A stretch of 35,765 nt of DNA from Pseudomonadales bacterium (lineage in GTDB: Bacteria > Pseudomonadota > Gammaproteobacteria > Pseudomonadales > Pseudohongiellaceae). The stretch is taken from positions 1 to 35,765 of the forward strand of contig JAIRJU010000063.1 of assembly GCA_031260485.1 (NCBI GenBank), written 5' to 3'. The number at the start of each line of letters is the position of its first letter. Positions within the stretch are counted from its first letter, which is position 1. The position numbers were made by a program, and so were the translations under genes. The notes beneath the pieces were generated by a model that saw nothing but the letters and a program-made list of their open reading frames with translations, had not been told where the DNA came from and searched no databases. Shown piece by piece: positions 1 to 35,765 of this stretch.

Positions 1-2511
1 GATGCGGTCGGTCTGCTCGATCTGATAATAGTCCACGGAGGCCTGCAAGCCACGCACGAAGCTCGGCTGGTAGACGAACCCGGCTGTCCAGGTGTCGGCT
101 TTTTCGGTTTTCAGGTTGGGATTGCCTTCGGTCGAGGTGGTCGTCAGCACGTCTTCCCCGTACTTGCGATCGGTGACGGTGCCGCCGCCGGCGCCGCCGA
201 TCTCGAAACGCTCGTTGAAGCCCGCTTCGCGCATGTCGCGCGAGAGAGTCGAGCGCAGGCGCAGGCCCGGGATGACACCGATCTCGATTCCCGCTTTATA
301 GGAATCGCTGGTGCTGCCTGGCGTGTATTGCGAGCGGCGGTACGCGAGGTTGGTGTGGATGGATTGGCCGCCGCTGGTCTGGAGCAGCGGCGCGTCGATT
401 TCGCCAAAGGCTTCGCGCACGATCACGCTGCCATTCATATAGCCGATTGTGGAATTTTGATTCAAATTTGGCGAGGATTGGTAACTCGCTGGCACACCGC
501 GAATACCCAGCGCAGGCACGTTTTGCGGGCCGCCATAGGCTTCAAGATACAACGGCATCCCGTATTGCAGGATGCTGTCTTGACGCCAGTTTACGCCGAG
601 TGCCATCGCAAACTCGCCGGCGCCCAAACCTTGCCAAATCGGCCCTGAAAACACCGCTTCCGCAAAATTCTGTTTGGCGAGGCTGTAGCGCTCCTTGGGC
701 GTTTCCAAGAGGTAATCCTGCACCGCCTTGCTGGCATTGCCGTGGCCGAAGATATTGATCGGCACACACTTTTCGATCGTGCCATCTTCGTAGCCAATCG
801 GGCCAGGCACAGGCACGACATCGCTGCCGGGCTGCTTGAGCCACCAGGCGCCTTGGCCCCAGCCTACCGTTACATTCGCCACCGACGCCTGCAATTGCGC
901 CACGGTCGGGTTGAAGCGTTTGATGTTGCAGATGATTTCGCCCGTGCCACGGTCGGCCTCGGACACTAGCGTCGTCGTGCCGCGGTACACCTCTACCGCG
1001 TCGATGCCGAGAAAAAGGCGATCCAAACGCAAGCGTTCCGCATAGCCGATGCGCTTCGATTCGCCGGACTGCGCATGTAAACGCAGGTTCCACTTGCCGG
1101 GCAGTTCCTGATCGAGACCTGCCATCAAGGAATAAGTTTGATACTTGTCGCTCTCGGTGATGTGATCGACGATGTTGTCGCCGGTGCCCGCAAGCAGGGC
1201 ATCACGTACCGTGCCGAACTTACGCAAGCCAAACGAATTGAGGTTTGCATCGACCATGGCCTGCCGCACGGACGCGGGCAGGAAGGCATTTTCCCGATAG
1301 ATGGTCGCCTGCGTGGTGGAACCTTCGAGCACCGGCATCCCCAGACTGTTATTGCCGCGGCGGCCACTGAGCGTGCTTTGAATCTCTCCCAACAGGATGT
1401 GCCCAAATACCTTGGTTTGCTCACTCAAGTCGAACTGAAGGCCGAGGAATCCGGTATTTCTCACCACGCCCGCCGACGAAACGCCGGTGTCGAAGGCGCG
1501 GATGCCGATGTTGCTTTCCGGCCCGTCGATGGTGTTCTGGATCGTACAGGTGACACCGGGCGCGGTGTAACAGCCGATCGAGCCCATCTGGAACGGACGG
1601 ATGGAACGGCCATCGGCGGTGAAGGTCTGCCTATCGAGCGGGGTTCCCGGCGCACTGATGAGACCTGCCGCGGTATTGGCGGTGGTCACCGCGTTCGGCT
1701 TGACGATGCGCTGCGGAATGTTGCCCGATGCGCGCTCCGCAGGCGTTGCGCTGGCCCACGCGGGGTTTTGCACATAGGCATAATTTTGGAACCAATCGGC
1801 AAAATCACCATCGGCGCGATTGCGCTCGAATTCCTTGAGATCCTGCCGCTCCAGCGAAAATATCGTGTGCAGCCGTTCGCCAACGCGGAAGCCGCCCGCG
1901 AATGAGGCGGTATAGTTGACCCCATCCCCTTGCTCGGTAACTCCGCTGCGCATATCCACTTTGTAACCTTCAAATTGCCGGTTCAAAATGAAGTTCGTAA
2001 CCCCAGCCAAGGCATCGGCGCCATAGGCCGCGGTGGCACCGCCTGTCACCACATCGACACGCTGCAACAAAGCGGTGGGAAACATATCCGTATTGACCGT
2101 ACTGGTACGATCCGCCGGCACCACGCGCGCGCCATCGAGCAGCACCAGCGTGCGATTCGCGCCCAGGTTACGCATGTTGATGTTACTGGTGCCGGTGAAG
2201 GTGCCCAGCGAGCCGTTCGCATTGCGCGGACTGGTATTGGAAAAAAATTGCGGCAGTGAACTGAGCGATTCGGTGATGGTGCCACTGGGCGCCAGTTGCA
2301 CCAATTGACTCGCTTCAACCGACGTCACCGGCACCGGTGTCGTGAAACCGACATCACGCATAATGCGCGAACCAGTGACGGTGATTTCCTCCAGCGGCGC
2401 GCTTTCGCGGCTCTGATTCTGCTCTTGTGCCATCACCACGCCCGTACTGCCGGACACGATCGCAGCGATAGCGGTGGCCAAAAGCCTGCGTTTTCCCTCG
2501 GATAAAATCAT
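1..2511 (-). CDS. TonB-dependent receptor, partial (C-terminus beyond window start)
   Basis: Not in the ORF track because it is open at the edge. Reverse-strand translation from ATG at 2511: MILSEGKRRLLATAIAAIVSGSTGVVMAQEQNQSRESAPLEEITVTGSRIMRDVGFTTPVPVTSV...ATAAYGADALAGVTNFILNRQFEGYKVDMRSGVTEQGDGVNYTASFAGGF; signal peptide, TonB box (LEEITVTGSR), plug motifs; no stop seen to position 1. Confidence 0.93.
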   Translation of the reverse strand, partial: MILSEGKRRLLATAIAAIVSGSTGVVMAQEQNQSRESAPLEEITVTGSRIMRDVGFTTPVPVTSVEASQLVQLAPSGTITESLSSLPQFFSNTSPRNANGSLGTFTGTSNINMRNLGANRTLVLLDGARVVPADRTSTVNTDMFPTALLQRVDVVTGGATAAYGADALAGVTNFILNRQFEGYKVDMRSGVTEQGDGVNYTASFAGGFRVGERLHTIFSLERQDLKEFERNRADGDFADWFQNYAYVQNPAWASATPAERASGNIPQRIVKPNAVTTANTAAGLISAPGTPLDRQTFTADGRSIRPFQMGSIGCYTAPGVTCTIQNTIDGPESNIGIRAFDTGVSSAGVVRNTGFLGLQFDLSEQTKVFGHILLGEIQSTLSGRRGNNSLGMPVLEGSTTQATIYRENAFLPASVRQAMVDANLNSFGLRKFGTVRDALLAGTGDNIVDHITESDKYQTYSLMAGLDQELPGKWNLRLHAQSGESKRIGYAERLRLDRLFLGIDAVEVYRGTTTLVSEADRGTGEIICNIKRFNPTVAQLQASVANVTVGWGQGAWWLKQPGSDVVPVPGPIGYEDGTIEKCVPINIFGHGNASKAVQDYLLETPKERYSLAKQNFAEAVFSGPIWQGLGAGEFAMALGVNWRQDSILQYGMPLYLEAYGGPQNVPALGIRGVPASYQSSPNLNQNSTIGYMNGSVIVREAFGEIDAPLLQTSGGQSIHTNLAYRRSQYTPGSTSDSYKAGIEIGVIPGLRLRSTLSRDMREAGFNERFEIGGAGGGTVTDRKYGEDVLTTTSTEGNPNLKTEKADTWTAGFVYQPSFVRGLQASVDYYQIEQTDRI

Positions 2512-2573
2512 GCGCTCGCCCTCTTTAGTTGTTAATTGTTATTTACTAATTATTATTTACCGTTTTGTCGCTA

Positions 2574-2618
2574 TTGTTGTTACCGCAAATGTTGTTACCA
2601 CAGATGTTGTTACCACAG
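2574..2618. repeat. Three tandem 15-bp repeats (TTGTTGTTACCGCAA / ATGTTGTTACCACAG / ATGTTGTTACCACAG)
   Basis: Direct reading; lies upstream of the minus-strand TBDR start at 2511. Confidence 0.85.
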
Positions 2619-2784
2619 CCGGTGGCGCTGGCTCAGCCCTTCACCACGAATCGCCACGAACCGCCTGGTTCCCTCATCAATCTGGACGGACCTCACGACG
2701 CTAACGAATTCACCTAGCTCTTGTCATCACTTTTTTTCATGGCGATCGTGATAGGCTACTCCCACTTCCCAGCCCACTACCGCC

Positions 2785-3375
2785 ATGAACGCCACCGCCA
2801 ACTCCAGCAACTCCAGCTTTACGCCGCTGGTCGATCACCTGCTGATCGCCATGCCGCAGTTACAAGATTCCTACTTCGCTAACACGGTAGTCTATATCTG
2901 GCGCCATGATCCCGGTGAAGGCGCGCTTGGCCTGGTCGTCAATCTGCCCATCCGAATGCAGCTTTGGGAAGTGCTCGACCAACTCAAGCTCGACGACCGC
3001 CGGCCTCGCGCCGCGTCGCAAATCGTGCTCAGCGGCGGCCCGGTGGAAACCGCGAAAGGCTTTGTGCTGCACGATGACAAACCCCGCTGGCCTTCCTCGC
3101 TCGCCATCACCGAATCGCTCACGCTCACCGCCTCGCGCGACATCCTCGCCGACATCGGCACCAACAGCGGCCCGGAGCGTTTCATCGTCGCGCTCGGCTA
3201 CGCCAGTTGGTCGCCTGGGCAGTTAGAGCGCGAACTGCGCGATAACACCTGGTTTACCTGCCGCGCTCAGAGCGACATCATTTTTTCCACCGACTTCGCG
3301 CGCAAACCCGAAATGGCCGCCGCCACGCTCGGCTTTTCCATGAGCCAACTCGCCACCGATGTTGGCTATAGTTGA
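2785..3375 (+). CDS. yqgE: YqgE/AlgH family protein (UPF0301)
   Basis: MPQLQDSYFANTVVYIWRHDPGEGALGLVVNLP...; followed by ruvX as in many gammaproteobacteria. Confidence 0.95.
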   Translation: MNATANSSNSSFTPLVDHLLIAMPQLQDSYFANTVVYIWRHDPGEGALGLVVNLPIRMQLWEVLDQLKLDDRRPRAASQIVLSGGPVETAKGFVLHDDKPRWPSSLAITESLTLTASRDILADIGTNSGPERFIVALGYASWSPGQLERELRDNTWFTCRAQSDIIFSTDFARKPEMAAATLGFSMSQLATDVGYS

Positions 3376-3394
3376 TGCGTGTCTATCGAACACC

Positions 3395-3820
3395 GTGAGC
3401 ACACATCAAACCTTGCTCGCCCTCGACTATGGCACCCGCAAACTCGGCGTCGCTGTCGGCCAAACTCTTACGCGCACCGCCACCGGCATCGCCGTCTTGC
3501 CGGTGCGCACGCTCGACCCCAACTGGGCGCAACTCGATGCGCTGGTGCAGCGCTGGAAACCCGATGCTTTCGTGGTGGGCCTGCCCCTCAACATGGACGA
3601 CAGCGAAGGCCCAGCAAGCGTGCGCGCGCGCCAGTTCATCACCAAGCTCGACGCGCGCTACGGCAAACCGATCCATGGCGTAGACGAACGCCTCAGCACC
3701 CGCGAAGCCCGCGACATCACCCGTCAAAACGCCGAACGCGCGGGCAAGCGCCCTAATAGCCGCGCCTTGGTCGATGCGCTGGCGGCACAGTTGTTGTTGG
3801 AGAGTTATTTCGAAAATTGA
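3395..3820 (+). CDS. ruvX: Holliday junction resolvase-like RuvX/YqgF
   Basis: LALDYGTRKLGVAVGQTLT...VVGLPLNMDDSEGPASVRARQF...VDERLSTREA; likely GTG start at 3395 (ORF extends up to 3359). Confidence 0.95.
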   Translation: MSTHQTLLALDYGTRKLGVAVGQTLTRTATGIAVLPVRTLDPNWAQLDALVQRWKPDAFVVGLPLNMDDSEGPASVRARQFITKLDARYGKPIHGVDERLSTREARDITRQNAERAGKRPNSRALVDALAAQLLLESYFEN

Positions 3821-3863
3821 AACGATTGTTCAATAATATGCTATTTTTAAGATCTGCGTTATA

Positions 3864-3985
3864 AATTCCCCTCCTGTGGAGGGGTGCCCGCAGGGCGGGG
3901 TGGTGCCGTAGGCAGAGGTGGCACACGGTAAATACCCCAACCACCCCGTCCGCCTACGGCGTCCACCCCTCCACAGGAGGGGAAT
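3864..3985. repeat. REP/MITE-like palindromic element (AATTCCCCTCCTGTGGAGGGGTG...CACCCCTCCACAGGAGGGGAATA type)
   Basis: Two inverted copies of an AATTCCCCTCC(t)GTGGAGGGG unit flanking GGGGTGGT/ACCACCCC cores; the same unit recurs at 9386-9541 and 20454-20618. Confidence 0.85.
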
Positions 3986-4069
3986 AGTCCTGTGGCCCCT
4001 AATGCTGGGTTACGCCTACCCAACCATACGAAGGCCATTTTTTATGGAATTACCAATAAAAAACAATCC

Positions 4070-5146
4070 TCACAGCGTTTCCGGCGCGCGCGCCTTGGCG
4101 CGAGCGTCGTCGCGGTTTACGACGCCTTGTTCCACCAAGCGTTTGAGCGCTTGATCCAAGGTCTGCATCCCCAATTGCGCGCCGGTTTGCAGCACCGAGT
4201 ACATCTGCGCCACTTTGTCTTCGCGGATCCGGTTGCGGATGGCGGGGGTACACCAGAGAATTTCGTGCGCCGCGATGCGGCCACCGCCTTCGCGTTTGAG
4301 CAGCACTTGCGCCACCACCGCCTGCAACGATTCCGCCAACAACGTGCGCACCAAGGCTTTTTCCGCGCCGGGGAATACGTCCACGATACGATCCACCGTT
4401 TTTGCCGCAGAACTGGTATGTAAGGTACATAACACCAGATGGCCGGTTTCCGCCGCGGTGAGCGCCAGGCGAATGGTGTCGAGATCGCGCAGTTCACCCA
4501 CCAGGATGACATCCGGATCTTCGCGCAGTGCAGCGCGCAGCGCGCTGGCGAAACTGGGCGTATCGCGCCCCACCTCGCGCTGCGTCACCAGCGACAACTT
4601 GCTCGTATGCACGAACTCCACCGGGTCTTCGATGGTGAGAATGTGCTGGCGCCGCGTCGCATTGAGATGATCGAGCAGCGCCGCCAAGGTGGTGCTCTTG
4701 CCCGAGCCGGTGGGGCCAGTGACACACACCAACCCGCGCGGCAACGCACAAAGGCGTTCAAATACCGCGCCAAGCCCCAGTTGCGCCGGCGTGGGAATGG
4801 CAGAGGGAATGAGCCTGAGCACCGCCGCCGCGCCGCGCCGCTGCATGAACGCGTTGACACGGAAACGCGCGAGAGTGGGGAGAGGGAGCGTACAGGCGAA
4901 ATCCAACTCCAACTCGCGTGCATATGTCTCGCGCTGCGCAGCGCTCATTATCTCGAACAGCAGCGCACGTACCTCTTCGTGCGCAAGCGGCGCGCAATCA
5001 CAGGGCTGTATGTCGCCATCGAGGCGCAACAGCGGCGGCAAGCCTACACTCAGGTGCAGATCGGAGGCGCCTGCGCGCATCGCCTGTTCAAGCAGCGGCT
5101 GTATTGGCATCCGCGTTTTCCCGGTTGAGTTTTCCATTACACTCAC
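4070..5146 (-). CDS. pilT: Type IV pilus twitching motility ATPase PilT
   Basis: GASDLHLSVGLPPLLRLDG, GPTGSGKSTTLAALLDHLN (Walker A), EDPVEFVH, REDPDVILVGELRD, AETGHLVLCTLHTSSAAKTVDRIVDVFP. Confidence 0.96.
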   Translation of the reverse strand: MSVMENSTGKTRMPIQPLLEQAMRAGASDLHLSVGLPPLLRLDGDIQPCDCAPLAHEEVRALLFEIMSAAQRETYARELELDFACTLPLPTLARFRVNAFMQRRGAAAVLRLIPSAIPTPAQLGLGAVFERLCALPRGLVCVTGPTGSGKSTTLAALLDHLNATRRQHILTIEDPVEFVHTSKLSLVTQREVGRDTPSFASALRAALREDPDVILVGELRDLDTIRLALTAAETGHLVLCTLHTSSAAKTVDRIVDVFPGAEKALVRTLLAESLQAVVAQVLLKREGGGRIAAHEILWCTPAIRNRIREDKVAQMYSVLQTGAQLGMQTLDQALKRLVEQGVVNRDDARAKARAPETL

Positions 5147-5217
5147 ACACTCTTAGTTCCGCCTTCCGCACGCGCGGAGCAGAAAGTCTCCTGTCATTTT
5201 TTCAGGCCCTTACACGC

Positions 5218-5910
5218 ATGAATTCCACCATCGCCACGCGTCTTGCCGCTCTGCGCCCGCGCATCGCGGCAGCCGAAGCCGCGGCTCAGCGAAGCCTGGG
5301 CACGGTGCAATTGCTCGCCGTCAGCAAGATGCAGGACACCTGCAAACTGCGTGAGGCCATTGCCGCGGGTCAACACGCATTCGCCGAAAACTATCTCCAG
5401 GAAGCGCTCGATAAAATGGACACTCTGCAAGACGCTGGCACACTCACCTGGCACTTCATCGGCCCCATACAATCCAACAAAACCCGTGCGCTGGCCGAGC
5501 GCTTCGATTGGATTCACAGCCTCGATCGCAGCAAGATCGCCCAGCGTCTCAACGAGCAACGCCCGCCTCAGCACCCGCCGCTGAACGTACTGATTCAGGT
5601 GAACGTGAGCGATGAAAACAGCAAATCCGGCATCGCTCCTCGTGACGTTCCCGCCCTCGCCTCCACCGTGGCGGCTTTGCCGCGCCTGTGCCTGCGCGGC
5701 CTCATGTGCATTCCCGCGCCTGAAGCCGAACCCGAACGGCAGCGCCAGCCTTTTCGCCAGTTGCGCCAACTGCGCGATCAGTTGCTCACCGCTGGCTACG
5801 CCGCTTGCACCGAACTTTCCATGGGCATGAGCGCCGATTTCCCTGCCGCGATCTTGGAAGGCGCCACCTTCATCCGTATCGGCACGGATGTGTTTGGAGC
5901 GCGTCAGTAA
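5218..5910 (+). CDS. yggS: YggS family PLP-binding protein
   Basis: LLAVSKMQDTCKLREAIAAGQHAFAENYLQEALDK...WHFIGPIQSNKTR...LSMGMSADFPAAILEGATFIRIGTDVFG; divergent from pilT as in Pseudomonas-type synteny. Confidence 0.95.
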   Translation: MNSTIATRLAALRPRIAAAEAAAQRSLGTVQLLAVSKMQDTCKLREAIAAGQHAFAENYLQEALDKMDTLQDAGTLTWHFIGPIQSNKTRALAERFDWIHSLDRSKIAQRLNEQRPPQHPPLNVLIQVNVSDENSKSGIAPRDVPALASTVAALPRLCLRGLMCIPAPEAEPERQRQPFRQLRQLRDQLLTAGYAACTELSMGMSADFPAAILEGATFIRIGTDVFGARQ

Positions 5911-5947
5911 AGACCATCGCAGGCAAATTCGCCAAAAAACTTTTGCT

Positions 5948-5975
5948 AAAAAAAAGCCCCACACAAGGCGGGGCT
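5948..5975 (-). terminator. Rho-independent terminator for minus-strand TBDR
   Basis: Minus strand reads AGCCCCGCCTTGTGTGGGGCTTTTTTTT: stem plus U-tract, downstream of the TBDR stop at 6073. Confidence 0.8.
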
Positions 5976-6072
5976 GGAGAGAGGGCTCCAAGAAGCAGAG
6001 AAAAACTTGTCTTCGTAGCGGCAACATCTCTGCTGCCGCCACGAAGAAACTACAACCTTAGAAGCTATAGCT

Positions 6073-9000
6073 TTAGAAACTATAGTTGAGCTGCACGCCA
6101 ATGGTGCGCGGGCGCGCCATGCTGCCGTTGATGTAGCCGCCGCTGTCGGCGTTGGCGCTGGTGCCGGGGAGGCGGTACGTCTGCTGATGGTTGGTCAGGT
6201 TGGTGACGTACAGCGCGTAATCGATACCTTGCACGTTGACGCCCGCGCGCATGTTCAGGTTGTAGTTGGACAGCGCCATCCAGGTCCAGGGGTTGTAGGC
6301 GTTGGTCAGACCGGCGTTGTAGCGGTCGAGTTCGGCCTGCGAGCCTTGCACGTAGGAATCCGTGTAGGAGTAATCGCCACGGATATAGGCATCGTTACCG
6401 CCCACCTGGAAATCGTACTGCGGGCTGATCGAGAACGACCAGTCAGGTACGCCACCCAGATTGTCGCCTTTCTTGAACACCACGTTGCTGGCGGGGTTGG
6501 TGGGATTGGATAGGATGTCTTCAGCGTAAGCGGCCTTGTTGTAGCTGACATTGATGCCCAGGCTCAGATCGCCGAAACGGCCCGTGGCCTGCACTTCCGC
6601 GCCCTTGGATACAGCGCTGCCCGCGTTGTTGAGGTAGCTGAAACCGCAGGCGACGTTCTGGCTGTACTGCATCTGGGTCCAGTCGATGTAGAACAGCGCA
6701 GAGTTGAGCTGCACCCGGCCGTCGAGAACCCGCGCCTTGTTACCGATTTCGTAACTGGTCACGGTGTCTTGCTTGTAGGTGAGCGGGCTTTGGGTCAAGC
6801 CCAGGTCAGCCAAAGCCTGTTGGCACTGGCCACTGGCGGGTACCGGCGGGTTCACGCCGCCCGGACGGAAGCCCTTGGAGTAGAGCGCATAGACCATGTT
6901 TCTGTCGTCGATCTGATACGACAAGCCTACCTTCGGCGTGGTGTTCGTCTCTTTCGATGACAAGATGGTGTACTGCACGCCGCAATGCGACGAATCGGGG
7001 CAGCCTGTGAGGTCGGTAGGGAACAGGATGTTCTGTACCGCTGGGTTGGTTAAATCCACCACTGGGTTAGTGGCCGAGTTCGGCTTGGTCGGATCCTGCG
7101 AGACGAACTGCACATCCGCCGCCAGCGGCATGAAGGCATCCTGCTCCATGCCGGGGATGGTGATGCGCGGCGGGAAGCCGGCAACGAGCGCACCGTACTG
7201 TTGGCGGAAATCCTGCTTGTACTTGTTGTAGCGCAGGCCCAGCGTCAGCGTCAGTTTGTCGGTGATGTCGTAGTTGCCTTCGGCGAACACCGCCCAGGTT
7301 TTCTCGCCCATCCACACTTCGCGGTCAGACACATCCTGCTGCCAGGTGTCGAACGCGCCAACGCCCGCGGGCGAATTCACGCCCCACTGCGGCAAGAAGT
7401 ACCCGCCCCCGCGCCAGATGCCGGAAAGGCCGCTCAAGTGCATGGCGACAGCGTTTTCGTTGCTGGTTTCACGGCCGTGCATGTGGATGTCGGAATCGCT
7501 GTAGTAAAGGCCGCCCACCCAAGACAGCGGGCCTCTGCCGTTGGAGGTGAAACGCAATTCCTCGCTCTTGGAGGTGCGCTGGTTTTCGTAGTTGTACCAA
7601 TCGGCATAGCCTGGGAAACCCGGTACGTAGCGGATGCCGCGGTAGCACGCCTGCGGATCGCCTGGGTTGAGGCCAGGGCGCAGCGCGTTGATGCCTTCCA
7701 CGCACTGCGTGGTGCCCCAGATATAGTTGCCAAGGTTACGGGTGCCGCCGCCGGTACCACCGGTGAAGGTGTAACCATGCGTTTCATCATCGACATAGCT
7801 GGTGATCGAACGCACCGAGAAGCCATCGAAGGTGCCGTCGATCGTCAAGGACGGCAGCATCAAACGGGTGTTGCGTGGCGAGGCCACGTACTGAACACCG
7901 CCAGGCTGGGTCGAGCTATACAAGCCGGTGCCAATGGAATCGTAGTTGTACCAGGGCATGGCGTTTTGGGTATGTGCCGGAATTTCCTGGTCGAGGCCCG
8001 CGTAATAGTACGTTACCGGGCTGCCGTTCTTGTCGACGAAATTCAAGCGGCCAACGCCCGCGGTGTAGTTGCCGCCCGCACCCGGACGGTTGCTGTTGGT
8101 GAAGCCCACCACCGGCTGCGAATTCGGGCCGTATTTGCTGTAATCAATCGCTGGGTTGGGAATACCGTTGCGGAACACGGAGCCCGACCAGGTGATCTGT
8201 TCCGAGGGCCCCCAGACGTTATTGCTGTCGTTGGAATAATCACCGCCCCAGTACAAGGCAGGCGTCAGCGACCAGGTGTTATCAATCTCCCACAACACGG
8301 AGGCGCGGACATATTTGGTTTCGTTCCAGTTGTTGTTTTCAGAGAACGTGAGGCCGTCGTAGACGCTCTTGGAATCGACCCAGCCGCCTTGCTTGCGGTA
8401 ATCGCCGCTGACACGGAAACCCAGCGTGTTTTCAACCAACGGGCCGCCGAACGCAAAGCCCACTTCCTTGGAGGGAGCGCCTTGTTCAGTGTTGGCACCA
8501 TCGAAACGCAATCTGCCGGAAAACTCGGTCAAGCTTGGTGTAGGCGTGATGAAACGGATCGTGCCGCCTTCGGAGGAATCGCCATACAAGGTGCCTTGCG
8601 GGCCGCGCAACACTTCGACGCGCTCAACATCATACAAATTGGGGAACGGCGCGCCGTTACCGGTTTGCAGACCGTTGATCATGCGGCGCTGTAGCGCGGT
8701 GTCGTCGAGATAGAAGCCGGTGGTTTGCGAGCCAACAGTGCTGCCGCCGCCAATGCCGCGGATAACGAAGCGCGGGTTACGATCGCCGCCGCTCTCCACG
8801 AATTGCAAGCCGGGCACTACGCGCTGAAGATCAGCACCAACGCGGATGCCCTGATTGGTCATGCTTTCCTGACTGACGGCGCTGATCGACATCGGCACCT
8901 GATTGAGAGCCGCCGACTGGCGCGTCGCCGTTACCGTGATTTCTTCGAGAATGCCGCCCGCGGCGGTAGGGTCCTGCTGCGCGTGAACAGACCCCGCCAT

Positions 9001-9081
9001 GAGGCTGGCCAGCGCCGAGAAACAAAATGGCAGGGCTGGGCGCAGCCCTTTGGATTGGAATCCACGATGTGCATGGAACAT
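6073..9081 (-). CDS. TonB-dependent receptor A (1002 aa)
   Basis: Signal peptide, TonB box LEEITVTATRQ (8920-8949), plug FYLDDTALQRRM...VEVLRGPQGTLYGDSSEGGTIRFITPTP, C-terminal ...GVQLNYSF beta-strand. Confidence 0.96.
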   Translation of the reverse strand: MFHAHRGFQSKGLRPALPFCFSALASLMAGSVHAQQDPTAAGGILEEITVTATRQSAALNQVPMSISAVSQESMTNQGIRVGADLQRVVPGLQFVESGGDRNPRFVIRGIGGGSTVGSQTTGFYLDDTALQRRMINGLQTGNGAPFPNLYDVERVEVLRGPQGTLYGDSSEGGTIRFITPTPSLTEFSGRLRFDGANTEQGAPSKEVGFAFGGPLVENTLGFRVSGDYRKQGGWVDSKSVYDGLTFSENNNWNETKYVRASVLWEIDNTWSLTPALYWGGDYSNDSNNVWGPSEQITWSGSVFRNGIPNPAIDYSKYGPNSQPVVGFTNSNRPGAGGNYTAGVGRLNFVDKNGSPVTYYYAGLDQEIPAHTQNAMPWYNYDSIGTGLYSSTQPGGVQYVASPRNTRLMLPSLTIDGTFDGFSVRSITSYVDDETHGYTFTGGTGGGTRNLGNYIWGTTQCVEGINALRPGLNPGDPQACYRGIRYVPGFPGYADWYNYENQRTSKSEELRFTSNGRGPLSWVGGLYYSDSDIHMHGRETSNENAVAMHLSGLSGIWRGGGYFLPQWGVNSPAGVGAFDTWQQDVSDREVWMGEKTWAVFAEGNYDITDKLTLTLGLRYNKYKQDFRQQYGALVAGFPPRITIPGMEQDAFMPLAADVQFVSQDPTKPNSATNPVVDLTNPAVQNILFPTDLTGCPDSSHCGVQYTILSSKETNTTPKVGLSYQIDDRNMVYALYSKGFRPGGVNPPVPASGQCQQALADLGLTQSPLTYKQDTVTSYEIGNKARVLDGRVQLNSALFYIDWTQMQYSQNVACGFSYLNNAGSAVSKGAEVQATGRFGDLSLGINVSYNKAAYAEDILSNPTNPASNVVFKKGDNLGGVPDWSFSISPQYDFQVGGNDAYIRGDYSYTDSYVQGSQAELDRYNAGLTNAYNPWTWMALSNYNLNMRAGVNVQGIDYALYVTNLTNHQQTYRLPGTSANADSGGYINGSMARPRTIGVQLNYSF

Positions 9082-9156
9082 GGAAAACTCCCCCCTTGGG
9101 ATTTTTTGTAGAGATCACCACGGCATCAGTCAGATAGAGGACGCCACGGGCGCGCG

Positions 9157-9207
9157 CTTTATAAAGAAATTATTCGCGCGAGGGAATCAGACCAATGGGG
9201 AGTTGAC
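9157..9207 (-). promoter_or_regulatory. Candidate shared promoter/regulatory block upstream of TBDR A
   Basis: Hand alignment gives 35 of 51 identities with 15626-15676, at nearly the same distance (~76 vs ~78 nt) from each TBDR start codon. Confidence 0.5.
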
Positions 9208-9385
9208 GAACGGCTTGAGAAAAATCAAGCACGGGGTGAAAACAGCAAAAACCGGTATTTGATTGGCATGATTATGCCCAATGCGGAACAAGCGCCTCCT
9301 TTGGAGTACAAACACCTGTCTTGGCGATCAGCGTAGTGGCTTAGACAAGGGTAGTAACGCGATGCAGATCATCTGCCTACGGCAG

Positions 9386-9541
9386 TACCACCCGCCCTAC
9401 GGGCACCCCTCCACAGAAGGGGCATTTAGCGCCGGTGGCGATCGGTATGGCGGTGGAAAGGAGAGAAATGATCCCTCGCTTGCCGCAGCACAATTCCCCT
9501 CTGTGGAGGGGTGGCCGCCGTAGGCGGACGGGGTGGTGGGG
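9386..9541. repeat. REP/MITE-like element, CCCCTCC family (everted arrangement)
   Basis: TACCACCCGCCCTACGGGCACCCCTCCACAGAAGGGG ... CAATTCCCCTCTGTGGAGGGGTGGCCGCCGTAGGCGGACGGGGTGGTGGGG. Confidence 0.8.
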
Positions 9542-9544
9542 AGT

Positions 9545-9635
9545 CTAAGCGCGGTAGGCTAGGCTGCTAAACCCAGCCTTTCCATCGACCGCCAGCCAGT
9601 TTGTGCTGGGTTTGGCAACCCGGCCTACCTTGCTG
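9545..9635. repeat. 91-bp palindromic repeat copy 1
   Basis: CTAAGCGCGGTAGGCTAGGCTGCTAAACCCAGC...GGGTTTGGCAACCCGGCCTACCTTGCTG; ~25-bp terminal inverted repeats; about 5 mismatches to the copy at 10133-10223. Confidence 0.85.
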
Positions 9636-9701
9636 AGAAGTATTGCTTGGCTTTTGCAGAGAAGCTGATGGCATAGCCCCACCATGCAAGTAGCAGAGGT
9701 A

Positions 9702-10103
9702 TTAAAATATGCCTAGCAAAGCCACCCCCCCCGCTTGCTGCGCAGCATTGTCGTAGACGGCTGTGTCCGGCCCAAAGATGCTAACTGCGGCAATGCCCAC
9801 CAACACCAATAGACCAAACCAGCGTCCCCACCGTTTTCGCCTGAAAATCCCGACGCAACCCGCCAAGAGCACCCCCACGGAAACGATTTGCAAGCCAATA
9901 ACAGCGGGTATCCCTTCTGGATTAGGAAGCTGACTGATATTTGGCACAACCAAAAGGAGATATTGCACCAAGTTGACAGAAGACATGAAACTGTACAGCA
10001 CAATAACGCCCAGCAGAAACCATATGGAAACTGGACGTGGATTGAGCGACCGAGGCGTTTCTGCATCAGCATTAACAACAGAAGGGCTGTTTGGATTTTT
10101 CAT
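9702..10103 (-). CDS. Small multi-spanning membrane protein, hypothetical (133 aa)
   Basis: SIWFLLGVIVLYSFMSSVNLVQYLLLVV, IPAVIGLQIVSVGVLLAGCVGIF, GRWFGLLVLVGIAAVSIFG: three hydrophobic segments; bounded by the 91-bp repeats; contains a G8 tract near the 3' end. Confidence 0.65.
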   Translation of the reverse strand: MKNPNSPSVVNADAETPRSLNPRPVSIWFLLGVIVLYSFMSSVNLVQYLLLVVPNISQLPNPEGIPAVIGLQIVSVGVLLAGCVGIFRRKRWGRWFGLLVLVGIAAVSIFGPDTAVYDNAAQQAGGVALLGIF

Positions 10104-10132
10104 TATGAATACCCAAAATTTAGTTAAAAATA

Positions 10133-10223
10133 CTAAGCGCGGTAGGCTGGGTTGTTAAACCCAGCTTTTCCATCGACCGCCAGCCAGTTTGTGCTGAGTT
10201 TGGCAACCCGGCCTACCTTGCTG
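10133..10223. repeat. 91-bp palindromic repeat copy 2
   Basis: CTAAGCGCGGTAGGCTGGGTTGTTAAACCCAGC...GAGTTTGGCAACCCGGCCTACCTTGCTG; direct orientation relative to copy 1, just downstream of the Imm53 stop. Confidence 0.85.
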
Positions 10224-10236
10224 TGCTCAGCGACAT

Positions 10237-10521
10237 TTATTCAGCCCATATAAGGAATTTTTCAATCATTTCACCAAGATTCATTACTCCGCCAAATGCC
10301 TCAAAAACGTCCCCATTTCTGCGTGCAAAAATCCAATCACTATCTGATCTATCAATTTTAACTTCTTGAAATTTTTCATGCTCCATATTTGTATTTTTTA
10401 GGTCTATTTTTATAGACCACCCAGGATTATCTAAAGTATCAATTTTAACTCCGCAGTCTTCATGCCAACCATCTACACATTGCCGCGAAAACCAGGCGCA
10501 AAGCTTTGTGATGTTATCCAT
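10237..10521 (-). CDS. Immunity protein, Imm53 family
   Basis: WFSRQCVDGWHEDCGVKIDTLDNPGWSIKIDLKNTNMEHEKFQEVKIDRSDSDWIFARRNGDVFEAFGGVMNLGEMIEKFLIWAE matches the remembered Imm53 pattern (CDGxWEH...GVxIxTLDNPGWxVxIDLxxT...FxxW); start codon overlaps the upstream toxin stop (TGATG). Confidence 0.88.
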   Translation of the reverse strand: MDNITKLCAWFSRQCVDGWHEDCGVKIDTLDNPGWSIKIDLKNTNMEHEKFQEVKIDRSDSDWIFARRNGDVFEAFGGVMNLGEMIEKFLIWAE

Positions 10522-12392
10522 CAGTTACCCCTCCTTTCTATGGCTTTCTGTGCAGTCCGAATGTCATCCATCGTCGCTGCTCGAGTTATTCCAGGGCTCA
10601 GACTCGCTTGGCCGTTCGGCGCAACATTAAGGTCTTGAAATTTCACATGTGGAGTTGGAATTTCTTCACCGAGCGATTTCTCAAAATGAGCCTTTCCAGC
10701 GAGGTCAATCTGCATTCGGCCAGATGGAGTCATAACGGAGACGCGGTTCTTTCCAATTTGTTCAGCAAGATTGGCACCAGCCTCCTCAACGGTCAAAACT
10801 TTTGATGAAATACTCTCTGCAACGTCCAAAGCATGAGCCGCATCACCAACCTCATCCACCACCTTCGCAACATCCGCCGCCTCATTCACCACCTTGGTCG
10901 CATCAACCAACTTATCCGCGCCCAGCGCCACCTTGCCCACGATGCCAACGGCTTTGACCACTGACCCAAGCGGTACCACCGCCGACACCAGCGAGCCCGC
11001 CTTCTGCGCCGTGTTATTCAACGTGAACGGCTCGCTAACCAGATTCTTCGTGCGTAACTGGTTGGCCTCTGCCGCCAGCGCGTTGGCTTGTTCAACGTCG
11101 CCGTTGTTGTAGGCGTCCACGGCGCGCGCATCGCGCGCTGATGCTTCTCTCAAGGTGCCTGCAAGGAACTTGCCCGTCGTGATCGCCAGATTCCACGCAT
11201 TCGCGGGCAGATTACCTAGCCCTTTGAGAATGCCAAGGTCCAGGTTAAGCACACTGTCCACGCTGGCGCTGGCTACCTGATTGATGGCTTCGGCGGTACC
11301 GGTAGCGGCATTGACGACTTTCTGCCCGAGCGAGCTTGGGTTTTTGATAAGGTCGATAACGGTTTGAAGCGCGGCATCGCCCAACTCAGCCGCAGTTTCA
11401 ACCACCGTATCTACTGCGGCGCCGACCATTTGCGTGGTGGTATCGGCGACTTTTTCCACAAACGAGCGTGGGTCATTGGCGTCGTCGATGAGCGCTTGCA
11501 GGGCATCGTTGGGCCCAATCCTGTGTGTGGTAATGATGATCTCTTCTATGTCCGAGGGTGCGTCCTCATCATCGTTTTGGGCGAGCGTTGCATCATTTTT
11601 GGAATGATCGTCTAAGGGAGGAGGTTCATCCTCGATCTGGGCGACGTCGTCCGGCGCTTGATCTGAATTGCTGCTGCCTGCACCTGTGTTATCCCAGTCA
11701 AGATCAATGACTGAGGGAGCAAGCGCAGTTAAATTTAAGGGAAGTTCAGGCAATACCGGTTCAGGCTTGTGCCCGTAAATCTGGAGTACCTCTATAGCTT
11801 GGCTGTCTTCTTGGGCGTCGTTATCCGTTTCAGCGCCGCTGCCTGTGTAGTAGGTGGTTTCCTGAGCATCCCCGGTGCCGCTATCGTTCGTAAATAACCA
11901 ACCGATCGTTAAATCAAGGTCTAGTGAGGGCGCTTGCTTGCCGACAATGGTGATTTCTTCTATGGCCGGGTTGGCAGCGGGAAGCGGTGCGTAAACATTG
12001 ATTGCGTTTGGGTTCGGGGCGGGGCCATCGTCCTTGGCTGCTTCGGTGTCGTTCTGAGTGTCGTTAATGATCGTGATGGTGGTGGTGCCATCTGGTTCTT
12101 CGGTGCGGATTAAATTTTCTTCCGGAATTTCGGTCCAGCCTGTGTAGTAAGTGCCTTCATCCCAGTAGCCGCCGTCTCCGCCGCTACTAAATATGGCGCC
12201 CCAGCCTAAGGTGTCTGCGGCGTCGTAGGAGCCGTAAACGTTGAGCACCTCGATGCCCGTAGGCATACCGTAGACGTCAACTTCGATCCATGCCTCGACC
12301 CAATCATTGATTATTCCCCGAAACCAATTACCCGTCACTGGATCAATGCCTTCAACCATGTGATCGACCCACATGCCAATGTACATACCCAT
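10521..12392 (-). CDS. Polymorphic-toxin-like protein with repeated TonB-box-like motifs and a C-terminal toxin domain (type-24-like from memory)
   Basis: 623 aa; acidic N-terminal half with IEEITIVG/IEVLQIYG/IEEIIITT motifs; Ala-rich helical middle (aa ~300-540); C-term MTPSGRMQIDLAGKAHFEKSLGEEIPTPHVKFQDLNVAPNG...ITRAATMDDIRTAQKAIERRGN; overlapping downstream Imm53. Confidence 0.75.
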   Translation of the reverse strand: MGMYIGMWVDHMVEGIDPVTGNWFRGIINDWVEAWIEVDVYGMPTGIEVLNVYGSYDAADTLGWGAIFSSGGDGGYWDEGTYYTGWTEIPEENLIRTEEPDGTTTITIINDTQNDTEAAKDDGPAPNPNAINVYAPLPAANPAIEEITIVGKQAPSLDLDLTIGWLFTNDSGTGDAQETTYYTGSGAETDNDAQEDSQAIEVLQIYGHKPEPVLPELPLNLTALAPSVIDLDWDNTGAGSSNSDQAPDDVAQIEDEPPPLDDHSKNDATLAQNDDEDAPSDIEEIIITTHRIGPNDALQALIDDANDPRSFVEKVADTTTQMVGAAVDTVVETAAELGDAALQTVIDLIKNPSSLGQKVVNAATGTAEAINQVASASVDSVLNLDLGILKGLGNLPANAWNLAITTGKFLAGTLREASARDARAVDAYNNGDVEQANALAAEANQLRTKNLVSEPFTLNNTAQKAGSLVSAVVPLGSVVKAVGIVGKVALGADKLVDATKVVNEAADVAKVVDEVGDAAHALDVAESISSKVLTVEEAGANLAEQIGKNRVSVMTPSGRMQIDLAGKAHFEKSLGEEIPTPHVKFQDLNVAPNGQASLSPGITRAATMDDIRTAQKAIERRGN

Positions 12393-12447
12393 CCCTCGCT
12401 TGATTAAAAAGTTTAACTATTTGTTATAAAAAAAGACAAACCCGAAC

Positions 12448-12472
12448 CCCTCACCCATAAAAAGGTGAGGGA
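12448..12472 (-). terminator. Hairpin, possible weak terminator/attenuator between TBDR B and toxin gene
   Basis: CCCTCACCcataaaaaGGTGAGGG inverted repeat; on the minus strand followed ~12 nt later by TTTTTTT. Confidence 0.45.
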
Positions 12473-12524
12473 CCGGAAAAGAGAAAAACAAGAACTTTCA
12501 TTCTAATAACTAATTATTCCAGTA

Positions 12525-15500
12525 TTAGAAATCGTAGTTCACCTGCACCCCAATCGTGCGAGGGCGCAACATAATACCGCCCATGTAGTTGCTGTCGCCG
12601 TTGTCAGTAGTGCCGGTGTAACGGTGTACTGCTTCGCGGTTGTTGAGGTTGTTGATGTAAAGCGAGTAGCCGACCCCATTCACGTTGATGCCAGCACGCG
12701 CATTGAGGTTGTAGTTCGGCAGCGTCTTTTCGGTGATCGGGTTATAGGCGTTGGCGATCCCCTGCGCAGCCTTTTCCTTTTCCGCCAACGAGGCATTCTT
12801 GTAAGACGGCGTATACGAATAATCGAAACGTACATAGCCATCGTTGTCGGCCACGCGGAAGTCATATTGCGGGCTGACCGAGAAAGTCCACGGCGCGGTG
12901 TTACCGATATTGTCGCCCTTCATCCGAGTAACGGTGAGCAGGCCGCCCGGCTTGTTCGGGTTTGAATAAATGGTTTCTGCGTATTGCGCTCTGGTGTAAC
13001 CGGCGTTGAAGCCGATACCAAAAGGTCCAAAACGGCCACTGACCTGAAGTTCGCCGCCCTTGGAAACAGCGGAGCCCGCGTTGTTGATATAGCTGAAACC
13101 GCAGGCCACGTTCTGGGTGTACTGCATATTGGTCCAGTCGATATAGAACAGCGCGCTATTGACCTGCACCGTGCCATCGAGTACCCGCAGACGCGCCTTG
13201 TTACCGAGTTCATAGCTGGTCACCTGGTCTTGATTGTAGGTGAGCGGGCTCTGTTCGAGGCCCAGATCGGCCAAAGCCTGCTGACACTGGCCGCTGGCCG
13301 GTACCGGCGGGTTCACGCCACCGGGGCGGAAACCTTTGGTGTAGATGCCGTACACCATGTTGGTGTCGCTGATCTGATAGCCGAGGGCCACCTTCGGCGT
13401 GGTATTGGTTTCAGTCGATGCCAGCCGCGTGTACTGCATGTTGCAATCGGGCGAGTTTGGGCAACCTTCAACGTCGGTGGGGAACATCACCTTGATGATG
13501 TTCGGGTTGAGCAGATCCACGATCGGGTTAGTGGCCGAATTTGGCTTGGTGGGATCGGCCGAAACTGCTTGGACATTCGCCGCCAAGGGGAAGAAGCCAT
13601 CAGCCTCCAGGCCCGGTATGGTGATGCGCTGCGGCAAACCGGCTACCAGCGCGCCATATTGCTGACGGAAGTTCTGCTTGTACTTGTTATAGCGCAAGCC
13701 CAAGGTCAGGGTCAGTTTGTCGGTGATGTCGTAGTTGCCTTCGGCGAATATGGCGGAGGTTTTCTCATCCGTCCACGATTCGCGGTCGGACACGTCTTGC
13801 TGCCAGGTATCGAAGGCGCCGGTGCCGGCCGGCGTGTAGATGCCCCACTGCGGCAGATAGTACCCGCCGCCGCGCCAGATGCTGGAGACGCCGCTCAAGA
13901 ACATGGCGCCCGCGTTTTCGTTACTGGTTTCGCGGCCGTGCATGTGGATCGTGGAATCGCTGAAATACAAGCCTCCTACCCAGCTCAGCCGGCCTTTGCT
14001 ATTGGACGAGAAGCGCAGTTCCTCGCTGGTCATCTTGCGCTGGCTTTCGTAGTTGTACCAATCGGCATATTGCGGGAAGCCTGGCACGTAACGGGTGCTG
14101 CGGTAACAGCCCAAGGGATCGCCGGGGTTGAGGCCAGGGCGCGGGCGGTTGACGTTCGGATCGCAGGCCGTGGTACCCCAGATGTAAGGTGTGCCCAGGT
14201 TACGGGTACCGCCGTTGCCGCCGCTGAAGGAATAACCGTTGGTGCGGTCACTGACATAGCTGGTGACCGACTTGACCGCGAACCAATCGAGATCGACATC
14301 CACCACCAAGGACGGCAGCGTCAAGCGCGTGGTGCGCGGCGAGGGAATGTACACGGCATCGCCGGGAGCGGTCGATTTGTAATAGCCGTTGCCGTTGGAA
14401 TCGAAGTTGTACCAAGGCATGGCATTCTGGGTGAAGGCCGGGACTTCCTGGTCGAGCGCGGCGTAGTAGTAGGTGCGCGAAACGCCGTTGGGATCGTTGT
14501 ACGCGATCTGCCCCACCCCTGCGCGGTAATTGCCGTTGGCGGTAGGGCGGCCCGCCGTGGTGAAGCCCACCACCGGCTTGGAGTTCGGGCCGTATTTGCT
14601 GTAATCGATCGCTGGGTTAGGAATACCGCTGCGGATGATCGAACCCGACCAGGAGATCTGTTCCGAAGGGCTCATGACCGTGCCGTCGTCGTTGGAGTAA
14701 TCCACGCCGCTATAGATAGCAGGCATGATCGACACCCGGTCGTTCACTTGCCACAGCGTTGCCAGGCGCACGTATTTGGATTCGGACCAGTTGATGTTTT
14801 CAGCGAAGGTTTCGCCGTTATACAAGGACTTGGAATCGACATAGCCGCCGGTGCGGGTGTAGTTGCCGCTAACGCGGAAACCCAGAACATCCGGGATCAG
14901 CGGGCCGCCGAAGGCCAGACCGATTTCCTTGGAGGGTGCGCCTTTGTCAGTCTGGGAACCATCGAGACGCATCCTGCCGCTGTATTCGGTCAGGCTGGGC
15001 GTGGGGGTGATGAAACGGATCGTGCCGCCTTCGGAGGAATCGCCGTACAGCGTGCCTTGCGGACCACGCAGCACTTCCACACGCGCCACGTCGTAAAGGT
15101 TGGGGAAGGGCGAGCCGCCGCCGGTCAGAAGGCCCGGCACCGTGCGCCGCTGTAGCGCGGCATCATCGAGATAAAAACCGGTCGTTGCAGAACCGGTGCC
15201 GCTGCTGATGCCGCGGATGGTGAAGTTCGGGTTACGGTCACCGCCGCCTAATGAAAATTGCAAGCCAGGCACCAAACGCTGAAGGTCGGCGCCGCTCTTG
15301 ATGCCTTGCAAGGTCAAACTTTCCTGGCTGAGTGCGCTGATCGACATCGGAATGCTGTTGGCGCTTGCTTCTTGGCGCGTCGCCGTTACCGTGATTTCTT
15401 CGAGCAGTGCGGCGCCTGCCGCGGTATCCCGAACCTGCGCCTGAAGCGTTGAAGCCGCTATGAAGCTTGCCAGCGCCGTAAGGCAGAAGGGTAGCGGCGT

Positions 15501-15548
15501 GAAACGTCTGGATCGAACTGGAACAGATGAGTGATGCGAGTGAAACAT
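12525..15548 (-). CDS. TonB-dependent receptor B (1007 aa), paralogue of receptor A
   Basis: Signal peptide, TonB box LEEITVTATRQ (15375-15404), plug FYLDDAALQRRTVPGLLTGGGSPFPNLYDVARVEVLRGPQGTLYGDSSEGGTIRFITPTP; co-linear with the 1002-aa receptor over its whole length. Confidence 0.96.
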   Translation of the reverse strand: MFHSHHSSVPVRSRRFTPLPFCLTALASFIAASTLQAQVRDTAAGAALLEEITVTATRQEASANSIPMSISALSQESLTLQGIKSGADLQRLVPGLQFSLGGGDRNPNFTIRGISSGTGSATTGFYLDDAALQRRTVPGLLTGGGSPFPNLYDVARVEVLRGPQGTLYGDSSEGGTIRFITPTPSLTEYSGRMRLDGSQTDKGAPSKEIGLAFGGPLIPDVLGFRVSGNYTRTGGYVDSKSLYNGETFAENINWSESKYVRLATLWQVNDRVSIMPAIYSGVDYSNDDGTVMSPSEQISWSGSIIRSGIPNPAIDYSKYGPNSKPVVGFTTAGRPTANGNYRAGVGQIAYNDPNGVSRTYYYAALDQEVPAFTQNAMPWYNFDSNGNGYYKSTAPGDAVYIPSPRTTRLTLPSLVVDVDLDWFAVKSVTSYVSDRTNGYSFSGGNGGTRNLGTPYIWGTTACDPNVNRPRPGLNPGDPLGCYRSTRYVPGFPQYADWYNYESQRKMTSEELRFSSNSKGRLSWVGGLYFSDSTIHMHGRETSNENAGAMFLSGVSSIWRGGGYYLPQWGIYTPAGTGAFDTWQQDVSDRESWTDEKTSAIFAEGNYDITDKLTLTLGLRYNKYKQNFRQQYGALVAGLPQRITIPGLEADGFFPLAANVQAVSADPTKPNSATNPIVDLLNPNIIKVMFPTDVEGCPNSPDCNMQYTRLASTETNTTPKVALGYQISDTNMVYGIYTKGFRPGGVNPPVPASGQCQQALADLGLEQSPLTYNQDQVTSYELGNKARLRVLDGTVQVNSALFYIDWTNMQYTQNVACGFSYINNAGSAVSKGGELQVSGRFGPFGIGFNAGYTRAQYAETIYSNPNKPGGLLTVTRMKGDNIGNTAPWTFSVSPQYDFRVADNDGYVRFDYSYTPSYKNASLAEKEKAAQGIANAYNPITEKTLPNYNLNARAGINVNGVGYSLYINNLNNREAVHRYTGTTDNGDSNYMGGIMLRPRTIGVQVNYDF

Positions 15549-15625
15549 GAGTATTCCCCTGATTTAGTTAATAGTCATTCTTCGAGAGCAACACGGCCCG
15601 ACTACTCAACAAACGCCGCGCCAGC

Positions 15626-15676
15626 CTTTATAAAAAATTTATTCCAATAAAAGAACCAGGCCGATGGGTAGTCAAG
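15626..15676 (-). promoter_or_regulatory. Candidate shared promoter/regulatory block upstream of TBDR B
   Basis: See 9157-9207; common pattern CTTTATAAA.AA.TTATTC...GAA.CAG.CC.ATGGG.AGT. Confidence 0.5.
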
Positions 15677-16077
15677 GTTTGGCCAAGACTTTGTACTATG
15701 AATTATCGGTACTAAATGGCAGAATTATGCAAATCTGGAACGCACTCTTTGTCTGAAGCGACTAGAAACACTATTGATGTATCCAAAGAGGCATAAACCC
15801 TGCGACTCGCACAGAAAGTTGGGGGAGCCCCACCCTAGACTAATGGACTACCCTAATAGCTAGATGCCGCCTCACCAATCCCCTAGCCATAACGCCAGTA
15901 GACCAGCCTTAATAGACTAGCCAACCCAAAAATACTACCCCATAGACCTAGACAAATCGCGCCGCATTACACCTACCCCCTAGCCGTTTTACCTAGGAAC
16001 ATTGGCAGGAAAGCCCTAGCCTATGGGCAGGTTCATGGCTGCACAGCAATCGCAGCGCCTTCATGTAAAATGCGGCG

Positions 16078-16902
16078 ATGCTCAATTCAAACCTTACCAT
16101 TGGCTTCATCGGCGCTGGCAACATGGCCACCGCGCTGATCGAAGGTCTCATCCGTACCGGCGTTGCTCCCAGCCGGTTGTACGCCTCCCACCGTCGCAAC
16201 GAGCCGCTGCTTTCGCTCGCCAGCCAGGGAGTGCATACCACTACTGACAATACCGCCGTGGCAGCAGCCTGCGACATCGTGGTACTGGCGGTAAAACCCC
16301 AGGTTTTGGGCGAAGTTTTGCCGGCCTTGCGCGAGGTTTTGGGCGCCAGGCCGCGTCTTTTGATTTCCATCGCCGCGGGTGTTCAGCTTCACACCCTGCA
16401 AGAGTGGAGCGGCCCCGCTCAAGCCATCGTGCGCTGTATGCCCAATACCCCGGCGCTGGTGCAGGCCGGCGCTAGTGGGCTTTACGCCAACGCCGCGGTA
16501 AGCGCCGAGCAAAAACAGCAGGCCACCGCCATCATGGCGGCGGTGGGGCTGGTCTGCTGGCTGGAGCAGGAGCGGCAACTGGATGCCGTCACCGCGCTGT
16601 CTGGCTCTGGCCCCGCGTATTTCTTTTTGATGATGGAAGCCATGGAGGCCGCGGGCACCGCGCTGGGCTTGAGCGCGGCGGTGGCACGTCGCCTGTGTCT
16701 GCAAACCGCCTTCGGTGCCGCCAAACTGGCGCTCGAAAGCAACTTGGAACCCAGCGAACTGCGCCACCGCGTCACCTCCCCCGGCGGCACCACCGCCGCC
16801 GCGCTGCAAACATTTGAGCAAGGTGGCTACCGCGAACTGGTCGCCCGCGCGCTCAGCGCCGCCGCCGCCCGTGCCGCCGAACTCGCGGCGGCGGCCAAGT
16901 GA
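16078..16902 (+). CDS. proC: Pyrroline-5-carboxylate reductase
   Basis: IGFIGAGNMATALIEGLIRTG, VVLAVKPQ, VRCMPNTPALVQAGASGLYAN, ALSGSGPAYFFLMMEAMEAAG, RHRVTSPGGTTAAALQ. Confidence 0.97.
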   Translation: MLNSNLTIGFIGAGNMATALIEGLIRTGVAPSRLYASHRRNEPLLSLASQGVHTTTDNTAVAAACDIVVLAVKPQVLGEVLPALREVLGARPRLLISIAAGVQLHTLQEWSGPAQAIVRCMPNTPALVQAGASGLYANAAVSAEQKQQATAIMAAVGLVCWLEQERQLDAVTALSGSGPAYFFLMMEAMEAAGTALGLSAAVARRLCLQTAFGAAKLALESNLEPSELRHRVTSPGGTTAAALQTFEQGGYRELVARALSAAAARAAELAAAAK

Positions 16903-16948
16903 CCCCTCTACTCAACACGAGCCTGCTTTTTATGCGTGGAACCTTCTT

Positions 16949-17539
16949 ATGAGCGGAACCTTCGGACAAGTCCTGTCTTTGCTGATTACTAGCCTCGGAA
17001 GTCTCTACATTCTGATCGTGCTGCTGCGCTTCTTGCTGCAAGCGGCGCGTGCCGACTTTTACAACCCGGTGAGCCAGGCCATCGTCAAGCTCACCACGCC
17101 GTTGGTGGTGCCGCTGCGCCGTTTGATTCCTGGCTGGCACGGGCTGGATTTCGCCACGCTGGTGCTAGCCTTGGTGCTCAATTGCGTCGCCACGGCGCTC
17201 TTGATCCTGGCGGCGGGTTACCAGTTGCCTGCGCTCAGCCTGATCCTGAGTTGGTCAGCAATAGGGCTCGTGGCGTTCATTCTCAACATTTATTACTACA
17301 TGGTGCTGCTGTCGGTGGTGGCCAGCTTTATCGCGCCGTTCAGCGCGCACCCGGCGCTCTTGGTGGTGCATCAGTTGCTCGAGCCGCTGTACCGGCGCAT
17401 TCACCGCGTGATTCCGCCCATGGGAGGCTTGGATTTTTCGCCGCTCTTCATTTTTTTGGGCATTCAAGTGGTCGAAATTCTGGTGAATCGCGTGGCGGCA
17501 CACCTGGGGCTCGCGCCGCAATTCGTGCTTGGCATCTGA
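16949..17539 (+). CDS. yggT: YggT family membrane protein
   Basis: [51 protein letters not shown]... repeated YggT pattern; follows proC. Confidence 0.95.
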
Positions 17540-17540
17540 T

Positions 17541-18743
17541 ATGAACGCTGCCAAGCTCATCCCCGCCGATTCCGTCGGGCTGGTGCAGCCGCAAAAACTG
17601 CACTTCGACACGCCCTTGCCCTTGCGCAGCGGGCGCGTGATCGAGCGTTACGACCTGATGGTGGAAACCTACGGCACGCTCAACCGCAATGCCTCCAACG
17701 CGAGTTTGATCTGCCACGCCCTCAGCGGCGATCACCACGCCGCAGGTTATTACGACGCCAACAACCCCAAGGAAAAACCCGGCTGGTGGGAGTGCTGCAT
17801 CGGCCCCGGCAAACCCTTCGACACCAATCACTTCTTCGTGGTGTGCCTGAACAATCTCGGCGGCTGCGCGGGCAGCACCGGCCCCTCGTCGCTCAACCCG
17901 GATACCGGCAAGCCCTTCGGCCCCGATTTCCCCATCATCACCGTGCGCGATTGGGTCAAAAGCCAGGCCCATCTGGCCGACCGCCTCGGCATCCAGCAAT
18001 GGGCCGCAATTATCGGCGGCAGCCTGGGCGGAATGCAGGCGATGCGCTGGGCCATCAGTTACCCTGAACGTCTGCGCCATGCGCTGATCATCGCCGCGGC
18101 GCCCAAACTGTCGGCGCAGAACATCGCCTTCAATGAAGTAGCGCGGCAATCCATCATGAGCGATCCTGATTTTCACGCGGGCCGCTACTACGACTACAAC
18201 ACCTATCCGCAAAAAGGCGTGATGCTGGCGCGCATGGTGGGCCATATCACCTATGTGTCGGACGCACTGATGCGCGATAAATTCGGCAAGGACGCGCGCG
18301 CCGGCAGCTTTGGCCGCGATCTGCGCAGTGGCAAACTCAGCTTTGGCTTCGACGTGGATTTTCAGGTGCAAAGCTACCTGCAATACAAAGGCGAAACCTT
18401 CTCCAAGAATTTTGATGCCAATACCTATCTCTTGGTGACCAAGACGCTCGACTATTTTGACCCTTCGGTAGATTACGAAGGCGATCTCAGCCGCGCCTTT
18501 GCCCAGAGCCAGTGCAAGTTTCTGGTCATGTCGTTCAGCAGCGATTGGCGTTTTGCACCGGAGCGCTCGCGCGAGATTGTCGATGCGCTGCTCAAGGCGA
18601 AGAAGGACGTAAGCTATCTCGAAATCGACGCCGACGAAGGTCACGATGCCTTTCTGCTGCCGATTCCGCGTTACATGCGCGCGCTGCACGCCTATATGAA
18701 GCGCGTGGCGGCGGAATGTGACGCAGGCGAAGGAGCACTCTGA
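17541..18743 (+). CDS. metX: Homoserine O-acyltransferase MetX
   Basis: [28 protein letters not shown]...[39 protein letters not shown]...[19 protein letters not shown]...DEGHDAFLL. Confidence 0.96.
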
Positions 18744-19333
18744 TGCGTGCCGATTTTCTGCTGATTCAGGATTGGATCGCGCCCCACTCGCGCGTGCTCG
18801 ACCTCGGCTGCGGCAACGGTGCGTTTCTTGCGTATCTCAAGCAAACCAAGCACATCCACGACTGCGGCCTGGAAATTGATGCTGCCAACATTGAAAAATG
18901 CCTCGATGCTGGCGTGAATGTAATCGAGCAAAACATGGAGCAAGGTCTAGGCAATTTCGAGAGCCAGAGCTTCGACACCGTGGTGCTGGCGCAAACCTTA
19001 CAGGCGTTGCAGCGGCCCGACATGATTCTCGATGAGATGCTGCGCGTCGGCAAAAACTGCATTCTGACTTTTCCGAATTTCGCTTACTGGCGGCACCGCG
19101 TCTATCTTGCGCGGCTGGGCCGGATGCCGAAATCCGAACTCTTGCCCTATGAATGGTACGACACACCGAACGTGCATCTGTGCACCATTCACGATTTCGA
19201 CGCGCTATGCCGCGAAAAACGCATCCGCGTGCTCAACCGCAGCGTGGTCGATGAGCAGCAGCGCAGCAAGGTGCTGATGCGCGCGCTGCCCAATCTGTTC
19301 GGCATCAATGCCATTTATCACATCACGCGATAA
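18743..19333 (+). CDS. metW: Methionine biosynthesis protein MetW
   Basis: RVLDLGCGNGAFLAYLKQTKHIHDCGLEIDAANIEKCLDAGVNVIEQNMEQGLGNFESQSFDTVVLAQTLQAL; overlaps metX stop. Confidence 0.96.
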   Translation: MRADFLLIQDWIAPHSRVLDLGCGNGAFLAYLKQTKHIHDCGLEIDAANIEKCLDAGVNVIEQNMEQGLGNFESQSFDTVVLAQTLQALQRPDMILDEMLRVGKNCILTFPNFAYWRHRVYLARLGRMPKSELLPYEWYDTPNVHLCTIHDFDALCREKRIRVLNRSVVDEQQRSKVLMRALPNLFGINAIYHITR

Positions 19334-19353
19334 CACGCGATAAAGAAGGGCCT

Positions 19354-19794
19354 ATGTTCAGCGTTCGCGCCTTTGCCATATTTTTGCTCACCCTAAGTTG
19401 CGCCCTGCTCGCGCGCGCCGACAGCACCGACATCGGCGGCTACACCGTGCATTATCTCGCGGTGAACAGCACCTTTCTCGACCCAGGCATCGCCGCGCAA
19501 TATGGCATCGTGCGCGGTGCGCGCCAGGCGTTCATCAACGTGGCCGTGCTGCGCCAGGATGGCAGCAGCGCCGGCACGCCGGTAACGGCCAGCATCAGCG
19601 GCGGAAAATTCAACCTGATGCAGCAAAGCACGCCGCTGCAATTCAAGGAAGTGCGCGAAGGCCAGGCCATCTATTACCTCGCGCAGTTCGATTTCTCCAA
19701 CGCGGAAACGCTGCGTTTTGAAATCACCGTACAAATTGAAGGCCAGAACGACGCGCATAAAATTACCTGGAGCACGCAACTTTATGCGGATTGA
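19354..19794 (+). CDS. DUF4426 domain secreted protein
   Basis: Signal peptide then GGYTVHYLAVNSTFLDPGIAAQYGIVRGARQAFINVAVL; metW-DUF4426-rdgB synteny. Confidence 0.9.
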   Translation: MFSVRAFAIFLLTLSCALLARADSTDIGGYTVHYLAVNSTFLDPGIAAQYGIVRGARQAFINVAVLRQDGSSAGTPVTASISGGKFNLMQQSTPLQFKEVREGQAIYYLAQFDFSNAETLRFEITVQIEGQNDAHKITWSTQLYAD

Positions 19795-19801
19795 CCTTGA
19801 C

Positions 19802-19834
19802 GCCCTCTCCCCAACCCCTACCCAGGGAGAGGGC
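19802..19834 (+). promoter_or_regulatory. Perfect 10-bp-stem hairpin covering the rdgB ribosome-binding site
   Basis: GCCCTCTCCC (19802-19811) ... GGGAGAGGGC (19825-19834); the 3' arm contains the GGAGAGGG Shine-Dalgarno, ATG at 19840. Confidence 0.75.
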
Positions 19835-19839
19835 ACCAT

Positions 19840-20454
19840 ATGACCACCATCGTTCTCGCCAGCGGCAACCGCAAAAAACTGGATGAACTGCAACGCATCC
19901 TGGCCGCCAAGGCCGTGAACTTTGTGCCGCAGAGCACCTTCGATGTCCGCGACGCCGACGAAACCGGCCTCAGCTTCGTCGAAAATGCGCTGATCAAGGC
20001 GCGTCACGCCAGCGCGCTCACGCAACTGCCCGCGCTGGCCGACGATTCCGGCATCGAAGTGGATGCGCTCGAAGGCGAGCCTGGCATTTATTCCGCGCGC
20101 TTCGCCGCGATGCACGGCAAGGGCAACGGCGATGACGCCAACAACGCGCTACTGCTCGACTTGCTCAAGCACACTCCCGAAGCACAACGCCGCGCACGTT
20201 ACCACTGCGCCATCGTGCTGCTGCGCCACGCGCGTGATCCAATGCCTTTGATTTGCCTCGGCAGTTGGGAAGGCAGCATTCTCACCACGCCGCGCGGCGC
20301 GCAGGGTTTTGGTTACGACCCGCTGTTCTATGTGCCCACGCATCACTGTAGCGCCGCCGAGCTTGCGCCTGAAATCAAGAACGCGATCAGCCATCGCGCC
20401 ATCGCGCTGCGGCAACTGTTGCAGCAATGGCCACACTTAAGTGGCGATAAATAA
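19840..20454 (+). CDS. rdgB: RdgB/HAM1 non-canonical purine NTP pyrophosphatase
   Basis: VLASGNRKKLDELQRIL, ETGLSFVENALIKARHAS, ALADDSGIEVDALEGEPGIYSARFA, GFGYDPLFYVP. Confidence 0.96.
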   Translation: MTTIVLASGNRKKLDELQRILAAKAVNFVPQSTFDVRDADETGLSFVENALIKARHASALTQLPALADDSGIEVDALEGEPGIYSARFAAMHGKGNGDDANNALLLDLLKHTPEAQRRARYHCAIVLLRHARDPMPLICLGSWEGSILTTPRGAQGFGYDPLFYVPTHHCSAAELAPEIKNAISHRAIALRQLLQQWPHLSGDK

Positions 20455-20618
20455 ATTCCCCTCCTGTGGAGGGGTGGCCGCCGCAGGCGGACGGGGTGGT
20501 AGCCGGACTGTGGCACGAGCTTTTGTTATGGAACCAGATCAACAGAAAATGATGCAAGGTGTTGGCGTTGTTGCAGGACCACCCCGCCCTGACGGGCACC
20601 CCTCCACAGGAGGGGAAT
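20454..20618. repeat. REP/MITE-like composite element, CCCCTCC family
   Basis: AATTCCCCTCCTGTGGAGGGGTGGCCGCCGCAGGCGGACGGGGTGGT ... ACCACCCCGCCCTGACGGGCACCCCTCCACAGGAGGGGAAT, inverted termini; begins at the rdgB stop and extends into the hemW ORF. Confidence 0.85.
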
Positions 20619-21823
20619 CCGCACAAGCCACACCCAGCGAAATTGAAAATGCTGCTGACGAATCTGCACGCGCGCGGGAAGGCGCCGCCAAGCTGCCACC
20701 GCTCAGCCTCTATGTGCATGTGCCGTGGTGTCTGCGCAAATGTCCGTATTGTGATTTCAATTCACATCAACGCCCCGAAGTATTGCCCGAAACCGACTAC
20801 ATCGCGGCACTACTCGATGATCTGCGCACCGATCTGCCTTATGCGCAAGGCCGCGAATTGGTCAGCATTTTCTTCGGCGGCGGCACACCCTCACTGTTCA
20901 GCGCGGCAAGTTTCACCACATTTTTGGACGAAGTACATAAAATCATCCCCTGCGCCGCCGACATCGAGATCACGCTGGAAGCCAACCCCGGCACCTTCGA
21001 GCAGGAACGCTTCAACGCCTACCGCCGCGCTGGCATCAATCGTCTTTCCATCGGCATTCAAAGTTTCGAGCCTGCGCAACTCTTACGCCTTGGCCGTGTG
21101 CATGATCGTAGCGAAGCGCTACGCGCCGCTGACATCGCGCGCCGCGCTGGTTTCGACAACTTCAATCTCGATTTGATGTTTGGTCTGCCTGGGCAAAATC
21201 TCGACGCGGCGCTTGCCGATCTCCGCCAGGCCCTTGCCTGCGCACCGACGCATGTGTCGTGGTATCAACTCACCATCGAACCCAACACCGAATTCTACCG
21301 CCGCCCGCCCACCCTGCCTGGCGACGAAAACGTGGCCGACATGCAGGAAGCCGGTATCACCCTTTTGGCAGAACACGGCTTTGTCCGCTACGAAATTTCC
21401 GCCTACGCACAAGCGAACCGTCATAGCCGGCACAACCGCAATTATTGGGAATTCGGCGACTATCTCGGCATCGGCGCTGGCGCGCATGGCAAGTTCACCG
21501 GCGCCGATGGCGCGATTCACCGCACCCGCAAAACACTCATGCCGTCGCATTATCTGCGCGGTGCAGACGGCAGGCTCGCGCAAACGCGAATGATTCCCGT
21601 GGAGGAGTTGCCGTTTGAATTTCTGCTCAATGCGCTGCGCCTGCGTGAAGGCGTGCCCGCCGCGCTCTTTAGCGCACGTACCGGCCTCGATCTCGATGCC
21701 GCCTTGGGCCCGGCGCTTACCCGCCTGCGCCGCGATGGTTTGCTCGTGCCCGGCTCAACGCGGCTTTGCACCACACCGCGCGGGTACAACCACCTCAACA
21801 CGGTGCTGGAAAGACTGTTGTGA
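20528..21823 (+). CDS. hemW: HemW, radical SAM heme chaperone
   Basis: PPLSLYVHVPWCLRKCPYCDFNSHQ...FFGGGTPSLFSA...GINRLSIGIQSF...DLMFGLPGQ; ORF open from 20441, start uncertain (ATG 20528, 20549 or 20552). Confidence 0.92.
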   Translation: MEPDQQKMMQGVGVVAGPPRPDGHPSTGGESAQATPSEIENAADESARAREGAAKLPPLSLYVHVPWCLRKCPYCDFNSHQRPEVLPETDYIAALLDDLRTDLPYAQGRELVSIFFGGGTPSLFSAASFTTFLDEVHKIIPCAADIEITLEANPGTFEQERFNAYRRAGINRLSIGIQSFEPAQLLRLGRVHDRSEALRAADIARRAGFDNFNLDLMFGLPGQNLDAALADLRQALACAPTHVSWYQLTIEPNTEFYRRPPTLPGDENVADMQEAGITLLAEHGFVRYEISAYAQANRHSRHNRNYWEFGDYLGIGAGAHGKFTGADGAIHRTRKTLMPSHYLRGADGRLAQTRMIPVEELPFEFLLNALRLREGVPAALFSARTGLDLDAALGPALTRLRRDGLLVPGSTRLCTTPRGYNHLNTVLERLL

Positions 21824-21834
21824 CGGAATCCATT

Positions 21835-22629
21835 ATGAAATTACCGTTCTATATCGTCGATGCCTTCACCTCGCGCGTATTCCACGGCAACCCCGCCGCC
21901 GTTTGCCCGCTCGACGCCTGGCCCAGCGACGCCCTCATGCAGCGCATCGCCGCCGAAAACAACCTGCCTGAAACGGCGTTTCTCGTACCCGAAGGCACAC
22001 ACTGGCACCTGCGCTGGTTCACGCCACTGGTCGAAATCGAACTCTGCGGCCACGCCACCTTGGCGAGCGCACTGGTACTGGCCTTGCGCAACCCTACGCT
22101 CAACCAATTTCGTTTCCATACCTTGAGCGGTGAATTGACTGTCACACGCGAAGGCGACCTTTATACCCTTGACTTCCCTGTGCGTGAGTTGACGCCACTC
22201 GCCACGCATCCCGCACTCGGCGCCGCGCTTGGCTGCCACGTGCTGCACCTCACCCAATCCGGCCACAAGCACGCCATCGCCGAACTTGAGAACGAAACCG
22301 CCGTACGCACCTGCCGCCCCGACTTCGCTGCGCTCAAAGCGCTACCCTGGTCCGGCATCAACATCACCGCGCGCGGCAGCGATTGCGATTTCGTCTCACG
22401 CTTTTTCGCCCCCAAAGTTGGCGTCGATGAAGATCCTGTCACCGGCTCCGCGCACTGCGGCCTCACGCCTTATTGGGCCGCCACGCTCGGTAAAACCCGC
22501 CTTAACGCCCGCCAGCTTTCTGCACGCGGCGGCGAGCTTACTTGCGAACTGCGCGGCGCGCGCGTACTGATGAGCGGCAGCGGCGTGCTGTATAGCCAGG
22601 GTACGCTGTGCCTTGATGTGGCGTCATAA
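21835..22629 (+). CDS. PhzF family isomerase/epimerase-like protein
   Basis: IVDAFTSRVFHGNPAAVCPLDAWPSDALMQRIAAENNLPETAFL...LRWFTPLVEIELCGHATLASA...DEDPVTGSAHCGLTPYWA. Confidence 0.95.
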   Translation: MKLPFYIVDAFTSRVFHGNPAAVCPLDAWPSDALMQRIAAENNLPETAFLVPEGTHWHLRWFTPLVEIELCGHATLASALVLALRNPTLNQFRFHTLSGELTVTREGDLYTLDFPVRELTPLATHPALGAALGCHVLHLTQSGHKHAIAELENETAVRTCRPDFAALKALPWSGINITARGSDCDFVSRFFAPKVGVDEDPVTGSAHCGLTPYWAATLGKTRLNARQLSARGGELTCELRGARVLMSGSGVLYSQGTLCLDVAS

Positions 22630-22873
22630 GCACACAAATCAGTCAACTATCCCTTTATTAACGCGCTTTAACCGTTCTATAACTGTTAATTGCCGCCCTC
22701 TCTCGCGTTAAGCGCCTAGCATCACCGGCTGTCGTTACCTGTGCAGGGTAAAGCCCATGCGTTCGCGCCTTCTTATGTTTGCGGTACCTACTTGGTGGAT
22801 AACCTCGGCATGAGGCGCACGCCGCACGCCAGTTATGCCTATCGCTTCTGAGACATACGGGAGTTTTTGACCC

Positions 22874-24409
22874 ATGCGTTATATTTTGTTGCTGCACCGT
22901 TATCTGGCCGTGGCGGTCGGCCTATTGATGGTGCTGTGGTGTTTGTCCGGTTTCGTGATGATGTACCAGAGTTACCCGAGCTTGAGCCCGCAGCAACAAC
23001 TGGCGGGCCTGGCGCCGCTCGACTTGCGCGACTGCTGCACGCTGGGCGATACCCGCTTCAATCCCACAGCGCCGTTGCCCGCCTTGCGTGTAGAAATGCT
23101 GTTGGGCGATCCGGTGCTGCGTTTCTCTGGCTTTTCCTTGCGCACTGCCGAGGGCGGCACCAGCAGCGTGCTCAACCTGCGCACGGGGCAGGCGCTACAA
23201 ACCTTGAACCCGGAACAGGTGCTGGAGGTGGCGCGGCAATACGGGCGCGGCAATGCAATTGTGGGGGAACCGCACTCGCTTGGCATCATCGACATCGACC
23301 AGTGGACCCTCCAGAGCGCACGACGCAATCGCCCTACCTGGCACTTCGCGTTCGACGACACCGCCGCCACGGAAATCTATGTATCCGGCGCGAGCGGCGA
23401 AGTGTTCCAAAAAACCACACGCCGCGAGCGTGTGCTCGCTTGGCTGGGTGCAATTCCGCATTGGTTGTACCCCACCGCGCTGCGGCAAAACGGCGCGTTA
23501 TGGAACGAAATTGTTATTTGGAGCGCCGTGGCGGGCAGTTTTCTGGCCGCCACCGGCCTCTACGTAGGCATCGCGCGGCTGCGCCGCAACCGCGCGGGGC
23601 AATGGAGTTCGCCCTTTCGCGGTTGGTGGTATTGGCATCATGTCAGCGGCTTGGTATTCGGCATCTTGACGCTCACCTGGGTGTTCAGTGGCTTACTCAC
23701 CATGAACCCCTGGGGCGCGCTCAGCGGCGGTGGTGGCACGCCATACCGTCAGGAAATCCAAGGCAGGGCGACCTGGAGCGAATTCAGCACCTTTCTCTCG
23801 TTCATTGTGGAACGTGTGAATGCTAATAAATACCAACGCTTGGAAACCGCACCTTTCAATGGCCGCTTTTACGCGCTGGCCTCGCAAGCGCGTGAGCCTA
23901 ACGTGCGCTTGGATGTGGAAGGCCGCCTCGCGCTGCTCACCGAAAACGAGGTACGCGCGGCGCTGACGCCGTTGTCAGCACCCGTTCTAGCGCTGGATCT
24001 GCTGCTGCAGGAAGACAGCTACTACTACGGCGGCAAAGGCGGCGATCGCGGTGGCGAGGTGAACTTGCCGGTGTATCGCGTGTCGCTGGCGGACGCCGAA
24101 AACACACGGCTCTACATCGACAAAGATAGCGGCGCGGTGCGCACGCTCAACGCCGATGGACGCTGGTCGCGCTGGCTCCGCACGGGCTTGCACGATCTGG
24201 ATTTCGCGGTGCTGCGACAGCAGCCGGTGTGGGACATCGTTGTGATGCTGCTGCTAGCCGGCGTAACACTGCTCTGCCTGATCGGTACCTGGCTCGCCAT
24301 CGCGCGCGTGCGCTTGGACTGGCGCATCCTGCGTGGCCGCTGGCGCCGCCGCGCGAGCACTGCAAAGCTCAACCCACACTCACGCCACACTGACATAAGG
24401 ACACCATGA
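22874..24409 (+). CDS. PepSY-associated TM helix (iron-regulated membrane protein-like)
   Basis: LHRYLAVAVGLLMVLWCLSGFVMMYQSYP..., HFAFDDTAATEIYVSGASGEV, IPHWLYP, WHHVSGLVFGILTLTWVFSGLLTMNPWG. Confidence 0.85.
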   Translation: MRYILLLHRYLAVAVGLLMVLWCLSGFVMMYQSYPSLSPQQQLAGLAPLDLRDCCTLGDTRFNPTAPLPALRVEMLLGDPVLRFSGFSLRTAEGGTSSVLNLRTGQALQTLNPEQVLEVARQYGRGNAIVGEPHSLGIIDIDQWTLQSARRNRPTWHFAFDDTAATEIYVSGASGEVFQKTTRRERVLAWLGAIPHWLYPTALRQNGALWNEIVIWSAVAGSFLAATGLYVGIARLRRNRAGQWSSPFRGWWYWHHVSGLVFGILTLTWVFSGLLTMNPWGALSGGGGTPYRQEIQGRATWSEFSTFLSFIVERVNANKYQRLETAPFNGRFYALASQAREPNVRLDVEGRLALLTENEVRAALTPLSAPVLALDLLLQEDSYYYGGKGGDRGGEVNLPVYRVSLADAENTRLYIDKDSGAVRTLNADGRWSRWLRTGLHDLDFAVLRQQPVWDIVVMLLLAGVTLLCLIGTWLAIARVRLDWRILRGRWRRRASTAKLNPHSRHTDIRTP

Positions 24410-24410
24410 C

Positions 24411-24548
24411 ATGCGCAAATTCACCAAACGCTTCCTCAAGCAGGAAAGCGATCTGCTACGCAATCCTCAGGATGATCTGAACGCACAAATCTTCACCAAC
24501 ACGGTGTACCGCACTACGGATCGCTTCGTGCTGCTGTTCGGCAAATAG
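24411..24548 (+). CDS. Small ORF (45 aa), unknown; possibly a truncated gene
   Basis: MRKFTKRFLKQESDLLRNPQDDLNAQIFTNTVYRTTDRFVLLFGK*; starts 1 nt after the PepSY stop. Confidence 0.45.
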   Translation: MRKFTKRFLKQESDLLRNPQDDLNAQIFTNTVYRTTDRFVLLFGK

Positions 24549-24655
24549 TACAGCGCGGCGTTATCCAGGCAGCAATTGCAGGAAAGCATTTCGATCCATT
24601 CCAACTGAGATTGCATCACCACAAATAGTGGCGCCCAGCGCAAACCTCGACTACC

Positions 24656-24925
24656 TTGATGCTTGGAAGTCATTTCTATAGGATGGATGCGCCTGTGACC
24701 ACCAAGCACCGTTTTCGTGGCAAATACCGATTGGAAGTCCGTGAGGACGATCACCCGCCAATGCACGCTCACTTGGCGGGCGCGGACGTAGACTTGGTGA
24801 TTTCACTGGAGACCCTGGAAATCACTCACGGCCAAGCGCCTAGAGCATTGCTGGATGAGGTGCTGGAATGGGTTTACAAACACCAGGCTGAGCTGATTGA
24901 GGAATGGAAGAAATGGAACGATTAA
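24656..24925 (+). CDS. DUF4160 protein (TA-like partner)
   Basis: FRGKYRLEVREDDHPPMHAHLAGADVDLVISLETLEITHGQAPRALLDEVLEWVYKHQAELIEEWKKW; overlaps the next DUF2442 gene. Confidence 0.85.
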   Translation: MMLGSHFYRMDAPVTTKHRFRGKYRLEVREDDHPPMHAHLAGADVDLVISLETLEITHGQAPRALLDEVLEWVYKHQAELIEEWKKWND

Positions 24926-25380
24926 CCAATACCAAAATGACTCGCCCTCGCCTCAAAGCCGTGAAAGCTTTGCCTGGATACAGGTTGCGCATGACCTTTA
25001 TCGACGACACGGTACTAACCTTGAACAAGCGTGAAACCGTCTTCAGCAAGCGTGGTCTTGTTCCTTTACGCGATGAAGCCAATTTCGCCAAAGCCTGCAT
25101 CGGCGAAGACGCCGGCTGGACCGTGGAATGGCCAGAATTCGATATTCAAATCGGTGCCGACACGCTGTGGCTGGATGCGCAAGCGCAGAACGCACCCGAT
25201 GAAAACACCCGCATCTTCGCGCAATGGCGCGCTCGCTACGGGTTGACATTGGCGCAAGCCGCCGAGGCGTTGGGTATGACCACGCGCACGATGAGCGCCT
25301 ACGGCACTGGCGCACGGCCTGTGCCGCGCTACATCGCGCTGGCGGTCAAGGGCTGGGAATCTGAGCATTCCTTGCGTTAG
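24904..25380 (+). CDS. DUF2442 protein with C-terminal helix-turn-helix
   Basis: RLKAVKALPGYRLRMTFIDDTVLTLNKRE...PEFDIQIGADTLWLDA + RARYGLTLAQAAEALGMTTRTMSAYGTGARPVPRYIALAVKGWE. Confidence 0.85.
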   Translation: MEEMERLTNTKMTRPRLKAVKALPGYRLRMTFIDDTVLTLNKRETVFSKRGLVPLRDEANFAKACIGEDAGWTVEWPEFDIQIGADTLWLDAQAQNAPDENTRIFAQWRARYGLTLAQAAEALGMTTRTMSAYGTGARPVPRYIALAVKGWESEHSLR

Positions 25381-25526
25381 TGGCTGGCGGTCAATTTCAT
25401 CCCGAACAGATACACCGGCACGCCTCGGACGAGGGTGTGCCCTACAAGTTCAAGGACGCCCAGCAATTGCTGGAAAATTTTTTCGCGGATGTGGATCGTG
25501 TCCTGCTGGAGATAAGTAAGCCATGA
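25380..25526 (+). pseudogene. C-terminal remnant of a TumE-like toxin
   Basis: Reading frame VAGGQFHPEQIHRHASDEGVPYKFKDAQQLLENFFADVDRVLLEISKP* ending ATGA-overlapped with the next gene; the body of the toxin is absent. Confidence 0.6.
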
Positions 25527-25873
25527 AATCTATCGTCGTCGGCATCATGCCCCAAGACCAAATTCGCAAGCGTGTGCTAGCCATCGCGCGCGGCGACCAC
25601 AAGCCAAAGCCGAGTGAGCCAAAAATTTGGTTCACCTCGATGAAGTCATTGGCCGAAGTGTTGAGCGACGACAACCGTGCATTGCTGCGCGTCATCGCCG
25701 AGACTGAGCCCGAATCCATTTCGGCGCTGGCCCAGACCACAGGCCGCGCGCCTGGCAACCTGTCACGCACGCTCAAAACCATGTCCAACTATGGCATCGT
25801 CGATCTCAAACGCGAACGCAATCTCGTGCGCCCCATCGCCAAAGCTACTGCATTCCGTATCGTTGCTGCGTAG
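25523..25873 (+). CDS. HVO_A0114/TumA-like winged-helix antitoxin
   Basis: FTSMKSLAEVLSDDNRALLRVIAETEPESISALAQTTGRAPGNLSRTLKTMSNYGIVDLKRERNLVRPIAKATAFRI. Confidence 0.8.
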   Translation: MKSIVVGIMPQDQIRKRVLAIARGDHKPKPSEPKIWFTSMKSLAEVLSDDNRALLRVIAETEPESISALAQTTGRAPGNLSRTLKTMSNYGIVDLKRERNLVRPIAKATAFRIVAA

Positions 25874-25874
25874 A

Positions 25875-26702
25875 ATGCCGCACCGCTTGTTGTTCTTCTC
25901 ATTCCTGTTCTTGAGCACGATCGTCACGGCTCAAGACACCCCCTCCCGCATCGTCAGCATGAACGTCTGTACCGATCAGTTACTGCTACAACTGGTGGAA
26001 CCACAGCGCATCGTGTCTCTGAGCTATCTCGCCGCCGATCCGCGTTATTCGCCTTACGCCGAAGAAGCGCGGCGCTTTACGCTCAACCATGGCCGCGCCG
26101 AGGAAGTGCTTGCGCTCGCGCCCGACTTGGTGCTCACCAGCCAATTCAGCGCTACGTTTACTGCGTCACTGCTGGAGCGCCGTGGTTATCGGGTGCAGCG
26201 TTTCGGCTTTGCCGCTGATTTGCATGAAGTGGCCGCACAAGTGACAAGGCTCGGCGCCTTGACTGGCAGAACCACACAAGCCAACGCTTTGCTGAACAGT
26301 TTGCAAAACGCAGTGGCCGTCAGCCGTGCGCGGCTCTGGCCCTTGCTCGAAGGCAAGCGTGCGGTGTTCCTGAGCAACAATGGCTTCGTCTATGGCAGCG
26401 AAACATTACAAGACAGTTTTCTGCAAAGTCTGGGCTTGGTGAACGTGGCCAGCGACGCCGGGCTTCATGGCCCCGCGCCAATGACGCTCGAAGCCTTGCT
26501 TGCCGCGCAGCCCACGCTGGTGTTCATGCCGAGCGCGAGCGCTATTGATGCGCAACTCGCGCATCCGCTGCTGCGGCATCCGGTGTGGCAGCGACTGGCG
26601 GGGCAGGTGCGGCGCATCGCGCTGGAAGAGCGTTGGTTCGATTGCGCAGGGCCTGAACTGCTGCACGCCTATACCGTATTGGAACGAGAATTCTTGCCAT
26701 GA
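25875..26702 (+). CDS. BtuF-like ABC transporter substrate-binding protein
   Basis: Signal peptide; RIVSMNVCTDQLLLQLVEPQRIVSLSYLAADPRYSP...LALAPDLVLTSQ...; followed by permease and ATPase. Confidence 0.9.
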   Translation: MPHRLLFFSFLFLSTIVTAQDTPSRIVSMNVCTDQLLLQLVEPQRIVSLSYLAADPRYSPYAEEARRFTLNHGRAEEVLALAPDLVLTSQFSATFTASLLERRGYRVQRFGFAADLHEVAAQVTRLGALTGRTTQANALLNSLQNAVAVSRARLWPLLEGKRAVFLSNNGFVYGSETLQDSFLQSLGLVNVASDAGLHGPAPMTLEALLAAQPTLVFMPSASAIDAQLAHPLLRHPVWQRLAGQVRRIALEERWFDCAGPELLHAYTVLEREFLP

Positions 26703-26774
26703 GCCCCATCGAGCTTGCCATCCTCACCTTCCCCTGCTTGCGGGGAAAGGAGCAGGAATGAAGGAGCAAGAATC

Positions 26775-27761
26775 ATGAAGCCTGCACACGCTGCGATTCT
26801 GTGCGGCGCCATCGTCGCTTTGTTCCTGGTGGAATTGAGCAGTGGGCCGAGCGGGGTATCGCTTTTCGCCGCGCTTGGGGAACTCTGGCGCGGTGATACC
26901 GGCGTGGCGAGTGTGATTCTGTGGGAACTGCGTTTACCGCGCGCATTGCTGGCGCTCACCTGCGGTGCGTGCCTGGGCATGAGCGGCGCAGCACTGCATG
27001 GCTTGTTGCGCAATCCACTGGCGAGCCCCGACATTCTCGGCGTGTCGCAATTGGCGGCGCTGGCCGCGGTACTGGCGCTGTATTACGGGCTCAGCGCGCG
27101 CGCTTGGTTCGTATTGCCGCTATGCGCCGTGGGCGGCGCGGCGGCAGCCGTGGCCTTGATGTTCGGCCTCAATCGCCGCCGCGGCGATGGCGCTACGCTT
27201 ATTTTGTCTGGCATCGCCATCAGCGCGTTGGCAGGCTCGCTGATTTCGCTGGCACTGAACTTCGCGCCCAACCCTTACGCCTTACAGGAAATTTATTACT
27301 GGCTGCTCGGCTCGGTGGCGAATCGCAGCCTCGATGAACTTGGATTCGCGTTGCCGTTCATGGCCTGCGGCGTGGCCTTGCTGTGGCGGCAGCGGCGTTT
27401 TCTCGATGCGCTGACGCTCGGCGACGACACCGCGCGCACGCTTGGCTTTGATGTGACGAATTCCAGCCGCTGGGTGATTCTGGGCGCCGCGTGTTGCGTG
27501 GGTGCGGTGGTGGCGGTGAGCGGCAACATCGGTTTCGTGGGTCTGGTGGTGCCGCATGTGCTGCGGCCTCTGGTGCGCGCGCGGCCTTCGCAAGTGCTGT
27601 TATGGAGCATGGCGGGCGGCGGCGCGCTGGTACTGTGCGCCGATGCGCTGGTGCAAACCTTGCCCGGCGCGCAGGAATTGCAGTTGGGTGTGTTGACTTC
27701 CGCGCTCGGCGGCCCTTTCTTTCTTTACCTATTGTTCACAAAACGCGATTGGTTCCGATGA
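26775..27761 (+). CDS. FecCD/BtuC-family ABC transporter permease
   Basis: LWELRLPRALLALTCGACLGMSGAALHGLLRNPLASPDILGVSQLAALAAV...GNIGFVGLVVPHVLRPLV. Confidence 0.95.
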   Translation: MKPAHAAILCGAIVALFLVELSSGPSGVSLFAALGELWRGDTGVASVILWELRLPRALLALTCGACLGMSGAALHGLLRNPLASPDILGVSQLAALAAVLALYYGLSARAWFVLPLCAVGGAAAAVALMFGLNRRRGDGATLILSGIAISALAGSLISLALNFAPNPYALQEIYYWLLGSVANRSLDELGFALPFMACGVALLWRQRRFLDALTLGDDTARTLGFDVTNSSRWVILGAACCVGAVVAVSGNIGFVGLVVPHVLRPLVRARPSQVLLWSMAGGGALVLCADALVQTLPGAQELQLGVLTSALGGPFFLYLLFTKRDWFR

Positions 27762-28519
27762 ACACGCCCTTGCTCGATGTCCGCGCGCTCACGCTTACCG
27801 CAGCAGGCCACACATTGCTACAGCCATGCAGCTTCACTCTCGCCCATGGCGAGCTTCTGGGCGTGATCGGCCCCAACGGCGCAGGCAAAAGCAGTTTGCT
27901 GAAAGCCCTCGCTGGCCTGTTACCCCCACAGGCGGGGGAGATCTGGCTCGATGGCGCGCCGCTCGCCAGCCTTCAAGCGCCAGAAATCGCGCGGCGCCTG
28001 GCCTATCTCGAACAACAACCGCAAGCCTCCTGGCCGCTGTCCGCGCGGGAAATCGTCGCCCTGGGCCTGCTCAATCGTGGCGTGAACGGCAGCGATGCCG
28101 AACAGCGTATTACCGCCGCCATGGCCGCCAGCGGCTCTGCGGCGCTGGCGCAGCGACGCTTCCCTACCCTATCGACCGGCGAGCGTATGCAGGTGCATCT
28201 GGCGCGCGTTTTCGCTGGCGACACGCCGCTGATCCTGGCCGACGAACCCACCGCGGCGCTTGATCTGTGGCATCAGCATCACCTGCTGCGCACGCTGCGT
28301 GCGCACTGCGCCAACGGCAAGGGCATGGTGGGAGTGCTGCACGATCTCGCGCTCGCCGCGCGTTATTGTTCGCGGCTCTTGCTGTTCGATCACGGCGAAC
28401 TGGTTCGCGATGGCAGCGCCGCCGAGGTGCTGCAACCCGGCCTGTTGGCGCGCTGCTATCGCGTGCGCGCGCATTTCGATGCGCACAGCGGTATGTTGTT
28501 TCATCACGATAATCTTTAG
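27758..28519 (+). CDS. ABC transporter ATP-binding protein (BtuD/FecE-like)
   Basis: GVIGPNGAGKSSLLKALAGLLPPQ, LSTGERMQVHLARVFAGDTPLILADEPTAALD; ATGA overlap with permease. Confidence 0.95.
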   Translation: MNTPLLDVRALTLTAAGHTLLQPCSFTLAHGELLGVIGPNGAGKSSLLKALAGLLPPQAGEIWLDGAPLASLQAPEIARRLAYLEQQPQASWPLSAREIVALGLLNRGVNGSDAEQRITAAMAASGSAALAQRRFPTLSTGERMQVHLARVFAGDTPLILADEPTAALDLWHQHHLLRTLRAHCANGKGMVGVLHDLALAARYCSRLLLFDHGELVRDGSAAEVLQPGLLARCYRVRAHFDAHSGMLFHHDNL

Positions 28520-28599
28520 GGCAACTCTCTAACTCTCTTTAGAATAATTTTCTTCAGGAAAACTCTGCTAGACTGCCCGTTCCACTTCAAGGACGCCCC

Positions 28600-29022
28600 A
28601 TGAGCATTTGGAAACGCGACATCACCCTCAGCGAAGCAAACCGCCTGATGGCTGGCACTATGTGCGAGCACCTCGGCATGGCGCTCACCGAAATCGGCGC
28701 CGATTACCTGGTGGGTAGGCTGCCCGTGGATGAACGCACGCGCCAGTACATGGGCATCATCCACGGCGGTGCGTCAGTGGTGCTGGCGGAAACGCTCGGC
28801 AGTATCGGCGCGCTGCTATGTTGCCCGCCGGGCTTGCATGTCGTGGGGCTCGACATCAACGCCAACCACCTTCGCGCCGGACACCCGCCTTACGTCATCG
28901 GCACCGCGCGGCCTCTGCATCTCGGCGCCTCCACGATGGTGTGGGACATCCGCATCACCGATGCGGAAGGCAAATTGGTGTGCGTCTCGCGGCTCACCTG
29001 CGCGGTATTGGAGGATCGGTGA
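28600..29022 (+). CDS. Hotdog-fold thioesterase (PaaI/MenI-like)
   Basis: HLGMALTEIGADYLVGRLPVDERTRQYMGIIHGGASVVLAETLGSIGA. Confidence 0.93.
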   Translation: MSIWKRDITLSEANRLMAGTMCEHLGMALTEIGADYLVGRLPVDERTRQYMGIIHGGASVVLAETLGSIGALLCCPPGLHVVGLDINANHLRAGHPPYVIGTARPLHLGASTMVWDIRITDAEGKLVCVSRLTCAVLEDR

Positions 29023-29095
29023 GCAGCACTAACACTGCATTGAGTTCGCTAGGTTAAGGAAATTTCCTAAGCGCTTGGGTTTTGATATAGTACAC

Positions 29096-29278
29096 ATGCC
29101 TACCGTTTACCGTCTTGATAGCCTGCGCGTGGTCATCTACCCCAACGACCACCGCAATTACGCGAGAGCTATGGCTTTGATCGACCCACGCTGGGGCGCA
29201 TCCGAGGCGTCTTGATGGCGGCGCTGGTTACTTTGTGCACCGAATGGAGCAAGATTCATGACCATAACAGAAACATCA
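29096..29278 (+). pseudogene. DUF4160 gene with internal deletion and frameshift
   Basis: N-part MPTVYRLDSLRVVIYPNDHR (frame 1) then, in another frame, LRESYGFDRPTLGRIRGVLMAALVTLCTEWSKIHDH; the central AHVHV segment is missing. Confidence 0.75.
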
Positions 29279-29671
29279 TTCCATAATGCCGAAGCCCGGA
29301 TGCAAACGCTACGCGAAGCCGGATATGCTGTAACCGCCCGCTATGACCGGCGCAGTTCGCGTATAGTCGTAAGCCTGAATACCGGCGTGCAAATCGCCTT
29401 TCCACCCCACTTGGCACAAGGGCTGGGTGACGCCTCAGCCGACGAGCTGGCCAACATTGAAATCAGCCCAACCGGGCTTGGCCTACATTGGCCGCGTCTC
29501 GATGCAGACGTTTATGTACCCGCGCTCCTGCAAGGAGTGTTCGGCACGAAAAACTGGATGGCCCGCCAACTCGGCGCAGCAGGTGGCCAAGCGCGCAGCG
29601 CATCCAAGGCAAACGCCTCGCGCGAAAATGGCCGCAAAGGCGGCCGCCCGCGCAAGACGGTGAATGGCTAA
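29258..29671 (+). CDS. DUF2442 protein
   Basis: ARYDRRSSRIVVSLNTGVQIAFPPHLAQGLGDASADELANIEISPTGLGLHWPRLDADVYVPALLQGVFGTKNWMA. Confidence 0.9.
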   Translation: MTITETSFHNAEARMQTLREAGYAVTARYDRRSSRIVVSLNTGVQIAFPPHLAQGLGDASADELANIEISPTGLGLHWPRLDADVYVPALLQGVFGTKNWMARQLGAAGGQARSASKANASRENGRKGGRPRKTVNG

Positions 29672-29742
29672 GCACCACCAAAGAATTGTGGTCGTGCTGC
29701 CACACACTGGAATGCGTGCAAAACGACACAGGAATATACCCG

Positions 29743-29937
29743 ATGCGAACCAACATAGTGATTGACGACAAACTCATGCAGGATACTCTGCGGGCAACAG
29801 GTCTAACGACCAAGCGGGAGGCCGTGGAGTTAGGGCTGCGCACGCTGTTGCGCTTACGCCAACAGGAAGGATTACGACGCCTGCGCGGCAAGCTGAACTG
29901 GCGAGGCAACCTCGAGGCGATGAGGACTGACAAGTGA
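29743..29937 (+). CDS. vapB: VapB-type antitoxin
   Basis: MRTNIVIDDKLMQDTLRATGLTTKREAVELGLRTLLRLRQQEGLRRLRGKLNW. Confidence 0.92.
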   Translation: MRTNIVIDDKLMQDTLRATGLTTKREAVELGLRTLLRLRQQEGLRRLRGKLNWRGNLEAMRTDK

Positions 29938-30326
29938 TTCTGATCGATTCCAGTGTGTGGATCGACTACTTCCGAGGTAAGGCCACTGCTGAAGCCAACA
30001 AGCTCGACATGCTTCTTGGCACACAACCGCTTGCCATAGGCGACCTCATTTTGACTGAAGTACTGCAAGGTTTTGGCAGCGACAAGGAATTCAACGAGGC
30101 AAAGAAGCTGCTGCTTACATTGGAAGTCGTAGATCTGGGTGGCCGCGACCTGGCGATTCAAGCGGCAAAGCACTACCGCGCACTGAGAAAACTCGGCATC
30201 ACTGTACGTAAAACTATCGACACGATAATTGCAACACGGTGTATTGAGAATCGTTTTTCTCTGCTCTACAGCGATCGGGACTTCGATCCGTTTGTTACAC
30301 ACCTCGGCCTGCAATCGGCACTTTGA
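29934..30326 (+). CDS. vapC: VapC-type PIN-domain toxin
   Basis: MILIDSSVWIDYFRG...LILTEVLQGF...TVRKTIDTIIATRCIENRFSLLYSDRDFDPF; GTG start overlapping vapB stop. Confidence 0.95.
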   Translation: MILIDSSVWIDYFRGKATAEANKLDMLLGTQPLAIGDLILTEVLQGFGSDKEFNEAKKLLLTLEVVDLGGRDLAIQAAKHYRALRKLGITVRKTIDTIIATRCIENRFSLLYSDRDFDPFVTHLGLQSAL

Positions 30327-30356
30327 AGCTATTATTGAAATTATATTCCAGTTCCC

Positions 30357-31304
30357 TCACTCTCCACTCACCTTCCGAATGAAATCCACCATCATGCTGG
30401 TGTAACGGTCATCCGCGGAATTGATGTGCTGGTTGATGGAAATATGGTTGTGATCGCGCGCCTGGGCAAAGCGCGGGCAATCGTTGTATTTTTCACACAG
30501 TTGCAGATAAAGCCGCGCTGTACCTTGCGCGATGGCGGGCGGATCGTATTCGGCGCTCAGCAGAAACAGTGGAACGCGCGGTCCGCTATAGGCGTTGGCC
30601 AGCGCATAGGTGCTGCGCTGTTCGCGTAGCGCGGCATCGTTGCCAAAGTAAGCGACATTGGCAGCGTCATAGGCGCCAGAGAGCATGATGGCGCCTGCGA
30701 TGTCGGGGTTGCCGTTCTGCATCACTTCAGGATTGAACAGCAGCGCGGAAACGTGAGTGCAGCCGGCGGAAGAGCAGAGGAAAAAAATCTTGTCCGGGTC
30801 GATGCCATACTGATCCGCGTTGCTGCGAATCCACTGCACGATGGCCTGCATGTCTTGCGCGCCCTGTGGGTAGGTGATGTTGGGCACCAGGCGATACGTC
30901 GCATTGATGCCCACCATGTCGTGGCGGCCAAAATAGGTGGCAACATTGGCGTTCATCAGATCGGAGAGCGGATTGATCTTGTCGCCGCCCGTCAGCCCGC
31001 CGCCGTGAATGAACACCACCACAGGCCGCTTGCCGCTCGCGCCGTTCGGCGTGTAGACATCCATCACCTGTTTGGCATCAGCGCCGTAATGCACATCGCG
31101 CGTCACGCTGAGGTTGCCTTTGTCTGTGGTTTTGTGGATTTCGGCGTAAAGCCTGCCGGTGCCGTCGATCACCTCTGGCGTCAGGTTCGGCCCCATGGCG
31201 CGAATCTTCGCGTAGGCGTCGAGCAGTTGCGGATCGGTGACAGTCTGCGCCTGCACGGCGGCGGCGCCGAGGCAAAGCAAGGTAGTGAGGGCGATGTTTT
31301 TCAT
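30357..31304 (-). CDS. Secreted alpha/beta-hydrolase (esterase/lipase-like)
   Basis: Signal peptide MKNIALTTLLCLGAAAVQAQ; VVVFIHGGGLTGGDK, FFLCSSAGCTHVS (nucleophile elbow), SAEYDPP, HNHIS. Confidence 0.85.
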   Translation of the reverse strand: MKNIALTTLLCLGAAAVQAQTVTDPQLLDAYAKIRAMGPNLTPEVIDGTGRLYAEIHKTTDKGNLSVTRDVHYGADAKQVMDVYTPNGASGKRPVVVFIHGGGLTGGDKINPLSDLMNANVATYFGRHDMVGINATYRLVPNITYPQGAQDMQAIVQWIRSNADQYGIDPDKIFFLCSSAGCTHVSALLFNPEVMQNGNPDIAGAIMLSGAYDAANVAYFGNDAALREQRSTYALANAYSGPRVPLFLLSAEYDPPAIAQGTARLYLQLCEKYNDCPRFAQARDHNHISINQHINSADDRYTSMMVDFIRKVSGE

Positions 31305-31325
31305 GGGAAGATCCTCTGCTGAAGA

Positions 31326-31517
31326 GTGGTTGATTCTATCCATTGTGTTGAACATTGGAACAGAGCATACCCCAGTGGCAAACTTCGCATCAGCGGCAGC
31401 CATCACATCCTGTCCAATGGTCAGCGCAAAGTGACGGTCCCAGTTCATGGCGCTTCCGACGTGAAGATTGGCACACTCAAGAGCATCGAGACGCAAGCTG
31501 GAGTGAAACTGAAATGA
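31326..31517 (+). pseudogene. HicA-type toxin with aberrant/lost N-terminus
   Basis: C-terminal SGSHHILSNGQRKVTVPVHGASDVKIGTLKSIETQAGVKLK* is HicA-like; the usual N-terminal helix region is replaced by MVDSIHCVEHWNRAYPSGK. Confidence 0.7.
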
Positions 31518-31939
31518 CCACCAACATTCGCTATGCCGCCGTGCTGGAACCCCAACCGGAAGGCGGTTTTACTGTGACCTTCCCGGATATTCCCGAGGCA
31601 ATTACCGAAGGCGACGACAAAGATGCAGCATTGTTCAACGCAGTAGAAGTGTTGACCCTATGCTTGGAGCAACGCATGGAGGATGGAGAAACCATCCCCG
31701 CAGCGACGAAGGTGAAGGGCGCGGAGTGGGTGGAGCCTGCCGCAGCCATACAGGCAGCGCTGCTCATGCGTCAGGCGCGCGAAACCCAGGGCAAGTCCGT
31801 AGCCGACATGGCACGAGCGCTGAATACGTCTTGGCCCGCCGCGCAACGCCTGGAACAGCCAAGCAGCAATCCGACGCTCAAGCAACTGGAGCGAGCGGCG
31901 GCGACGCTTGGTAAGCGGCTCGTGCTTGGCCTGAGTTAG
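31514..31939 (+). CDS. hicB: HicB-type antitoxin with HTH
   Basis: IRYAAVLEPQPEGGFTVTFPDIPEAITEGDDKDAALFNAVEVLTLCLEQRMEDGETIP...; ATGA overlap with hicA-like ORF. Confidence 0.92.
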   Translation: MTTNIRYAAVLEPQPEGGFTVTFPDIPEAITEGDDKDAALFNAVEVLTLCLEQRMEDGETIPAATKVKGAEWVEPAAAIQAALLMRQARETQGKSVADMARALNTSWPAAQRLEQPSSNPTLKQLERAAATLGKRLVLGLS

Positions 31940-31964
31940 CCAAAAATTCAAACCGGAGCGCATC

Positions 31965-32261
31965 ATGACGATGAAAAACCCTACTCATCCCGGCGACGTA
32001 CTACGCGAGGATGTTATTGCAGCGCTAGGGCTGACCGTAACAGACGCGGCTGAACGCTTGCACATGTCGCGGACAGCCTTGTCCCGCGTATTGAATTGCC
32101 GGGCTGCGCTCAGCCCCGATCTGGCCCTGCGCCTGGAACAGGCACAGGTCGGCACCGCCGATATGTGGCTTACGTTGCAGCTCAATTACGATCTGGCGCA
32201 GGCACGCCAGTCTCCACAACCTGCCGTCCGTGCCCTTGGCGCCGTCGCTGTTCACACGTGA
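31965..32261 (+). CDS. HigA-family addiction module antitoxin (no adjacent toxin)
   Basis: NPTHPGDVLREDVIAALGLTVTDAAERLHMSRTALSRVLNCRAALSPDLALRLEQAQVGTADMWLTLQLNYDLAQA. Confidence 0.92.
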   Translation: MTMKNPTHPGDVLREDVIAALGLTVTDAAERLHMSRTALSRVLNCRAALSPDLALRLEQAQVGTADMWLTLQLNYDLAQARQSPQPAVRALGAVAVHT

Positions 32262-32280
32262 GCCAGTGCACGCATCCCTC

Positions 32281-33426
32281 ATGGCCTCCACCTTTTTACA
32301 GTTGTTCGACGCCCTGATCCGCCTGCCCTCCGTCAGCTCCGCCCAGGCAGCGCTCGACATGGGCAACCGCCCCGTCATTGATCTTTTGGCCGAGCGTTTC
32401 AGCGCGCTGGGCTTCACCTGCGAAATTCTGCCGCTCGCCACGCATCCGCAGAAAGCCAACCTCATCGCCACGCTGGGGCGCCGGCCGGGCGGGCTGGTGC
32501 TCTCGGGCCATACTGACACCGTGCCCTTCGATGCGGCGCTGTGGGCCAGCGATCCCTTGCGCCTCACCGAGCGCGACAACCGCCTCTACGGCCTCGGCAG
32601 CACCGACATGAAGGGCTTTTTCGCCCTGGTGCACGACGCCGTGCAAGGGCTCGATGCCGCCACCCTGCGCCAGCCGCTGATCGTTCTCGCCACCGCCGAC
32701 GAAGAAAGCTCGATGGACGGCGCGCGCGCCCTGGTGCAGGCGCAGCGCCAGCTTGGGCGCAAGGCGGTGATCGGCGAGCCTACTGGCCTCAAACCCATCA
32801 ACCGCCATAAAGGCGTGATGATGGAACGCCTGCGCGTGCAAGGGCAAAGCGGGCATTCCTCCAACCCGACGCTGGGCCGCAGCGCGCTCGACGCCATGCA
32901 CGAGATGATTGGCGCGCTGCTGAATTTCCGCACCGCTCTCAAGCACAAGTACCGCAATCCGCATTTTGTCATCGACGTGCCTACTCTGAATCTCGGCGTG
33001 ATTCACGGCGGCGATAATCCCAACCGCATCTGCGGCCACTGCGAATTGGAATTCGATGTGCGCCTCTTGCCCGGCATGGGCAGCGATAGTTTGCGCGCCG
33101 ACATCCGCCACCTGCTCACCCCGATCGCGCACCGCCATGGCGTGGAATTTACGTTCACGCCGCTCTTTCCTGGTGTCGAACCGTTTGCGAACGAACATTC
33201 CGAATTGGTCGCCCTATGCGAAAAACTCACTGGCGCCACCGCGCAGAGCGTGGCCTTCGGCACCGAAGCACCGTTCTTGCAACAGCTTGGCCTCGATACC
33301 GTAGTGCTCGGCCCCGGCAGCATCGACGTAGCCCACCAGCCCAATGAATATCTGGCGCTGGAGCAGATACAGCCTTGCATTGATCTCTTGCGTAAGCTGA
33401 TTACTCGCTATTGTTTGATGGCCTGA
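32281..33426 (+). CDS. argE: Acetylornithine deacetylase
   Basis: LVLSGHTDTVPFDAALWASDPLRLTERDNRLYGLGSTDMKGFFAL...TADEESSMDGARAL...IGEPTGLKPINRHKG. Confidence 0.93.
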   Translation: MASTFLQLFDALIRLPSVSSAQAALDMGNRPVIDLLAERFSALGFTCEILPLATHPQKANLIATLGRRPGGLVLSGHTDTVPFDAALWASDPLRLTERDNRLYGLGSTDMKGFFALVHDAVQGLDAATLRQPLIVLATADEESSMDGARALVQAQRQLGRKAVIGEPTGLKPINRHKGVMMERLRVQGQSGHSSNPTLGRSALDAMHEMIGALLNFRTALKHKYRNPHFVIDVPTLNLGVIHGGDNPNRICGHCELEFDVRLLPGMGSDSLRADIRHLLTPIAHRHGVEFTFTPLFPGVEPFANEHSELVALCEKLTGATAQSVAFGTEAPFLQQLGLDTVVLGPGSIDVAHQPNEYLALEQIQPCIDLLRKLITRYCLMA

Positions 33427-33562
33427 GACGCCTCCGCACGAGCACGGCGCTCGCTTCCTCCTGCGCCAGAGTCTGAGATACAGATCCCCCATTTTTCCTA
33501 AAGTAAGTACAAAGGATCAACCCAATTTGACAAGTTTGTATCCCATGAGATACGTTAGCGTC

Positions 33563-33850
33563 ATGAAAATCGAGACGACTCCCGAATACGACTCTTGGCT
33601 CGACAGCCTGCATGACTTGATTGGTCGCGCCCGGATTCAGGCCCGCACCGAAAGGCTAGCGGAAGGCAATCCAGGCCAATTCCGTAACCTGGACGGCGCT
33701 CTCTCTGAACTCAAGATCGACGTTGGCCCCGGCTATCGGGTGTATTACACGCAGCGCGGCAATGTGCTGATTCTGCTGTTGTGTGGCGGTAATAAAAGCA
33801 CCCAGCAAAAGGACATCCGGCTCGCGCGCAAACTGCTCAAAGGGTTATGA
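33563..33850 (+). CDS. RelE/ParE-family (HigB1-like killer) toxin
   Basis: MKIETTPEYDSWLDSLHDLIGRARIQARTERLAEGNPGQFRNLDGALSELKIDVGPGYRVYYTQRGNVLILLLCGGNKSTQQKDIRLARKL. Confidence 0.93.
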   Translation: MKIETTPEYDSWLDSLHDLIGRARIQARTERLAEGNPGQFRNLDGALSELKIDVGPGYRVYYTQRGNVLILLLCGGNKSTQQKDIRLARKLLKGL

Positions 33851-33853
33851 ACC

Positions 33854-34186
33854 ATGACTACCACCCAGACCAAACCGCCCCACAAGACCAAACCCGCCAA
33901 GACCCTTACACGTCCCTACGATGTGGCTGAGCATCTGCGCACACCAGAAGAAATGGCACTGTATTTGGATGCCTGCATCATCGAAAGCGACAGCGATCCA
34001 AGTTTTGTCGCCAAAGCCCTGGGCGACATTGCCCGCGCCAAGGGCATGACAGCCCTCGCCAAGGAAACCGGGCTGGGGCGCGAGAGCCTTTACAAGGCGC
34101 TTTCCAGTGAGGGCAACCCTGAGCTTGGCACGGTGCTGAAAGTGACACGCGCGCTTGGTGTGCGGCTGGCTGTGGTTCCAGTGTAA
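33854..34186 (+). CDS. Addiction module antidote protein (HTH)
   Basis: PYDVAEHLRTPEEMALYLDACIIESDSDPSFVAKALGDIARAKGMTALAKETGLGRESLYKALSSEGNPELGTVLKVTRALGVRL. Confidence 0.93.
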   Translation: MTTTQTKPPHKTKPAKTLTRPYDVAEHLRTPEEMALYLDACIIESDSDPSFVAKALGDIARAKGMTALAKETGLGRESLYKALSSEGNPELGTVLKVTRALGVRLAVVPV

Positions 34187-34318
34187 AAACACGCCCACCC
34201 GCCCTTTCTTTATCCCCATCAAACTTTTGCTAAGGCGGGGGTGGTATTTCACGCCAAGGCGCGTTAACACTACCGTACCGCCTCTGCGATCAGCGCGACA
34301 GTAAAAAACTTGCCACGC

Positions 34319-34645
34319 TCAAAGCACAGCCTCAATTCCTTTGCGGTCAAGAATATCGAGCAGGCGCCGCGAAGGGCCGCTAGGGTGTTTGTCGCCTGCT
34401 TCCCACTTGCGCACAGTGGAGGTACTCGCACCCAACACATCAGCCAGCGCAGCTTGGCTTAAATGTAAGCGATCGCGCAGCGCTCGAACTCTCCCGGCGT
34501 CGTAATCTTGCGGCGCCAGACACGCCATGTCGTAGTGCGCCATGCGGCGCTTGTCGATGAAACCTAGGCGATATAGATCCCTTGCGCCTTCATGCACCGC
34601 TTCAAAAATGCGGCTCTTGGCTTTACGTTGGGGTTGGATGCCCAT
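34319..34645 (-). CDS. XRE-family antitoxin (NadS-like)
   Basis: VRALRDRLHLSQAALADVLGASTSTVRKWEAGDKHPSGPSRRLLDILDRKGIEAVL; overlaps the upstream toxin gene. Confidence 0.88.
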   Translation of the reverse strand: MGIQPQRKAKSRIFEAVHEGARDLYRLGFIDKRRMAHYDMACLAPQDYDAGRVRALRDRLHLSQAALADVLGASTSTVRKWEAGDKHPSGPSRRLLDILDRKGIEAVL

Positions 34646-35021
34646 GTTTACAAATCTCCTGCAAAATGCCGTCATCAACTGCGTCGTCCAGTTGCTCAGG
34701 CGTGTGTTTCAACCAGTCTGCGGCATAGTCTTTGAGCGCCCGCAACTCCTGATCGCTGATGTTATCGCGCTCATTCTTTTCAAAACCAAACACGAAGAAC
34801 CACCGGGTATCTTTGTTGGTGGCAAGCAGCGTTCTCACGCCGCCGCTTTTACCCCGGCTTGGCAGAGCAACACGCTTCTTTACCACGCCACCACCCAAGT
34901 CGGCATCAATCAGCCCAACCGACATTTCGACAACGGCTTTGCACAACGCTGTATCGGTCAGATCGGTTTTACGCATCCATCGCTGGAAGCCATGAGTCTT
35001 GAACACGCGCGTCATAGGCAT
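34623..35021 (-). CDS. RelE-like type II toxin
   Basis: FKTHGFQRWMRKTDLTDTALCKAVVEMSVGLIDADLGGGVVKKRVALPSRGKSGGVRTLLATNKDTRWFFVFGFEKNERDNIS. Confidence 0.9.
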   Translation of the reverse strand: MPMTRVFKTHGFQRWMRKTDLTDTALCKAVVEMSVGLIDADLGGGVVKKRVALPSRGKSGGVRTLLATNKDTRWFFVFGFEKNERDNISDQELRALKDYAADWLKHTPEQLDDAVDDGILQEICKHGHPTPT

Positions 35022-35256
35022 AAGTATGCCACCAAGTGCTACGTCATTCAGCCATGAACATGGCCAATGAGGTCAAAGCGCCTTGCCCCCCCTCCTCTTC
35101 CTTTCCCCACCAAGCCTTCGCTAGCCGAAAAAACGTTCAAAAAGTGTGCCGAAGGTGTTGACACGCCCGCGCTTAACAGGTTTATTTGGCCGGCAGGGGA
35201 GAGAAGCAGTTCGGCCAGGGTGGAACCCGCTCAGCAAACTGAACGGTCAATTCCAA

Positions 35257-35292
35257 TAGATCAGACGGTAGATCAAACAACAGATCAGACGT
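35257..35292. repeat. Three tandem 12-bp repeats (TAGATCAGACGG / TAGATCAAACAA / CAGATCAGACGT)
   Basis: Direct reading; 220-255 nt upstream of the TBDR start at 35512. Confidence 0.8.
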
Positions 35293-35511
35293 TCCTCCAT
35301 GTACCAAAACCTAGCATTACCCGGCCTAAAGTTAGAAGAAGAAAGTTGATCAGAAGAAAAAAGCCAGCCAATGCGCATCCCGCGTGTTGGGGCGTAATGA
35401 GTAGTCTCTTTTCACTCTCAAGCAGTCTCTCCTCCTCCCGCGGTCGTGTAGGGGCCTCGCGGCTGCGGACTACAACAATCGAAAACAATCCAAGCAGAGA
35501 GAGAAAAAATC

Positions 35512-35765
35512 ATGAGACATACGCACCCCCCCTCCCCCAGCAGAAACACGCTTGCCTGCTCCATCACCACCATTACCGCCGCGCTGGCCTTCGCGCCCTG
35601 GGCTTTCGCGGCGGATTCATCCACCCAGCTTGAAGAAATCCAGGTTACCGGTTCACGTATTCGCCTTACCGATGGCATGGCCACGCCCACGCCGGTCACC
35701 TCGATAACCCCTGCCGAACTGCAACTCTACGAGCCGGGCGCCACCATCACCGAACAGCTCGATAT
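35512..35765 (+). CDS. TonB-dependent receptor, partial (C-terminus beyond window end)
   Basis: MRHTHPPSPSRNTLACSITTITAALAFAPWAFAADSSTQLEEIQVTGSRIRLTDGMATPTPVTSITPAELQLYEPGATITEQLD; TonB box and plug start. Confidence 0.9.
   Translation, partial: MRHTHPPSPSRNTLACSITTITAALAFAPWAFAADSSTQLEEIQVTGSRIRLTDGMATPTPVTSITPAELQLYEPGATITEQLD

What the first reader, a model, noticed from the sequence alone, without database searches (positions are those of the whole stretch)
11520..12290. Polymorphic-toxin-like protein whose N-terminal half carries repeated TonB-box-like motifs, mimicking the neighbouring receptors
Seen directly: the 623-aa protein contains WIEVDVYG (aa 35-42), GIEVLNVYG (46-54), AINVYA (130-135), AIEEITIVGKQ (143-153), AIEVLQIYGHK (199-209) and DIEEIIITTHR (281-291), separated by acidic, low-complexity linkers. 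The flanking TBDRs have LEEITVTATR as TonB box, and the edge TBDRs LEEITVTGSR and LEEIQVTGSR. Established: group B colicins carry a TonB box in a flexible N-terminus and enter via TBDRs. Inference: this may be a TonB-energised toxin with multiple tandem TonB boxes in a disordered translocation domain, linked to an Imm53 immunity gene. I do not know of this arrangement being described.
Basis: partly seen in the sequence, partly recalled or inferred. Interest (0 to 1): 0.86.

Follow-up and report, generated by a model that had tools for sequence, protein, structure and literature searches.

The report
Toxin family with repeated TonB-box motifs
This bacterium carries a family of at least five, probably more, related antibacterial toxin genes with interchangeable killing tips. 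Their long floppy front ends repeat, up to four times, the short signal that its own nutrient receptors use to plug into the cell's TonB energy machine, which hints at a toxin built to be pulled into rival cells in several strokes.

Summary
The 623-aa gene (10521-12392, -) belongs to a polymorphic-toxin family in this genome: at least five C-termini plus five further N-terminal fragments. Unrelated tips (colicin E5 RNase, CdiA-type RNase A, an Imm53-linked tip) sit beside matching immunity genes. Twenty copies of IEE[IVL]x[IV]xGH[RK] recur in acidic, probably disordered N-terminal regions; within a protein the repeats are 72% identical in the motif and 16% in the flanks. The motif is nearly the TonB box of this genome's own receptors. 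A genome-wide motif search gave 51 hits: 20 toxin family, 23 receptors, 8 elsewhere (reversed control 7). In the window's own protein only two of the six listed motifs are good TonB boxes.

Not supported: recurrent receptor neighbours; no other toxin contig carries a receptor plug domain. A type VI system is present, so delivery by that route is a live rival. No relative of the N-terminal module was found in the family, GTDB, plasmid, phage or viral searches; a two-motif pattern found no other array in 369 class genomes. TonB binding is inferred, not shown. Verdict: a probable new variant of TonB-exploiting toxin.

The parts
10521..12392 (-). Polymorphic toxin gene, 623 aa: acidic N-terminal half with TonB-box-like motifs, helical pre-toxin region, C-terminal toxin tip
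   Evidence: paralogues with the same N-terminal and middle parts and different tips
12267..12290 (-). motif variant WIEVDVYG (aa 35-42), weak
   Evidence: below threshold in the TonB-box matrix
12231..12257 (-). motif variant GIEVLNVYG (aa 46-54), weak; aligned with GVDVIDIYG of paralogues
11988..12005 (-). motif variant AINVYA (aa 130-135), weak; aligned with LIDVYAH/LIDVYEH of paralogues
11934..11966 (-). TonB-box-like motif AIEEITIVGKQ (aa 143-153)
   Evidence: 11.7 bits in the TonB-box matrix; found by pattern
11766..11798 (-). motif variant AIEVLQIYGHK (aa 199-209), weak
11520..11552 (-). TonB-box-like motif DIEEIIITTHR (aa 281-291), at the border with the helical region; IEEI is invariant in five paralogues
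   Evidence: 19.5 bits; alignment A1
10812..11552 (-). Conserved last motif plus helical pre-toxin region (aa 281-527) with one hydrophobic stretch (aa 467-486)
   Evidence: 61-75% identical in four paralogues; hydropathy
10524..10811 (-). Variable toxin tip (aa 528-623); 45% identical to the tip of a Proteus mirabilis PAAR-Rhs toxin that is also followed by Imm53
   Evidence: lower G+C (0.47) here
10237..10521 (-). Immunity gene, Imm53 (94 aa), overlapping the toxin stop codon
   Evidence: PF15580 E=6e-27
12525..15548 (-). Upstream TonB-dependent receptor, TonB box LEEITVTATR
6073..9081 (-). Downstream TonB-dependent receptor, 68% identical to the upstream one

Best explanation
The gene is one of a lineage-specific family of antibacterial polymorphic toxins. 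The C-terminal tip is a swappable toxin (nucleases where the family is known) that is neutralised by the adjacent immunity protein [shown by sequence]. The N-terminal half is a long, acidic, probably disordered delivery arm that carries several copies of a motif nearly identical to the TonB boxes of the producer's own outer-membrane receptors [motif shown; disorder inferred]. Most likely the toxin works like a group B bacteriocin: it is released without a signal peptide, threads its N-terminus through an outer-membrane channel of a related cell, and presents TonB boxes to the periplasmic domain of TonB, which pulls it in with the proton-motive force. Having several boxes 74-140 residues apart would let TonB re-engage as successive segments arrive, or raise the chance of first capture [inferred]. 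The helical, partly hydrophobic pre-toxin region would then help the tip cross the inner membrane [inferred].
For: Family with a common body and unrelated tips. Tip/immunity pairs: Colicin_E5 + ImmE5 and RNAse_A_bac, CdiI_2 downstream of the RNase A tip, window tip + Imm53, the same pair in a Proteus Rhs toxin. Orphan tip cassettes behind two full genes. Motif against own TonB boxes. Genome-wide exclusivity: 18 hits = 15 toxin + 3 receptor, control 1; 51 hits = 20 toxin + 23 receptor + 8 other, control 7. Within-protein repeats 72% identical in the motif, 16% in the flanks. Two boxes 222-252 nt apart: 7 hits in this genome, none in the reversed control, and one isolated hit in 368 other genomes of the class. 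No N-terminal hydrophobic segment. Precedent: TonB boxes in disordered N-termini drive import of PyoS2 and KlebC (PMC8324772), and ColB needs its own box as well as the receptor's (PMC8546555).
Against: TonB binding and TonB-dependent killing are untested. The motif's end differs from the receptors: GH[RK] in most toxin copies, GS/GT-R in receptors. In the closest paralogue pair (C226 and C132) motif residues do not change more slowly than linkers (4/40 against 29/247 nonsynonymous). No receptor-binding domain was recognised, no LexA-like box stands before the gene, and no lysis gene was identified. Other family members do not lie beside receptors. The genome has a type VI secretion sheath gene.
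Confidence: 0.55

Rival explanations
1. The proteins are type VI secretion cargo effectors. The N-terminal half binds a VgrG, Hcp or adaptor, and the repeated motif is a docking motif for that machinery that resembles a TonB box by convergence.
For: A full-length type VI sheath gene is in the genome. The same tips occur in Rhs-type toxins elsewhere: PAAR-Rhs in Proteus and an Rhs protein in G242. There is no signal peptide.
Against: No PAAR, Rhs, VgrG, Hcp or other Pfam delivery domain in any family member; no type VI gene was noticed beside the toxin loci, though the contigs were not annotated gene by gene. A docking motif would not be expected to match the genome's own TonB boxes over ten residues, or to be confined to toxins and receptors.
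Confidence: 0.2
2. The motif is a short beta-strand, protease-processing or spacer element of this protein family with no connection to TonB; the similarity comes from the acidic/hydrophobic composition and from duplication of one module.
For: Several copies in the window protein are degenerate. Repeats arise by duplication of modules of about 80 aa. A conserved H-[RK]-x-E-P follows the core in most copies, which receptors lack.
Against: Shuffles give far fewer matches. The motif core is conserved while flanks are not. The pattern is found almost nowhere else in the genome except in receptors.
Confidence: 0.15
3. The TonB boxes serve export from the producer, through one of its own TonB-dependent transporters, as for the leaderless protease PopC exported through Oar in Myxococcus.
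For: No signal peptide in either case; PopC export needs the Ton system and the TonB box of Oar (PMC6434023). The genome has 34 plug-domain matches.
Against: In PopC export the TonB box that matters is in the transporter; no box in the substrate was described in the passages read. The toxin genes are not linked to receptors except in this window.
Confidence: 0.07
4. The array is a TonB decoy: delivered to the periplasm, it occupies TonB and starves the victim of receptor-mediated uptake, with the tip as a second activity.
For: Multiple boxes per chain would favour retention of TonB; motif evidence as above.
Against: The recognised tips are nucleases expected to act in the cytoplasm, with dedicated immunity proteins, so delivery beyond the periplasm is expected.
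Confidence: 0.03

Closest known systems
Group B (TonB-dependent) bacteriocins: colicins B, D, M, Ia, 5/10; pyocins S2, S5, G; klebicin C
   Same: Leaderless toxin, C-terminal cytotoxic domain, immunity gene next door, TonB-box-like sequence in a flexible N-terminal arm. One family member's tip is a colicin E5 RNase.
   Different: The passages read describe one TonB box in each toxin; here there are up to four strong copies spread over about 300 residues. No recognised receptor-binding domain, no LexA-like box, a multigene family in one genome. TonB dependence untested.
Polymorphic toxin systems (Zhang et al. 2012, PMC3482391)
   Same: Conserved body, swappable tips, cognate immunity proteins, orphan cassettes; Imm53 is listed there as partner of Ntox24 and Ntox10.
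   Different: The word TonB does not occur in the text of that survey that is held; I know of no listed trafficking type that this delivery module fits.
Rhs/PAAR type VI effectors (Proteus mirabilis NZ_OL790811, L058)
   Same: The same tip (45% identity over 91 aa) followed by Imm53.
   Different: Delivery part is PAAR + Rhs; the window protein has neither.
PopC/Oar export in Myxococcus xanthus (PMC6434023)
   Same: Leaderless protein crossing the outer membrane with the help of a TonB-dependent transporter.
   Different: A protease, not a toxin; export, not import.

Membership tests
Polymorphic toxin | Conserved N-terminal/central part with unrelated C-terminal tips among paralogues | tested here: met
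   61-75% identity up to aa 527, then no common sequence
Polymorphic toxin | Immunity gene directly downstream that matches the tip | tested here: met
   Imm53, ImmE5, CdiI_2
Polymorphic toxin | Displaced orphan tip cassettes | tested here: met
   C188 and C150 carry truncated body/tip fragments behind the full genes
Group B bacteriocin | TonB-box sequence in the N-terminal arm | tested here: met
   matrix from the genome's own boxes, (sequence resemblance only)
Group B bacteriocin | N-terminal arm is disordered | tested here: inconclusive
   acidic composition and coil in the model, but pLDDT 31
Group B bacteriocin | No signal peptide | tested here: met
   no N-terminal hydrophobic segment (hydropathy only)
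Group B bacteriocin | Receptor-binding domain for an outer-membrane protein | tested here: inconclusive
   no family match; a conserved block at aa 73-134 is a candidate
Group B bacteriocin | Killing needs TonB/ExbB/ExbD of the target | not testable with these tools
   needs a killing assay
Group B bacteriocin | SOS (LexA) control, common in colicins though not universal | tested here: not met
   no LexA-like box directly upstream of the start; the window total is at chance
Type VI Rhs/PAAR effector | PAAR, Rhs or other type VI delivery domain | tested here: not met
   no Pfam or NCBIfam match of that kind
Contact-dependent inhibition (CdiA) | Signal peptide, TPS domain and filamentous haemagglutinin repeats | tested here: not met
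   no Pfam match in the body
Ntox24 toxin domain (window tip) | Match to the Ntox24 family | tested here: not met
   no Pfam match to the tip; the link rests only on the Imm53 partner listed in PMC3482391

The most novel reading that the evidence does not exclude
A delivery class for polymorphic toxins: a leaderless toxin whose disordered arm is a tandem array of TonB boxes of the same type as those of the producer's own receptors, so that TonB hauls it across the outer membrane in repeated strokes, in place of a secretion machine or a single-box bacteriocin arm.
Probability: 0.4. Interest if true: 0.85.

Novelty: new variant of a known kind. Interest (0 to 1): 0.7.

Why it matters
How TonB moves long polypeptides is, to my knowledge, open: one pull per box, or one box and continued unfolding. 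A natural series of toxins with different numbers of boxes in chains of different length would make that testable. It would also add a trafficking mode to polymorphic toxins that the 2012 survey does not mention. It further suggests a simple rule for spotting such toxins in receptor-rich bacteria: look for the host's own TonB box, repeated, in proteins that are not receptors.

Tried and rejected
Relatives of the body (profile A1) in GTDB and viral collections: none confirmed; in 58 relatives and 11 genus genomes: own genome only. The C132 N-terminal repeat in 137 family genomes: one weak hit (G791, E=0.008), rejected as spurious after inspection. Order-wide motif search with the toxin-type ending: scattered single hits outside this genome; the nine loci were scanned and none carries an array. 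Phage search: none. The mixed alignment A2 had no usable block. Tip against GTDB and PDB: none. AlphaFold of the whole protein was uninformative; the tip model (pLDDT 66) gave no structural match. Receptor co-localisation as a general rule: rejected. SOS control: no support. Promoter and terminator scans were at chance.

Full report
What is there. The ORF at 10521-12392 (-) encodes 623 aa; its stop overlaps the start of a 94-aa gene that is a clear Imm53 immunity protein. The protein itself matches no Pfam family, and NCBIfam gives only two insignificant hits.

It is a family. Searching the window's own genome (3.14 Mb draft, 357 contigs) found paralogues on contigs C150, C52, C126, C188, C154, C226 and C132, and two short N-terminal ends on C57 and C166. 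Contigs tend to end inside these genes, so N-terminal and C-terminal pieces cannot be joined; there are five C-termini (the window, C150, C52, C126, C188) and, besides the window gene, five N-terminal fragments. The body is 61-75% identical to the window protein up to aa 527 and then the tips are unrelated.

The tips are known toxins with matching immunity. C150 ends in a colicin E5 RNase domain (E=2e-32) followed by ImmE5 (E=2e-12); C188 ends in a CdiA-type RNase A domain (E=3e-25) followed by a CdiI_2 protein (E=1e-19). The window tip has no family match, but is 45% identical to the tip of a Proteus mirabilis PAAR-Rhs protein that is also followed by Imm53. The 2012 survey lists Imm53 as partner of Ntox24 and Ntox10 (PMC3482391); the tip itself did not match Ntox24. 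The tips of C52 and C126 have no family match; each is followed by a small ORF that may be its immunity gene. Truncated body and tip pieces lie behind the C188 and C150 genes, the usual debris of tip exchange.

The motif. The family carries 20 copies of IEE[IVL]x[IVL]x[GATS], most ending in GH[RK], plus one VEEITIIG each on C57 and C166. The TonB boxes of the receptors of this genome read [LIV]EE[IV][QTRV][VI]TGSR and the like. A matrix from 28 of these boxes gives the IEE motifs 9-27 bits, while shuffled proteins average below 0.1 match above 6 bits. In the window protein only aa 143-154 and 281-292 pass that threshold; the Y-containing variants do not.

Genome-wide, the strict pattern with I/V in front gives 18 hits: 15 in the toxin family and 3 at receptor N-termini, reversed control 1. 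The looser pattern gives 51: 20 in the toxin family, 23 in receptors (22 just upstream of a plug match and one at the window's right edge), 8 elsewhere, reversed control 7 (sorting by contig and position is mine). So beyond background this sequence occurs only in receptors and in these toxins.

Conservation. Comparing repeats within the same protein, the motif columns are 72% identical and the flanking columns 16%. This supports selection on the core, or at least its preferential retention. In the recent pair C226/C132 the amino-acid change rate in the motifs (4 of 40) is like that of the rest (29 of 247), so that pair gives no extra support.

How unusual. The body was not found in 58 relatives, in the genus, in GTDB contigs, viral contigs, plasmids or phages (the plasmid hits cover the tip only), nor was the C132-type repeat found in 137 genomes of the family. 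The collection scans start from short peptide patterns and could miss distant relatives. A pattern of two boxes 222-252 nt apart hit this genome 7 times and one other of 369 genomes of the class once, with no hit reversed. That search covers only this spacing, so arrays with other spacing or other box variants could exist. I recall seeing TonB-box-like strings in other proteobacterial toxins, but did not test this.

Receptor neighbours. The window gene lies between two receptors that are 68% identical to each other. None of the other toxin contigs has a plug match. With 34 plug matches in 3.1 Mb, one locus beside receptors is not telling. The neighbourhood argument should be dropped.

Mechanism. 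Shown: swappable toxin tips, immunity genes, host-type TonB-box sequences repeated in an acidic N-terminal region, no hydrophobic signal segment. Known from others: a TonB box in the disordered arm of PyoS2 and KlebC engages TonB and drives import (PMC8324772), and colicin B needs its own box as well as that of its receptor (PMC8546555). Inferred: the array does the same here, with repeated engagement. The main rival is type VI delivery, since the genome has a full-length sheath gene. AlphaFold could not settle disorder (pLDDT 31).

Literature. Two papers matched a search for phrases about two, multiple, tandem or additional TonB boxes, and both meant one box on the colicin and one on the receptor. 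This covers open-licence papers only.

Verdict. A real, well-supported toxin family with a TonB-box-like array; the function of the array is a strong inference without a direct test. I file it as a new variant of TonB-exploiting polymorphic toxin.

Noticed in passing
window 9605-9627 (-), 10143-10165 (+), 10193-10215 (-): A short element TAGGCxGGGTTxxxAAACxCAGC occurs three times around the small membrane-protein ORF at 9702-10103; none is expected by chance. It looks like a palindromic extragenic repeat.
   Followed up: partly
L016:5399-6868 and L013:3141-3428: Truncated body/tip pieces of the same toxin family behind the full genes, one with an intact-looking unrelated tip: displaced cassettes.
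   Followed up: partly
L013:1872-2207 and L013:2688-3011: Two DUF6572 genes (PF20212) follow the ImmE5 gene; possibly further immunity genes left from earlier tips.
   Followed up: no
window 6073-9081 and 12525-15548: Two receptors 68% identical to each other flank the toxin and immunity genes: the toxin lies inside a receptor duplication.
   Followed up: partly
G000:C57:1-120 and G000:C166:18510-18629: Two contig ends read ...KKSKGLECPKEESVEEITIIGYTENLRELTDYWGVSY, the beginning of further proteins with a TonB-box-like motif near the N-terminus.
   Followed up: partly
window 9702-10103 (-): ORF of 133 aa with membrane segments and no family above its cut-off, between the immunity gene and the downstream receptor; function unknown, a lysis or export helper not excluded.
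   Followed up: no
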